Of a DNA stretch of 64,000 bases, positions 1 to 64,000 are shown piece by piece; positions within the stretch are counted from its first letter, which is position 1, and each line of letters starts with the position of its first letter. The notes below the pieces were generated by a model, which was not told the DNA's origin, did not search any database, and saw only the letters and a program-made list of their open reading frames with translations. The stretch comes from Avibacterium avium. GTDB taxonomy: Bacteria > Pseudomonadota > Gammaproteobacteria > Enterobacterales > Pasteurellaceae. The translations under genes and the position numbers were made by a program. The stretch spans positions 989,501-1,053,500 of the forward strand of contig NZ_UGSP01000001.1 in assembly GCF_900454535.1 (NCBI RefSeq), read 5' to 3'.

Positions 1-28
1 CTAATTGCCCGAGAGGCTTAACTATACA
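1..28 (+). rRNA. rrl: 23S rRNA, 3' end (partial)
   Basis: The first bases end in GAGAGGCTTAAC, the conserved 3' tail of gamma-proteobacterial 23S rRNA. The rest of the gene lies to the left of the window. The 5S gene follows after a spacer of about 130 bases, the usual rRNA operon order. The exact 3' end is approximate. Confidence 0.75.
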
Positions 29-160
29 ACGCTCAAGGGTTTTGGCTTGTTTTTGATTGGAAAGAAAGAGTAAGAATAAAAACACTTAGTCGGATAATGG
101 AATAGAAATAAGCGAAGTTATCGACTAAGAGAAAAGATATAAAGAATCTAAAGAATTATC

Positions 161-276
161 TTGGCGGCGCTAGTGCAGTGGACCCACCTAAATCCATGCC
201 GAACTTAGAAGTGAAACGCTGTAACGCCGATGGTAGTGTGGGGAATCCCCATGTGAGAGTAGGACACCGCCAGGTT
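161..276 (+). rRNA. rrf: 5S ribosomal RNA
   Basis: The segment carries the conserved 5S core: CCATGCCGAACTTAGAAGTG, then CGCCGATGGTAGTGTGGGG and CCCCATGTGAGAGTAGG, and closes with a terminal helix (TTGGCGGC pairing with CGCCAGG). Length is about 116 nt as expected. It follows the 23S tail and is followed by a rho-independent terminator, so it is the last gene of an rRNA operon. No tRNA follows it. Confidence 0.95.
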
Positions 277-288
277 TTGAATAAAGAA

Positions 289-325
289 GAACGCCATTGA
301 GGGAACTCAGTGGCGTTTTTTTATT
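289..325 (+). terminator. rRNA operon terminator
   Basis: Inverted repeat AACGCCATTGAG / CTCAGTGGCGTT followed by seven T residues, a dozen bases after the 5S RNA. Confidence 0.85.
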
Positions 326-504
326 ATTATTTATCGTATTACTAAAGTATTTATACATTGAATGGCTTTCTATTCCTATTCATTTATTTTTTGGTAATCA
401 TCAAATCACTCATTAAAATTTTATCAGCCCAGAATGTACCAAATTTTTGTTCCTAACCATCTTTTTTGTGTAGCGGAGAGATTAACTTCAAATTTTTTCC
501 AATA
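326..504. other. intergenic, no gene seen
   Basis: A+T-rich stretch between the rRNA terminator and the terminator of the small membrane protein gene. I find no convincing ORF, tRNA or conserved motif in it. Confidence 0.6.
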
Positions 505-530
505 AAAAAGCTCGCCATAATGCGAGCTTA
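505..530 (-). terminator. terminator of the small membrane protein gene
   Basis: On the minus strand AAGCTCGCATTATGGCGAGCTT forms a hairpin followed by a T run, just past the stop codon of the 79-residue gene. Confidence 0.8.
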
Positions 531-547
531 TTTCAAAAAATCGTTTT

Positions 548-787
548 TTACTTGATGATGACGTATTTTACACGCGCTTTTTCCTGCTTTATTTTTTCTA
601 ATTCTGCATAATGTTTCTTTGTTTGAGCGAATACCACAATCAAGCGAACCACAAAGGAAAACACGAAAATACCAAAGAAAGCAAGAATGTATTTCGCATC
701 AACTGTAAATAATAGAAAGAGTGAACTTAATGCAATTAATATGCCAAAAAAGATTTTTGTCCAAAATAAGATGAAATCAGCTAGCAT
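548..787 (-). CDS. small two-helix membrane protein, function unknown
   Basis: A 79-residue protein with two hydrophobic helices (about residues 5-27 and 33-53) followed by a basic, lysine-rich cytoplasmic tail (TKKHYAELEKIKQEKARVK). The ATG is preceded by AAGGAAAG and the gene ends at its own terminator, so it is expressed alone. I do not recognise a family. By shape it could be a small membrane regulator or a subunit adaptor, but nothing in the neighbourhood (rRNA operon, cueR) indicates a role. Confidence 0.7.
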   Translation of the reverse strand: MLADFILFWTKIFFGILIALSSLFLLFTVDAKYILAFFGIFVFSFVVRLIVVFAQTKKHYAELEKIKQEKARVKYVIIK

Positions 788-987
788 TTTTCTTTCCTTT
801 ATTCACAGCTATCATTAAATTGATTGTATTGCCTAGTGAATTATAAGGCAATAGATATTAATACATGTATTAGTTATTACGAAAAAAGAAATGTTCTTTG
901 AAAAATCTAGACAAAATTCACCGCACTTTTGTAGCTTAGTATTCGTGTTATGATAATCAAACGTTTTTGTTATGAGAAAAGAATATT

Positions 988-1386
988 ATGAACATCAGCC
1001 AAGCAGCCGAGAAAGTAGGTTTATCCGCCAAGCAAATTAGGGATTATGAAAAAGCGGGATTATTGCCTGAGGCGCAACGCACTTTATCGGGTTATCGCTT
1101 TTATTCTGAGCAGGATTTAAGCCAGTTGCGCTTTATTAGTAACGCGCGTAAAGTGGGATTTTCATTGCAACAAATTCGCGAATTGTTAAGGTTAAATAGC
1201 GATCCGAATCGCACCAGTCGCGAAGTAAAAGCCATTACAGAACAACATATTACAGAGCTAAAAGATAAGATTGCGAGCTTACAAGAAATGTTGGATTTGT
1301 TGCAACGTTGGCACTGTTCCTGCCAAGGAAATGATAGCCCTGATTGTTCTATTCTTTCAGGGCTAACGGAAAAAACGAAATTATAG
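988..1386 (+). CDS. cueR: CueR-type copper-responsive MerR regulator
   Basis: MerR-family activator of 132 residues. The N-terminal winged helix-turn-helix (about residues 1-70, with LSAKQIRDYEKAGLL) is followed by a dimerisation coiled coil (80-108) and the metal loop C112-x7-C120, at exactly the positions of the two Cu(I)-binding cysteines of E. coli CueR. The family senses cytoplasmic Cu(I)/Ag(I) and activates copA and other export genes by unwinding a promoter with a long spacer. No copA is adjacent, so the target must lie elsewhere. The gene converges on bcr with a 6-nt overlap of the 3' ends. Confidence 0.88.
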   Translation: MNISQAAEKVGLSAKQIRDYEKAGLLPEAQRTLSGYRFYSEQDLSQLRFISNARKVGFSLQQIRELLRLNSDPNRTSREVKAITEQHITELKDKIASLQEMLDLLQRWHCSCQGNDSPDCSILSGLTEKTKL

Positions 1387-2574
1387 GCGTTTGTAGGTTA
1401 AGAAATAATAGCAGCTGACCGCTAAAAATGAGCAGCCGACCATGGTTAAAAGCATTGGCGCGGCGCTGTTAATTTTCATTAATGCAACGAGCGATCCCAC
1501 ACAAGCGCCTGTACCGAAGCGCACACTGCCCACCATTGAATTCGCTGTGCCAGCCATTGCAGGGAATTTTTCTAAAATAGATGCCATTGCATTTGAGCTA
1601 ATGAGTGAATTCTGCCCAACAAACAGTGCTACGCCAATGGCCATTGACCAAAAGCCGAGATCGAAAAACACCACTAATAATAGCCAAATCGCCGCAAGAA
1701 ATTGAATAATCAAACCTGTTTGCAGCATTTTTTCTGCGCCAACTTTGGTTACCAAGCGTCCGTTTAAAAACGAACCTAAGGTCATCACGCTAATATTCAA
1801 CATAAAGAAATAACCAAAGTTTTGCTCTGGAATGCCATAAATGCCGATATATACTATCGATCCCGCGGTTAAGAACGCAAACAAGCCACCAAAGCCAAAG
1901 GCGCTCATAAACATATAACCTAGCACTTCTTTTTTCTGCCATAAATTCACAAAATTGCGCACTACAATGTTTAAGCGTAAAGGAATGCGATTTTCTTTTT
2001 TATGGGTTTCAGGAATGATGAAAAATACCAACAAGGTACTCAGTGCGCCCATTACCGCAATCACATAAAAGATAGAGTGCCAATGGAAATAAGTTACCAA
2101 ATAGCCACCAATAATTGGTGCAACCAGTGGGGCTACCATAAACACAAGGGTAATTGTGGACATTGTGCGTGAAAGTTCATTTTTACTGAAAAGGTCGCGT
2201 AACAATGCGCCCACTAAAACTACGGGCGCAGCACCAAAAAAGCCTTGCATAAAGCGTAGCACGGTAAAACTACCAATTTGATTGATTGTCGTGAGAATTA
2301 ACGCGGTAATGGCACTGACAATCACGCCTAGCAGAATAATGGGTTTACGCCCATAGCTATCGCCCACAGGCCCCCAGAAAAGCTGTCCTGCTGCCATACC
2401 GTAAGCGAAAAAGGTTAAGGTATGCTGAATTCGTTCAGGGCTAACGTGCAAATCTTGCGACATTCGCAAAAAGGCAGGCAAATACATATCCACCCCAAGC
2501 GGCGGCAACATTGAAAGTAGCCCAAGGGTCAAAATGAAAATAAAGCTGGGTTTATGAATCGTTTTTTCGCTCAA
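1381..2574 (-). CDS. bcr: Bcr/CflA family drug:H+ antiporter
   Basis: A 397-residue MFS permease with about 12 transmembrane helices. It contains the MFS motif A region GDSYGRKPIILLG between helices 2 and 3 and the Bcr-like opening LGLLSMLPPLGVDMYLPAFL. Family members export bicyclomycin, chloramphenicol and related compounds in exchange for protons. It starts 10 bases after the rsuA stop on the same strand; E. coli also has rsuA next to bcr, so this is a conserved pair. The true substrate cannot be read from the sequence. Confidence 0.88.
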   Translation of the reverse strand: MSEKTIHKPSFIFILTLGLLSMLPPLGVDMYLPAFLRMSQDLHVSPERIQHTLTFFAYGMAAGQLFWGPVGDSYGRKPIILLGVIVSAITALILTTINQIGSFTVLRFMQGFFGAAPVVLVGALLRDLFSKNELSRTMSTITLVFMVAPLVAPIIGGYLVTYFHWHSIFYVIAVMGALSTLLVFFIIPETHKKENRIPLRLNIVVRNFVNLWQKKEVLGYMFMSAFGFGGLFAFLTAGSIVYIGIYGIPEQNFGYFFMLNISVMTLGSFLNGRLVTKVGAEKMLQTGLIIQFLAAIWLLLVVFFDLGFWSMAIGVALFVGQNSLISSNAMASILEKFPAMAGTANSMVGSVRFGTGACVGSLVALMKINSAAPMLLTMVGCSFLAVSCYYFLTYKRL

Positions 2575-2584
2575 AATGCTATCC

Positions 2585-3280
2585 TTATTTTAATGCGTTT
2601 AATTCTTCTGCGCTTAAAGGGCGGTATCCCCCTTCTTCTAATTGTTCATCTAGCACAACATCGCCAATTTTCCAGCGATGTAGCCCAATCACTTTGTTGC
2701 CTAAGGCGGCAAACATTCGTTTTACTTGATGATAACGCCCTTCACTTAGGGTGAGATTCACATTGTAATCATCAATAATCTCAAGTTTGGCAGGCTTGGT
2801 AGGGTGTTTTTCACCACGCAATAAAATGCCTTCGGCGCAGGCTTGTTGATAATGATTTTCTACAGGATCGGCAAGGGTAACCAAATAGGTTTTCTCGCAA
2901 TGATGCTTTGGTGAAGTGATGCGATGCGACCACTGCCCATCATCGGTGAGCAACACCAGCCCTGTGGTATCCACATCTAAGCGCCCTGCACTGTGCAATT
3001 TGCCGGCAAGGGGATAATCAAAGAATTGATAAATTGTCGGATAATCGCCGTCATCATTGGAGCAAACATAGCCTTGCGGTTTATTCAGCATAATGTAATG
3101 CCCCGCTTCAAACCAAGTAAGGCGTTCGCCATCAAAGTAAATCTCATCTTCCGCACTCACTTTGGTTGCCCCGCTTTTCTCAATTTTTCCATTAATTTGC
3201 ACCGCACTTTGGCGTAGGGTTTTATTGGCTTGAGAGCGCGTTAGTCCTGTTTGTTCGGCTAAAAATTTATCTAATCTCAT
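2585..3280 (-). CDS. rsuA: 16S rRNA pseudouridine(516) synthase RsuA
   Basis: Makes pseudouridine 516 in 16S rRNA. I chose the ATG at 3280 (MRLDKFLAEQTGLTRSQA), which gives 231 residues, the E. coli length; the upstream in-frame extension (MPRCCTMSRF) is not conserved in type. An N-terminal S4 RNA-binding domain (about 1-60) is followed by the synthase domain with the catalytic-Asp motif GRLDVDTTGLVLLT. It is the first gene of a two-gene unit with bcr. Confidence 0.93.
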   Translation of the reverse strand: MRLDKFLAEQTGLTRSQANKTLRQSAVQINGKIEKSGATKVSAEDEIYFDGERLTWFEAGHYIMLNKPQGYVCSNDDGDYPTIYQFFDYPLAGKLHSAGRLDVDTTGLVLLTDDGQWSHRITSPKHHCEKTYLVTLADPVENHYQQACAEGILLRGEKHPTKPAKLEIIDDYNVNLTLSEGRYHQVKRMFAALGNKVIGLHRWKIGDVVLDEQLEEGGYRPLSAEELNALK

Positions 3281-3344
3281 TGCGTGATTTTCTCGTTTAT
3301 AAAAACGGGACATTGTACAGCATCTCGGCATAAAACCCTAGGGT

Positions 3345-3379
3345 CTGTTCAAAATCAAGAGTGCTTCTCTTGGTGAGAA
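3345..3379. repeat. fragment related to the repeat element at 45761-46029
   Basis: These 35 bases match the reverse complement of 45933-45967, inside the large inverted-repeat element, at 32 of 35 positions. It also follows GGGTCTG, which resembles that element's end. It lies in the non-coding region upstream of maeB. Confidence 0.6.
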
Positions 3380-3437
3380 GCTCCTAGCTACACCGAAAAC
3401 AAAAGTGCGGTTGATTTTGTGAATGAATTGTAAATAA

Positions 3438-3479
3438 TGTGTTGTAAATCACAGATTTTCTGATTTTTTCGCCTATAAT
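3438..3479 (+). promoter_or_regulatory. CRP site and -10 box upstream of maeB
   Basis: TGTGTTGTAAATCACA (3438-3453) fits the CRP consensus TGTGA-N6-TCACA at 9 of 10 positions. TATAAT at 3474-3479 puts transcription start near 3487, so the site centre is about 41.5 bases upstream. That is the class II activator position, and there is no good -35 box. This suggests cAMP-CRP activation of maeB. Confidence 0.7.
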
Positions 3480-3531
3480 AGGGCGTTGAATTATTCTCAA
3501 AACCTTTTCAAATTGTTATAAGGACTGTTTT

Positions 3532-5802
3532 ATGGACGCACAATTACGTCAAGCGGCGCTTGATTTCCACGAATTTCCAAAGCCGGGAAAAATTGAAGTT
3601 ACTCCAACCAAATCTCTCGCCACACAGCGTGATCTCGCTTTAGCTTATTCACCGGGAGTAGCAGAGCCTTGTTTAGAAATTGAAAAAGATCCTGCCAATG
3701 CTTATAAATACACCGCTCGCGGCAATCTTGTTGCGGTAATTTCTAATGGAACAGCGGTGCTAGGTTTAGGCAATATCGGCGCCTTAGCAGGAAAACCAGT
3801 AATGGAAGGGAAAGGCGTGCTATTTAAAAAGTTCGCTGGTGTAGATGTGTTTGATATTGAAATTGATGAAAAAGATCCTGATAAATTAGTGGAAATTATC
3901 GCCGCACTTGAGCCAACTTTCGGCGGGATTAACCTTGAAGACATCAAAGCCCCAGAGTGTTTTTACATTGAACAAAAATTGCGTGAGCGAATGAATATTC
4001 CGGTATTTCACGATGATCAGCACGGCACAGCCATTATTTCAGCGGCTGCGGTCATCAATGGGCTACGCATTGTGAATAAAAAAATTGAGGATGTCAAACT
4101 GGTGGCTTCAGGCGCAGGCGCAGCGTCTATTGCTTGCTTGAACTTGTTGGTTTCTCTTGGAATGAAAAAAGAACACATCACCGTATGCGATTCCAAAGGC
4201 GTGATTTTCAAAGGCCGTGATGAGCGAATGGACGAAACCAAAAAGCTTTACGCCATTGAAGATAACGGCACGCGCACCTTGGCAGATGCAATGCCGAATT
4301 GTGATATTTTCCTTGGTTGTTCCGCGGCGGGCGCATTAACCCAAGAAATGGTTAAAGTGATGGCGCCAAATCCGCTGATTCTTGCCTTGGCGAACCCAGA
4401 ACCTGAAATTTTACCGCCACTTGCCAAAGAAGTTCGCCCTGATGCGATTGTTTGTACAGGCCGTTCAGACTATCCAAACCAAGTAAATAACGTGCTTTGT
4501 TTCCCATTCATTTTCCGTGGTGCATTAGATGTGAGCGCCACCACCATTAATGAAGAAATGAAATTAGCCGCGGTGTACGCCATTGCGGATCTCGCCTTGG
4601 CAGAGCAAAGCGAAGTGGTTACTTCCGCCTATGGTGGCGCGGAAATTTCTTTTGGGCCGGATTACTTAATTCCAAAACCGTTCGATCCGCGTCTTATTGT
4701 GAAAATTGCTCCAGCGGTCGCGAAAGCGGCGATGGATAGCGGCGTGGCAACCCGTCCGATTGAAGATTTTGATGCCTATTTAGAAAAACTTACTCAATTC
4801 GTTTACAAAACGAATTTATTTATGAAGCCGGTATTTGCACAAGCAAAACAAGACAAAAAACGCGTCTTGCTAACAGACGGCGAAGAAACGCGCGTGCTTC
4901 ACGCTGTGCAAGAAATTGCCACTTTAGGCATTGCACAACCTGTATTGCTAGGACGTACGCACATCATCGAAGAAAAAATCAAAAAACTTGGCTTGCATCT
5001 TGAAGCGGGGCGTGATTTTGACATTATCGACATCGAAAACAATCCTTACTATGACGAATGCTGGCAATGTTATCACGATAAACTAAAACGCCAAGGAATG
5101 ACGCCATCAGGCGCAAAACGAAAAATGTTGCATAATCCAACCGCACTTGGCACAGTGTTGTTAGAACTTGGTAAAGCTGATGCTATGCTATGCGGCTTGG
5201 TTGGGCCTTATGCTTCTCACTTAGGCGCAATCAAAGATTTCACTGGTGTGAAAGCAGGCGCAATTCCCGCTACTGTGAATGGTTTGGTGCTACCAACAGG
5301 CAACTTGTTTATCGCCGATACGTTTGTTAATCCAAATCCAACGGCAGAAGAATTAGCGGAAATTACCTTAATGTCTGCGGCAGAAGTTCGCCGTTTTGGT
5401 ATCGAGCCACAAGTGGCACTGGTTTCTCATTCTAACTATGGTAGTTTCAATGATGAAAATGCAGTGAAAATGCGTGAAGTGTTAAAACTTGTGCGTGAAA
5501 AAGCGCCAGAATTAATCATTGACGGTGAAATGCATTGCGACATTGCCCTTTCCGAAAGTTTACGCAACGAAGTGATGCCAGATAGCCCGTTAAAAGGCGC
5601 AGCAAACTTGCTAATTATGCCAACAATGGAAGCGGCGCGTATCAGCCTTAACTTGCTACAAGGTACGGCAACGCCAATCACCATTGGGCCAATCTTAATG
5701 GGCGTAAATAAAACCGCGCATATTTTAACCTCTGCCTCTTCCGTTCGCCGTATTATCAATATGGTGGCAGTTGCCGCAGTGAAAGCGCAACAAGAAGTGT
5801 AA
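3532..5802 (+). CDS. maeB: NADP-dependent malic enzyme MaeB (malic enzyme-phosphotransacetylase fusion)
   Basis: Oxidative decarboxylation of malate to pyruvate, yielding NADPH. The 756 residues have the MaeB two-part build: a malic enzyme domain (about 1-430, with [12 protein letters not shown] and the nucleotide-binding [10 protein letters not shown]) and a C-terminal phosphotransacetylase-like domain (about 430-756) that in E. coli is regulatory rather than catalytic. The ATG follows TAAGGA. The gene stands alone between a CRP-type promoter and a strong terminator. CRP control would fit a role in growth on C4 acids when sugar is scarce. Confidence 0.95.
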
Positions 5803-5817
5803 ATACAAGGATAAATG

Positions 5818-5852
5818 AAATGGGGGCAGATAATTTTTCCCCCATTTTTATT
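5818..5852 (+). terminator. maeB terminator
   Basis: AAATGGGGG / CCCCCATTT stem with a T-rich tail, 15 bases after the maeB stop. Confidence 0.85.
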
Positions 5853-5883
5853 TATAACTGGAAAAGTGCGGTGTTTTTTCTAA

Positions 5884-6849
5884 TTATTTATTCGCCAAAA
5901 TCACCGCTCTTTTTGGTGCAGGATAGCCTTCAATGGTTTTGCAGTGATCGTTTGGATCAAGGAAATCAATCAAGCTTTCATTTTCTAGCCATTCGGTTTT
6001 ACGTTGTTCTTCAAGGCTGGTTACTGCCACATCTACACAGCGCACATTGTGGAATCCGCTTTTTTCTAGCCATAAAATTAAGGCCTTGACGGAAGGGATA
6101 AAATACACGTTTTTCATTTTGGCGTAGCGATCTTGCGGCACAAGCACGGTGTTTTCATCACCATCAATGACTAAGGTTTCAAGCACCAATTCACCGCCCG
6201 CTCTTAGCTGATTTTTCAATTGCGCAAAATGTTCAAAAGGCGATTTTCGATGATACAGCACACCCATTGAAAACACAGTATCAAACACGCCTAAAGGCTG
6301 CATTTGCTCAATGCCAAGGGGGATTAAATTGGCGCGGCGGTCATTATTTAGTAATTTACGCACCGCTTCAAATTGGCATAAAAATAGTTCAGTGGGATCG
6401 ATGCCCACTACCATTTTTGCGCCTTCACCCACCATTCGCCACATATGATAACCACTGCCGCAACCCACATCTAAAATCACACGATCGTTGAGTGGGGCAA
6501 GGTGTGGCAGTACGCGATCCCATTTGAAATCAGAACGCCATTCGCAATCAATATGAATGCCATAAAGATGATAAGGCCCTTTGCGCCAAGGCATTAATTG
6601 CTTGAGATGATAAATAATGCGCTGACGCTCGCCTGCGCTGAGTTCAAAATCGCCCTCAGATTGCACCGCACTTTTTAAATTAATCTGATTGGCGTGCAAA
6701 TCAGGCAGAAAATCCACAATTTTTGCCCATTTGGCGTAATCGCCGTGGGTTTGCTTTTCCCACTGCTTAAGTTGAGCGGGTAAGGTTTCGAGCCAAGCAG
6801 AAAGCGGGCTGGTTGCAATTTGTTGATAAAAAGGACGAAAATCGATCAT
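5884..6849 (-). CDS. cmoB: tRNA U34 carboxymethyltransferase CmoB
   Basis: Transfers the carboxymethyl group of carboxy-SAM to 5-hydroxyuridine 34 of tRNA, giving cmo5U, which widens wobble decoding. The 321 residues compare with 323 in E. coli. The Rossmann-fold SAM motif is [16 protein letters not shown], with [13 protein letters not shown] further on. The gene is monocistronic here. Its partner cmoA lies 36 kb away in the same window, whereas E. coli keeps the two adjacent. Confidence 0.95.
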
Positions 6850-6982
6850 AATTTATAAACTGAACATTCCAAAAGAAATGGTTAAAATTTGAGAAAGGTC
6901 ATATTTTACCTGATTTGGTACTGTTATTCTATTTCCCTTTTCGCTAGACTAACCAGCAGAAAAATAAGCAAATAAGATTAAT

Positions 6983-8458
6983 ATGGAAACCGTAGAATTA
7001 TTAGTTAATGTAACGCCAAGTGAAACCCGCATCGCCCTTGTGGATACGGGGATTTTGAAAGAAGTGCATATCGAACGCCAAGCCAAACGCGGCATTGTTG
7101 GCAATATTTATAAAGGGCGAGTAACGCGCGTGCTGCCCGGAATGCAATCGGCTTTTGTGGATATTGGCTTGGAAAAAGCGGCTTTTTTGCACGCTTCTGA
7201 CATTGTTTCGCATACAGAATGTGTAGATGAGAACGAGAAAAAACAGTTCATCGTCAAAGATATTGCGGAGCTGGTGCGTGAAGGGCAAGATATTGTGGTG
7301 CAAGTGGTGAAAGATCCCCTTGGCACGAAAGGCGCAAGGCTGACCACAGACATTACCCTGCCTTCTCGTTATCTCGTGTTTATGCCAGAAAATAGCCATG
7401 TTGGTGTATCGCAACGGATTGAAAGCGAAGAAGAACGTGCGCGCTTAAAAGATCTGGTATTGCCATTTTGCGATGAATTAGGCGGCTTTATTATTCGTAC
7501 TGCGGCGGAAGGGGCGCGAGAAGAAGATCTGCTGCAAGATGCCGAATTTTTAAAACGCTTATGGCGCAAGGTAATGGAGCGCCGTGCAAAATATCCAACA
7601 CGTTCAATGCTTTATGGTGAACTTGCGCTTCCGCAGCGTATTTTGCGCGATTTTATTGGGGTCGATTTAGAAAAAATCCGCATTGATTCCCATCTTTGCT
7701 TTGATGAAGTGAAGCAATTCACCGAGGAATTTATCCCAAGTTTGACGGACAAGTTAATGCTGCATTCAGGCAAGCAGCCCTTGTTTGATGTCTATGGGGT
7801 GGAAAATGCCATTCATACCGCATTAGACAAGCGCGTTAATCTCAAATCGGGCGGCTATCTCATTATCGAACAAACGGAAGCAATGACCACCATTGACATC
7901 AATACCGGCGCATTCGTAGGGCATCGTAACCTTGAAGAAACCATTTTCAATACCAATATTGAAGCCACCAAAGCTATTGCGCAACAGCTTCAGCTACGCA
8001 ATCTCGGCGGCATTATCATCATTGATTTTATTGATATGCAAAAAGAAGAGCATCAAACCCGCGTGCTGGAATCTTTACAAGAAGCGCTGGCGAAAGATCG
8101 CGTAAAAACCAGTGTGAACGGCTTTACTCAGCTCGGTTTGGTGGAAATGACACGCAAACGCACCCGCGAAAGTTTAGAACACGTTCTATGTGATGAATGT
8201 CCTGAATGTAGCGGACGTGGACGGGTGAAAACCGTAGAAACCATTTGCTACGAAATTATGCGTGAAATTATCCGCGTACATCACCTTTTCGACAGCGAAA
8301 AATTTGTGGTGTATGCTTCAAGAGCTGTGGCGGATTATTTGATCAACGAAGAAAGCCACGGACTCGTGGCAGAATTAGAAGTATTCGTTGGCAAACAAAT
8401 TCAAATAAAAACCGAAGTGTATTACCACCAAGAACAGTTTGACGTGGTAGTAATGTAA
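6983..8458 (+). CDS. rng: ribonuclease G
   Basis: Endoribonuclease of the RNase E/G family; it matures the 5' end of 16S rRNA and cuts some mRNAs. The 491 residues match the usual length (489 in E. coli). An S1 RNA-binding domain (about 35-130, GNIYKGRVTRVLPGMQSAFVDIG) is followed by the catalytic DNase I-like region with the metal-binding part MTTIDINTGAFVG and IIIDFIDM, and the zinc-link cysteines CDECPECSGRG. A terminator built from paired uptake signals follows. The gene stands alone. Confidence 0.95.
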   Translation: METVELLVNVTPSETRIALVDTGILKEVHIERQAKRGIVGNIYKGRVTRVLPGMQSAFVDIGLEKAAFLHASDIVSHTECVDENEKKQFIVKDIAELVREGQDIVVQVVKDPLGTKGARLTTDITLPSRYLVFMPENSHVGVSQRIESEEERARLKDLVLPFCDELGGFIIRTAAEGAREEDLLQDAEFLKRLWRKVMERRAKYPTRSMLYGELALPQRILRDFIGVDLEKIRIDSHLCFDEVKQFTEEFIPSLTDKLMLHSGKQPLFDVYGVENAIHTALDKRVNLKSGGYLIIEQTEAMTTIDINTGAFVGHRNLEETIFNTNIEATKAIAQQLQLRNLGGIIIIDFIDMQKEEHQTRVLESLQEALAKDRVKTSVNGFTQLGLVEMTRKRTRESLEHVLCDECPECSGRGRVKTVETICYEIMREIIRVHHLFDSEKFVVYASRAVADYLINEESHGLVAELEVFVGKQIQIKTEVYYHQEQFDVVVM

Positions 8459-8474
8459 AACTTCATCAAAAAGC

Positions 8475-8530
8475 ACCGCACTTTGTTTGCAAGATAGATT
8501 AAGGCAGAGCAAAGTGCGGTCTTTTTTTTA
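8475..8530 (+). terminator. rng terminator made of inverted uptake signals
   Basis: ACCGCACTTTG (8475-8485) and CAAAGTGCGGT (8510-8520) form an 11-bp stem followed by a long T run. Inverted uptake signals acting as terminators are common in Pasteurellaceae. Confidence 0.85.
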
Positions 8531-8607
8531 TGAATTTTTTGCTATAAGCCCTGCGGAATCAGCATTCCTTTCTTGCACGATTTGATAAATTAGCGTAAAT
8601 TATCAAC

Positions 8608-8624
8608 GTATCATTTGATGATAC
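8608..8624 (+). promoter_or_regulatory. palindromic operator candidate of the toxin-antitoxin operon
   Basis: GTATCA-TTTGA-TGATAC is a perfect 6-bp inverted repeat about 30 bases before the antitoxin start. Toxin-antitoxin operons of this type repress themselves through the AbrB-like domain of the antitoxin, so this is a plausible binding site. Confidence 0.5.
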
Positions 8625-8654
8625 ATTAACTGTTTTGTGAAAGTGAGTAAAGCA

Positions 8655-8927
8655 ATGAACATCAAAGTTGAAATCAAACAGTGGGGAAACAGTAAAGCCG
8701 TGCGTTTGCCAAAGGATTTTGCTGCTGCAATGAATTTAAACGCGGGAGATATGTTGGAATTTGCGCAAGTTGATGAACAAACCATCAAGGTTGTTGTGCT
8801 ACCCAATCCAAGCAAGGTAAAGAAAAAAAGATTAAGCCTTGCGGAACGTATCGCAATGACATCGCATAAAACGTTGCCTGCTTGTGATGAATGGGATTCC
8901 ATTGAACCTGTGGGAGGAGAAGTTTAA
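8655..8927 (+). CDS. MazE/PemI-type antitoxin (AbrB/SpoVT fold)
   Basis: Antitoxin of a type II toxin-antitoxin pair. The N-terminus MNIKVEIKQWGNSKAVRLPKDF is the swapped-hairpin AbrB/MazE DNA-binding fold; the acidic C-terminus (CDEWDSIEPVGGEV) should bind and block the toxin. I prefer the ATG at 8655 (90 residues) because the conserved fold begins there; a GTG at 8637 would add six residues. The toxin gene starts one base after its stop, so the two are cotranslated. Confidence 0.85.
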   Translation: MNIKVEIKQWGNSKAVRLPKDFAAAMNLNAGDMLEFAQVDEQTIKVVVLPNPSKVKKKRLSLAERIAMTSHKTLPACDEWDSIEPVGGEV

Positions 8928-8928
8928 T

Positions 8929-9282
8929 ATGGTAAAATCGCCCTTTGATCGTGGTGATATTATCTCGGTGTGTTTAAATCCGACTGTTGGAAAAGAAATT
9001 CAAGGAGAACGCAGACCTGCGTTAGTGCTGAGTAGTCGTGCTTTTCATCAATTGGGTTTTATGAAAATTGCGCCGATTACACAAGGTAACGCGGAAATGG
9101 CAAGAGAAAATGGCTTTGCTGTTGCCTTAAGCGGTACAGGCTGTAAAACGCAAGGTATTATTCTAGCTTATCAAACAAGAACCATTGATTTTAGACATCG
9201 AGATGCGAAGAAATTAGAATCTGCACCAGATTACATTGTGTCAGAAGTGCAAGATATTGTGGAATCCATACTCAGAGATTAA
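8929..9282 (+). CDS. MazF/PemK-family mRNA interferase toxin
   Basis: A 117-residue endoribonuclease toxin. FDRGDIISVCLNPTVGKEIQGERRPALVLS is the family signature: the N-terminal GDI strand, then the conserved R-P-A-L-V-L-S strand. The ATG at 8929 is chosen because GGGAGGAGA lies 8 bases upstream; an in-frame upstream ATG at 8884 would sit inside the antitoxin. MazF proteins cleave single-stranded mRNA at short motifs. No truncation is visible, so the pair looks intact. Confidence 0.88.
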   Translation: MVKSPFDRGDIISVCLNPTVGKEIQGERRPALVLSSRAFHQLGFMKIAPITQGNAEMARENGFAVALSGTGCKTQGIILAYQTRTIDFRHRDAKKLESAPDYIVSEVQDIVESILRD

Positions 9283-9293
9283 TGTTATGGTTT

Positions 9294-9323
9294 AAGCTGT
9301 TAGCTTGACTAACAGCTTTTTTA
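9294..9323 (+). terminator. toxin-antitoxin operon terminator
   Basis: AAGCTGTTAG / CTAACAGCTT stem and six T residues, directly after the toxin gene. Confidence 0.85.
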
Positions 9324-9352
9324 TTTTTAATGATGATTAAAACGAGAAAACA

Positions 9353-10801
9353 ATGCTAAATAAAGTAACCCAATCCCTACTTGCGCCGAGTCAGTTGGCA
9401 ACGCAAGATTTAATGAATGTGTTTAACCTAATGGATCACCGCAATATTGATTATGCGGATTTATATTTCCAGCTTAGCCAAGATGAAAGTTGGGTGTTAG
9501 AAGACGGTATTATCAAAGAAGGCGGCTTCCATATTGATCGTGGTGTGGGCGTGCGTGCGGTGAGTGGTGAGAAAACTGGCTTTGCTTATGCGGATCAAAT
9601 CAACTTGGCGAGTTTGCAACAATGTGCCAATGCGGTAAAAGGCATTGCCCAGCCTTCACAGCAAAGCTTTATTTTGCCACAGCGATTTATGCCTGTTTCT
9701 GCGGTGCAACGCTATGTAGCGATTAATCCATTGGAAAGCCTCAGTAAAGAAAAGAAAATTGAATTATTACATTTGGTGGATCGCACTGCGCGTTCGGCTG
9801 ATCCCCGTGTAACCAAAGTATCCGCTAGCTTAAGTGCAATTTATGAAGAAGTGTTGATTGCCGCCACTGATGGCACATTAGCCGCGGATATTCGCCCTTT
9901 AGTGCGTTTGTCTATTTCTGTTTTGGTGGAAGAAGATGGCAAGCGTGAGCGTGGTGGAGCAGGCTGCGGCGGACGCTTTGGATTAGATTGGTTCTTTGAG
10001 ATAGACAACGGCGAAATGCGCGCAGTGGCGTTTGCCAAAGAAGCGGTGCGACAAGCTTTGGTGAATCTTAATGCAATCCCAGCACCTGCTGGATTAATGC
10101 CTGTTGTGCTTGGTGCTGGCTGGCCGGGCGTGCTGTTGCACGAAGCGGTCGGACACGGCTTAGAAGGGGATTTCAATCGTAAAGAAAGTTCCTTATTTAC
10201 AGGCAAAGTGGGCGAGCTGGTAACTTCACCGCTTTGCACCATTGTTGATGACGGCACATTGCCAAATCGCCGCGGCTCGCTCACTATTGATGATGAAGGC
10301 GTGCCAAGCCAATGTAACGTATTGATTAAAGACGGTATTTTGCAAGGCTATATGCAAGATAAAATGAATGGGCGCTTGATGGGCGTTGCGCCTACGGGCA
10401 ATGGACGCCGTGAAAGTTATGCCCATCTGCCAATGCCAAGAATGACCAATACTTATATGCTTGCAGGAAAAAGCAAATTTGACGATTTGATTGCTTCCGT
10501 AGATCGTGGCATTTTTGCACCGCACTTTGGGGGCGGCCAAGTGGACATTACTTCAGGAAAATTCGTATTCTCAAGCTCTGAGGCCTATCTAATCGAAAAT
10601 GGCAAAATCACCAAACCAGTCAAAGGCGCAACCCTTATCGGTAGCGGAATTGACGTGATGCAAAATATCTCAATGGTAGCCGACAGCGTAGAAATCGACC
10701 ACGGCATCGGCGTATGTGGCAAAGAAGGCCAAAGCGTACCCGTTGGGGTCGGCCAGCCCGCATTGAAGATTGAAGAAATTACGGTGGGTGGGACGAGTTA
10801 G
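9353..10801 (+). CDS. tldD: metalloprotease TldD
   Basis: Subunit of the TldD/TldE (PmbA) zinc protease, which in E. coli processes microcin B17 and degrades the CcdA antitoxin. The 482 residues include the metal site [11 protein letters not shown] (H263 and H267) in the middle of the chain and the C-terminal [21 protein letters not shown] block. The partner gene pmbA is not in this window, as in other genomes where the two are unlinked. The link to antitoxin degradation is interesting beside a toxin-antitoxin pair, but this may be chance. Confidence 0.95.
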
Positions 10802-10820
10802 TCATATTTTTCAAAGTAAT

Positions 10821-10849
10821 TAGCCTCTATTTTTAGAGGCTATTTTTTA
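10821..10849 (+). terminator. tldD terminator, possibly bidirectional
   Basis: TAGCCTCTATTTTTAGAGGCTA followed by TTTTTTA, between the convergent tldD and HTH regulator genes. Confidence 0.85.
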
Positions 10850-11197
10850 TTCTTCTTTATGCGCTTTCCATTTCACCATTCGTTCGACTAAATTGAGTAA
10901 TTCTGCGCGTTCATAGCCATCTAATCCTTTTAATAATTGTTCTAATTGTCTGGCTTGATCCATAGAACGATTGCTACTATTTGTTAATAAATCTGCAATT
11001 TCACAGTGAAATATTTCAGATAATTCTAATAAACGTAAAATATTTGGAACTGATTTCCCACGCTCCATTCGAGAAACTGCATCATTGCTAATTTCCAAAA
11101 TTTCTGCCAATTGCGCTTGAGTTAATCCTACTGCTTGGCGGTATTTTGCTATGGCTTGTCCTACATTGAGTAGTAGCTGCTTATTCTTATCCAGCAT
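10847..11197 (-). CDS. XRE-family helix-turn-helix regulator
   Basis: A 116-residue protein with a Cro/C1-type helix-turn-helix at about residues 11-65 (GQAIAKYRQAVGLTQAQLAEILEISNDAVSRMERGK), then a helical tail ending in a basic stretch. The ATG at 11197 follows GGGAGAAAATA and starts just before the domain; an in-frame ATG at 11242 would add 15 unrelated residues. It is transcribed divergently from the WYL regulator that opens the accessory cassette, so it could be its partner or a phage-like remnant. Its target is unknown. Confidence 0.8.
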   Translation of the reverse strand: MLDKNKQLLLNVGQAIAKYRQAVGLTQAQLAEILEISNDAVSRMERGKSVPNILRLLELSEIFHCEIADLLTNSSNRSMDQARQLEQLLKGLDGYERAELLNLVERMVKWKAHKEE

Positions 11198-11349
11198 TAT
11201 TTTCTCCCTTAAAAGAGAGAAATAATAGATATTGACTTCCATTCATAAATAGCACAATATACTTATACTAGATGTTAAAAGTCTAATTTGGGGGCGGAAA
11301 AATAATTTACAAAAAAATAAAAAAATTTTTAGCTCGACACAACCTGACG

Positions 11350-11377
11350 TAAGTCTTACTTAAAACTTATTTACAAT
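11350..11377 (+). promoter_or_regulatory. promoter/operator candidate of the WYL cassette
   Basis: TAAGT-CTT-ACTTA is a perfect short inverted repeat (11350-11362), followed by a -10-like TACAAT (11372-11377) about 35 bases before the WYL gene. Autorepression by the WYL protein would place an operator here. There is no clear -35 box. Confidence 0.35.
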
Positions 11378-11412
11378 AGCTTTCAATCAATAACCAAACC
11401 GATTTCTAAGTT

Positions 11413-12327
11413 ATGACAAAAAGTAGTAGAACCAATCAGTTAGCTCAACGTATCAGTGCATTGCTTGTTGATCTCAATATGGGAAAGCGTGTTGATATTA
11501 ATCAGCTAGCAGAACGTTTTGAAGTTTCTATCCGCACTTTACAGCGTGATATTAATGAGCGATTAGATTTTCTCCCTTGGGAAGAACTTGGCCCAAGATT
11601 TTACAAATTAAATCGCCAAAAGTTAGATATTTTAACGGAAGAAGACATTCAGCGCTTTGCCCTCTTTGCCAGTATTTCCAATCTTTTCCCGAGTGTTGAT
11701 AAAGCCTTTTATCAAGAAAAACTCACGCAATCAGTACAAGTAAAAGGCTTTCAATATGAAGATATTTCACATCTGAAAGCTCAATTTGATTTACTTAATC
11801 AAGCCATTCACGAAAATAAGTTTGTTTCATTCAAATATAAAAAACTCTCTACCAACCAAAGTGCTTTTTACCAAATTGCCCCTTATTTACTCACGAATAA
11901 GAATGGCATTTGGTATCTGATTGGCACGGATAGCAATCAGAATGATAAACAAAAAACTTTCTGTTTTACGCAAATTTCTCAGCTTGAAGTACTGTCAGAG
12001 AATTTTATTCCAAATCAACAATTTATTGAGCAAATTAAAAGCAGCGATTCCCTTTCTCACGGTAATGTGATTAATGAGGTAGTCATTCAGGTTTCCGCCT
12101 TTGCAGCACCATTTTTCTTACGCCGTAATTTATTGCCAAATCAAAAGCTATTACACAAGTTAGAAAACGGTGAATTGTTATTGGCTTCAGAAAATGTCAA
12201 TCCTCTAGATATTCTGCCTATTGTGCAATATTGGATTCCACATCTCTCTATTATCAGCCCACAAAACCTGCAGGGAGAATTGCAAAATAATTTGGTGCAG
12301 TATTTGAATAAGATGGAAAGTAAATAG
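11413..12327 (+). CDS. WYL-domain transcriptional regulator
   Basis: A 304-residue regulator with an N-terminal DeoR-like helix-turn-helix (about 8-60, VDINQLAERFEVSIRTLQRDI), a central WYL domain (about 125-205, with GIWYLIG) and a C-terminal WCX-like extension (215-300). WYL proteins of this build bind nucleic-acid or nucleotide ligands and often repress defence loci (for example CapW and BrxR families). It opens a run of seven same-strand genes and is 11 bases from the next, so it probably controls the cassette. The family call is firm; the defence link is inference. Confidence 0.85.
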   Translation: MTKSSRTNQLAQRISALLVDLNMGKRVDINQLAERFEVSIRTLQRDINERLDFLPWEELGPRFYKLNRQKLDILTEEDIQRFALFASISNLFPSVDKAFYQEKLTQSVQVKGFQYEDISHLKAQFDLLNQAIHENKFVSFKYKKLSTNQSAFYQIAPYLLTNKNGIWYLIGTDSNQNDKQKTFCFTQISQLEVLSENFIPNQQFIEQIKSSDSLSHGNVINEVVIQVSAFAAPFFLRRNLLPNQKLLHKLENGELLLASENVNPLDILPIVQYWIPHLSIISPQNLQGELQNNLVQYLNKMESK

Positions 12328-12338
12328 GAGTAAGGAAA

Positions 12339-12683
12339 ATGCAACTGACGTTAATTGATTCCGATGAATTAGATGTTTGGATAGTGAAATATTATCTTGC
12401 GGGTAGAAGAAGTTTTTCAATGAAAACAGAAGATGTAATAAAAGATACATTACGTCTTGAGAGGTTTATAAAAATGATGGGGTTCACCTATCGAGTTTAT
12501 ACCGAGGGTATTGATGTTGTGACAATATATGGTGTTGATAAATTAATTGATAAAGCCAAAGCTATTGGTGTACCGATACACAATATTGAAAATTATGATC
12601 CTGATTATGAAATTGGTAAAGATTTTATAAATGGTTTAGTTAATATTCGTTATAAGAAAAAGGATTCTTTTGATTACCTTTAA
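12339..12683 (+). CDS. small cassette protein A, function unknown (paralogue of the next gene)
   Basis: A 114-residue soluble protein that I do not recognise. It shares an arrangement with the following gene: VI(K/E)D...R.E.FI....GFT.RVYTE......AKAIG...HN...Y.PD.E.GK....L.N(I/V).YKK. It lacks the glycine-rich hydrophobic stretch found in its paralogue. The start is backed by TAAGGA. Spacing of 11 bases from the WYL gene suggests cotranscription. It may be a soluble partner of the membrane-type paralogue. Confidence 0.7.
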   Translation: MQLTLIDSDELDVWIVKYYLAGRRSFSMKTEDVIKDTLRLERFIKMMGFTYRVYTEGIDVVTIYGVDKLIDKAKAIGVPIHNIENYDPDYEIGKDFINGLVNIRYKKKDSFDYL

Positions 12684-12708
12684 TATATTAAATCTATAGG
12701 AGAAAATT

Positions 12709-13101
12709 ATGATAGTTGATTTCAATGATATAACCTCACTAACGAGAGAACAATTTATTGATAAATATTCTTATCGAACATTTAGCTGTTGGGAGATTTC
12801 AACTAGTTTTTTACAAAGGCTTATTGAATATAGAATGAATTTTTCTATTAACACGTCTAATGTGATTGAAGATGCGAGAATAGTTGAAGCTTTCATAGAG
12901 CGAAATGGTTTTACGTGTCGTGTTTATACTGAAAATAGGGCGGCAGGTATGGGCGCGGCTTTATTCTCTGGTGTTGGAACTGTTATTGGTGCAGCCACTG
13001 CTATAGGTATTGCTGCACATAATTTAGCAACCTACAACCCAGATTTTGAGGTTGGTAAAAACTTACTTGATAAAAAAATTAACGTAACATACAAGAAATA
13101 A
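12709..13101 (+). CDS. small cassette protein B with glycine-rich hydrophobic segment (paralogue of A)
   Basis: A 130-residue protein. Its C-terminal two thirds align by eye with the preceding gene (GFT.RVYTE, A.AIGI..HN, Y.PDFEVGK, INV.YKK). Between RVYTE and the AIG motif it carries a stretch rich in Gly and Ala (GMGAALFSGVGTVIGAATAI) that could span or insert into a membrane. A clean TAGGAGA precedes the ATG. I do not recognise the family. Duplication followed by gain or loss of a membrane segment is the simplest reading. Confidence 0.7.
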   Translation: MIVDFNDITSLTREQFIDKYSYRTFSCWEISTSFLQRLIEYRMNFSINTSNVIEDARIVEAFIERNGFTCRVYTENRAAGMGAALFSGVGTVIGAATAIGIAAHNLATYNPDFEVGKNLLDKKINVTYKK

Positions 13102-13135
13102 TTCACTACAACTCAATAAACAATAGGAGAACAAA

Positions 13136-13522
13136 ATGTTTGTACAAAATCTAACCTTAGAACAGCAAGGTGCACTTATTTATTTAGCTAAAGAAGTTGC
13201 TCAGGCTGATGGCTATGCTGATGAATTACAAGCAGGTATGGTAGAAATTCTAAAACAACAGTCTGAAACTGGCGTGGCAGAAAGAGAAATTTCTATTAAT
13301 GAGCTTGGTACATTATTCAACACAAAATTAGCAAAATATTCTTTATTATTAGAATTACTTGGTGTCGCACTTTCTAATGATGAATATCACGCGAATGAAC
13401 AAAGTCTTATTGTTCAGTATGCTTCTAGTTTAAATGTATCGCAAGATGAATTACATCTGCTCGAAAAATGGGTTGAAAAACAATTTGCATTACAAAAAGA
13501 AATTAATGCATTACTAGCTTAA
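13136..13522 (+). CDS. TerB-like all-helical protein
   Basis: A 128-residue helical, acidic protein. The pattern ALIYLAKEVAQADGYADELQ, then a second repeat-like half with LSNDEYHANEQSLIVQYASSLNVSQDEL, resembles TerB-type domains (helical bundle with an acidic A-x-A-D-G start, as in tellurite-resistance and stress proteins). The match is by eye and loose. Cassette context: 34 bases after protein B, 20 before the glycine-zipper protein, with a TAGGAGA ribosome site. It may act as an acidic adaptor on the membrane proteins that follow. Confidence 0.55.
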   Translation: MFVQNLTLEQQGALIYLAKEVAQADGYADELQAGMVEILKQQSETGVAEREISINELGTLFNTKLAKYSLLLELLGVALSNDEYHANEQSLIVQYASSLNVSQDELHLLEKWVEKQFALQKEINALLA

Positions 13523-13542
13523 TTAATAAGGAGAAAATTATT

Positions 13543-14622
13543 ATGCCATTACCATTTATTTTAGCTGGAGCAGCGGTTGCAGCTGTAGCAGCAGGAGCCA
13601 AAAAAGGCTATGACGGCTATCAAGATAGTTCAAAAGCAGATGATATTATTGATAGAGAAAAACGCCGTTATGAGAATGTCGAGGAAAACTTTAAAGAACA
13701 AGAGAAATCAATGGGGAAATCTCTTGATAAATTAGGTCAATTACAATTATCTATTGGCGAAAATTTTTCCAAATTTGATACTCTCGCGAAATCCTTACTG
13801 GAAAAGCTCTCTCAATATCAAGAAACCAAAGATTTGCAAATCAATATTCCTAAACATCAATTAGATAAAATTCAAGGTGTTGCTTTGTCTGCTACTGTCT
13901 ATTTAGGACAGATAGCTGGTTCTGCTGCGATGGGGGCTGGTGCAGCTTACGCCGTGTATGGTGGAGTGATGGCATTAGCAGCTGCTTCTACAGGCACACC
14001 GATTGCAGCTCTTTCTGGTGCTGCTGCCTATAATGCAACAATGGCAGCAATTGGAGGAGGTTCTCTTGCTGCTGGTGGATTAGGTATGGCTGGTGGTGCG
14101 GCTATTTTAAGCGGTGTCGTTGCTGCACCAATTGCATTAGTAGCTGGTTTTGCTTATGCAAATCACGCAGAGAAGAAACTTGAAAATGCAAAAGAATATA
14201 GTTATGCCGTTAATCAAGCTATTTTAAGTATGGAGTCTGCTAACCAGTATTTTGAAGACACTCAATATTATGTTAATAAAATCTATGATGAACTTAGCAG
14301 AGTATATAAAATATTTAAACGATATTTTCAAGATTTAAAAAATATGGATACTTTGGTTCGTAACGGTGCGGACGTGACAGCTATTGGTGAACCGATTATT
14401 CGAATTACTCAGAATGGTTATGCTCTAGCTTCTATCTTGACAGATGTCATTACAACACCATTATTTAAAGCGAAAAAACAAGATAATGGCGAATTAGTCA
14501 AAGATGAAAATAATACTATTGTATTTAAAACAGATAGTAAGGGAATGAAAATCATCAATAAAATAGAAATTGATGAAAGCCTTGCAAAATCCAAAGATAG
14601 CTCAACAAAATTTGAAGCATAA
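13543..14622 (+). CDS. glycine-zipper membrane protein with coiled coil, function unknown
   Basis: A 359-residue protein. It opens with a short Ala-rich hydrophobic segment (PFILAGAAVAAVAAGAKKGYDGY), continues with a charged, probably coiled-coil region (about 30-105), and then has two Gly/Ala-rich hydrophobic regions (about 118-160 and 170-203) with repeated small-residue spacing typical of glycine zippers. The last 150 residues are helical and soluble. No GTPase or nuclease motif is visible. The build could suit a membrane-inserting effector or scaffold. It is followed by a hairpin terminator that separates it from the next gene. Confidence 0.7.
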   Translation: MPLPFILAGAAVAAVAAGAKKGYDGYQDSSKADDIIDREKRRYENVEENFKEQEKSMGKSLDKLGQLQLSIGENFSKFDTLAKSLLEKLSQYQETKDLQINIPKHQLDKIQGVALSATVYLGQIAGSAAMGAGAAYAVYGGVMALAAASTGTPIAALSGAAAYNATMAAIGGGSLAAGGLGMAGGAAILSGVVAAPIALVAGFAYANHAEKKLENAKEYSYAVNQAILSMESANQYFEDTQYYVNKIYDELSRVYKIFKRYFQDLKNMDTLVRNGADVTAIGEPIIRITQNGYALASILTDVITTPLFKAKKQDNGELVKDENNTIVFKTDSKGMKIINKIEIDESLAKSKDSSTKFEA

Positions 14623-14628
14623 ATAATA

Positions 14629-14654
14629 AAAGGCGAGAAATATCTCGCCTTTTT
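14629..14654 (+). terminator. internal cassette hairpin (attenuating terminator?)
   Basis: AAAGGCGAGAAATATCTCGCCTTTT is a strong hairpin with a short T run, lying between two same-strand cassette genes. With only five Ts it may be leaky, reducing expression of the two downstream genes. Confidence 0.7.
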
Positions 14655-14666
14655 AGGAGATAACAG

Positions 14667-16325
14667 ATGACAAGCATTGCAGCAGACAAGCCAGAATTTG
14701 ATTGGGCTGGTGAATTAGAAAAAACAGTAGTAAATTCATTAGTAACAACGTTTGGATTAGATTTTTTACTTTTTGAAGATAAACAGGGAGGGGATGTTGA
14801 TACAATAAATAATGCTCGCCAAGGTGTTTATGCTACTGAAGAAGCTAAAAATGCCTATGAAAATAGAGAAGCCTATGATTCTCATGCTTATCATTCAGAT
14901 AAACGTTATATAGAAAAAGGTAGGGCGGATAAGGCATTGCAAGAACAAGGAAAATTAGATGATGCTTACCGAGCAGGGAAAAAATTAGATAATAAGAAAG
15001 GAATCCGACAATTAGATCATACGATTTCAGGTAAAGAAATTTCTAATGATGCAGGACGTGTTTTAGCAGGGTTGACTGGAGTTGATTTAGCTAACCAAGA
15101 AAGCAATTTAAATTCTACACATTGGTATGTCAATAACTTGAAAAGAGATCATAGTGTAGAAAAGTTTGTTAATGAAATTATACCCAAAAAATCTGCAGAA
15201 TTAGAAAAATTAATTCAAAAGAAAGAGCAAGAACTTGCTAAAATGCCAACCTCAACGCCACAAGAGCGTCATAAAAAAGATCTTGCCCGCAATGAGTTAG
15301 AGCAAAGTAAAGCCAAAAAGAAAGTACTTGATGATGTATTAGAAAATAAAGAAAAAATCATTGAAGCAGATCAAAAGGCACGCAAGGCATATAATCAACA
15401 AATTAATTTAAAATACTATACAAGTGCTACGTTCTTTAAATCAACTGCGGTAGCCGCAGGTAAAAAAGGATTTCAAATGGGAGCTCGCCAAGCCTTAGGT
15501 TTGATTCTCGCTGAAGTTTGGTTTGAATTAAGAGAGCGTATCCCAGAAATTTATCAAGAATTAAAACAAAATTTTACTATTGCTAAGTTTTTAGAAAAAA
15601 TTGCGGTATCGTTAGAAAATATTTTTAATCGAGTAAAAAAACGATTTAAAGATATTATTTCTGCTTTTAAAGATGGTGCTCTTTCGGGGATACTTGGCAG
15701 TATTAGTACAACGGTGATGAATATTTTCCTTGTTTCAGAAAAAATAGTTGTTAAGCTTATTCGCGAAATGTGGAATAGCCTTGTTAGTGTGATTAAATTA
15801 ATTGCATTTAATCCTGATAAATTAGATACCAAAATGTTGTTTAAAAGTGTATTAAAACTGCTTGGTGCAGGCTTGGCAACTGCCTTGGGGGCAATGTTAA
15901 ACGCACACTTAGCAAGTATGCTTGTATTCCCTATGGGCGATTTAATTAGTGCATTCTTAAGTGCTTTAGCTACGGGAGTTATGACATTAGCATTTGGATA
16001 CTTCATTGAAAATGGGCTTTCTTTGCAATTTATATGGGACATAATTAATTCATATAAACAAAAATACGAAGTAATGATCAATCATATGAAAGAAATTAAT
16101 GCGGAGCTTGATCGTTATTTACTACGATGGGCAGAGATTGAATTTAATCTTAAACCTGATGAAATTATGATTTTTGCCGACAGCTTAGAAGCCTGTAACT
16201 CTGAATTAGAACGGTCACTTGTTTTAAAACAAGAAATCGAACGACGAAATATTGATTTACCTTTTGACCTAGGTGATGTAGAAAGTGCTAGAAAATGGTT
16301 AGCTAGCTTAGCAAAAAATGCATAA
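14667..16325 (+). CDS. large cassette protein with HNH-like skeleton and membrane segment, function unknown
   Basis: A 552-residue protein that I do not recognise as a named family. Residues 116-168 hold a dense block of polar motif residues: L-D117-H118-T-I-S-G-K-E, then D128-x-G-R, N147-L-N, T151, N156-N-L-K159-x-D. A DH followed at about 29 residues by NL and then N-x-x-K is the layout of HNH nuclease cores. A coiled coil follows (about 170-235). Two long hydrophobic, Gly/Ala-rich segments lie near 395-450 (LLGAGLATALGAML; FLSALATGVMTLAFGYFI), then a helical C-terminus. The start has TAGGAGA 7 bases upstream. It could be a membrane-tethered nuclease effector; this is inference. Confidence 0.65.
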   Translation: MTSIAADKPEFDWAGELEKTVVNSLVTTFGLDFLLFEDKQGGDVDTINNARQGVYATEEAKNAYENREAYDSHAYHSDKRYIEKGRADKALQEQGKLDDAYRAGKKLDNKKGIRQLDHTISGKEISNDAGRVLAGLTGVDLANQESNLNSTHWYVNNLKRDHSVEKFVNEIIPKKSAELEKLIQKKEQELAKMPTSTPQERHKKDLARNELEQSKAKKKVLDDVLENKEKIIEADQKARKAYNQQINLKYYTSATFFKSTAVAAGKKGFQMGARQALGLILAEVWFELRERIPEIYQELKQNFTIAKFLEKIAVSLENIFNRVKKRFKDIISAFKDGALSGILGSISTTVMNIFLVSEKIVVKLIREMWNSLVSVIKLIAFNPDKLDTKMLFKSVLKLLGAGLATALGAMLNAHLASMLVFPMGDLISAFLSALATGVMTLAFGYFIENGLSLQFIWDIINSYKQKYEVMINHMKEINAELDRYLLRWAEIEFNLKPDEIMIFADSLEACNSELERSLVLKQEIERRNIDLPFDLGDVESARKWLASLAKNA

Positions 16326-16584
16326 TTTAACACAATTCCCTTGTGATGCTTGTGGCAAATGTTGTCGCCGAGTCAATTTAAGTGAGCAAACTCGCTTTTT
16401 AGATCGTGGTGATGGTGTTTGCCATCATTTTAATGAAAGAACAAATCTTTGTAGTATCTACCAAAATAGGCCTCTTGTCTGCCGAGTAAAAGATTATTAC
16501 TTAGCACATCTTTCTAATCAATATTCTTGGGAAGAATTTGTTCGTTTAAATATTGAAGTTTGTGAAATATTGAAGAAAGGATAA
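16318..16584 (+). CDS. YkgJ-family cysteine-cluster protein
   Basis: An 88-residue protein with the CxxCxxCC cluster (CDACGKCC, residues 9-16) and further cysteines in GVCHHF, NLCSIY, LVCRVKDYY. This is the signature of the YkgJ zinc/iron-chelating family. Its ATG lies inside the end of the 552-residue gene (8-nt overlap), so the two are translationally coupled and probably work together. Family biochemistry is poorly known; metal binding is expected. Confidence 0.8.
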   Translation: MHNLTQFPCDACGKCCRRVNLSEQTRFLDRGDGVCHHFNERTNLCSIYQNRPLVCRVKDYYLAHLSNQYSWEEFVRLNIEVCEILKKG

Positions 16585-16649
16585 GCTTTTCTTATTATTT
16601 ATAGCATTCTTGATTGTGAAGTGAGCTAGTACAGAATTGATAACCTGAT

Positions 16650-16698
16650 TGATTTTATATTCAAGATAATTGATTAATTATTCATTTTAAACTATGCT
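16650..16698 (+). promoter_or_regulatory. tandem ARG boxes over the argD promoter
   Basis: TGATTTTATATTCA (16650-16663) and TGATTAATTATTCA (16671-16684) both fit the ArgR half-box pattern TGAAT...ATTCA. Their centres are 21 bases apart, the spacing of a classic ARG box pair. TTGATT (-35, 16670-16675), a 17-bp spacer and TATGCT (-10, 16693-16698) form a promoter overlapped by the second box. This predicts repression by arginine-bound ArgR. Confidence 0.8.
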
Positions 16699-16721
16699 AT
16701 CCTCACTTTTGGAAAATTTAA

Positions 16722-17933
<1,212 letters not shown>

Positions 17934-17936
17934 GTA

Positions 17937-17964
17937 AAAATAGGCTCTGGGATAAGAGCCTATT
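17937..17964. terminator. argD / manA bidirectional terminator
   Basis: AAATAGGCTCTGGGATAAGAGCCTATTT lies between the convergent argD and manA genes. Confidence 0.8.
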
Positions 17965-17983
17965 TGATATTCAATAAAGGTTT

Positions 17984-19183
17984 TTAAGGCAACTTCGCAA
18001 TCACCGCATACCCATCTTCAATTCCTTCTATTAAATAGTCAGAATCTGCACTGATAAATGCCGATTGACCTTGCTTTAAAGAAAGTGCGGTGGAATTTTC
18101 GCTGATTTTTAGCTCGCCGCGCATTACCAATAAAATCTCGGCACTTTGTGCGTGTAAGCGGAGTTGCTCATCTTGTTGATAGCTTACTTGGGTGAGGGCG
18201 AAATCTTTTGCCGGTGTTTGATAAGTGAATACTGGCTCGTTTTTTGGTGCAACAGGGATAATTTGTGGCACAACTTCTCGGCAGTCTATCACTTTCAAGA
18301 GTTCAGCAATATCAACGTGTTTTGGCGTTAAGCCGCCGCGGATAACGTTGTCGGAGCAGGCCATTAATTCGATATTTTGCCCGCGTAAATAGGCGTGCGG
18401 AATGCCCGCATCTTGGAAAATACCTTCACCTTTTTTGAGATGGACAATGTTAAATAAGTAAAAACAAATCAGCCCCGCGTCTAATTTTTCAGTTGGGATT
18501 TTCATTGCCTCGATGGCATAAAGCACCCAATAATCAGGATTTTCAAGGCTAAGCTGATTTTGTGCATAAGCACTTTGATTGGCTTGAATAATTGGATTGA
18601 GCCACGCCGCAAGGGCTTGCTGGTCGGCTTGCATAATGTCGGCATAAAAATCTGCTAAGGATTGTTGTGCAAGTTTTTCTGCAAGCGGGGCGAGAGAAGG
18701 GCGCGCTTGCAAGGTTTGCAGAATGGCTTGCTTGGTTTTGAATCCGTGCAATAACCAAAAATCAGACAAGGCAATCATCATTTCAGGTTTGTGATTGTTG
18801 TCTTTGTAAGTTCTTTTTGGATCGTTTAAGGCAATGCCTAGGGCATTTTCTCTTGCAAAGCCAGCTTCAGCTTGTGCTTTCGTTGGGTGAAGCTGAATAG
18901 AAAGGGGCAGTTTTACATCTAAAATTTTCAGCAAATAAGGCAAGTTGTCGCCAAATTGCGTTCGGCTTGTTTCCCCAAGTGCGGTGGGATTTTTCGCTAA
19001 AAATGCGTTTAGTGGCTCAGAGGTGCTGTTTTCTTCAATGATTGATGGGGCAGAGCTGTGATCCCCTAGCCACCATTCGGCATAATATTGATTTTGTTCG
19101 GCTGGAATGCCGAGAAACTCAGGTAAAAATTGGTGTCCGCCCCAGACATAATGCTGGAGCTGACCATTTAATGGGTAAAGCAT
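17984..19183 (-). CDS. manA: mannose-6-phosphate isomerase ManA (class I)
   Basis: Interconverts mannose 6-phosphate and fructose 6-phosphate. The 399 residues carry the type I signature: QLHPTKAQAEAGFARENALG with the zinc ligands QxH, KPEMMIALS with the glutamate, and the GIPHAYLRGQNIELMACSDNVIRGGLTPKHVD block. It is the last gene of the mannose operon, 2 bases after yobD, so it should be cotranscribed with the transporter that delivers its substrate. In E. coli manA is unlinked to manXYZ. Confidence 0.95.
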   Translation of the reverse strand: MLYPLNGQLQHYVWGGHQFLPEFLGIPAEQNQYYAEWWLGDHSSAPSIIEENSTSEPLNAFLAKNPTALGETSRTQFGDNLPYLLKILDVKLPLSIQLHPTKAQAEAGFARENALGIALNDPKRTYKDNNHKPEMMIALSDFWLLHGFKTKQAILQTLQARPSLAPLAEKLAQQSLADFYADIMQADQQALAAWLNPIIQANQSAYAQNQLSLENPDYWVLYAIEAMKIPTEKLDAGLICFYLFNIVHLKKGEGIFQDAGIPHAYLRGQNIELMACSDNVIRGGLTPKHVDIAELLKVIDCREVVPQIIPVAPKNEPVFTYQTPAKDFALTQVSYQQDEQLRLHAQSAEILLVMRGELKISENSTALSLKQGQSAFISADSDYLIEGIEDGYAVIAKLP

Positions 19184-19185
19184 TG

Positions 19186-19740
19186 TTATTTTCCTTTTTT
19201 ATTGGTTTTTTCGCTTTTGTTCGCCGTGGATTTTTGTTTCGCTTGTTGCTTGGCTTGTTCTAGGGCGTTTTGATCTTGCGAAATGCGACCGCTATCGGTG
19301 AGATATTGTAGAATTTTTTCCACATCTTTAGGATTTTCAGCAACTAAAGGCACGGCTTTGCGGTTTTTTAACACTAATTGCAAAAAGCCATTTTCACCAA
19401 TATTAATGGTATTGATGTAAGCATATTGCAAATAAAGATTATTTAAGAAAAAGCCGTCTTTTTTCAAAATAAACACAGGGTAGCGGATAAAGAAATGATA
19501 AATCATTAAAATACCAAACATTACCAATAAAAACATTGTGTAAGGTTCGATACCTTGTGGCAATGCTTGATAAATAGCAACACCAACCAATGCGAGCATA
19601 ATAATGCCTTCGATTTTCGATTTACGGCGTAAACGCACTTTTAAGATGGTTTCACCAAAGCGTTTTTCCATTAGGAATTGATCGTAGAAAGCATATAAAA
19701 AATAAAGAATGATAAAAACTAATAAAGCGGTATTGATCAT
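19186..19740 (-). CDS. yobD: YobD-family inner membrane protein (DUF986)
   Basis: A membrane protein of 184 residues with three or four hydrophobic helices in its N-terminal half, then a soluble region and a Lys/Gln-rich tail. E. coli yobD also follows manXYZ, which supports the name. I chose the ATG at 19740 (MINTALLVFIILYFLYAFYDQFLM), which matches the family start; an upstream in-frame TTG at 19767 falls on the T run of the preceding terminator. Role unknown, presumably linked to the mannose PTS. Confidence 0.8.
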   Translation of the reverse strand: MINTALLVFIILYFLYAFYDQFLMEKRFGETILKVRLRRKSKIEGIIMLALVGVAIYQALPQGIEPYTMFLLVMFGILMIYHFFIRYPVFILKKDGFFLNNLYLQYAYINTINIGENGFLQLVLKNRKAVPLVAENPKDVEKILQYLTDSGRISQDQNALEQAKQQAKQKSTANKSEKTNKKGK

Positions 19741-19761
19741 AGCAACGTCCGTATTCTGATT

Positions 19762-19802
19762 AGACAAAAAATAAACTCTCCGCGAAAGTTCGGGGAGAGT
19801 TT
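19762..19802 (-). terminator. hairpin between manZ and yobD
   Basis: On the minus strand AAACTCTCC / GGAGAGTTT with a TTTATTTTTTG tail. It should end many transcripts after manZ, leaving yobD and manA expressed by read-through. Confidence 0.8.
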
Positions 19803-19834
19803 AATTTTAGCATTATTCTGCGTTTAAGTAACGA

Positions 19835-20671
19835 TTAAGCAAGAATACCGGTTGCTGCACCGATGATACCGATGATGAAAATGCCCACGATAATCCATAA
19901 CGCATTGACGCGGTTGCGTAATAACCACATACACGCAAAGGTGAATAGCAATGGTAATAAACCCGGCATTAAGCTATCAAGGATAGATTGCACGGTGGTC
20001 ACTTCAATCGTACCGTCTTGTTTTTCAATGGTGGAAACCACTAGTGGCACATTAATGCTTGTCCATTTTTGCACTAACGCCCCCATTATGAATAGACCGA
20101 GAATTGATGCCCCTTCAGTGAGTTTTTGCAATAAGCCCCCACTCATATCTTGCACCACATCAAGCCCTTTCTTATAGCCGTAAACTACGCCGTAATAACG
20201 GGTTGCTAAACGGACAAGATTAAACAAGACGAAGAATAATAATGGGCCAAGGATACTTCCGCTTAATGCTAAGCCTGCACCAAGTGCCGCGAAAACAGGA
20301 CGAGCTGTTCCCCAGAAAATTGGATCACCTACACCCGCTAGCGGCCCCATTAAACCCACTTTGATCCCATTGATTGCCGCATCATCAATTTCTTTCCCAT
20401 TTGCACGTTCTTCTTCCATTGCGATGGTTACACCAAGCACAGGCGCGGCCACGAAAGGTTGCGTGTTAAAGAACTCTAAATGGCGTTTGATTGCATCTTT
20501 ACGTTCTTGAGAATTTGGATCTGGGTATAAACGCTTGATAACAGGCACTATTGAGTAAGCAAAGCCAAGGGCTTGCATACGCTCAAAGTTCCAAGAACCT
20601 TGGAAAAGGTTAGAACGCATTACTACTTTATTTAAATCACTTTGGGTTACTTTTTTCATTTCAGTTGTCAT
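19835..20671 (-). CDS. manZ: mannose PTS component IID (ManZ)
   Basis: Membrane IID subunit of the mannose-family phosphotransferase system, 278 residues. Recognisable parts are MRSNLFQGSWNFERMQALGFAYSIVP, GVTIAMEEERANG and the loop GLMGPLAGVGDPIFWGT. With ManY it forms the sugar channel; ManX supplies the phosphate. It starts 13 bases after manY stops. In E. coli the ManYZ channel is also used by phage lambda DNA and some bacteriocins. Confidence 0.95.
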   Translation of the reverse strand: MTTEMKKVTQSDLNKVVMRSNLFQGSWNFERMQALGFAYSIVPVIKRLYPDPNSQERKDAIKRHLEFFNTQPFVAAPVLGVTIAMEEERANGKEIDDAAINGIKVGLMGPLAGVGDPIFWGTARPVFAALGAGLALSGSILGPLLFFVLFNLVRLATRYYGVVYGYKKGLDVVQDMSGGLLQKLTEGASILGLFIMGALVQKWTSINVPLVVSTIEKQDGTIEVTTVQSILDSLMPGLLPLLFTFACMWLLRNRVNALWIIVGIFIIGIIGAATGILA

Positions 20672-20684
20672 TTTTCTTACCCCA

Positions 20685-21488
20685 TTAATCTAATCTGTTA
20701 TCAAGATCATTGTTGCTATTTGAAACCACTTGCACCACTTGTTTACTTTGGTTGTATTTCGGGTGAAGTTGGATATAAAGTGCTGCCATAATTGCACCTA
20801 GCACACCTAAGGCAACAAGGTTGAAATCAGTAAAGGCGGCAATCACAAAGCCTGCGTAGAAAAATGGCATTAAGTGGCCTGCGCGCATCATATTGATCAC
20901 CATTGCGTAACCCACAACGGCAATAATTCCACCAGCAATTTTTAAACCTGTTGTCACAACTGGCGGAATTGCATTTAACATTGCTTGCACTGCGTCTGTA
21001 CCTGCGGTTAAAGCCACGATTAACGCTGGGATTGCAATACGCATTGCTTGTAAAATCAAGGCACTGCAGTGAATCCAGTCTAAGCGGTTCAAGTTACCAT
21101 CTTCAATCGCACGGTCTGCGGCGTGTTGGAAACCTACGGTAATTGCACGCACCACATAGGTTAAAACCTGACCTGCTGCAGCAAGTGGAATGGCTAATGC
21201 GATCGCAGTAGTGATTTCTTGACCACCTACAATGACAAGAATGGTTGAAACCACAGAAGCTAATGCCGCATCAGGTGCTAGTGCCGCACCAATGTTCATC
21301 CAGCCAAGAGCAAGTAATTCTAATGAACCACCTACAATAATCCCCGTTTTAATATCGCCTAACACTAAGCCCACAAGGGTACAAGCGATAAGCGGACGGT
21401 GAGTTTGAAATTCATCAAGGATCGACCCCATACCTGAAATACAGGCAACGATAAATACAAGAATAATTTGTAGCGTTGAAATTTCCAT
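20685..21488 (-). CDS. manY: mannose PTS component IIC (ManY)
   Basis: Membrane IIC subunit, 267 residues from the ATG at 21488 (MEISTLQIILVFIVACISGMG), which has AAGGA 9 bases upstream and matches the E. coli start; an ATG at 21497 is too close to that site. Several hydrophobic helices, and the loop PLIACTLVGLVLGDIKTGIIVGGSLELLALGWMNIGAALAPD typical of the family. It lies in the manXYZ operon, about a dozen bases after manX. Confidence 0.95.
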   Translation of the reverse strand: MEISTLQIILVFIVACISGMGSILDEFQTHRPLIACTLVGLVLGDIKTGIIVGGSLELLALGWMNIGAALAPDAALASVVSTILVIVGGQEITTAIALAIPLAAAGQVLTYVVRAITVGFQHAADRAIEDGNLNRLDWIHCSALILQAMRIAIPALIVALTAGTDAVQAMLNAIPPVVTTGLKIAGGIIAVVGYAMVINMMRAGHLMPFFYAGFVIAAFTDFNLVALGVLGAIMAALYIQLHPKYNQSKQVVQVVSNSNNDLDNRLD

Positions 21489-21500
21489 AATATTCATCCT

Positions 21501-22484
21501 TTACACAAGATTGTTTTTCTTCAATAAATCCATCATATATTGACGGCTATCGTTTGATACTTTACGCACATCAAGCTCCACACCCATTGCATCAATGGCT
21601 TTGAATGCGTCAATGTCTTTATCATCAACAGATACCGCACTGGTAATCATTTTCTTACCGTCTTTATAAGCCATACCACCAATGTTGATAGATTTCATAT
21701 CTAATCCTGCTTCTAGCAGTTTTAATACATCTGTTGGATTGGTGAATAATAACATCATACGCTCGCCCGCATATTCAGGATTGTTATAAACGCGGATCAT
21801 TTTATCTACGCCCACAACGTGTGCGGTTACTCCCGGTGGCGCAACGCTTTTCAGCATTGTTGAACGCACGCTATCTTTCGCCACATCGTCATTCACGACC
21901 ACAATGCGAGAAACTTTGCTTTCTTTTGTCCAGCGTGTTGCTACTTGACCGTGAATTAAGCGGTCATCAATACGCGCAAGCCCAACAACAAGATGACCTT
22001 CTTTATTTGGTGTAACCACTTCAGATTGGCTTGGTGCAGGGGCTGCTTGAGCAACGGCTTGCGGCGCTTGCTCTGGCTCTTCTTCCACATATCTTAAGGC
22101 ACGCACACCAGTACGGCCTGTTTCTAAGGCAATCGCCACCAGTTCTTGCAAACTTGGGCCATCATCACGCGCCATAAAGGTTTCCACCAACATTGGCACG
22201 TTTACCCCAGTCACAATATCCATATTGTCTTTGCCTTCCGATACACGGTTCGCCGCATTAAACGGACTGCCGCCCCAAGTATCAACAAGGAATAAGACTT
22301 CATCACAATGTGATAGGGTTGTGCTGAGTTTTTCCTGATATTTCGCCATAATCGTTTCAGCGTTTTCGCCGGGAACAAAATCGATCGTGGCAACGTTTTC
22401 TTGTTCACCAATCAACATTTCGGTCGTTTTGAGCAGTTGTTCTGCCGCCACGCCGTGTGTTGCGATGATGATCGCAATAGCCAT
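21501..22484 (-). CDS. manX: mannose PTS component IIAB (ManX)
   Basis: Cytoplasmic phosphocarrier, 327 residues. The IIA domain (about 1-135) has the first phosphorylated histidine in IIIATHGVAAEQLL; a Pro/Ala/Gln-rich linker (about 137-157) follows; the IIB domain (about 160-327) has the second in LARIDDRLIHGQVATRW. It is the first gene of the mannose operon, with TAAGGAGT before the ATG and a class II CRP promoter upstream. Expect import of mannose, glucose, glucosamine and related sugars. Confidence 0.96.
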   Translation of the reverse strand: MAIAIIIATHGVAAEQLLKTTEMLIGEQENVATIDFVPGENAETIMAKYQEKLSTTLSHCDEVLFLVDTWGGSPFNAANRVSEGKDNMDIVTGVNVPMLVETFMARDDGPSLQELVAIALETGRTGVRALRYVEEEPEQAPQAVAQAAPAPSQSEVVTPNKEGHLVVGLARIDDRLIHGQVATRWTKESKVSRIVVVNDDVAKDSVRSTMLKSVAPPGVTAHVVGVDKMIRVYNNPEYAGERMMLLFTNPTDVLKLLEAGLDMKSINIGGMAYKDGKKMITSAVSVDDKDIDAFKAIDAMGVELDVRKVSNDSRQYMMDLLKKNNLV

Positions 22485-22534
22485 AAGGACTCCTTATACA
22501 AGTGGTTATGGTTTAAGTTTAAAATCTGGCGCGG

Positions 22535-22577
22535 ATTGTATAGGAAAACACTCCAATTTAATGTGATTAAGATCACA
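22535..22577 (-). promoter_or_regulatory. class II CRP promoter of manX
   Basis: TGTGATTAAGATCACA (22562-22577) matches the CRP consensus TGTGA-N6-TCACA perfectly. On the minus strand a TATACAAT lies at 22542-22535, so start is near 22528 and the CRP centre is about 41 bases upstream, the class II position. Confidence 0.85.
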
Positions 22578-22763
22578 GTTTTTTGACAATAAGTAATAAT
22601 AACGCGAATTAAGTATCTGTTTGTTTAATATTTGCCTAATTTTTGTTTAATAATTCAAAATTATTTTTGCTCAGAAAAAACATTTCGATCATATTTCAAC
22701 ATATTTTTAACAAAGCATTATCCAACAAGGCTTAGCAGGCTCGCGATAAGTAAAAATAAATTT

Positions 22764-22794
22764 TGCGATCTAAATCGAAAAAATAAAGTGCGGT
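22764..22794 (+). promoter_or_regulatory. CRP-S (Sxy-dependent competence) site upstream of pilC
   Basis: TGCGATCTAAATCGAA (22764-22779) fits the CRP-S pattern TGCGA-N6-TCGCA at 9 of 10 positions and has the T-rich and A-rich flanks of competence sites. An uptake signal AAGTGCGGT (22786-22794) follows. CRP-S sites need both CRP and Sxy/TfoX and mark competence genes in Haemophilus. It lies about 80 bases before pilC, in the 375-base divergent region shared with manX. Confidence 0.7.
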
Positions 22795-22859
22795 ATTTTT
22801 TTCGCTCTTTTTTCTTGGTTAAGCTAGGCGCTATCTGTATTTAGCCCATTCATAACATA

Positions 22860-24089
22860 ATGAACAATCACAAAATGAAACTGTTTAATTGGCAAGCTAC
22901 GAATTTTTTGCAACAAAAACAACAAGGTATGATCGTAGCAGAGAATATTGAAATGGCGCGGCAAGCCTTGTTTCAGCGACAGTTGCAAAATATCAAGCTG
23001 CAACGCAACTGGCAATTTCCGCGTAAACCGAAAGCGAATGAATTGTATGAACTGATTAACCAACTGGCGTTACTGCTGAAATCCGCTGTGCCAATTAAGC
23101 AAAGTTTGCAATTATTGCTGCAGAATTGCACAGTGATTTCCTTAAATCTCTGGCTTGGGCGATTGATAGAAGATCTTGAAAGCGGTTTAAGCTTTTCACA
23201 AGGAATTGAAAAACAAGGGAAATATTTTTCACAGCAGGAACAACAGCTAATTCAAGTGGGCGAAATGACAGGCAAGCTTGCGCAAGTGTGTGAGCAAATT
23301 GCACAATATCGTCAGCAGTCGTTAATTCTGCAACGAAAAATCCAAAAAATCTTGCTTTATCCCATGTTGGTGCTAGGCATTTCCGTGCTTTTGACCTTGT
23401 TGTTGCTGATTTTTATCGTGCCGCAATTTGCTGAAATGTACGGCAATAATAATGCTAGCTTACCCGCATTTACCAAATTTTTATTACATCTTTCCGAAGG
23501 ATTGCAACAACATTTTTGGCAGCTTGCTTTTTTGTTTATACTGGTTTTGCTGTTTATTCGCTTTCGTCTAAAGCGTTCGGCAAAGCTAATAAAGTGGAAA
23601 AATCAATGTATCAATAAAATGCCAATTTTGGGCAAGATTACTCAATTAGCCCGACTAATTCGCTTCAGCCAAGCCCTTGCATTAATGCTGCGTTCAGGCG
23701 TGCCGTTAAATATGGCATTGCAATCTTTTTTACCGAAACAGCAAAGCTGGCAAGTGGAAAAAAGCTATGTGGCTGATCCCGTGCTAAATCAAGCGGTGGA
23801 AACGGCGTTATATTGGCTCAATCAAGGTTATAAATTTTCCGATAGCGTAGCCAGTGATTTCTTTCCAATGATAGCACAACAAATGCTAAAAATAGGTGAA
23901 GAAAGTGGGCAGGTAGCACAGATGCTACAACATATTGCTGATAAATATCAGCAGGATCTTAATCATCAAGTGGATCTACTTTCTCAACTGCTTGAACCTT
24001 TGCTAATGGTGATTATTGGCGGTTTAATCGGCGCAGTTCTGCTAGGAATGTATTTACCCATTTTCAATATGGGATCGATAATCCAATGA
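22860..24089 (+). CDS. pilC: type IV pilus / competence inner-membrane platform protein PilC (HofC)
   Basis: Inner-membrane platform of the type IV pilus used for DNA uptake, 409 residues. It has two GspF domains (about 55-180 and 265-395), each with the pattern LALLLKSAVPIKQSLQLLLQ or ALMLRSGVPLNMALQSFL followed by helices, and three transmembrane segments (near 165-190, 215-235, 375-400). No strong ribosome site is visible; an ATG at 22875 is an alternative. In relatives pilA and pilB precede it, but here the region upstream is only a promoter. It overlaps pilD by 4 bases. Confidence 0.9.
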   Translation: MNNHKMKLFNWQATNFLQQKQQGMIVAENIEMARQALFQRQLQNIKLQRNWQFPRKPKANELYELINQLALLLKSAVPIKQSLQLLLQNCTVISLNLWLGRLIEDLESGLSFSQGIEKQGKYFSQQEQQLIQVGEMTGKLAQVCEQIAQYRQQSLILQRKIQKILLYPMLVLGISVLLTLLLLIFIVPQFAEMYGNNNASLPAFTKFLLHLSEGLQQHFWQLAFLFILVLLFIRFRLKRSAKLIKWKNQCINKMPILGKITQLARLIRFSQALALMLRSGVPLNMALQSFLPKQQSWQVEKSYVADPVLNQAVETALYWLNQGYKFSDSVASDFFPMIAQQMLKIGEESGQVAQMLQHIADKYQQDLNHQVDLLSQLLEPLLMVIIGGLIGAVLLGMYLPIFNMGSIIQ

Positions 24090-24787
24090 TTACGCTTGCG
24101 ACATTTTTATTGGGTGGCTTTGTGGGGTTACTGATCTTTTTGTATATTGCCACTTTTACTCAACGGCTAACGCAGACCGTATGGCAAGATTATTGTGAAC
24201 TTTTCCAGCCACAACAAAGAGAAAAGCCAATGCCACATTCCTCTTGGCAGAATAAAAAGTGCGGTAGTTTTTTGTGTTATATTTTTGCCTTTGCAGGATT
24301 GTTTGTCTTGTGCGGCAAGCTTAATGCGGATCCTTATGTCGCATTATGGTGGGCGACTTGGCTAAGCTTGGTGATTTTAATCAGCATTATTGATTGGCTT
24401 TATCGATTGATTTCACCGCTATTATGCGTTTGGCTTTTCTTATGGACGCTGCTTGGCGTACATTGGCACATTATTTCGTTTTCGTTGGAGCAGGCTTTAG
24501 CAAGTGCGGTGGGAATTTTGTTAATTTTTTATAGTGTTTACTACATAAGCCAAATGATTTATCACAAAACAATGTTAGGTGAAGGGGATTGCTGGCTGGC
24601 GTTTGCACTTGGTGCAGGCATTTTCTGGCAAAAATTACCGCACTTTGTTTTTCTTGCTTGTTGTTATGCCATTGTTTTTTGTGGCATACAAAAATTGTGC
24701 AGGCGTGATGGACAACAAACTGTGCAACAAATTCCCTTTGCGCCGTTTTTAAGCCTTTCTGCCCTGAGCCTATTATTGCTTCGCTAA
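24086..24787 (+). CDS. pilD: prepilin peptidase PilD (short form)
   Basis: Aspartic membrane protease that cleaves type IV prepilin leader peptides. The 233 residues have about six hydrophobic helices and the two catalytic aspartates: D103 in IIDWLYRLISP and D168 in LGEGDCWLAFALG (GxGD motif). The N-terminal cytoplasmic methyltransferase loop with its two CxxC pairs is reduced, as in other Pasteurellaceae PilD/HofD proteins. The ATGA overlap with pilC implies translational coupling. Its pilin substrates are not in this window. Confidence 0.88.
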   Translation: MITLATFLLGGFVGLLIFLYIATFTQRLTQTVWQDYCELFQPQQREKPMPHSSWQNKKCGSFLCYIFAFAGLFVLCGKLNADPYVALWWATWLSLVILISIIDWLYRLISPLLCVWLFLWTLLGVHWHIISFSLEQALASAVGILLIFYSVYYISQMIYHKTMLGEGDCWLAFALGAGIFWQKLPHFVFLACCYAIVFCGIQKLCRRDGQQTVQQIPFAPFLSLSALSLLLLR

Positions 24788-24828
24788 AAAAGACAGCGTA
24801 TGATTTCTAGCAAAATAAATAAAGGTAG

Positions 24829-25660
<832 letters not shown>

Positions 25661-25699
25661 GTAAAGAAAGTTATTTAAGAAAGCAAATAAAGGAAATTA

Positions 25700-25957
25700 A
25701 TGAACATTCAACATCAACAAAATGGTGAGTTTTTTATCCTTGATGAACAAGGGCAAAAAGTGGCAAAACTCACTTATTATTTTATTGATGCGCATAGCAT
25801 TAATGCCAATCACACTTATGTTTCAGAAAGTTTACGCGGGCAAGGTGTGGCAGATAAACTTTATCAGGCCCTAGTGCAATTCGTGCGAGAACATCAATTA
25901 AATTTAGTGCCAAGTTGTAGCTATATTGCTAAAAAATGGCAGCGTGAAGTGCATTAA
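25700..25957 (+). CDS. small GNAT-like N-acetyltransferase (YjdJ type)
   Basis: An 85-residue single-domain protein. It has the pattern of the short GCN5-related family found in YjdJ-like proteins: a strand-rich N-terminus, HTYVSESLRGQGVADKLYQALVQFVRE (the R/Q-x-x-G-x-A acetyl-CoA loop) and CSYIAKKW near the end. The substrate is unknown. It follows yacG by 39 bases with AAAGGA before the ATG and could be read through from it. Confidence 0.85.
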   Translation: MNIQHQQNGEFFILDEQGQKVAKLTYYFIDAHSINANHTYVSESLRGQGVADKLYQALVQFVREHQLNLVPSCSYIAKKWQREVH

Positions 25958-26157
25958 TCCCTTTAACTAATTGATTGAAAAGCACAAATTTTGTCTAGCA
26001 ATGGAGGGCGATTAAAACGCTGTTGCGGCAATCGTCTGTCTGTTGCCTATCTATTTTCTTGTCCATTTTCTTAGACATTCCGCCGATTTTTGCAAAAGGA
26101 TTGAGAAATTAAAATTATCTTGCTAAAATCCACCGCACTTTTTTACAAAAGTATGTT

Positions 26158-26365
26158 CGGATGAAGGTAGCTGGAGAGTAGGGAATTAACCCTGCACCGA
26201 CGAGGTAAAATCTTTCAGGTGCTATTAAGTTAGCGAGGACTGTTACTGGACGAACCCTTGGAGAGATCCATTGCATTTGCAAAATGGACGCCGAAGGCGC
26301 AAAAGAGCGGTGAAATTTTCATCGTTTTTCAAACGCTCAGGCAAAAGGACAGGGGCAAGAGATTA
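26158..26365 (+). ncRNA. tandem glycine riboswitch
   Basis: Two glycine aptamers in a row. The second (about 26255-26360) has the full consensus set: GGAGAGA, CGCCGAAGGCGCAA and CTCAGGCAAAAGGACAG. The first (about 26165-26250) has CTGGAGAG, CCGACGAGG, TCAGGTGC and GAGGACTG and is more divergent. A variant uptake signal (AAGAGCGGT) is part of the second aptamer's P3 stem (GAGCG / CGCTC). A hairpin with T run follows, then an AGCS transporter. The 200 bases before it (25958-26157) hold an uptake signal near 26132 and no gene. Confidence 0.93.
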
Positions 26366-26378
26366 TTTCAGGTGATAT

Positions 26379-26406
26379 AACGCGAGGCTTCGCGTTGTCT
26401 TTTTTC
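26379..26406 (+). terminator. riboswitch expression platform (intrinsic terminator)
   Basis: AACGCG-AGGCTT-CGCGTT followed by GTCTTTTTT, just past the second aptamer and before the transporter start. Likely the glycine-controlled terminator. Confidence 0.75.
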
Positions 26407-26464
26407 TATTCGCCAAACTCTTTTCGCCTCCTTGTAAACCGAGATTTTTTACGAGGAACATTCA

Positions 26465-27823
26465 ATGTCAATCACTGAATTATTATCATCAGTTAATTCA
26501 TTTATTTGGGGCCCGCCACTGTTAATTTTATTATCTGGCGTGGGGCTTTATTTCACCTTTCGTTTAGGTTTTATTCAAATTTTTCAATTGCCAAGAGCCT
26601 TAACTTATTTATTTAGAAAAGAAAAAGGCGCACAAAATGGCAAGGGCGATGTGTCTGCTTTCGCCGCATTAAGCACCGCTTTGGCAGCTACCATTGGAAC
26701 AGGAAATATTGTTGGGGTGGCAACCGCCGTACAAGCTGGTGGCCCGGGGGCAATTTTCTGGATGTGGTTAGTGGCATTATTTGGTATGGCGACCAAATAT
26801 GCAGAATGTTTATTGGCGGTGAAATATCGCATTATTGATAAACGCGGATTTATTGCTGGCGGCCCGATGTACTACATTGAACGTGGGTTAGGCATCAAAT
26901 GGCTAGCAAAAATGTTTGCCATTTGTGGGATTTTGGTGGCATTTTTCGGCATCGGGACATTCCCACAAGTGCAGGCTATCACCCACGCAATGCAGGACAG
27001 TTTTCATATTCCTGTGGAAATTATGGCACCCATTATCACGCTTTTAGTTGCGGCGATTATTTTAGGCGGTATTAAACGCATTTCTTCTGTTGCAGCCATT
27101 GTTGTGCCTTTTATGGCCGTGCTTTATGTGGCAACGTCAATCATTATTATTGTGTTGAATTGGCAACAAGTGCCAGCAGCAGTGAGTTTGATTATTGAAA
27201 GCGCATTTAATCCGCAATCGGCACTTGGTGGTGCATTAGGTTATACCGTAATGAAAGCCATTCAATCGGGTGTGGCGCGTGGTATTTTCTCTAATGAATC
27301 AGGTTTAGGTAGCGCACCTATTGCAGCGGCTGCGGCGCAAACCAAAGAGCCTGCACGCCAAGGCTTGATTTCAATGACGGGAACGTTTTTAGATACGCTT
27401 ATCGTTTGTACGATGACAGGCCTTGTGATCGTGCTAACCGGAGCGTGGCAAGCGCCAGAAGCAGGGGCTGCGGTAACTAATCTTGCGTTTTCTAAAGGGC
27501 TTGGTACAGCAGCGGGCGGTACGATTGTTACCCTTGGCTTATTATTCTTCGCATTCACCACGATTTTAGGCTGGTGTTATTATGGCGAGCGCTGTTTTGT
27601 TTATTTAGCAGGGGTGAAAGGGGTAAAATTCTACCGTTTTATCTTTATTGTACTCGTGGGCTGTGGCGCGTTTATTCACCTTGAAACCATTTGGATCTTG
27701 GCAGATATTGTCAACGGATTAATGGCATTCCCAAATCTTGTCGCCTTAATTGGTCTGCGCAAGGTGGTGCTTGAAGAAACTAAAAGCTATTTTGCACAGC
27801 TTGGTTTAGCAAAATCAATGTAA
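26465..27823 (+). CDS. AGCS-family Na+/H+-coupled glycine (alanine) symporter
   Basis: A 452-residue permease of the alanine/glycine:cation symporter family, with about 11 helices. It has the family motifs ALSTALAATIGTGNIVGVATAVQAGGPGAIFWMW and GPMYYIERGLG near the first third and SNESGLGSAPIAAAAAQT in the middle. The glycine riboswitch directly upstream points to glycine as a main substrate. Expression with glycine bound or absent cannot be decided from the sequence, though many such riboswitches limit uptake genes. Monocistronic. Confidence 0.92.
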   Translation: MSITELLSSVNSFIWGPPLLILLSGVGLYFTFRLGFIQIFQLPRALTYLFRKEKGAQNGKGDVSAFAALSTALAATIGTGNIVGVATAVQAGGPGAIFWMWLVALFGMATKYAECLLAVKYRIIDKRGFIAGGPMYYIERGLGIKWLAKMFAICGILVAFFGIGTFPQVQAITHAMQDSFHIPVEIMAPIITLLVAAIILGGIKRISSVAAIVVPFMAVLYVATSIIIIVLNWQQVPAAVSLIIESAFNPQSALGGALGYTVMKAIQSGVARGIFSNESGLGSAPIAAAAAQTKEPARQGLISMTGTFLDTLIVCTMTGLVIVLTGAWQAPEAGAAVTNLAFSKGLGTAAGGTIVTLGLLFFAFTTILGWCYYGERCFVYLAGVKGVKFYRFIFIVLVGCGAFIHLETIWILADIVNGLMAFPNLVALIGLRKVVLEETKSYFAQLGLAKSM

Positions 27824-27825
27824 AA

Positions 27826-27860
27826 ATAAAGGGCTGAATGATTATTCAGCCCTTATTTGA
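27826..27860. terminator. bidirectional terminator between AGCS gene and slyB
   Basis: GGGCTGAATGATTATTCAGCCC with A-rich and T-rich flanks lies between the two convergent genes. Confidence 0.85.
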
Positions 27861-27887
27861 TTTTAATCTCTTTTATCTAAATTGTGA

Positions 27888-28352
27888 TTAGATTACAGAA
27901 ACATTTAAGCTGTTTGCATTGCCAACAAGCTGTACTTTTGCACCAGGAACAAATTTCGCATCGTATTTTTGTACAACAACGATTTGTTTACCGTCATTTT
28001 GTTTGATTACCAATTCTTGTGCATCAACTTGGCTCGCTTTTTCTTCTACTTTGCTACCAATTACCGCACCAGCGATTGCGCCCACCGCAGTTGCAATGGC
28101 TTGACCTGTGCCGCCACCGATACCTGAACCTGCGATACCACCAAGTACACCGCCACCAACAGTACCGATTACGCCTTCATTTTTCGCTTGAATTTTTACT
28201 GGACGCACAGAAACGATCGTACCATAGCTAATGGCGCGCGCTTCTTTTGCTTGACCACCAGAATAAACATCACCGCTGTAAATGTCTTGGTTTGCACAAC
28301 CTGCTAAACCTAAGCTCATTAAAATCGCTAATGCTAGACTCATTTTTTTCAT
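27888..28352 (-). CDS. slyB: SlyB/Pcp-type outer-membrane lipoprotein with glycine zipper
   Basis: A 154-residue lipoprotein. The signal peptide ends in the lipobox L-A-G-C (Cys 19), after a hydrophobic stretch. Residues about 60-100 form a glycine-zipper 2TM domain (GTVGGGVLGGIAGSGIGGGTG...AIAGAVIGSKV), then a soluble C-terminus with KQIVVVQKYDAKFVPGAKVQL. In E. coli SlyB belongs to the PhoP regulon and stabilises the outer membrane; in Pasteurellaceae the homologue is an abundant surface antigen (PCP). Confidence 0.9.
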   Translation of the reverse strand: MKKMSLALAILMSLGLAGCANQDIYSGDVYSGGQAKEARAISYGTIVSVRPVKIQAKNEGVIGTVGGGVLGGIAGSGIGGGTGQAIATAVGAIAGAVIGSKVEEKASQVDAQELVIKQNDGKQIVVVQKYDAKFVPGAKVQLVGNANSLNVSVI

Positions 28353-28401
28353 AATAAATACCTTTAACTTACGTTGTCTAATTTATTGATTTCCCTATCT
28401 A

Positions 28402-28989
28402 TTATTCCGTAATAATAGATTTTATATGATAGGGGTGTAGCTTAATGCAAGTTTTATTTTCTTGATTGTCCATAAAACTTACCGCGATAGAAGGATTTGG
28501 TAATATCTCACCTTCCACCTTTGGCGTACTCACTTTGACTTTTAAAATGTCTGATTGGTTCCATAAAAAAAGCAAATTAATACGCGCAATCCATTGTTCC
28601 ACCGTTTCATCAGGCAAAAAAGGCATAACCGCTTCAATATGCTCCCAACCTTCTTGTGGATAGTGTTTATTTTTCGGAAATGGCAATTCCACCATATCCA
28701 CTTGTTGATTGGCAAAATTTAATGGGCTATCTAATTGAATAAGATAAATTTTTCGCCCATTGACTAAATTATCACTCAAAATCTTACCGCACTTTAATAA
28801 CTCTCTGAGCCAGCGTTGCGCGGATTGATCGCTGTTCACACGCACCGCAAGATGATCAATCACATAATCTTGCAACGGCAACGCCATTTTTTCCGCCAGT
28901 TGTAAAATATGCTGCTCAAATTTGGCAAACTCATCGTAGGAAAAGAAAGGGTTGTCAAAAAATGAAAAATTTTGCACCGCTCTTGTCAT
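28402..28989 (-). CDS. yecM: YecM family protein (VOC-like fold)
   Basis: A 195-residue soluble protein with the YecM pattern: DYVIDHLAVRVNS, then a central VDMVELPFPKNKHYPQEGWEHIEAV metal-site-like segment and the C-terminal IKLHPYHIKSII. Its fold resembles vicinal-oxygen-chelate enzymes such as isomerases, but the reaction is unknown. It is divergent to argS; in E. coli yecM also lies in the argS-cmoAB neighbourhood. Confidence 0.88.
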   Translation of the reverse strand: MTRAVQNFSFFDNPFFSYDEFAKFEQHILQLAEKMALPLQDYVIDHLAVRVNSDQSAQRWLRELLKCGKILSDNLVNGRKIYLIQLDSPLNFANQQVDMVELPFPKNKHYPQEGWEHIEAVMPFLPDETVEQWIARINLLFLWNQSDILKVKVSTPKVEGEILPNPSIAVSFMDNQENKTCIKLHPYHIKSIITE

Positions 28990-29077
28990 TTTTTCTTGCT
29001 TTGTCTTTGTCTTAATTCAGAAAGAAGGTATCATAGCGGATTATTTTATTTTCACAATTAAAAATTAAGGATAAACC

Positions 29078-30811
29078 GTGAATATTCAATCCATTTTATC
29101 TGACAAAATTAAGCACGCGATGATCCAAGCAGGTGCTGACGAGCAATGCGAAGCCCTAGTACGCCAATCTAACAAACCACAATTTGGTGATTATCAAGCT
29201 AACGGCATTATGGCAGCGGCGAAAAAATTGGGTTTAAATCCCCGTGAATTTGCGCAAAAAGTGCTAGAACATCTTGATCTTAGCCCGATTGCCGACAAAA
29301 TTGAAATTGCCGGCCCTGGCTTTATTAATATTTTTCTTTCACCAACTTGGCTTGCGGATAACGTGCAAACTGCATTAAAAGACGATCACCTTGGCATTCA
29401 CACGGATAAAAAAGAAACCATCGTGGCGGATTATTCTTCACCTAACGTAGCAAAAGAAATGCACGTTGGGCATTTGCGTTCAACCATTATTGGTGATGCC
29501 GTGGTGCGTACCCTTGAGTTTTTAGGGCACAAAGTGATCCGTGCGAACCACGTTGGCGACTGGGGAACGCAATTCGGTATGCTTATCGCCTATTTAGAAA
29601 AAATGGAAAATGAACATGCTAGTGAAATGGAATTAAGCGATTTAGAAGCCTTTTACCGTGCGGCGAAAGAACATTACGACAACGATGAAGCCTTTGCTGA
29701 AAAAGCTCGTGGTTATGTGGTGAAATTGCAAAGTGGCGATGAATACTGCCGCGCAATGTGGAAAAAATTGGTTGATATTACAATGCAACAAAATCAACGC
29801 AATTACGATCGCCTAAACGTTACCCTCACAGAAAAAGATGTGATGGGCGAAAGCCTGTATAACCCGATGCTCCCTGCCATTGTGGAAGATTTAAAAGCGC
29901 AAGGATTGGCCGTGGAAGATGATGGTGCATTGGTGGTTTATCTTGATGAATTTAAAAATAAAGATGGCGATCCAATGGGCGTGATTGTGCAGAAAAAAGA
30001 TGGTGGATTTTTATATACCACCACAGACATCGCCGCCGCCAAATATCGTTATGAAACCTTAAAAGCCGATCGCGTATTAGTGTTCTCGGATACTCGTCAA
30101 AGCCAACATATGCAACAAGCGTGGTTGATTACCCGCAAAGCAGGTTATGTGCCAGAGAGTTTCCAATTAGAGCATAAAAACTTTGGAATGATGCTTGGTA
30201 AAGACGGTAAACCGTTCAAAACACGCAGTGGTGGCACAGTAAAATTAGCGGATCTTCTTGATGAAGCCATCGAGCGCGCGGACAAATTAATTAGCGAAAA
30301 AAGCACCGCACTTTCTCCAGAAGAAAAAGCTGCCGTGGTGGAAGCGGTGGGGATTGGTTCAGTGAAATATGCGGATTTATCCAAAAATCGTACCACGGAT
30401 TATGTGTTTGATTGGGATAATATGCTCAGCTTTGAAGGCAACACTGCGCCTTATATGCAATATGCTTACACGCGTATCCGTTCCATTTTCAACAAAGCTG
30501 GCATTAGCCCTGCACAGCTTGCAGATGCGCCAATCAAAGTAGTCGATGAAAAAGAGCGTGCTTTAGCCATTAAATTGCTCCAGTTTGAAGAAGCAATCCA
30601 ACAAGTGGCAAAAGAAGGCTCACCACATATTCTTTGCGCTTATCTTTATGAATTGGCTGGCGTGTTCTCAAGTTTCTACGAACATTGCCCAATTCTTAAC
30701 AATGAAGATGAAAGCATTAAACTCAGCCGTTTGAAATTGGCATTACTCACAGAGAAAACCTTAAAACAAGGTTTGGATCTGTTGGGGATTAAGACTGTTG
30801 AGAAAATGTAA
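29078..30811 (+). CDS. argS: arginyl-tRNA synthetase
   Basis: Class I synthetase of 577 residues. It starts at a GTG with TAAGGA upstream, and the start [15 protein letters not shown] matches the family. The N-terminal additional domain (about 1-110) precedes the HIGH-type motif HVGHLRST; the KMSKS motif is relaxed as in most ArgRS. A DALR-type anticodon-binding domain ends the protein. A terminator follows at 30843. Confidence 0.96.
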
Positions 30812-30842
30812 TGCTTATTTAAGCTTATAAAATTAAGTGAAG

Positions 30843-30869
30843 AAAACCGTCTAATCAGACGGTTTTTTT
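30843..30869 (+). terminator. argS terminator
   Basis: CCGTCT-AATC-AGACGG stem with A-rich and T-rich flanks (seven Ts), touching the 3' end of the convergent menH. Confidence 0.85.
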
Positions 30870-31611
30870 ATGCCGTTAAAATTTGCTTTAAGGCTTGGAC
30901 AAAACCTTGCGGATTTTCTTGATGAGCATTATGCCCTGCATTTGGGATTAAATGTAGGTTCAGCTGGTTTTCCACCGCCATTTGGCGGAATTTGCTATCG
31001 TTTTCACCGCAAAGATAAAAAATTGGCAAGGAATTTGACCGCACTTGTGGGCGAAAATCAGGTTGTTTGGCAAGGGAAGTGGCTTTCAGCATTTGGGCGA
31101 TATTTTCACCACAATTAGCTTGGCGAAGTTGAATTAAGGCGTGGTGTTGCTCGGCAGTTAAGTGAGCAAACACGCGTTGTTGATACCAATCTTCTAACAC
31201 TTGATGCGCAGGCTGAGTGGCAAAGCGTTCCGCCCAATCACAATCATTTTGCCAGCGCTGTTGGCGTTCTTGCTCGCAGGTTAGCCCTAAATTCGTACCT
31301 TCTAAAATCAGCCCTTGCAAATCGGCTTTTTCCACTTCTGCTTGCAAGGCATAGTAAAGGGCAAGCCGTCCGCCGAGGGAATAACCGATTAAAAAATAAG
31401 GCTGATTTTGCACCGCACTTTGAATTTGCGCACTTAAGATTTCAGCACTTTGAGCAAAATCCTTGGCGGCAAGCTGTTTATTTTCGCCGTGAAAAGGAAG
31501 ATCAAGGGCAACGCAAGGAAAGTGCGGTAGTTTTTCGATGATTTTTTGCCAATCGGCTTTTGTGCCAAGTAACCCGTGCAGAAAAACCAGATGCGGACGT
31601 TGCGTTGCCAT
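30868..31611 (-). CDS. menH: SHCHC synthase MenH (alpha/beta hydrolase)
   Basis: Removes pyruvate from SEPHCHC to give SHCHC in menaquinone synthesis. The 247 residues have the alpha/beta-hydrolase opening HLVFLHGLLGTKADW, the nucleophile serine in IGYSLGGRLALYYAL and the last histidine in NAGHNAHQENPQGF. It follows menD by 15 bases as the last gene of a menFDH unit. Menaquinone serves anaerobic respiration. Confidence 0.93.
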   Translation of the reverse strand: MATQRPHLVFLHGLLGTKADWQKIIEKLPHFPCVALDLPFHGENKQLAAKDFAQSAEILSAQIQSAVQNQPYFLIGYSLGGRLALYYALQAEVEKADLQGLILEGTNLGLTCEQERQQRWQNDCDWAERFATQPAHQVLEDWYQQRVFAHLTAEQHHALIQLRQANCGENIAQMLKATSLAKQPDFRPQVRSNSLPIFYLCGENDSKFRQMAVENQLNLHLIPNAGHNAHQENPQGFVQALKQILTA

Positions 31612-31626
31612 TTCGTTATTGAGAAG

Positions 31627-33333
31627 TTATGCGCCAATGACCGCGTGGCTAATTTGTTCAATCAGGCGTTTATAAATATTGCTGCCATCACTGTTGTTCA
31701 CCTTAATTTCAATCAAGGTGGCTTCACGGCGGAAATAAGCCTGTTTCAGTACCGAGCTTAAATCGGCCCAAGTGTAAGGGCGCGCATATTTGAGATCAAA
31801 CATTGATGCTGCGTGAGAAAATTCCAAATTATGTGGCATACGATAGAATTTATCTTTCATTTCCGCATCCACAGGCAGCATATCAAAAATTGCCCCACCG
31901 TTATTGTTGATAACAAAAATAATGGTTGGCTGGTTCACCTTTTTAAGCAACGCTAAGGAATTGAGATCGTATAGGGCAGAAGTATCCCCTAACATCGCAA
32001 CCACAGGCTGATTTGAGCCTAAACTTAACCCTGCAGTGGTGGCGAGCAAGCCGTCAATGCCACTTGCGCCACGGTTGGTGTAAACAGGGTAGCCTTCAGG
32101 CAGCTTAGTGAGTGCGTCAACCAAGCGCACAAATAGGCTGTTGCCTAAAAAGAGCAGACCATTGTTTGGCAATAAACGCTCTAAATGATGGGCTAAAGAG
32201 GCTTCATTCAAATTGCCCCCCACTTGCTGTTCCACAAAGCTTGCGCAGAACTTGGCAAGGGCGATTGGCTCAAGTAGCCAAGGTTTTTGGCGCAACGGTG
32301 GGTGAGCGCGTAACCAATGGTGAATTTTGCCATTAAAACGGGTGTGAGCGTGATGGTTTGGATCAACTGAATTATCTGACGGCTCAACGATCCAATATTC
32401 CCCTTTAAACGCCGCCATAAATTGATTAATGCGCTTGCTGATAAAATGCGAACCAAATTGCAACACAATATCTGCTTCCAGCAATTTTTGTTTAACAGTT
32501 TGATTTGCCAGCCAAATATCAGCATAAGGCAGGGTTGGCTCAACGCCCGATTGAATATCGGTGAGCATAATCCAACCTTGGGTTTCAGCCCAAGTGCGAA
32601 TGCCCATCGATTGCTCTGGTGGCAGTTTGCCGACCAAGATGATCCCACGTTTGGTGCGCCAATGATCCCAATGTTCGTGCATTACCACTTCTCGTTGTGG
32701 CGCCTGATGATTATGCCACGGCTTATTTTGGCTTAACCAACGCTGAATCGGCGCAAGCCAAGAATGTTGATCAATCTGATCTGCATTGGCTTCATACAAT
32801 GGCTCCGCAAATGGCACATTAATATGCACCACACCAGCGTGCTGACTTTGGCGATAACAAGCCTGTTCCACAATCGAAATCAACCAATTTGGTGTGTAAT
32901 CTTGGCTAGGGCGCGGTAAGTCCACCGTTGCCATAGGATAATCGGCAAAAATATTGTGCTGTAAAATCGCTTGATTTGCACCACACTCTAATAATTCAGG
33001 TGGGCGATCGGCACTTAAAACGATCAGGTTTACCCCACTTTGGCGAGCTTCAATCACCGCGGGATACAGGTTGGCCACTGCTGTGCCAGAGGTAACGATA
33101 ATTGCAACAGGTTTCTGACTTGCTTTGGCTAATCCAAGAGCAAGAAAACCTAAACCGCGTTCATCAAAATGCGTGTGGCATTTGGCTTTTCCCCCTTGTT
33201 CAAGGCGTGCCGCCTCTAATGTCAGTGGGGTAGAGCGTGAACCGGGCGCAATGCAAAAATGGCTAACTCCTTGGCGAATAAGGGTTTCCAAGATCACTTT
33301 TGACCAACAACGATTAAATACACTCACTGACAT
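31627..33333 (-). CDS. menD: SEPHCHC synthase MenD (thiamine-diphosphate enzyme)
   Basis: Condenses isochorismate with 2-oxoglutarate in menaquinone synthesis, using thiamine diphosphate. The 568 residues include the N-terminal FCIAPGSRSTPLTLEAAR, the cofactor glutamate region GLGFLALGLAKAS, and the ThDP motif GDTSALYDLNSLALLKKVNQPTIIFVINNNGG. It sits 18 bases after menF. Confidence 0.96.
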   Translation of the reverse strand: MSVSVFNRCWSKVILETLIRQGVSHFCIAPGSRSTPLTLEAARLEQGGKAKCHTHFDERGLGFLALGLAKASQKPVAIIVTSGTAVANLYPAVIEARQSGVNLIVLSADRPPELLECGANQAILQHNIFADYPMATVDLPRPSQDYTPNWLISIVEQACYRQSQHAGVVHINVPFAEPLYEANADQIDQHSWLAPIQRWLSQNKPWHNHQAPQREVVMHEHWDHWRTKRGIILVGKLPPEQSMGIRTWAETQGWIMLTDIQSGVEPTLPYADIWLANQTVKQKLLEADIVLQFGSHFISKRINQFMAAFKGEYWIVEPSDNSVDPNHHAHTRFNGKIHHWLRAHPPLRQKPWLLEPIALAKFCASFVEQQVGGNLNEASLAHHLERLLPNNGLLFLGNSLFVRLVDALTKLPEGYPVYTNRGASGIDGLLATTAGLSLGSNQPVVAMLGDTSALYDLNSLALLKKVNQPTIIFVINNNGGAIFDMLPVDAEMKDKFYRMPHNLEFSHAASMFDLKYARPYTWADLSSVLKQAYFRREATLIEIKVNNSDGSNIYKRLIEQISHAVIGA

Positions 33334-33351
33334 AGGGTTCTCCGTTTATTT

Positions 33352-34626
33352 TTATTCTTGTAATAATGAAATTAATCCAAAGGCTTTACGCTCAATTTCT
33401 TGCCATTCTAACAAGGGAATAGAGCCTTCAACAATCCCCGCACCAGCAAAAACACGAATTTGTTGTTGTTCAATAAAGGCAGAGCGAATTGCAACACAAA
33501 ATTCTGCCCATTTTTTTTGCATAATGCCTAATGTGCCTGCATACCAACGGCGATCAAAGGTTTCAGTTTGGCGCAAAAAAGCAAGTGCCTCGTTCCGTCC
33601 TAAGCCTGCCACTGCAGCGGTGGGGTGAATGGCATTTAAGAAAATGTTATCGCCATATTCAGGGTAAATTTGTGCGACAATTTGCCGTCTTAAATGTTGC
33701 ACTTGGCGTAAGGTTTTTAGCCCTAATTGCGATACTTCAATATGTTGGCTATAAGGGGTAAGATGATGTGTAATATCATCAACAACTAATTGATTTTCAT
33801 AAATGTTTTTTTCATCTTGTAATAGCCATTGCGATTGTTGTATGGTTTCTTTTTCACTTTCGCTGACTAAAGCGGTGCCTGCTAGCGCTTCGGTATGCAG
33901 TTGATTGCCTTGTCGTTGATATAAGCGCTCAGGGCTTGAGCCAATAAAAATCTCCCGTGCATTTTCGGCCAAAAGAAAATGGTAGCAACCAAAATTATAG
34001 CGTTCACTTTCGGCGAGAAAATCATAGGCATTGAGGCGATCTTCGGCGGCAAACTGGGTTGCATTTGCAAGCACAATTTTGTTCACAATGCCTTGTTGAA
34101 TTTGGTCTAAGGCTTTTTCCACCCAATTGCACCATTGTGCTTGTTCCGCTTGTTTTTTGACAAAATGGATGGATTGCTGAATAGGGTTAAGTGCGGTGCT
34201 TTTTTCAAAGGTTTTTAATGCCTCTAAACAGGCTTGATGTTCATATTGAAAATTGTTAGTTACATCAATAAATAATTGAATTTTCAACTTATTTTGTTTT
34301 TTTTCTAAATAAAGTCGAGGGAGAAAGAATTGGCTTTGCCCATAAAACTCTACGCCACCAACTAAAGGATAGTCACTTTTTTGAATAAAATGCTGAGCTT
34401 GATTTAAATCAGAAAAACAGCGTAGTTGCCCAATCACCGCAATGTGTTGAGAACAATCGCGGAAATTTAAATAAAACTGCGGATAGATTTGTTGCCCTTT
34501 CAGCCAGCTTAATAAATTAAGATCGCTTTCTATTTCTAGCTGCACGCAGGCGATCCCTTGTTGCTCGGGAAGCGAAGGGGAAATCTGATCGATTAGCTGT
34601 TGTTTAATTGATTGCAAATTATCCAT
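33352..34626 (-). CDS. menF: isochorismate synthase MenF
   Basis: Converts chorismate to isochorismate, the entry step to menaquinone. 424 residues of the chorismate-binding family; the C-terminal half carries EIFIGSSPERLY, EALAGTA, the acid HHLTPYS region, HPTAAVAGLGRNEALAFL and RVFAGAGIVEGSIPLLEWQEIERK. It is the first gene of menF-menD-menH. The N-terminal third is variable, as in the family. Confidence 0.94.
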   Translation of the reverse strand: MDNLQSIKQQLIDQISPSLPEQQGIACVQLEIESDLNLLSWLKGQQIYPQFYLNFRDCSQHIAVIGQLRCFSDLNQAQHFIQKSDYPLVGGVEFYGQSQFFLPRLYLEKKQNKLKIQLFIDVTNNFQYEHQACLEALKTFEKSTALNPIQQSIHFVKKQAEQAQWCNWVEKALDQIQQGIVNKIVLANATQFAAEDRLNAYDFLAESERYNFGCYHFLLAENAREIFIGSSPERLYQRQGNQLHTEALAGTALVSESEKETIQQSQWLLQDEKNIYENQLVVDDITHHLTPYSQHIEVSQLGLKTLRQVQHLRRQIVAQIYPEYGDNIFLNAIHPTAAVAGLGRNEALAFLRQTETFDRRWYAGTLGIMQKKWAEFCVAIRSAFIEQQQIRVFAGAGIVEGSIPLLEWQEIERKAFGLISLLQE

Positions 34627-34753
34627 TTAAAAAGCGTTGTTTTTGCCAATAAAATAAGTTAAAAATAAGAGCTAATTCTACCGCACTTTATAAGAATTTT
34701 TTACAAAATCTTTTCATCTTGGCAAAATAAGCGTAAAGTGCGGTGAGAAATAA

Positions 34754-34789
34754 GCCGATTTTTATCGGCAATTTTTTGCTAACTATAAT
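34754..34789 (+). promoter_or_regulatory. alaA promoter region with hairpin
   Basis: GCCGATTTTTATCGGC followed by a T run (34754-34779) lies just before a TATAAT box (34784-34789), about 45 bases upstream of alaA. The hairpin could be a leftover terminator or an operator across the -35 position. Confidence 0.4.
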
Positions 34790-34834
34790 AACACGCAGCA
34801 TTATTTTTATATTGAAACCAAAAGGATAATGACA

Positions 34835-36049
34835 ATGACAAAATTTCCTAAATCGAGCAAGTTAGAACACGTTTGTTACGATATTCGTGGGCCAGTGCAT
34901 AAAGAAGCACTACGTTTGGAAGAAGACGGGCATAAAATCTTAAAATTAAATATCGGCAATCCCGCACCTTTTGGTTTTGAAGCGCCAGATGAAATTTTGG
35001 TGGATATTTTGCGTAATCTGCCCGCAGCACAGGGTTATTGCGATTCCAAAGGGTTGTATTCTGCGCGTAAAGCCATTGTACAATATTACCAGTCAAAAGG
35101 TATTCACGGCGCAAATGTGAATGATGTGTATATCGGTAATGGCGTGTCTGAGCTGATAATGATGTCAATGCAAGCCTTGCTGAATAATGATGATGAAGTG
35201 TTAATTCCAATGCCAGATTATCCATTATGGACTGCGGCGGCTACCCTTGCTGGTGGAAAAGCAGTGCATTATTTATGCGATGAACAGGCAGATTGGTTTC
35301 CTGATTTAGAGGATATTAAAAGTAAAATCACTTCTCGCACCAAAGCTATTGTGATTATCAACCCGAATAACCCAACGGGCGCGGTGTATAGTAAAGATTT
35401 ATTGCAAGGCATTGTAGATATTGCTCGTGAGCATAATTTGATTATTTTTGCCGATGAAATTTATGACAAAATTTTGTATGACGATGCAGTTCATCATCAT
35501 ATCGCTGCCCTTGCACCGGATTTATTAACTATCACGTTTAATGGTTTGTCAAAATCTTATCGTGTGGCAGGTTTCCGTCAAGGCTGGATGATTTTGAACG
35601 GCCCGAAACATCAGGCAAAAGGCTATATTGAAGGCTTGGATATGCTGGCTTCAATGCGTTTATGCGCCAACCACCCAATGCAACACGCCATTCAAACCGC
35701 ATTAGGTGGTTATCAAAGCATTAATGAATTTATTTTGCCAGGCGGACGCTTATTAGAACAGCGCAACAAAGCCTATGAACTGATTAACCAAATCCCTGGG
35801 GTAAGCTGTGTTAAGCCAATGGGCGCGCTTTATATGTTCCCGAAAATTGATGTGAAAAAATTCAATATTTATGATGATGAAAAAATGGTGCTGGATTTAT
35901 TACGTCAAGAGAAAGTGTTATTAGTACACGGACGCGGTTTTAACTGGCATTCCCCTGATCACTTCCGCATTGTTACCTTGCCTTATGTGAATCAAATTGA
36001 AGATGCGCTAACCCGATTAGCACGCTTTTTGGAACATTATCGCCAGTAG
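34835..36049 (+). CDS. alaA: glutamate-pyruvate aminotransferase AlaA
   Basis: PLP-dependent class I aminotransferase that makes alanine from pyruvate and glutamate. About 404 residues, very close in length and sequence pattern to E. coli AlaA: SSKLEHVCYDIRGPVHKEA, IINPNNPTGAVYS, FADEIYDKILYDD and the Schiff-base lysine in FNGLSKSYRVAGFRQGW. The ATG at 34835 has AAAGGA at a proper distance; the ATG six bases before it is too close to that site. Monocistronic. Confidence 0.94.
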   Translation: MTKFPKSSKLEHVCYDIRGPVHKEALRLEEDGHKILKLNIGNPAPFGFEAPDEILVDILRNLPAAQGYCDSKGLYSARKAIVQYYQSKGIHGANVNDVYIGNGVSELIMMSMQALLNNDDEVLIPMPDYPLWTAAATLAGGKAVHYLCDEQADWFPDLEDIKSKITSRTKAIVIINPNNPTGAVYSKDLLQGIVDIAREHNLIIFADEIYDKILYDDAVHHHIAALAPDLLTITFNGLSKSYRVAGFRQGWMILNGPKHQAKGYIEGLDMLASMRLCANHPMQHAIQTALGGYQSINEFILPGGRLLEQRNKAYELINQIPGVSCVKPMGALYMFPKIDVKKFNIYDDEKMVLDLLRQEKVLLVHGRGFNWHSPDHFRIVTLPYVNQIEDALTRLARFLEHYRQ

Positions 36050-36070
36050 GTGAATTGCAAATAAAGAGAG

Positions 36071-36101
36071 AAATAGCAATACAACGTGTATTGCTATTTT
36101 T
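36071..36101. terminator. terminator between alaA and ruvB
   Basis: AAATAGCAATACA / TGTATTGCTATTT stem with a T run, between convergent genes. Confidence 0.85.
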
Positions 36102-36116
36102 TATCAGGAATTTTTA

Positions 36117-37127
36117 TTATTCATCAGTCAGTTTATTGATACCAAAATGACGATAGGTTCGCAATGTGGCGATACGGCCTCTTGGGGTGCGTTGTAAAAA
36201 GCCTTGTTGGATTAAATAAGGCTCAAGTACATCTTCAATGGTTTCGCGTTCTTCACCAATGGCGGCGGCAAGATTGTCTAAGCCCACAGGGCCGCCGTCA
36301 AAACGTTCAATAATGGCGCTTAATAATTTGCGATCCATAAAGTCGAAACCTGCGGGATCAACGTCTAACATAGAAAGAGCAGACTTAGCAATTTGTGCAG
36401 AAATTTGCCCGGCATTTTTAACATCGGCGTAATCTCGCACACGGCGCAATAAACGGTTGGCAATACGCGGTGTACCACGGGAACGGCAGGCAATTTCTTG
36501 CGCCGCATCTTGTTCAATGGCTAAATTTAAACATTGCGCACTGCGTGCCACAATAGACGCGAGATCTTCCACGGAATAAAATTCTAAGCGTTGTACAATG
36601 CCAAAGCGATCACGCAAAGGGGAAGTGAGCGAGCCAGCTTTGGTGGTTGCGCCAATTAAGGTAAAAGGGGGCAAATCCAGTTTAATTGAGCGTGCCGCTG
36701 GACCTTCACCAATCATAATATCGAGCTGATAATCTTCCATTGCGGGATACAGCACTTCTTCAATGGCTGGGGAAAGGCGGTGAATTTCGTCAATAAATAG
36801 CACATCGTGCGGTTCAAGATTGGTCAGCATTGCCGCTAAATCGCCTGCTTTTTCAAGCACTGGCCCTGAAGTGGTGCGGATATTTACTCCCATTTCATTC
36901 GCCACAATATTGGCAAGGGTGGTTTTCCCTAACCCTGGTGGGCCGAAAATTAATAGGTGATCGAGCGCATCTTGGCGCAGTTTGGCGGCTTGGATAAAGA
37001 TTTCCATTTGCTCACAGACCTGTGGTTGCCCTACATAATCGGTGAGTAATTTAGGGCGAATGGCACGATCAATGACTTCTTCATCGAATTTTTCCGTTGC
37101 GCTGACAATTCTATCTACTTCAATCAT
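36117..37127 (-). CDS. ruvB: Holliday junction helicase motor RuvB
   Basis: AAA+ ring ATPase that drives branch migration of Holliday junctions. 336 residues with Walker [18 protein letters not shown], Walker [12 protein letters not shown], sensor 1 [10 protein letters not shown] and a C-terminal winged helix ([13 protein letters not shown]). It follows ruvA by 14 bases and ends the ruvC-ruvA-ruvB run. Confidence 0.97.
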
Positions 37128-37141
37128 TATTCTGCCTTAAT

Positions 37142-37756
37142 TTATAATGCCGCTTTCAGGGCTTCGCGGATTAATTGTTCGCTGTTAAGTGCAGGATCGG
37201 CAACTTTCTTCACCATTTTTTCCGCTTCACTTGCTTTGTAACCTAACGCGATTAATGCCGCGACTGCATCATCAATTTGAACATTTTCTTTATTTGGTGA
37301 TTTTTCTGCCGCAGGCAAATGCGTGCTTTCAATAAAGAAATCGCCTTGTTGTAAATCCTTAAATTTCCCTTTTAATTCAACTAGTAAGCGTTCTGCTGTT
37401 TTTTTCCCCACGCCGGGGATTTTGACTAATTTAGATAATTCTTCACGTTCTATGGCATAAGCAAATTCATTGACCGACATTGCAGATAAAATGGCAAGCG
37501 CCAGTTTTGGGCCTACACCGTTGGTTTTGATTAGCTCACGAAATAAAGTGCGGTCTTGTTTGTGGGAAAATCCGAACAACAAATGCGCATCTTCCCGCAC
37601 GACCAAATGGGTGAAAAGGGTAGTTTGTTGCCCTATTTCTGGCAAGTTATAAAAGCTGGTCATTGGCAATAAAAGCTCATAGCCCACGCCTTGCACATCA
37701 AGCAAAATTTCTGGTGGTTGCTTTTCGACTAATAATCCTGTTAAACGGCCTATCAT
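37142..37756 (-). CDS. ruvA: Holliday junction binding protein RuvA
   Basis: Tetrameric protein that holds the four-way junction for RuvB. 204 residues: N-terminal OB fold ([28 protein letters not shown]), two helix-hairpin-helix motifs ([16 protein letters not shown] and [19 protein letters not shown]) and the C-terminal three-helix domain that contacts RuvB. Confidence 0.97.
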
Positions 37757-37842
37757 AATTTCCCCTTAAAACGATTTGCCATAGGATAAAATAAAACTGG
37801 ATAAATATCCAGTTTTAAACGATAAATTTTCACGCTTAGCCA

Positions 37843-38403
37843 TTATAAACGGAAGCGCCCACGGCTATATCTTGGACGCAAAAGTGCGGTGTTTTTTCCC
37901 GCTGTTTTTTGCACATTTTGATTAATTTGCGATAAATGCGCAAAGGAATGGGAATGCGTGATGGCAATGGCTAAGGCATCGGCAGCATCGGCTTGCGGTT
38001 TCGCGGAAAGATTAAGAATGCGTGTTACCATTTCTTGCACTTGGGTTTTATCGGCCGCCCCTGTGCCAACCACCGTTTGCTTGACTAAGCGCGCGGCATA
38101 TTCAAACACCGGTAAATCGTGGTTCACCGCAGCAACAATCGCCACGCCACGGGCTTGTCCAAGTTTTAAGGCAGAATTGGCATTTTTGGCCAAAAATACT
38201 TCTTCAATGGCAAACATTGTGGGCTGAAATTGGGTGATAATTTCGCTCACGCCCGCGTAAATACGCTTTAAACGGGTTGGCATATCTTCTGCCTGAGTGC
38301 GAATCACCCCGCTGCCTAAATAGTCCAACTTTAACCCCACTTGACGGATTACACCGTAGCCCGTTAAGCGAGAACCGGGGTCAATCCCCAAAATAATTGC
38401 CAT
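37843..38403 (-). CDS. ruvC: Holliday junction resolvase RuvC
   Basis: Endonuclease that cuts Holliday junctions. Starting at the ATG at 38403 it has 186 residues (E. coli 173). The acidic catalytic residues are visible: D in [15 protein letters not shown] in [11 protein letters not shown] and the C-terminal [14 protein letters not shown]. The longer reading to 38469 would run into the terminator region after yebC and is not supported. 86 bases separate it from ruvA. Confidence 0.95.
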
Positions 38404-38444
38404 TTGATTTCCTGTTTGAAAAGGTTCAAATACAGTAAACAAAA

Positions 38445-38463
38445 AAGGTGCTTCCGCACCTTC
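38445..38463 (-). terminator. hairpin after yebC
   Basis: AAGGTGCGGAAGCACCTT followed by TTTTGTTT on the minus strand, between yebC and ruvC. It may limit read-through into the ruv genes. Confidence 0.7.
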
Positions 38464-38475
38464 TTCCATTACGCA

Positions 38476-39216
38476 TTAAAGTAATGCGGCAACTTCATCA
38501 CTGATTTCGCCGTTGTGATACACATTTTGCACATCATCACAATCTTCTAGCATATCAATTAAGCGTAATAATTTTGGTGCAGTTTCCGCATCAAGATTTA
38601 CCGTAGTTGATGGGATCATTGTTACTTCGGCTTCTTGAATTTTGAAGCCTGCAGCTTCAATGGCTTCACGCACTGCACTTAAATCTTCCCACGCGGTGTA
38701 GATTTCAAAACTGCCGTCTTCTTGTGGTTGAATATCATCTGCGCCCGCTTCAATCGCCGCTTCTGTAAGTGCATCTTCATCAGCTTGCGCAATTAAAATC
38801 AAACCTTTTTTACTGAACAAATAGCCAACAGAACCCTCTGTCCCTAAGTTTCCACCGCATTTAGTGAAGCTTGGACGAACCTGTGAAATGGTGCGATTTG
38901 CGTTATCACTTAAACATTCTACCATCACCGCTGTGCCACCAGGGCCATAGCCTTCATAAACTTTGGTTTCCATATTGGTGTCATCGCCACCGCCCACACC
39001 GCGATCGATGGCACGGTTGATGGTATCACGCGTCATATTATTAGAAAGGGCTTTATCCACCGCTGCACGCAAACGCGGGTTAGCGCTTACATCACCGCCC
39101 CCAAGTTTGGCGGCGGTAACCAATTCACGGATTAATTTAGTAAAGATTTTACCACGCTGAGCATCTTGGGCGGCTTTACGGTGTTTAATATTCGCCCACT
39201 TACTATGTCCTGCCAT
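38476..39216 (-). CDS. yebC: YebC/PmpR/TACO1 family protein
   Basis: A 246-residue protein with the typical opening [27 protein letters not shown] and an acidic C-terminal domain. Family members were named as transcriptional regulators, and newer work links them to translation of proline-rich stretches. Its place upstream of ruvC is conserved in gamma-proteobacteria. Confidence 0.95.
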
Positions 39217-39286
39217 TTTGTTTCCTTTTGTTTTTTGTGATCTTTTTGATCTTGAGTTTAATTAAATTTGTTTGTTTTTATAAATT

Positions 39287-39303
39287 GGGTTTCGCCGTTG
39301 GCG
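39287..39303. repeat. short copy of the repeat also found at 47967 and 48272
   Basis: GGGTTTCGCCGTTGGCG is identical to the first 17 bases of both long repeats near 48 kb. It contains the small hairpin CGCC-GTT-GGCG. Confidence 0.7.
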
Positions 39304-39358
39304 GCTTATATTCACCGCAATAGGCGTCATATCATTTAGTGCGTAGTTATTGCTACTA

Positions 39359-39409
39359 TCAAATCTCCCCCTCCCCCTCTTTAGCAAAGAGGGGTTAGGG
39401 GAGATTTGG
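39359..39409. repeat. C-rich intergenic palindrome
   Basis: AAATCTCCCC...CCCTCTTT-AGC-AAAGAGGGG...GGGGAGATTT can fold over almost its whole 47 bases. It lies 28 bases after the nudB stop and may also end transcription. The CCCTCTTT-loop-AAAGAGGG core resembles dispersed palindromes in many bacterial genomes. Confidence 0.8.
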
Positions 39410-39436
39410 CAGAATTTATTCCAGCCAAATAATCAA

Positions 39437-39880
39437 TCAGCCCTTATTTACCAAATATTTCTCAATCGCTGCGGCATTATTCGGCGATTTTGTCATTTGC
39501 ACAGCCTGTTGTGGGGAAACCCATTTAAAGGCCAAATGCTCGCTTAATTGCGGTTCAAATTCCTGTTCCACAGCGCATAAAAACCAATGTTCTCGTGCGT
39601 GGGTGATATTCGGTGCGTATTTATAGCGGAAATGGGGAAAAATTTCAAATTCTACGCTTTCGTTGCAATCAAAAAGTGCGGTGGAATTTTGCGAAATTTT
39701 TAACCGCACTTCTTCCCAAAGCTCGCGGATTGCTGTTTCTCTTGCGGTTTCGCCATTTTCCATTGAACCTGTTACCGACTGCCAAAAGTCAGGATCGTCT
39801 TTGCGTTGTAGCATCAATACGCGATTTGTGTTTTTGGCGTAGATAATAACGAGAACGCTTTGGGGGTTTTTATAGGTCAT
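39437..39880 (-). CDS. nudB: dihydroneopterin triphosphate diphosphatase NudB
   Basis: Nudix hydrolase that acts in folate synthesis. 147 residues with the Nudix box GSMENGETARETAIRELWEEV (residues about 36-56). It lies between aspS and yebC, the conserved order in this group. It overlaps the upstream membrane-protein gene by 4 bases, so it is probably translated with it. Confidence 0.92.
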   Translation of the reverse strand: MTYKNPQSVLVIIYAKNTNRVLMLQRKDDPDFWQSVTGSMENGETARETAIRELWEEVRLKISQNSTALFDCNESVEFEIFPHFRYKYAPNITHAREHWFLCAVEQEFEPQLSEHLAFKWVSPQQAVQMTKSPNNAAAIEKYLVNKG

Positions 39881-40257
39881 CTCGCGTTATTTTTAAAATA
39901 AGCATTGACATTTGGACGATATAAGAGAAAAGCAAAAATTGCTGTTCTCATGATACTGATTATAGTTTGTCTATCTTCAATACCATTCATTAAAAATATG
40001 ATTACCGCAGAAAGCACACTAATTGCTACATACAAATACCGCCCCCAGCTTTTACCTTCTAACATTGTGATAGAAGCATAAATCAATGATATTGCTATCC
40101 CACCCAAAACGATAACACTACCAATCATCATATTCATGATTTCAGGGGCAGACATGAGTAAATACATAAAATATATTAATCCAACAAATCCACCAATAAT
40201 AGTCAACCAACTAATAAAAGTAACAGAGAAAGGTCTTGCTTTTACCTCATCATTCAT
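39877..40257 (-). CDS. small four-helix membrane protein, function unknown
   Basis: A 126-residue protein with four hydrophobic helices (about 12-32, 40-62, 73-92, 98-115) and the charged loop LEGKSWGRYL between helices 2 and 3. I do not recognise a named family. It is inserted between aspS and nudB, genes that are commonly adjacent, and overlaps nudB by 4 bases. It is A+T-rich compared with its neighbours, so it may be a later insertion. Confidence 0.7.
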   Translation of the reverse strand: MNDEVKARPFSVTFISWLTIIGGFVGLIYFMYLLMSAPEIMNMMIGSVIVLGGIAISLIYASITMLEGKSWGRYLYVAISVLSAVIIFLMNGIEDRQTIISIMRTAIFAFLLYRPNVNAYFKNNAR

Positions 40258-40361
40258 AATTTATCCTTTTAGCTAATTTAATTCTAACTATTACTATATC
40301 CCTTTAGGAATAATCGCTCTTTAGGGCGTATGCAATACACCCCTACAATTGCCCAGAAAAA

Positions 40362-42140
40362 CTATTCCGTTTTATTTTCCTTAGCCACAACCGCAACCCC
40401 CAACTCCGCCAATGCCTGCGGGTTCGCATAGCTTGGGGCTTCGGTCATTAAGCACGCGGCGGCGGTGGTTTTCGGGAAGGCGATAACATCACGAATGTTG
40501 TCTGTGCCAGTTAAAAGCATCACTAAACGGTCTAAACCAAAGGCTAAACCTGCGTGTGGTGGTGTGCCGTATTTTAAAGCATCAAGTAAGAAGCCGAATT
40601 TTTCTTGTTGTTCTGCTTCGTTAATGCCAAGAATGCGGAAAACGGTTTGCTGCATTACAGGATCGAAAATACGCACAGAGCCACCGCCCACTTCATAGCC
40701 GTTAATCACCATATCATAAGCATTGGCTACCGCTGCTGTTGGATCTTGCTCAAGCTGTGCAGGGCTGAAATCTTTTGGTGAGGTGAACGGGTGGTGCATT
40801 GCGGCAAGGTTGCCTTCTTCATCACGTTCAAACATAGGGAAATCTACCACCCAAAGTGGTTTCCATTCTTCCAAGCGAGTTAAGCCTAAATCACGGCCTA
40901 ATTTCAAGCGTAATGCGCCCATTGCGTCAGTGGTAACGTTCCATTTGTCTGCGCCGAAGAAAAGGATGTCGCCATTTTGTGCTTGTACACGGTTTAATAA
41001 CGCATTTAACACGTCTTCTGATAAGAATTTCGCAATTGGACTTTGCACGCCCTCTAAGCCTTTTTCAAGCTCATTAACTTTCAACCAAGCTAAGCCTTTT
41101 GCGCCATAAATGCCAACAAATTGGGTGTATTCGTCAATTTGTTTACGGGTAATACTTGCGCCATTTGGCACGCGGATTACGGTTACACGGCCATTTGGAT
41201 CATTGGCAGGGCCGCTGAATACTTTGAAATCCACCTCTTTCACTAAATCAGCCACGTCCACCATTTCTAATGGGTTACGCAAATCAGGTTTGTCTGAACC
41301 AAAACGCTGCATTGCTTCTGCCCAAGTCATCATTGGGAATTTACCCAGATCCACGCCTAAAATTGCTAACCATAATCCGTGGATCATTTGTTCCATAATT
41401 TCACGCACTTCTGGTGCGGTTAAGAAAGAGGTTTCCACATCGATTTGGGTAAATTCAGGCTGGCGATCAGCGCGTAAATCTTCATCACGGAAACATTTTA
41501 CAATTTGATAATAACGATCAAAGCCAGACATCATCAGCAACTGCTTAAATAATTGTGGCGATTGTGGTAAAGCATAGAATTTGCCTTTATGCACACGGCT
41601 TGGCACTAAATAGTCGCGTGCGCCTTCAGGGGTGGCTTTGGTGAGCATTGGGGTTTCAATATCTAAGAAACCGTGATCGTCCATAAAACGGCGCACAAAA
41701 CTGGTTATTTTTGCACGAGTTTTTAAACGTTGCGCCATTTCAGGGCGGCGTAAATCTAAATAACGATATTTTAAGCGTTGCTCTTCGGTATTATTTTGAT
41801 TGAAATCCAACGGCAACACATCAGACGCATTGTAAACAGAAAGGGATTTCGCCAACACTTCCACTTCGCCTGTTGCCATATTTTTATTAATTTGGTTTTC
41901 AGGGCGCGCAATGACTTCGCCTTTAATTTGCACGCAAAACTCATTACGCAAGCCCGCTGCAGCGGTGAGTGCTTCTTGATATTTCGGGTCAAAGCAGACT
42001 TGTACAATGCCTTCGCGATCACGCAAATCGATAAAAATCAAGCCACCTAAATCACGGCGCTTATTGACCCAACCGCTCAGAGTAACTTCTTGTCCAATGT
42101 TGCTGCGGTTTAACGCCCCGCAATAATGAGTTCGCATCAT
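40362..42140 (-). CDS. aspS: aspartyl-tRNA synthetase
   Basis: Class II synthetase, 592 residues (591 from the second Met). OB-fold anticodon-binding domain (about 1-110), catalytic domain with motif 2 [18 protein letters not shown], the bacterial GAD insertion (about 290-420) and motif 3 [20 protein letters not shown] serves either of two adjacent ATGs at 42140 and 42137. First gene of the aspS-nudB-yebC-ruv block. Confidence 0.97.
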
Positions 42141-42288
42141 AATATTTTCCTTATTGAAATCTTAAAAAAGTGATAACCGCAAGATTATAGCGGAAATCTT
42201 GGGGGGATAGAATTGTTAATTGAGAAGTTATGCAAAAACTTCTGAATGTGTATTTAACCGAACTAATTTTAGGCATTGTTGTTCAATT

Positions 42289-42588
42289 TTATTTTTTCTC
42301 TTCTGCTATTTGTTGCAATAAGGTGGCAAGATCAGTTTTGTCATCAAGAGAGAAACGTTCAGCCGTTCCACTTTCAATTTCATTCATTGCCGCTAAAGTT
42401 TTTGCATTAGGTTGTAAATAATTCAAACTCAAAGGAATCGCTTTGGTGGTAGCAATTTCAGTTAAAAACATATTAAACACTTGTGAAGGGGTAAGGCCAT
42501 ATTGGGCAATCACTTCAAATGCTTCTGTTTTTAAATGTTGTGGTAAACGAAAATTCACCACGGCATTATTGTTTGTCATTGTCGTCAT
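42289..42588 (-). CDS. orphan RelB/DinJ-type antitoxin
   Basis: A 99-residue protein with the ribbon-helix-helix pattern of RelB/DinJ antitoxins: NAVVNFRLPQHLKTEAFEVIAQYGLTPSQVFNMFLTEIATTKAIPLSL. The ATG at 42588 starts just before the fold; upstream in-frame ATGs add an unlikely leader. Such antitoxins are normally followed by a RelE/YafQ toxin. Here the next 148 bases down to aspS hold only a 41-codon frame (from 42276) with no clear toxin features, so the antitoxin appears to be alone. Confidence 0.85.
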   Translation of the reverse strand: MTTMTNNNAVVNFRLPQHLKTEAFEVIAQYGLTPSQVFNMFLTEIATTKAIPLSLNYLQPNAKTLAAMNEIESGTAERFSLDDKTDLATLLQQIAEEKK

Positions 42589-42710
42589 AATCAATCTCTC
42601 ATTGGTTAAATTGACTGTATTATATTGCATATACAATGTCATTACAAATTAAGATTGATACATTTCCATTTGTGAGAACCGCGGTCTTGCTCTAAAATGC
42701 TGACAAAATA

Positions 42711-42748
42711 AAGAGCGGTAAAAATTTTGTGAATTTTCACCGCTCTTT
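42711..42748. terminator. hairpin of inverted variant uptake signals (AAGAGCGGT)
   Basis: AAGAGCGGT (42711-42719) and ACCGCTCTT (42740-42748) pair over a loop of about 20 bases, just upstream of cmoA. They differ from the uptake core by one base. Since the flanking genes are divergent, a terminator role is not obvious. Confidence 0.65.
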
Positions 42749-42767
42749 GATGACAAATTTAGGATAA

Positions 42768-43495
<728 letters not shown>

Positions 43496-43496
<1 letters not shown>

Positions 43497-43840
43497 TGCA
43501 AATCCGTTCATTGTTCTTAGCAGGGTTATTGCTTGGCTGTGTTAATCTGGTTTATGCTCAAAACATCGCCACAGCTCAAATTTCTTAACTACAAGTGGAA
43601 CAAGCCTCAAGTGCCACGCGCGATTTTATCATTTTTTACGACCGCACTTTAACCACTGCACCGCAGCTTATCGCAGCCAGCCAAAAATTAGGTGCTGAAT
43701 TGCTGTATGAATACCAAAACTTTAATGCCATTGCGGTGCATATTCCTGAACATTTAGATCTTTCAACACGAGAAAAGCAGCTTGCCCAACTCAACGGTGT
43801 GCTGCAAGTCAATCCATCACAAATGATGCAGCTGCATTGA
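43496..43840 (+). pseudogene. secreted small protein gene interrupted by an in-frame stop
   Basis: The ATG at 43496 overlaps the cmoA stop and opens a frame with a clear signal peptide (MQIRSLFLAGLLLGCVNLVYAQ), but TAA at 43586-43588 (codon 31) stops it. The same frame then runs on for 84 codons with normal protein sequence (ATRDFIIFYDRTLTTAPQL...HIPEHLDLSTREKQLAQLN...). The only restart is a GTG at 43595 without a ribosome site. A secreted protein of about 114 residues was probably encoded before the mutation. The I9 protease-inhibitor-like pattern is only a guess. A sequencing error at one base is possible. Confidence 0.8.
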
Positions 43841-43842
43841 TC

Positions 43843-44748
43843 TTATGCTGTTGAGTGGAAAGTGCGGTGTAAAATTTCTTTTAATAAATCATAAACAAAG
43901 CACACTCGTTCGCTCACCATTGTTTGATAAGGGCGATATAAATAAAGCTGCCATTTTTGTTTTTCCACCTCTGGAAACAGTTCTATCAATTGGCCTTGAT
44001 CGATATAAGGCTGGCATAAAATATCAATCAGCTGCGAGCAAGTTCGCCCCGCCAAAGCGGATTGCAATTCGCTATACATATCGGAAGCCAAAAATTTCGG
44101 GTGAGTTGGAATAAAATGCTGTTGAGTATTAATTTGCCAGTGCCAAATGCGTTTTAGTTTTGGGTTAATCAAACCACTGAGCGGGTAGTTTAACGCCAGA
44201 TCTTGCAGGCTTTCAGGCGTGCCTAAGCGTTGCAATAATTTCGGTGCGGCAACAATTTTTTCTTGCAAGGTGAAGATGTGGTGTGCAATCCAATCTTGCT
44301 CAGGCTCAAGACAGACACGCAGCCCAATATCAATTTGATCATCAATGGTTTTCAGCTTATCTAAAGACACGCGCCAATCGATGACCAAATCAGGATAGGG
44401 TTCAAGTGCGGTCAATAATTCATACAAAAGTTGATCGTTATAAGGCATCGGCGGCAGGGTAATTCGCACAATGCCTTGCATCGCTTTATCATTAATTTTT
44501 TGTGAAGAAAAAAGCCGTTCGCTATCGACCAATAATTGTTGTGCTTGGGGCAGAAATTGTTCGCCAAATTCCGTGAGTTTAATGCTACGTGTATTGCGTT
44601 GAAATAAGCGTTCACCCAGCAGATTCTCTAGCTCGGCAATCATTCGGGGGACCACCTGCGGCGACACCGCAAGGCGTTGTGCAGTTTCGCGAAAATTTAG
44701 AGTTTCACTCGCCACACTAAAATAACGAAGTGCATCAAGTTTATTCAT
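43843..44748 (-). CDS. LysR-family transcriptional regulator
   Basis: A 301-residue LysR regulator. The N-terminal winged helix (about 1-60) is MNKLDALRYFSVASETLNFRETAQRLAVSPQVVPRMIAELENLLGERLFQRNTRSIKLTEFG, here only described by pattern: DALRYF, FRETAQRLAVS, LGERLFQRNTR. A substrate-binding domain follows. The ATG at 44748 has AAGGA upstream; the longer frame to 44796 is not needed. It is divergent to hchA, so it may control it, as LysR genes often do for their neighbour. Its 3' end meets the interrupted gene. Confidence 0.88.
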   Translation of the reverse strand: MNKLDALRYFSVASETLNFRETAQRLAVSPQVVPRMIAELENLLGERLFQRNTRSIKLTEFGEQFLPQAQQLLVDSERLFSSQKINDKAMQGIVRITLPPMPYNDQLLYELLTALEPYPDLVIDWRVSLDKLKTIDDQIDIGLRVCLEPEQDWIAHHIFTLQEKIVAAPKLLQRLGTPESLQDLALNYPLSGLINPKLKRIWHWQINTQQHFIPTHPKFLASDMYSELQSALAGRTCSQLIDILCQPYIDQGQLIELFPEVEKQKWQLYLYRPYQTMVSERVCFVYDLLKEILHRTFHSTA

Positions 44749-44889
44749 ATTATTCCTTTTTTGCGAATAGTCTATTCCGATTTTATCCCTTTTCAACTTA
44801 ATTATCTAGGGCTAGAATGCACGCCAGAAAAAACGCTAAAACGGTTTTTCATAGTGAACTTTATAAGATAAAAACTTTTGGAGAGTAAA

Positions 44890-45756
44890 ATGACAGATTT
44901 AAGTAAAAACCCCGTGGCGGATCGCGCTGAACACAATGCGTTCTTCCCATCGGAATATTCTTTAACACAATATACCAGCAAAAAAACAGACTTTGATGGT
45001 TTCAAATTCGATAAACCTTATACTGGTGGTAAACACAAAGTATTAATGATCGGCACAGATGAGCGTTATATCGAAATGCAAAACGGTAAATTATTCTCAA
45101 CAGGTAACCACCCCGTTGAAATGTTATTACCTATGTTGCATATGCACCACGCTGGCTTTGAAATTGATGTGGCAACCTTATCAGGTAACCCAGTTAAATT
45201 AGAAATTTGGGCAATGCCAGAAGAAGACAAAGCAGTAATGGATTTATATAACCAATACTTGCCAAAATTAGTGAATCCGAAAAAATTAGAAGATATTTTA
45301 CCTGAAGTCCTAGCGGAAGATTCACCTTATATCGCCGTATTTATCCCAGGCGGCCACGGCGTATTAGCAGGCGTGCCACACAGCAAAGACGTGAAAAAAG
45401 TGTTAGATTGGGCATTAAATAAAGATAAACATGTGATCACTTTATGTCACGGCCCAGCGTCTTTATTAGCGGCTGGCGTAGGCGAAAAAGCGGAAGATTT
45501 CCCATTCAAAGGCTATGAACTTTGCGTATTCCCTGATTCATTAGATGAAGGCGCTAACCAAGCAATCGGCTATATGCCAGGTAAATTACAATGGTTAGTG
45601 GGTGAAAACCTTGCTAAATTAGGCGTGAAAATTATGAACGAAGGCATCACAGGTCAAGTTCACAAAGATCGCAAATTGCTTACTGGTGATAGCCCATTAG
45701 CATCAAACAACTTAGGGATTTTAGCTGCGGATGAATTATTGAAAGCAGTGAAATAA
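44890..45756 (+). CDS. hchA: glyoxalase III / protein deglycase HchA (Hsp31)
   Basis: DJ-1/PfpI superfamily, 288 residues. The nucleophile is Cys 186 in [14 protein letters not shown], with the metal/oxyanion region IPGGHG. In E. coli the enzyme detoxifies methylglyoxal and repairs glycated molecules and acts as a holding chaperone. The ATG at 44890 has GGAGAG nearby; a TTG at 44878 is in frame but less likely. It is divergent to a LysR gene. The 3' flank is a large inverted-repeat element. Confidence 0.94.
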
Positions 45757-45760
45757 TTTT

Positions 45761-46029
45761 GGGGTCTGTTGATCATTCATTGTATATTTGAGCTGGTAGC
45801 TATTTTTTGTGAGAACAAGGCGAACGCGGTGAAGTTTAGTTATTCTAAACGAACCGCGTTCAACGCAGTAATCGCGAAAAATAGCCCCAGCCCTACGGGT
45901 TAAGTTTAAAATTAGCGCACTCTTTGTTGCCGTTCTCACCAAGAGAACCACTCTTGGTTTCGAACAGCGCCGCGATTGCGCTAATTTTAAACGATAACTC
46001 AAATGTACAATGAATGGTCAACAGACCCC
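45761..46029. mobile_element. 269-bp MITE-like element with 32-bp terminal inverted repeats
   Basis: The ends are inverted repeats of 32 bases matching at 30 positions; both begin GGGGTCTGTTGA and end in TTTGAG. Inside are nested palindromes: GAACGCGGT / ACCGCGTTC, GTTTAG / CTAAAC, GTTTAAAATTAGCGCA / TGCGCTAATTTTAAAC, CCAAGAG / CTCTTGG. No transposase is encoded; an 88-codon minus-strand frame covers it but looks like a shadow. No target-site duplication is obvious. A related fragment lies at 3345-3379. It sits between hchA and an SDR gene. Confidence 0.75.
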
Positions 46030-46030
46030 T

Positions 46031-46074
46031 AAGAGCGGTGTAAAAATTGAGAAAATTTTCACCGCTCTTTTTTA
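46031..46074 (+). terminator. hchA-side terminator of inverted variant uptake signals
   Basis: AAGAGCGGT and ACCGCTCTT form the stem, followed by six Ts, immediately after the inverted-repeat element and 30 bases before the SDR gene. Confidence 0.75.
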
Positions 46075-46105
46075 TCTAATAAAATCAATGAAATAAGGAA
46101 CAACA

Positions 46106-46855
46106 ATGAGCAATAATATTCAAGGCAAAGTGGTATTAATCACAGGGGTGTCAAGTGGATTAGGTGAAGAAACCGCGCGCCATTTAGCATCATTAGGAGC
46201 TAAAGTGGTGTTAGGCGCAAGACGCTTAGAGCGTTTGCAAGCCCTTGCTGAGCAAATTCAACAGCAAGGTGGCGAAGCCGTTGTGGTGCAAATGGACGTA
46301 TCAAAACGTGAAGACGTAGAAAAATTGGCACAAGCCGCGTTACAACAATTTGGTCGCATTGATGTGTTAATCAACAACGCAGGCATTATGCCGGGCGCGG
46401 TGATGAGTGCATTAAAAGTGGACGAATGGGATCGAATGATTGATGTGAATATCAAAGGCGTTCTATACGGCATTGCGGCGGTGCTGCCAACAATGCTCGC
46501 ACAAAATTCAGGGCATATCATCAACCTCTCTTCTGTGGCTGGCTTGAAAGTGTCATCAGGCGGCGGCACAGTATATAGCGCCACAAAATTTGCCGTGAAA
46601 GCCATTAGCGAAGGGTTGCGTGCAGAAATGGCAGGACATAATATCCGCGTAACCACCCTGTATCCAGGGGCGATTGAAAGCGAACTAAAATTCAGCAGCA
46701 GCGATCCAGAATCTCGCGAACGCGTGCAAAAATTCTATGCTGCCCACGAAATTCCCGCCAGTTCCATTGCCCGAGCCATTGCTTATGCGGTGGAACAGCC
46801 AGACAACGTTGCCGTGAACGAAATCACAGTTCGCCCAACGGTGCAAGAGTTTTAA
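46106..46855 (+). CDS. short-chain dehydrogenase/reductase
   Basis: A 249-residue NAD(P)-dependent SDR. It has the cofactor motif TGVSSGLGEETARHLA, the NNAG motif at the end of strand 4 (LINNAGIMPG) and the catalytic Ser-Tyr-Lys set (LSSVAGLKVSSGGGTVYSATKFAVKA). It belongs to the classical SDR group; the substrate is not evident. It is followed at 74 bases by a quinone oxidoreductase, with which it may form a redox pair. Confidence 0.88.
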   Translation: MSNNIQGKVVLITGVSSGLGEETARHLASLGAKVVLGARRLERLQALAEQIQQQGGEAVVVQMDVSKREDVEKLAQAALQQFGRIDVLINNAGIMPGAVMSALKVDEWDRMIDVNIKGVLYGIAAVLPTMLAQNSGHIINLSSVAGLKVSSGGGTVYSATKFAVKAISEGLRAEMAGHNIRVTTLYPGAIESELKFSSSDPESRERVQKFYAAHEIPASSIARAIAYAVEQPDNVAVNEITVRPTVQEF

Positions 46856-46929
46856 TTCGCACCTATTTTTATCACAGAATGCCGTTTTTGAACGGCATTA
46901 TTGTTGCTACGGGAATAAGGAAAATATCA

Positions 46930-47922
46930 ATGCAGCAATTAATGCAACAAATTAATATGCGAGAAGCGGGAACTCCCGATGTGTTATTTATAGAACAAGC
47001 CACCATTCCCACACCACGAGCAGGTGAGTTGCTTGTAAAAGTCGCTTACGCCGGGGTAAATCGCCCTGATATTATGCAACGCCAAGGGCTGTATCCAATG
47101 CCCAAAGGCGTTACGCCAATTATGGGCTTGGAGCTTTCCGGCACAGTGGTTGCGGTTGGTGAAGGTGTGAGTGAGTTTCAACTTGGCGATAAAATTTGTG
47201 CCTTAACAGATGGAGGTGCTTATGCTGAATATTGCCTTGTGCCTGCCAGCCAAGCCTTGCCTGTTCCTAAAAATTATTCTTTGCTAGAAGCCGCAGCGTT
47301 GCCCGAAACCCTTTTCACCGTTTGGGTAAATTTGTTTATGCAACAACAGGTTAAAGCAGGGGAGAGTCTATTAGTTCACGGTGGAACAAGTGGTATAGGG
47401 CTAACGGCGCTCGCCATCGCACAAAGCCTAGGCATTAAAACCTACGCTACCGTAGGCAATGCAGAAAAATGTACTGTTGTTGAACAATATGGTGCGGTTG
47501 CGATTAATTATAAAACGCAAGATTTCGCCGACGTTATTCAAAGTGCGGGCGGAATTGACGCGATTTTAGATGTGGTCGGCGCGAGTTATTTCCAATGTAA
47601 TTTAGCTTGCTTAAAGCAAAATGGCAGATTGTTTTTAATCGGTTTTATGGGCGGTGCAGTGGCACAAAACGTAGATTTATTACAAATCGCCTTAAAACGC
47701 GCCCATATCACTGGATCAACAATGCGTAGCCGCACTAAAGCTGAAAAAGCGGAAATCGCACAATCGCTAAAACAAAATGTTTGGGGCAAATTAGAAAACG
47801 AACAAATCGCCAAGCCAATAATTCATCAAGTGTTTGATTTTAAAGATGTTCAACAAGCACACCAAGAAATGGATAAAGGCACGCATATTGGCAAGGTGAT
47901 GTTGGCGTTTGGTGCTGAATAA
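46930..47922 (+). CDS. NAD(P)H quinone oxidoreductase (medium-chain dehydrogenase family)
   Basis: A 330-residue zinc-free medium-chain dehydrogenase/reductase with the quinone-reductase pattern: AYAGVNRPDIMQRQGLYP, LPETLFTVWVNLF and the NADPH-binding LLVHGGTSGIGLTALAIAQ. The ATG at 46930 has ATAAGGA 8 bases upstream; a frame open to 46879 adds unrelated residues. It lies downstream of the SDR on the same strand. Confidence 0.88.
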   Translation: MQQLMQQINMREAGTPDVLFIEQATIPTPRAGELLVKVAYAGVNRPDIMQRQGLYPMPKGVTPIMGLELSGTVVAVGEGVSEFQLGDKICALTDGGAYAEYCLVPASQALPVPKNYSLLEAAALPETLFTVWVNLFMQQQVKAGESLLVHGGTSGIGLTALAIAQSLGIKTYATVGNAEKCTVVEQYGAVAINYKTQDFADVIQSAGGIDAILDVVGASYFQCNLACLKQNGRLFLIGFMGGAVAQNVDLLQIALKRAHITGSTMRSRTKAEKAEIAQSLKQNVWGKLENEQIAKPIIHQVFDFKDVQQAHQEMDKGTHIGKVMLAFGAE

Positions 47923-47966
47923 TAAATAGTTTGTTTAGTGTTATAATTTTTTTCTTTGAGGGGAAC

Positions 47967-48190
47967 GGGTTTCGCCGTTGGCGACCTACTTTCTTTTGTT
48001 TGCTCAAAAGAAAGTAGGCAAAGAAAAAGCCCCTCGACTAAATTGCTGATCTTCATTTTTAACAAATTTTCTTAACGAAAAGTAAGCCCATACTCGCTGC
48101 GCTGCGTTCAGGCGTTACTTTTCTAAAAATTTGTTAAAAATGAAGGCAATTTACACGGGGAAGTGGGATCTGAATTTTAAAGTGCGGTGG
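47967..48190. repeat. structured intergenic repeat, copy 1
   Basis: About 224 bases, starting GGGTTTCGCCGTTGGCG and ending in an uptake signal (AAAGTGCGGTGG). It holds a hairpin CTACTTTCTTTTG / CAAAAGAAAGTAG, a long inverted repeat built on CTTCATTTTTAACAAATTTT, and an inner stem AAAAGTAAGCC (48078-48088) / GGCGTTACTTTT (48111-48122). It fills most of the gap between the quinone oxidoreductase and pheA genes together with copy 2. No coding frame is convincing. Confidence 0.8.
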
Positions 48191-48271
48191 GAATTTTCTA
48201 ATTTTTGAAACTCTGTGGAAAATGACCGTACTTTATTGCTGGCTGATTGCTTTTTTCTTTGGGTTGATGAT

Positions 48272-48498
48272 GGGTTTCGCCGTTGGCGACCTACTTTCTT
48301 TTACTTGCTAAAAAGAAAGTAGGCAAAGAAAAGGCCCCCCGACTAAATTGCTGATCTTCATTTTTAACAAATTTTCTTAACGAAAAATCAGCCTGATGTT
48401 TGCTTCGCTCTCGCTTGGCGTGATTTTTCTAAAAATTTTATTTCCATTCGGGCGGTTTGGACGGGGAATGTGGTTGGGGTAATTTTAAAGTGCGGTGG
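48272..48498. repeat. structured intergenic repeat, copy 2
   Basis: About 227 bases, same order of parts as copy 1, with the 17-base start identical. The inner stem is AAAAATCAGCC (48383-48393) / GGCGTGATTTTT (48417-48428): two base pairs differ from copy 1 and both changes keep the pairing. The right arm of the outer inverted repeat is degraded. The last uptake signal takes part in the pheA-side terminator hairpin. Confidence 0.8.
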
Positions 48499-48527
48499 AA
48501 ATTTTGTGAATTTTTCACCGCACTTTT
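48487..48527. terminator. inverted uptake-signal hairpin after pheA
   Basis: AAAGTGCGGTG and CACCGCACTTT pair about the pheA 3' flank, 7 bases past its stop. Confidence 0.7.
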
Positions 48528-48533
48528 GTCTGT

Positions 48534-49697
48534 TTAATTCACTTCCACAGGCTTGACAATCTCACTTGGGTAACAACCGAGAATTTTTAGATAGTTGCTG
48601 TGTGCTTGCAATTCTTCCAACGCTTGTTGCACTTCTGGGTTGTTGATGTTGGCATCAATTTCAAGATAGAACATTTCGTCCCACGGCTGACCATAAATTG
48701 GGCGGGATTCTAGTTTCGTCATATTAATATTATGCTTTTTGAACACCAATAACGCGTCCACCAGTGAGCCTGCTTGGCGTTTATTTGTCGTCATTAATAA
48801 CAGGGTTTTAGTGTGAATTTGCGGCGATACCACCACAGGTTCTTTAGCAATCACAATAAAGCGGGTGATGTTATTCTCTTGGTTGGCGATATTGCTTTTC
48901 AGCACGCGTAAGCCATAAAGATGGCCGCCATCTTCATTCCCTAATGCTGCAATATTTGGCTTATTCAGACTTGCCACTAACTGCATTGCGTGTGAGCTGC
49001 TTTCGCAATATTCAATATGTACACGATCAAGGCCGCGAATAAACTGGCTGCATTGCTGGATCACTTGCGGATGGCTGTATAGGGTGTCAATTTGGCTTAA
49101 TTCACTGTGTTCCGTTGCGAGTACGCAATGTTTGATCGGGTATGCTAATTCCCCAATGAGCGATAAATCCGTATGTTGCAACAAATCATAGACTTCATTA
49201 ATTGAACCTGAAGTCGTGTTTTCCAGCGGCAAAATTCCGTAATCCGCCTCGCCATTTTGCACTTTTTCAAATACTTGCTCGAAAGAGCTACAACTCAATT
49301 CAATGAATGGTTTCTGATAACGGGTTGCATAACTGCGTGCCGCAAGATGAGAATAAGATCCGCGCTTGCCTAAGAAAGCAATGTGGCTATTTTGCTCACG
49401 CTGTTCATTGAGTTTCTTTTGCAAATAGGCTTGCTGAGTCAGCACAGAATCTTCAATAATTTTCTGGAAAATTTGCGTGATATATTGTGGATCAAGCTGA
49501 TAATTTTCATTTTCAGAAAATTGAATCAATTCTTGTAATAATTGTTGCTCACGCTCCACATCACGCAAGGCTTTCTGCGTGATTTCCTTGCTACGCACCA
49601 CGTCATAAGCCAAACGATGACGCTCCGAAAGCAGTTTTAATAAACTGCGGTCAATTTGGGTGATTTGTTGTCTAATTTCTGCTAAATCCAGTGCCAT
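48534..49697 (-). CDS. pheA: bifunctional chorismate mutase / prephenate dehydratase (P-protein)
   Basis: Makes phenylpyruvate from chorismate via prephenate, for phenylalanine. 387 residues: chorismate mutase domain (about 1-90, [21 protein letters not shown]), prephenate dehydratase domain (about 103-280, [14 protein letters not shown] and [21 protein letters not shown]), and the ACT regulatory domain (about 295-380, with [20 protein letters not shown]). Feedback inhibition by phenylalanine is expected from the ACT ESRP motif. No leader peptide attenuator is visible upstream. Confidence 0.95.
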
Positions 49698-49891
49698 TTT
49701 GTTATCTCGGTTATAGGGGATTGGGGTAGGATAAACAAGATTTTATTTGAGATCAAATGAATGTGTGTTTCTTTTTCTTTCAGTGATTTGAATTGAGAAT
49801 GTAGTTAAGGTAAATTTTAAAGTGCGGTGTTTTTTGGGAGAGTTTTCTGGGCGGACATAGGTTTATTTTTGCTATTGATAAAATATCCCCA

Positions 49892-49920
49892 TAAAAAAAC
49901 GCTCAATTGCTTGAGCGTTT
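49892..49920 (-). terminator. rpsO terminator
   Basis: AAACGCTCAA / TTGAGCGTTT with a T run on the minus strand, 20 bases past rpsO. Confidence 0.88.
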
Positions 49921-49939
49921 TCTTGTTCTAATTTGGAAA

Positions 49940-50209
49940 TTAGCGACGTAAACCTAAACGAGCGATAGTTTCGCTGTATTTAGCTAAATCAGTACGTTTT
50001 AAGTAGTCTAATAATTTACGACGACGAGAAACCATACGTAATAAACCACGGCGACCGTGATGGTCTTTTTTATGCACTGCAAAGTGTGCTTGTAAGTGGT
50101 TGATTTGTGCAGTTAATAATGCAATTTGAACTTCTGATGAACCAGTATCTTTTGCATCACGACCAAATTCAGCAACGATAGCTGCTTTTTTTTCTGTGCT
50201 TAGAGACAT
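49940..50209 (-). CDS. rpsO: 30S ribosomal protein S15
   Basis: 89 residues from the ATG at 50209 ([24 protein letters not shown]), the standard length. It binds 16S rRNA early in 30S assembly, and the block [25 protein letters not shown] is diagnostic. A frame open to 50239 adds unrelated residues. pnp, its usual E. coli neighbour, is not next to it here. In E. coli S15 represses its own translation via the leader. Confidence 0.97.
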
Positions 50210-50375
50210 ATTAAAATCCTCAATAGTAGGGTTAGTCATACATCAAACGCCGATCTCTAATTCAGCGCCGACAAGGAGCAACAATTGTAGCGATTAAGAG
50301 AAAAAATGCAATAAATATCTTAGGATTTTTTGCTCAATAAGGTAGTATAAGAACAGGTTTTTATAGGAATTAACA

Positions 50376-51512
50376 ATGAAAATACTCATTGCACCGGATT
50401 CATTCAAAGAAAGTTTGACCGCACTTGAAGTGGCGGAGGCGATTGAAATTGGGTTTCGCAAGATTTTTCCGCACGCACAATATTGCAAAATCCCAATGGC
50501 TGACGGTGGCGAAGGCACGGTTCAATCTTTGGTGGACGCGACACAAGGGAAGCTTATCCAATGCACGGTTACCGCCCCTTTGGGCAATAAAATTGACGCA
50601 TTTTGGGGGCTTTCTGGTGATGGTGAAACTGCATTCATTGAAATGGCAGTAGCTTCTGGCTTGCATCTTGTACCAATGGAGGCTCGTAATCCATTGAAAA
50701 CTACCAGTTTTGGCACGGGAGAATTGATTTTGAACGCCTTAAATTATGGGGTGAAAAAAATTATTCTCGGCATTGGTGGAAGCGCAACTAATGATGCTGG
50801 TGTTGGAATGTTGCAAGCCTTGGGTGCGCGCTTTCTCAATGCTGAAAATCAATCGTTGGGCGATGGTGGCGAACAGTTAATTCACACCGCTCATATTGAT
50901 TTAAGCCAGCTTGATTCACGTTTAGCGCAAGTACAAATTGAAGTGGCTTGTGATGTGAATAATCCATTATGTGGTGAAACTGGTGCATCTGCCGTGTTCG
51001 GGCCGCAAAAAGGCGCAACCGTGCAAATGGTGCAACAACTTGATGCAGCGCTTGCTCATTTTGCCGAGAAAGTGCAGCAACAGCTTGGCATTAATATCGC
51101 CAATCAATCTGGTGCAGGAGCGGCTGGCGGAATGGGCGGTGGATTATTGCTGCTGCCTAAAGTGCGGTTGAAAAAAGGCGTAAATATTGTGTTAGAAACC
51201 TTAAATTTTAGCGCCCAAGTGCAAGATGCTGATTTGGTGATTACTGGCGAAGGGCGAATGGACGGGCAGAGTGCTTACGGAAAAACGCCCATTGGTGTCG
51301 CCAAAACTGCTAAGCAATTTGGCAAACCTGTGATTGCTATCGTAGGCTGTCTGCGGGAAGATTACGAAGTGGTGTATGAACAGGGCATTGACGCGGTCTT
51401 TCCGATTATTCGTCAGCTTGATAGTTTGGAGAACACCTTGCGTTCGGGGAAAGAGAATCTGATTTCAACGGCGCAGAATATCGCCAGATTTTATCAGTTA
51501 GCGATGAAATAA
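50376..51512 (+). CDS. glycerate kinase (GarK/GlxK type)
   Basis: Glycerate-2-kinase of class II, 378 residues. The signature is the start MKILIAPDSFKESLTALEVAEAIE and PMADGGEGT, then GIGGSATNDAGVGMLQALGARF and GEGRMDGQSAYGKTPIGVA. It phosphorylates glycerate for entry into glycolysis. No glyoxylate or glucarate genes are adjacent. It shares a bidirectional uptake-signal terminator with ispD. Confidence 0.93.
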   Translation: MKILIAPDSFKESLTALEVAEAIEIGFRKIFPHAQYCKIPMADGGEGTVQSLVDATQGKLIQCTVTAPLGNKIDAFWGLSGDGETAFIEMAVASGLHLVPMEARNPLKTTSFGTGELILNALNYGVKKIILGIGGSATNDAGVGMLQALGARFLNAENQSLGDGGEQLIHTAHIDLSQLDSRLAQVQIEVACDVNNPLCGETGASAVFGPQKGATVQMVQQLDAALAHFAEKVQQQLGINIANQSGAGAAGGMGGGLLLLPKVRLKKGVNIVLETLNFSAQVQDADLVITGEGRMDGQSAYGKTPIGVAKTAKQFGKPVIAIVGCLREDYEVVYEQGIDAVFPIIRQLDSLENTLRSGKENLISTAQNIARFYQLAMK

Positions 51513-51529
51513 CAGAATAGTGAAAAGAC

Positions 51530-51570
51530 AAGTGCGGTGGAAAATTTTCAGATTTTTCACCGCACTTTTT
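51530..51570. terminator. bidirectional uptake-signal terminator between glycerate kinase and ispD
   Basis: AAGTGCGGTGGAAAA / CACCGCACTTTTT inverted pair between convergent genes. Confidence 0.85.
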
Positions 51571-51582
51571 ATTGCTGATATT

Positions 51583-52272
51583 TTATTGGTGCTTCTTTTG
51601 GCTGAGATAAAATTCCGCAAGCGCTAAATCTTCTGGACGTGTGATTTTAATGTTGCTGGTTTTACCTTGAATTAATTGCGGTTTGAAGCCAAGAAATTCC
51701 ATTGCAGAAGCTTCATCGGTAATATTTTGTTGTTGCGCAAGCGCTTGTTCAATAGCTTGCGTGAGCAAAAGAGCGGGGAAAAATTGGGGCGTTTGTGCCA
51801 ACCAAATTTCGTTGCGGTCTTCTGTTTTTTCAATTTGCTGATGTGAATTACTTCTTTTAATGGTATCTATTGCGGGAATGGCAAGAATTGCACCATCAGG
51901 CTGTGTGATGTCCGCTAAGGTCGAGAGTTCTTGCTGCGTTAAACAAGGGCGCGCGGCATCGTGTACCATTACCCAAGTGTTTGCACTTGGATTGATCGCG
52001 TTTAACCCATTGAGAACAGATTGTGCGCGGGTTTCCCCCCCTTCAACAAGATGAATTTTGGGGTGGCTGAGCAAATCTATTTTTGCCAAATAAGGATCCT
52101 TAGGCGCAACCGCAAGGATAATGCGATCAATATGAGATGAATTGAGTAGCGTTTCTAATGTATGTTCTAAAACAGTTTTGCCAAGAATTGTCAAATACTG
52201 TTTCGGCCGATCTGCCTGCATTCGGCTACCAATCCCAGCGGCTGGCACAACGGCGATAATTTCTCTTTCCAT
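51583..52272 (-). CDS. ispD: 2-C-methyl-D-erythritol 4-phosphate cytidylyltransferase IspD
   Basis: Third step of the non-mevalonate isoprenoid pathway: joins CTP to MEP. From the ATG at 52272 it has 229 residues; [39 protein letters not shown] holds the nucleotide-binding part, and [11 protein letters not shown] is also family-typical. The start lies 1 base past the ftsB stop (TAAT-ATG), so coupling is likely. Normally ispF follows; here it does not, and the convergent glycerate kinase ends the unit. Confidence 0.95.
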
Positions 52273-52273
52273 A

Positions 52274-52552
52274 TTATTTGTGATCTTTAACAATGCGGTA
52301 GAAAATTTCGTTATTTTTTACCATTTCGTGCTGTTGTCTGGCGCGTTCTTCAATGGCATCAACCCCTTCTTTGAGATCTTTGATCTCAGCGGCGATGGCG
52401 TGATTGCGTTGGGCTAATTTTTCATTTTCTTGCAAATGTTGTGCAATTTCTTGCTCGAGCTGTTTGTGATCCAAATAGCCATTTTTGCCAAACCAAAAAT
52501 CATATTGGAATAGCACTAATACTGCGAGCAGAAGGAATACAAGTAAACGCAT
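52274..52552 (-). CDS. ftsB: cell division protein FtsB
   Basis: Small bitopic protein of the FtsQLB divisome complex: 92 residues with one transmembrane helix (about 3-20) and a leucine-zipper-like coiled coil (about 28-70). The family pattern [22 protein letters not shown] is clear. ftsB-ispD is a conserved gene pair. Confidence 0.94.
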
Positions 52553-52671
52553 AGGTTCCCCAATTGAATAAAAAGAATAGTGTACCTTGAAATGGTGAAG
52601 ATTTGTAGGTTTATGGCGGAAATAAATTTGCTAAAAAAGCACCGCACTTGTTAGTTTGTGCGGGGAATAAA

Positions 52672-52697
52672 AAAGTGCAGGAAAACCCTGCACTTTA
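52672..52697 (-). terminator. eno terminator
   Basis: AAAGTGCAGG-AAAA-CCCTGCACTTT hairpin with a T run on the minus strand, 34 bases past eno. Confidence 0.85.
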
Positions 52698-52730
52698 GTT
52701 GGATAAATATTGCGCAAAGCAGTAATTAAA

Positions 52731-54053
<1,323 letters not shown>

Positions 54054-54282
54054 TTAATTTTCAAAGATAAAATCTGAAATCCCGCTAATCTTAAAACGAT
54101 TTTTCATTTTTGTCTTGTAAAAAATGCGATTAAATTGATCACCGTTAAATTTTAGTACATTCATTGCTTGAAATCTAGGAAACTAACGCGAAGTTGGTAG
54201 AAATAAATTCAGTGTAAATTGCCCAATGAAAGATTTTTTATAATAAAATAACCGCACTTTAATCATAAATAGGATAGAAATT

Positions 54283-55119
54283 ATGCGTTGGCAAGGCCGT
54301 AGAGAAAGCACAAATGTTGAAGATAGACGAAATTCAGGGCGTTCCTTTGGTGGTGGAAAACGAACGAGCGTACTTGGTTTGATCATTTTACTTGTTGGTG
54401 CTTATTATGGAGTTGATCTTTCTGGCTTGGTTGGCACGCCTGATTTTATTGAGCAACCAACGGCCAATCATACCCAATCAAGCCAAGAAGAACAGCAACT
54501 GGCTAGCCTTTCTCGCGTGGTGTTAGCTGACACGGAAACGGTTTGGGGAAATTATTTTTCACAACATAATCAGCATTATCAAGCACCAATAATGGTGTTA
54601 TATAACGGGGTTACGCATACTGCCTGTGGCACAGGTCAGTCGGCAATGGGGCCATTTTATTGTCCGAATGATCAGCGTGTTTACCTTGATCTTTCTTTTT
54701 ACAATGATATGAAAAATCAGCTTGGAGCTGGCGGTGATTCCGCGTTTGCTTATGTGATTGCGCACGAAGTAGGGCATCATATCCAAAATTTATTAGGTAT
54801 CTTGCCTAAAGTGCATCAGGCTCAGCGAAATGTAAGTCCTGCGCAAGCCAATCAACTTTCGGTAAAACTGGAATTACAAGCGGATTGCTTTGCTGGCGTG
54901 TGGGCGAATCAAGCAAGTAAAACAGGCCTGTTTGAAACAGGAGATATTGAAAAAGCCTTTCACGCCGCTCAAGCGGTAGGTGATGATCGCTTGCAAAAAC
55001 GTTCTCAAGGTTATGTTGTACCTGATAGCTTTACGCACGGCACATCAGCTCAGCGTTTAGCTTGGTTTAAACGTGGATTACAAAGCGGACAACCTAGCCA
55101 GTGTGATACTTTTGATTAG
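54283..55119 (+). CDS. ypfJ: YpfJ-family putative neutral zinc metallopeptidase
   Basis: 278 residues. A short cytoplasmic start, one transmembrane helix (about 28-46) and a periplasmic domain with the zinc motif HEVGHH (H161, H165) and further ligand E in [12 protein letters not shown]. The family is widely conserved, with no known substrate. It converges on lysC with a shared terminator; upstream it has an uptake signal. Confidence 0.9.
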
Positions 55120-55181
55120 TATTCGAATAAAGTGCGGTGATATTTTTGCGATAATTTCAATCGATATAAATAAAGCAAAGA

Positions 55182-55215
55182 AAAAGGAGAAATGTTTCAC
55201 GTATTTCTCCTTTTT
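55182..55215. terminator. bidirectional terminator between ypfJ and lysC
   Basis: AAAAAGGAGAAAT / ATTTCTCCTTTTT around a GTTTCACGT loop. Confidence 0.88.
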
Positions 55216-55233
55216 AGATGTGTTTAGTTTGAA

Positions 55234-56592
55234 TTATTCAAATAAATTCTTATGTAATGCTCTGACCACATCATCAGCTTGTTCGCTTTGGACTAACATA
55301 CAAATATTGTTGGTGCTTGCGCCGTAGCTGATCATTCGTACGTTGTAGCCTTCTAGGGTATCGAAAATTTGTTTTGCGATGCCAGAAGTGATGTGCAAAT
55401 CATTACCCACCAATGCCACTAAAGATAAGCCTGTATCCACTTTCACGCTAGACACTTCTCTTAATTCCGCGAGCAATTCTGGCGAGAGCATTTCCGCGCC
55501 TGATGAAGCAGATCCTGTTTTGTCTAAAGTGAGTGCGACGCTTACTTCAGAAGTGGTGATGGTATCCACAGAAATTTTGTGTTTCGCTAAAATGTTGAAC
55601 ACATTGGCTAAGAAACCTTGCGCGTGTAGCATACTTAAGCTAGAAAGCGTTACCAAGGTTTGATCGCGGCGTAATGCAATTGCACGGAACGTTGGACGTG
55701 GTTGTGGATCTTTGGTTACCCAAGTACCGCCATCTTGTGGTGCTTTGCTTGAACCTACGAACACAGGGATATTGCTGCGAACCGCTGGAAGCAGGGTTGC
55801 AGGGTGTAACACTTTCGCCCCGAACGTTGCCATTTCTGCCGCTTCCGCAAAGCTCATTGTGTCAATACGTTGTGCGGCTGGCACAATGCGTGGATCAGTG
55901 GTGTAAATACCGGCCACGTCCGTCCAAATTAATACATCTTTGGCGTTTAATACTTCGGCTAAAAGTGCCGCAGAATAGTCGCTGCCGCCACGCCCTAAGG
56001 TGGTGGTTTTGCCTTGTGGATCGCGTCCAATAAAGCCTTGCGTGATAATCATTGTGTCGTTATCTTGAGCAAGAATCGGTTTTAATAGCGCATCGCTATT
56101 TTTCTGCGTTTGCTCGTCATCTGGCGCGGCTTTACCGAAATGGCTGTTGGTTGCCACAATGGTACGCACGTCCACCCAAACGGCTTTTGCGCCAAGCTCT
56201 TTTAACACTTGAACGAAAAGCAAGGTGGACATCATTTCCCCTTGGCAGATCAATTCGTCTGTTAAAGCCGGTGAAGCAGCCACGCTTGCGGCATCAGCCA
56301 AGCTTTCGATATGTTTTAAAATTTCTTCAATTTTTGCCCGCATTTCGCTGTCGTCTTTAAGTTCAGCCAAAATCGCTTCTTCAATTTGACGCACTTCTGC
56401 GATGAGTTTTGCGCGTTCTTCTGCGTCTTTACCATTAGCAAGCGCAACCAATAAATTGGTGATACCTGCCGAGGCCGAAAGCACTACCACACGCGTATTA
56501 GGATCAGCGGTTACAATATTTGCACAAGCGCTCATTGCGCTATGATTTGCAACGCTAGTTCCACCGAATTTTGCCACAGAGAGAGTTGACAT
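55234..56592 (-). CDS. lysC: lysine-sensitive aspartokinase III
   Basis: First step of the aspartate family: phosphorylates aspartate. The 452 residues have the start VAKFGGTSVANHSAM, TLGRGGSDYSAALLAEVL and two ACT domains near the C-terminus (about 310-450, with the ligand-site FNILAKHKISVDTITTSEVSV). Its length fits the single-domain LysC type (449 in E. coli), not the fused ThrA or MetL. No lysine riboswitch consensus is visible in the 186 bases upstream. Confidence 0.93.
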   Translation of the reverse strand: MSTLSVAKFGGTSVANHSAMSACANIVTADPNTRVVVLSASAGITNLLVALANGKDAEERAKLIAEVRQIEEAILAELKDDSEMRAKIEEILKHIESLADAASVAASPALTDELICQGEMMSTLLFVQVLKELGAKAVWVDVRTIVATNSHFGKAAPDDEQTQKNSDALLKPILAQDNDTMIITQGFIGRDPQGKTTTLGRGGSDYSAALLAEVLNAKDVLIWTDVAGIYTTDPRIVPAAQRIDTMSFAEAAEMATFGAKVLHPATLLPAVRSNIPVFVGSSKAPQDGGTWVTKDPQPRPTFRAIALRRDQTLVTLSSLSMLHAQGFLANVFNILAKHKISVDTITTSEVSVALTLDKTGSASSGAEMLSPELLAELREVSSVKVDTGLSLVALVGNDLHITSGIAKQIFDTLEGYNVRMISYGASTNNICMLVQSEQADDVVRALHKNLFE

Positions 56593-56693
56593 AGTTTTAC
56601 CTTCCTATAAAGAATCAATGATGTTGTATTAGAATGCCCTAGAAATAACGATTTAATTAAACATTGTCAAATATTATTTTATAAAATTAAATA

Positions 56694-56721
56694 AAAAACG
56701 CCATTTTTAAAATGACGTTTT
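56694..56721 (-). terminator. proA terminator
   Basis: AAAACGTCATTTTAAAAATGGCGTTTT hairpin on the minus strand with T-rich tail, between proA and lysC. Confidence 0.8.
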
Positions 56722-56778
56722 GATATTATAAAATTTTAGCCCGAATAATCGAATAATTTTCAATTTCTCACTAAAGGA

Positions 56779-58035
56779 TTAAGGGCGCGCTAAATAATCG
56801 CCCACGCCCACCCATTTGTAAGAAGTGAGCGCTTCTAATCCCATTGGTCCGCGAGAATGGAGTTTTTGTGTACTCACCGCCACTTCTGCGCCTAAGCCAA
56901 ATTGCCCGCCATCAGTAAAGCGTGTGCTGGCATTGACATACACCGCCGCGCTGTCCACTTGATTAATAAATTGCTGCGCAAGACGTTGCGAGCTAGTTAA
57001 GATCGCATCAGAATGTTGCGTACCATATTGATTAATAAAGGCCACCGCTTCATCAATATCTTTGACAATCACCACGTTGAGATCAGGCGAACCCCATTCT
57101 TGTTGTAAATCCTCCGCCTGTAATGGCACAACTTGTGCCCCCGAATCGCTTAAAATAGAAAGTGCGGTGGAATTTGCGTGAAATTTTATTTTCGATTGGC
57201 TAAATTCCGCCAACATTGGCAAAAATTGCGCGGCGATGCTTTCTTGTACTAACAAGGTTTCAAGGGTATTACAAGTGCTTGGGCGCTGCGTTTTGGCATT
57301 GCTGATTACCGCTAATGCACGCTTTAAATCGGCACTTTCTTCCACGAAAGTATGGCATACGCCCACGCCCCCAACGATCACAGGAATGGTGGAGTTTTCT
57401 TTACAAAGCTGATGTAAGCCCGCGCCACCCCTTGGAATAAGCATATCCACATAGCGATCCAGTTTCATTAATTGCATCACTAAATCGCGGTTTGGATCAG
57501 TAATGGCTTGCACGGCATATTGCGGTAAATTGGCTTGTAATAAGGCTTGTTGCACCACTTCGACTAAAATTTTGTTGGAATGTTGTGTTTCCTTGCCACC
57601 GCGTAAAATCACCGCATTGCCAGTTTTTAAGCATAGGCTGGCAACATCAATGGTTACGTTTGGGCGCGCTTCATAAATGGTGGCCACCACCCCTAAAGGC
57701 ACGCGCACGCGTTCAATTTTTAGTCCGCTGTCTAAGGTGCCACCGTCAATGATTTTACCCACAGGATCGGGCAGAGAAATAATATGACGAACATCTTGGG
57801 CAATGGCGTGTAGCCGTTCAGGCGTGAGCAATAGACGATCAATCAAGGCTTCCGACAAACCATTTTGTTGAGCGGCTTGAATGTCTTTTTCATTTTCCGC
57901 CAAAATGCGATCGGCTTGTTGTTCTAATTGCTCAGCGATACATTGAAGCGCGTGATTTTTTTCTTTCTCGCTACATTGCGCTAACACGAAAGCCGCTTGT
58001 TTGGCTTGTTTGCCCATTTCTACTAAATTCGTCAT
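56779..58035 (-). CDS. proA: glutamate-5-semialdehyde dehydrogenase ProA
   Basis: Second step of proline synthesis: reduces glutamyl phosphate. 418 residues with the aldehyde dehydrogenase-like parts [37 protein letters not shown] and the nucleophile Cys region [15 protein letters not shown]. It follows yicG by 18 bases on the same strand. proB, the usual partner, is not adjacent. Confidence 0.96.
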
Positions 58036-58053
58036 TGTTTATCCTTATTTTAA

Positions 58054-58725
58054 TTATTTGATTTTTTTCGGCAGTTTGTCATCGGCTTGCTTTTCGGCGA
58101 TTTCCTGTTCTTGATAATCGAACACTGGCAAATGCCACTCAAAACGAATGGCGAGCAAGCGAATGGTAAAACCGCAAGCGAGGGTTACCACGATTACGAT
58201 ATTGTGATTAATATTCAACTGAAGCAAGCCAATATAAATACTTGCCGCCAGCAATGCAACACTGGCATACAGCTCTTTTTGGAAGACAAGGGGAATGCGG
58301 TTGCACAGCAAATCCCGCAACACGCCACCAAATGCACCAGTGATAATTGCAGCAATAATCGCAATAATAAAACTATGCCCCATATCTAACGCAATCTGCG
58401 TACCAATAATCGAAAATACAATTAATCCTAGCGCATCAAGCACAAGAAAGATGGTGCGAAAATAGCGCATAAAATGGCGAATGAATGGTGCAATCACCAC
58501 TGTTAGCACCGCAGCACTGGCAACGATAATAAAATAATGAGGATTTTTCACCCAACCAAGGGGATAATGCCCAAGCAGCACATCACGCACCGAACCGCCG
58601 CCAATGGCGGTCATTGAGGCGATGATAACCACGCCGAAAATATCCATTTTTTCACGTCCAGCGGCTAATGCCCCTGTGATCGCTTCGGCGGTGATACCCA
58701 CAATATACAAAATGCTTAGTAGCAT
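58054..58725 (-). CDS. yicG: YicG / TRIC-type membrane protein (UPF0126)
   Basis: A 223-residue membrane protein of the TRIC cation-channel fold family: two repeats with about seven helices and the conserved glycine-rich signatures [21 protein letters not shown] and [27 protein letters not shown]. The ATG at 58725 has GAAGGGA in place and matches the family start; an ATG at 58737 lies 12 bases upstream. The gene precedes proA closely and may share its transcript. In homologues the role is potassium or amino acid permeation and is not settled. Confidence 0.9.
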
Positions 58726-58884
58726 AGATCCCTTCATTAAAGTGCGGTGAAAATTTGCTTTATTTTAGACAGGAATTAAACGGTGAACAAGGGAGAATCC
58801 ACAATCAAAACTGACAGGGAAAAAGAAATTTGATCCGAACTGAAATCTCGTTAAAATGACAGCCTAATTTCCCTTTTTTATCTA

Positions 58885-58913
58885 ATCAACAGCAACAACA
58901 GCAACAACAGCAA
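58885..58913 (+). repeat. CAACAACAG short tandem repeat upstream of dnaE
   Basis: The 9-base unit is present almost three times, just before the AAGGA ribosome site of dnaE. Such repeats can change length by slippage. It is short, and no effect is proven. Confidence 0.6.
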
Positions 58914-58922
58914 GGATATTTT

Positions 58923-61900
58923 ATGTCAGAACCCCGTTTCGTGCATTTGCGTGTGCATAGCGATTTTTCAATGATTAACGGTATCGCCAAAGTGAAACCG
59001 CTAGTCAAAGCCTGTGTGCAAAACGAAATGGTGGCAATGGCATTGACGGATTTCACCAATTTCTGCGGTTTGGTGCGATTTTATGGCGAAGCCCTTGGCT
59101 CAGGGGTGAAGCCCATTGTTGGGGCTGATGTGCTGGTGAAAAGTGATTTGCTCGGTGATGAACATTTTGAACTCACCTTGCTCGCGAAAAATAACACAGG
59201 CTATCACAACATCACCTTATTATTATCCAAGGCGTATGAACGGGGTTACACGGATTTACCCTATATTGATCAGCAGTGGCTGGTGGAACACCGCGAAGGC
59301 TTGATTATTCTTTCTGGCGGACGCAATGGGGATGTGGGGAAAAAATTACTGAAAAATAATCCTGCGGATGTCGAAAGTGCGGTGCGTTTTTATCAAGAAT
59401 TTTTCCCCGATCATTTTTATTTGAGCCTTTGTCGCACAGGCCGCCCTGAAGAAGAACGCTATATTCAAGCTGCCTTAAAATTGGCAGAAAAACATCATAT
59501 TCCCCTTGTGGCAACCAATGATGTGTGCTTTTTGTCTTCCGAAGATTTTGAGGCGCACGAGATTCGCGTTGCGATTCACGACAGCTACACGTTAGATGAT
59601 CCAAAACGTCCGAAATTATATAGCGATCAGCAATATTTCCGTACTGAACAGGAAATGTGCGAATTATTTGCCGATATTCCCACCGCACTGGCGAATACCG
59701 TGCAAATTGCCAAACGTTGTAATGTAACGATTCGTTTGGGTGAGTATTTCTTACCAAAATTTCCCACAGGGGATCTCAGCACGGAAGATTATTTGGTGCA
59801 AAAATCCCGTGAGGGCTTGGAAGAGCGCTTAGCCTTTTTATTCCCTGATGAAAAAGAGCGGGCAGAAAAACGCAAGGAATACGATGAGCGCTTGCAAGTC
59901 GAGCTAGATGTGATTAACCAAATGGGGTTCCCTGGTTACTTCTTAATCGTAATGGAGTTTATCCAGTGGTCGAAAGATAATGATATTCCTGTTGGGCCGG
60001 GGCGTGGTTCTGGGGCGGGATCGCTGGTGGCTTATGCGTTGAAGATCACCGATCTCGATCCCCTTGAGTTTGATTTACTTTTCGAGCGTTTCTTAAATCC
60101 AGAACGGGTATCAATGCCCGATTTTGACGTGGATTTCTGTATGGACGGGCGAGATCGCGTGATTGAACACGTTGCGGAAACCTACGGACGTGGCGCGGTG
60201 TCGCAGATTATCACCTTTGGTACGATGGCGGCTAAGGCGGTAATTCGAGATGTGGGGCGCGTGCTTGGACATCCTTATAGCTTTGTGGATCGCATTTCTA
60301 AACTTGTGCCACCTGACCCTGGTATGACCTTAGCGAAAGCCTTTGAGGCTGAACCTCGTTTACCTGAAATTTATGAAAGTGATGAAGAAGTCAAAGCCTT
60401 AATTGATATGGCGCGCAAGCTCGAAGGGGTAACCCGTAACGCAGGGAAACACGCTGGGGGCGTGGTGATTTCCCCGGGGCTGATTACCGATTTCTCACCG
60501 CTCTATTGTGATAGTGAGGGCAAACACCCTGTTACCCATTTTGATAAAAATGATGTGGAATATGCAGGGCTAGTGAAGTTTGACTTCTTGGGACTGCGCA
60601 CCTTAACTATCATCAAATGGGCATTGGATATGATTAACACGCGCCTTGCTAAAGAGGGCAAGCCGTTAGTGGATATTAATCGCATACCCCTTGATGATCC
60701 GCAATCTTTCCAAGTGTTACTCAATGCCGAAACAACCGCAGTGTTCCAGCTAGAGTCGCGCGGAATGAAAGATTTGATTAAACGCCTAAAACCGGACTGT
60801 TTTGAGGATATTATCGCGTTGGTGGCGTTATTCCGCCCGGGGCCATTGCAATCGGGAATGGTGGATAACTTTATTCGCCGTAAACACGGAGAAGAAGAAA
60901 TTTCCTACCCTGATGCGGAATATCAGCACATTTTGCTGAAACCGATTTTAGAGCCTACCTACGGCATTATTTTGTATCAAGAGCAGGTAATGCAAATTGC
61001 TCAGGTGCTAGCAGGTTATACGCTCGGTGGCGCGGATTTATTACGCCGTGCGATGGGGAAAAAGAAACCAGAAGAAATGGCGAAACAGCGCTCGGTGTTT
61101 GAAGAAGGGGCGATTAAAAACGGCATTGATGGCACCCTTGCAATGAAAATTTTCGATTTGGTGGAAAAATTTGCAGGCTACGGCTTTAATAAATCTCACT
61201 CCGCCGCTTATGCCTTGGTTTCTTACCAAACGCTCTGGCTCAAAGCCCATTATCCTGCGGAATTTATGGCAGCGGTAATGACTTCTGAAATGGATAACAC
61301 AGAAAAAATCGTTGGGCTATACGATGAATGTTTGCGTATGGGCTTAACGGTTACGCCGCCAGATATTAATACTGGGAAACACCATTTCAGCGTGAATGAT
61401 AATGGCGAGATTGTGTATGGCATTGGTGCAATTAAAGGGGTGGGTGAAGGCCCGATTGAAGCCTTGATTTCTGCGCGTGAGCAAGGAGGCATTTTTAAAG
61501 ATTTATTCGATCTTTGCGCCAGAGTAGATTTAAAGAAAATTAACCGCCGCACTTTTGAAAGCCTGATAATGTCAGGTGCATTCGATAAATTAGGCCCACA
61601 CCGTGCCGCGCTGGCAAAAAATTTAGAAGATGCCCTCAAAGCCTCCGATCAATATGCCAAAAATGAAGCTATCGGGCAGGCGGATATGTTCGGCGTGCTA
61701 ACCGAAACTCCCGAAGAAGTAGAACAGGCTTATGCCAACACGCCTCGTTGGAGCGAAAAGCAAATTTTAGACGGCGAACGGGAAACCCTTGGGCTTTATT
61801 TAAGCAGCCACCCAATTAGCCCTTATTTAAAAGAGATCGCCCATTACAGCTCAACAAGATTAAAAGATCTTGTGCCAAATTATCGTGGACAAATTAGCAC

Positions 61901-62399
61901 AACTTGCGGTTTAGTGGTGAGTTCGCGTGTGGCGATCACGAAAAAAGGCAACCGCTTAGGCATTGCCACCTTAGATGACCGCTCGGGGCGTTTAGATCTC
62001 ACGTTATTTGGTGAAAGCCTCGATCGTTTTGGTGAAAAATTGCAGAAAGACACCATTGTGATCGTTTCTGGGCAGGTGAGTTTTGATGATTTTTCGCAAG
62101 GCTTAAAAATGTCTGTGCGAGAATTAATGACCCTTGATGAAGCACGCAGTCGCTACGCCAAAAGTCTGGCAATTTGCTTAACGCAAGAACAGCTTTCACC
62201 ACATTTTATTAAGCAATTTAAAGATACTCTTAGCCCATATAGTGGCGGTGCGTTACCCATTAATATTTATTACCAAAGTCCACAAGGACGCGCGTTAGTG
62301 AAACTCGGCGTGCAGTGGTCAGTGAATCCAAGTGATGAATTGATTAATACGCTAGTGGAAATGCTCGGCGAAAGTGCGGTGGAAATTGAGTTTAAATAA
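58923..62399 (+). CDS. dnaE: DNA polymerase III alpha subunit
   Basis: Replicative polymerase, 1158 residues (E. coli 1160). The N-terminal PHP domain opens with [16 protein letters not shown]; the polymerase palm has [23 protein letters not shown] and the catalytic aspartates in [16 protein letters not shown]; then a helix-hairpin-helix and an OB domain ([29 protein letters not shown]). AAGGA precedes the ATG. It stands alone and shares a terminator with sdaA. Confidence 0.98.
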
Positions 62400-62409
62400 T
62401 TGAAATATA

Positions 62410-62440
62410 AAATAAGGCGGAACAAACCGCCTTATTTTTT
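62410..62440. terminator. bidirectional terminator between dnaE and sdaA
   Basis: AAATAAGGCGG-AACAAA-CCGCCTTATTT with a T run, in the gap between the two convergent genes. Confidence 0.9.
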
Positions 62441-62451
62441 CGCTGCAAATT

Positions 62452-63816
62452 TTAGGTACAAACCACTTTGATTGCCAAACCGCCTTGCGAGGTTTCGCGG
62501 TATTTGGCGTTCATATCTTTGCCCGTTTCGTACATTGTTTCGATAACTTTATCTAAGCTCACGCGTGGGTTAGAGGTACGTTGCAATGCCATTCGGCTAG
62601 CGTTAATCGCTTTGACGGAAGCAATGGCGTTGCGCTCAATGCAAGGTACTTGCACTTGACCGCCCACAGGATCGCAAGTCAGCCCTAGATTATGTTCCAT
62701 CGCAATTTCAGCGGCCATACAAACTTGCTCGGGGCTACCGCCCAAAATTTCTGTTAAGCCAGCCGCTGCCATTGAGCAAGCCACCCCCACTTCGCCTTGG
62801 CAGCCCACTTCTGCCCCTGAAATGGACGCATTCATTTTGTAAAGTGAGCCGATCATTCCACAGGCAAGTAAATAGCGTTCTACAATTTCATCGGTAATTG
62901 GCGAAATGAATTTTTCATAATAAGACAGCACCGCAGGCACAATACCGCAAGCGCCGTTTGTTGGTGCGGTAACTACACGCCCGCCTGCTGCATTTTCTTC
63001 ATTGACCGCAAGCGCATACATATTGACCCAATCGATCACTTTCATCGGGTCGTTGGAAAGCCCATTATTGGCTTGCAGTAAACGGTGTAAGGTTGCTGCA
63101 CGGCGAACCACTTTGAGCGGGCCGGGTAGTAACCCTTCCGTAGCCAAGCCGTGTTCTATACATTCTTTCATCGTTTGCCAAATGCGTTTTAGGTGCGTTT
63201 GTGTGGCTTCTTTTCCGTGTAAGGCAATTTCATTTTGTAACATCACACTAGATAGTGCTAAGCCATTTTCTTTGCAATGATACAAAATATCTGCCGCACT
63301 TTGATAAGGGAAAGGCACATTGATGTCGGACTCTTCCTGCTGATTGAAATGCGCTTCATCAACAATAAATCCGCCGCCAATAGAATAATAGGTTTGCTGA
63401 TAAAGCAAGTTGTCATTTTCATAGGCGGACAGCGTCATGCCGTTTTCGTGTAAAGGCAGAAAGGTTTGATGAAAGATCATATCGCTTTCATAATCAAATT
63501 TCGCCACTCGCTGCCCTTGCGCTAATGGCAAAAGTGCGGTGCTTTTTACATCAGAAATAAATTTAGGAATTAAATCAATATCCACATCGTGCGGTAAATA
63601 GCCCGCTAAACCCATAATAATAGCAATATCGGTATTATGCCCACGCCCTGTCATTGAAAGTGAGCCATAAACATCAACCTTAACTTGGGTTACCTTGGCG
63701 AGTAAATTTTTCGCCACTAAATCATCGACAAATTGCTTACCCGCTTTCATTGGCCCAACGGTATGAGAGCTAGAAGGCCCAATGCCGATTTTAAACATAT
63801 CAAAAACACTAATCAT
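62452..63816 (-). CDS. sdaA: L-serine deaminase (iron-sulfur type)
   Basis: Converts serine to pyruvate and ammonia with a [4Fe-4S] cluster. 454 residues: an N-terminal beta domain with SVFDMFKIGIGPSSSHTVGPMKAG and a C-terminal alpha domain with the cysteines in CGIVPAVLSYYEK, CGMIGSLYKMNASISGAEVGCQGEVG and TCDPVGGQVQVPC. It lies 75 bases after sdaC, giving a serine uptake-and-use unit. Confidence 0.96.
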   Translation of the reverse strand: MISVFDMFKIGIGPSSSHTVGPMKAGKQFVDDLVAKNLLAKVTQVKVDVYGSLSMTGRGHNTDIAIIMGLAGYLPHDVDIDLIPKFISDVKSTALLPLAQGQRVAKFDYESDMIFHQTFLPLHENGMTLSAYENDNLLYQQTYYSIGGGFIVDEAHFNQQEESDINVPFPYQSAADILYHCKENGLALSSVMLQNEIALHGKEATQTHLKRIWQTMKECIEHGLATEGLLPGPLKVVRRAATLHRLLQANNGLSNDPMKVIDWVNMYALAVNEENAAGGRVVTAPTNGACGIVPAVLSYYEKFISPITDEIVERYLLACGMIGSLYKMNASISGAEVGCQGEVGVACSMAAAGLTEILGGSPEQVCMAAEIAMEHNLGLTCDPVGGQVQVPCIERNAIASVKAINASRMALQRTSNPRVSLDKVIETMYETGKDMNAKYRETSQGGLAIKVVCT

Positions 63817-63891
63817 CGTTTTCTCGAAGTCTGGCAGGGCATTTCGCCCTGCTTAAGGTTATTATTATAAAAGGTGCGTATTCTATCTTAA

Positions 63892-64000
63892 TTAATAAAA
63901 TAATCCATACACCACTGCTGAGATTGCAATCATTCCCATCACGGTCACGAAAACATTGCTAGCATAGCCTTGATAACGCGCCATCGCAGGTACTTTACGA
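63892..64000 (-). CDS. sdaC: serine transporter SdaC, C-terminal end (partial)
   Basis: The last 35 codons of a minus-strand gene that continues past the window. They read [16 protein letters not shown] and a final hydrophobic helix [20 protein letters not shown]. The final helix of HAAAP-family serine transporters looks like this, and sdaC-sdaA is a usual pair. Identity rests on this tail and on context. Confidence 0.75.

Follow-up and report, generated by a model that had tools for sequence, protein, structure and literature searches.

A genus-wide and very probably old split of the pilABCD competence operon in Avibacterium, with a CRP-S-type site before each half

In Avibacterium avium, pilC and pilD stand apart from pilA and pilB, an arrangement that very probably reflects an old, genus-wide rearrangement in the ancestor of Avibacterium, after which both halves of the operon kept or regained Sxy/CRP-type control, and not a loss of genes. 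We analysed the pilC-pilD locus within a stretch of 64,000 nucleotides of contig C1 (C1:989501-1053500), referred to here as the window. An initial annotation of this DNA had described pilA and pilB as missing. This holds at the window locus, where neither gene lies upstream of pilC, but it fails genome-wide, as both are intact elsewhere on C1. The four genes thus do not form a contiguous operon in this strain, with pilAB and pilCD separated by about 1 Mb.

The identity of the two genes in the window is supported by domain searches. PilC matches T2SSF (PF00482) in two stretches at 5e-48, as expected of a platform protein of the PilC/GspF type, and PilD matches Peptidase_A24 (PF01478) at 1e-13 and carries a GEGD motif in its translation, as expected of a prepilin peptidase. 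There are two candidate ATG codons for pilC, at 22860 and in frame at 22875, the second of which better fits the usual PilC start (MKLFNW). As the initial annotation had it, the genes lie behind a divergent intergenic region of 375 bases shared with manX (22485-22859). The order dnaQ-rnhA-manA-yobD-manZYX is common to the window strain, Necropsobacter, and Caviibacterium. A search of the manX-pilC intergenic region for a 3' remnant of pilB revealed no trace of one, and no near-identical plasmid copy of the pilC-pilD locus was found.

Table 1. Features of the pilC-pilD locus (window positions) and the separate ampD-pilA-pilB block
Feature	Position	Strand	Description or basis
manX (PTS mannose EIIAB)	21501..22484	-	leads divergent manXYZ-yobD-manA run
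CRP-N site TGTGATTAAGATCACA of manX, canonical	22562..22577	.	sequence; alignment with other genera
CRP-S site TTTTGCGATCTAAATCGAAAAA of pilC-pilD	22761..22782	+	28.6 bits, top score in window
Uptake signal sequence (USS) core AAGTGCGGT	22786..22794	+	3 bases past CRP-S site; exact in 6/7 Avibacterium
Possible -10 element TAAGCT, weak	22820..22825	+	alignment and inference; relatives TAGGCT/TAAGCT/TAAAAT
pilC	22860..24089	+	inner-membrane platform protein of DNA-uptake pilus; likely start 22875
pilD	24086..24787	+	prepilin peptidase; 4-base overlap with pilC
coaE	24835..25464	+	neighbour 3' of pilD in ancestral order
ampD-pilA-pilB, window strain	L072:8518-11079 (C1 ~12.5-15.1 kb)		counterpart in Avibacterium sp. 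21-586 (G027): L076

CRP-S sites are of the type TGCGA-N6-TCGCA, with C/G where CRP-N sites have T/A. The sequence TGCGATCTAAATCGAA is found at 22764-22779, 80 bases 5' of the ATG at 22860, which bears out the promoter site described earlier. Scoring of the 64-kb window with a weight matrix based on eight CRP-S sites published for A. paragallinarum, not counting those of pilC, pilQ, and crp, gave 28.6 bits for this site, followed by 19.7 bits within manX coding sequence and then 4.6 bits. The second match (22458-22479) was dismissed, as it encodes part of manX (MAIAIIIA) and is conserved with the protein. A CRP-S-like site stands at the same place before pilC in all seven Avibacterium genomes, and the block formed by the CRP-S site and the USS is among the best-conserved stretches of the intergenic region when the seven species are aligned. 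With a site of this type 5' of their transcription unit, pilC and pilD are predicted to be under Sxy/CRP-S control. It is possible that TAAGCT acts as the -10 element, which would place the centre of the CRP-S site near -60.

On the side facing manX, the intergenic region can be aligned to the DNA upstream of manX in Necropsobacter and other genera, including the CRP-N site. In the other genera checked, there is no CRP-S site 5' of manX at the pilC-side position, and none above background precedes pilC in Necropsobacter or in genome G039, in both of which pilB and pilC are adjacent. From this empty place 5' of manX, we infer that the pilC site was gained at the junction, where it would have arisen or been copied in as a feature new relative to those genera. 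An ancestral CRP-S site already present upstream of manX was rejected for the same empty place. A particular form of copying, in which the split is real but the whole block was duplicated and the second pilAB lost, so that pilC is now served by a duplicate of the pilA promoter, strikes us as rather unlikely. Both promoters do present a CRP-S site, a USS, and a T-run in this order, a CRP-S-USS layout is typical of pilA promoters across the family (30 loci), and Necropsobacter G100 has a second pilB at the same place, just before pilC (L078:6825-10279, the two copies flanking an unrelated frame of 767 aa). However, the likeness between the two promoters does not extend 5' of the CRP-S site, and 3' of it amounts to what the USS itself gives; moreover, the Avibacterium comM and rlmN promoters also have adjoining CRP-S and USS elements, and hence the layout is not specific to pilA.

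Across the pilA promoters (L034-L063), which include one pilB promoter (from genome G082), the USS core begins 0-1 base past the CRP-S site, with an exact match in 20 of the 30 and at most one mismatch in 27. Such CRP-S and USS pairs would be expected about 0.04 times from the genome density (14 sites, one genome), and exact pairs number three in the window strain and four in the Avibacterium genome G028. The USS adjoins the CRP-S site at comM and rlmN as well, and follows it after 3 bases at Avibacterium pilC.

A junction-gained site that works in pilC-pilD expression remains our reading, and it is very unlikely that Avibacterium pilCD is driven mainly by other means, with the CRP-S-like site being decorative. 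This would fit the low pilC scores in A. paragallinarum (19.5 bits) and Avibacterium sp. 21-586 (17.5 bits), and because of these weak sites Sxy dependence of pilC is less sure in these two species. Against it, the other five genomes score 28.6-32.1 bits at the same place, where the window background is below 5 bits outside manX coding sequence, and G082, from another genus, gained such a site independently.

A search of the window strain's own genome found a single PilB, and located pilA and pilB, with both frames intact, at about 13.2-15.1 kb of C1. Upstream of pilA lies the divergent ampD, and pilA has a CRP-S site of its own, TTTTGCGATCGAGATCGAGAAA. Since pilA has this site next to ampD, the promoter before pilC is not the one that pilA left behind. 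Sites at the pilA promoter were noted in all seven Avibacterium genomes; a CRP-S-like site precedes pilA in the six for which the pilA start and the scan of its promoter were readable, G023 being among them by way of its pilB locus. Downstream of pilB in the window strain is a 134-aa orphan frame (L001:2519-2923), which, judged by eye, resembles the end of a glycosyltransferase and has no Pfam match.

We located PilB and PilC in 140 Pasteurellaceae genomes and took adjacency from the two tables. The genes pilB and pilC are apart in 7/7 Avibacterium (the set includes A. gallinarum, A. endocarditidis, A. paragallinarum NCTC 11296, and Avibacterium sp. 21-586) and in G082, and adjacent on one strand in the other 132. 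Thus, of the two possibilities raised by the initial annotation, the split operon is the one borne out, and the finding of pilAB elsewhere in the same split form throughout the genus speaks against loss. Deletion of pilA and pilB in the window strain, with pilC taking over the pilA promoter and competence gone, would account for the lack of both genes upstream of pilC, but is virtually excluded, as the genome has undamaged copies of both at another place, behind a CRP-S site of their own, and all congeners, one of which transforms, have the same split. In G082 (Pasteurellaceae genus g22), the operon is in three pieces, ampD-pilA, pilB alone, and pilCD, with CRP-S-like sites of 18.3 bits at pilA, 30.3 bits at pilB, and 32.1 bits at pilC. 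Like Avibacterium, this genome has pilC-pilD alone behind a CRP-S site; unlike Avibacterium, pilA and pilB are also parted from each other, and a gltX gene and a tRNA gene lie 5' of pilCD. The G082 split is an independent event. Pasteurellaceae have therefore seen at least two breakages of this core competence operon, and in both lineages its pieces kept or regained predicted Sxy-type CRP sites, so that repeated breakage offers a natural test of the strength of selection on co-regulation.

The initial annotation had also raised doubt about competence. All tested strains of A. paragallinarum are transformable, and in this species pilA/pilB (HHJ57_07795/07790) and pilC/pilD (HHJ57_07620/07615) are separate units, each with a predicted CRP-S site at its first gene (PMC10269479). 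The same paper makes no comment on the split, and the word "operon" does not occur in it. The window strain resembles A. paragallinarum in having the split and a separate predicted CRP-S site at each of pilA and pilC; the two differ in the place of pilAB, which in A. paragallinarum occupies the ancestral ampD-rppH site at a distance of 33 kb from pilCD, whereas about 1 Mb separates the two halves in the window strain. Domain searches of the window strain detected TfoX_N (Sxy) at 5e-18 and ComEC (rec2) at 2e-47, and CRP-S sites were found beside pilA, pilC, radC, comM, dprA, rec2, comF, comE1, ssb, ligA, rlmN, and comA. The genome thus encodes Sxy together with DNA-uptake genes (pilA, pilB, comA, comM, dprA, comF, comE1, and others), and carries the 9-base USS core 1,496 times, as compared with 79 for the reversed control. 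To judge from its gene content, nothing points to lost competence in this strain, and the split does not appear to be a sign of loss. A separated pilCD is not evidence of lost competence, and annotators should not infer loss from one locus.

The organization of H. influenzae pilABCD (HI0299-HI0296) is similar in having the same four genes, a divergent ampD before pilA, and CRP-S control; Avibacterium differs in the cut between pilB and pilC and in the CRP-S site on each half. A coaE gene 3' of pilD is shared by the Pasteurellaceae relatives examined. The ancestral order, as seen in Necropsobacter rosorum and Caviibacterium, runs dnaQ, manA, yobD, manZYX (-), further genes, nadK, grpE, tadA, thyA, lgt, tauE, rppH, ampD (-), and then pilA-pilB-pilC-pilD-coaE-alsT-hpf (+); the nadK-to-ampD run was read in N. 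rosorum, and in Caviibacterium only nadK-grpE and ampD-hpf were. Gene names here and in the CRP-S list come from recognition of the translations. In Avibacterium, this run is interrupted after pilB: the left block, ending in that gene, has departed as a unit, and manX and pilC have thereby become divergent neighbours. The step may have been a transposition, inversions, or a duplication with loss. Outside the window strain and Avibacterium sp. 21-586, the displaced block remains in one piece in the Avibacterium species, and lies 33 kb off in A. paragallinarum, as given above. Acting at two promoters, CRP and Sxy would then induce pilAB and pilCD jointly, and the pilus, with its pilin PilA, motor PilB, platform PilC, and prepilin peptidase PilD, would still be built under competence conditions. 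In the window strain, the ampD-pilAB block, now a divergent allele, would later have undergone replacement or a second move.

In the window strain and Avibacterium sp. 21-586, ampD-pilAB is found between ushA and DUF3108-trpS, and not in the ancestral place. Identity between the window strain and G028 is 72% for PilB, as against 97% for PilC and 95% for coaE, and pilC and its neighbours in the window strain and Avibacterium sp. 21-586 are 94-97% identical to those of close congeners. ComA (50%), ComB (31%), and ComE1 (66%) are likewise divergent between the window strain and G028, while the flanking genes are 96-98% identical (L229/L255, L232/L248); these three look exchanged or fast-diverging. 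In the PilB tree, Avibacterium forms one clade (99/95), and an origin of PilB from outside the genus is thus not supported. Within this clade, A. paragallinarum joins G023, G024, and G028 (93/95), with the window strain and Avibacterium sp. 21-586 apart, in conflict with the PilC identities. Searches with tblastn found no ampD-pilAB remnants at the ancestral zitB-rppH site of these two genomes, and none at the DUF3108 site in the remaining Avibacterium species. The likeliest explanation is that old alleles were exchanged among members of the genus; long-kept duplicates with differential loss are a less likely alternative, for which tblastn found no remnants. The case brings out the divergence among uptake-gene alleles of Avibacterium. 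As a tentative extension, which we consider doubtful, the split may have made ampD-pilA-pilB a unit swapped between Avibacterium species independently of pilCD. In that case, PilA, PilB, ComA, ComB, and ComE1 would pass between species as alleles of deep divergence, with pilCD and several DNA-processing genes tracking the species instead, and this traffic would perhaps influence the choice of DNA or partner for uptake.

Several further observations concern CRP-S sites and pil genes elsewhere. In the window strain and G028, a CRP-S-like site lies 108 bases 5' of an sppA-like protease gene (L225, L252), a gene absent from the published A. paragallinarum CRP-S list (PMC10269479). In Caviibacterium, a CRP-S site of 32.1 bits precedes two tiny predicted membrane proteins outside the known competence genes (L201:2450-2820), and in Caviibacterium G033, pilB and pilC are fused in one open frame of 882 aa (L202:6943).
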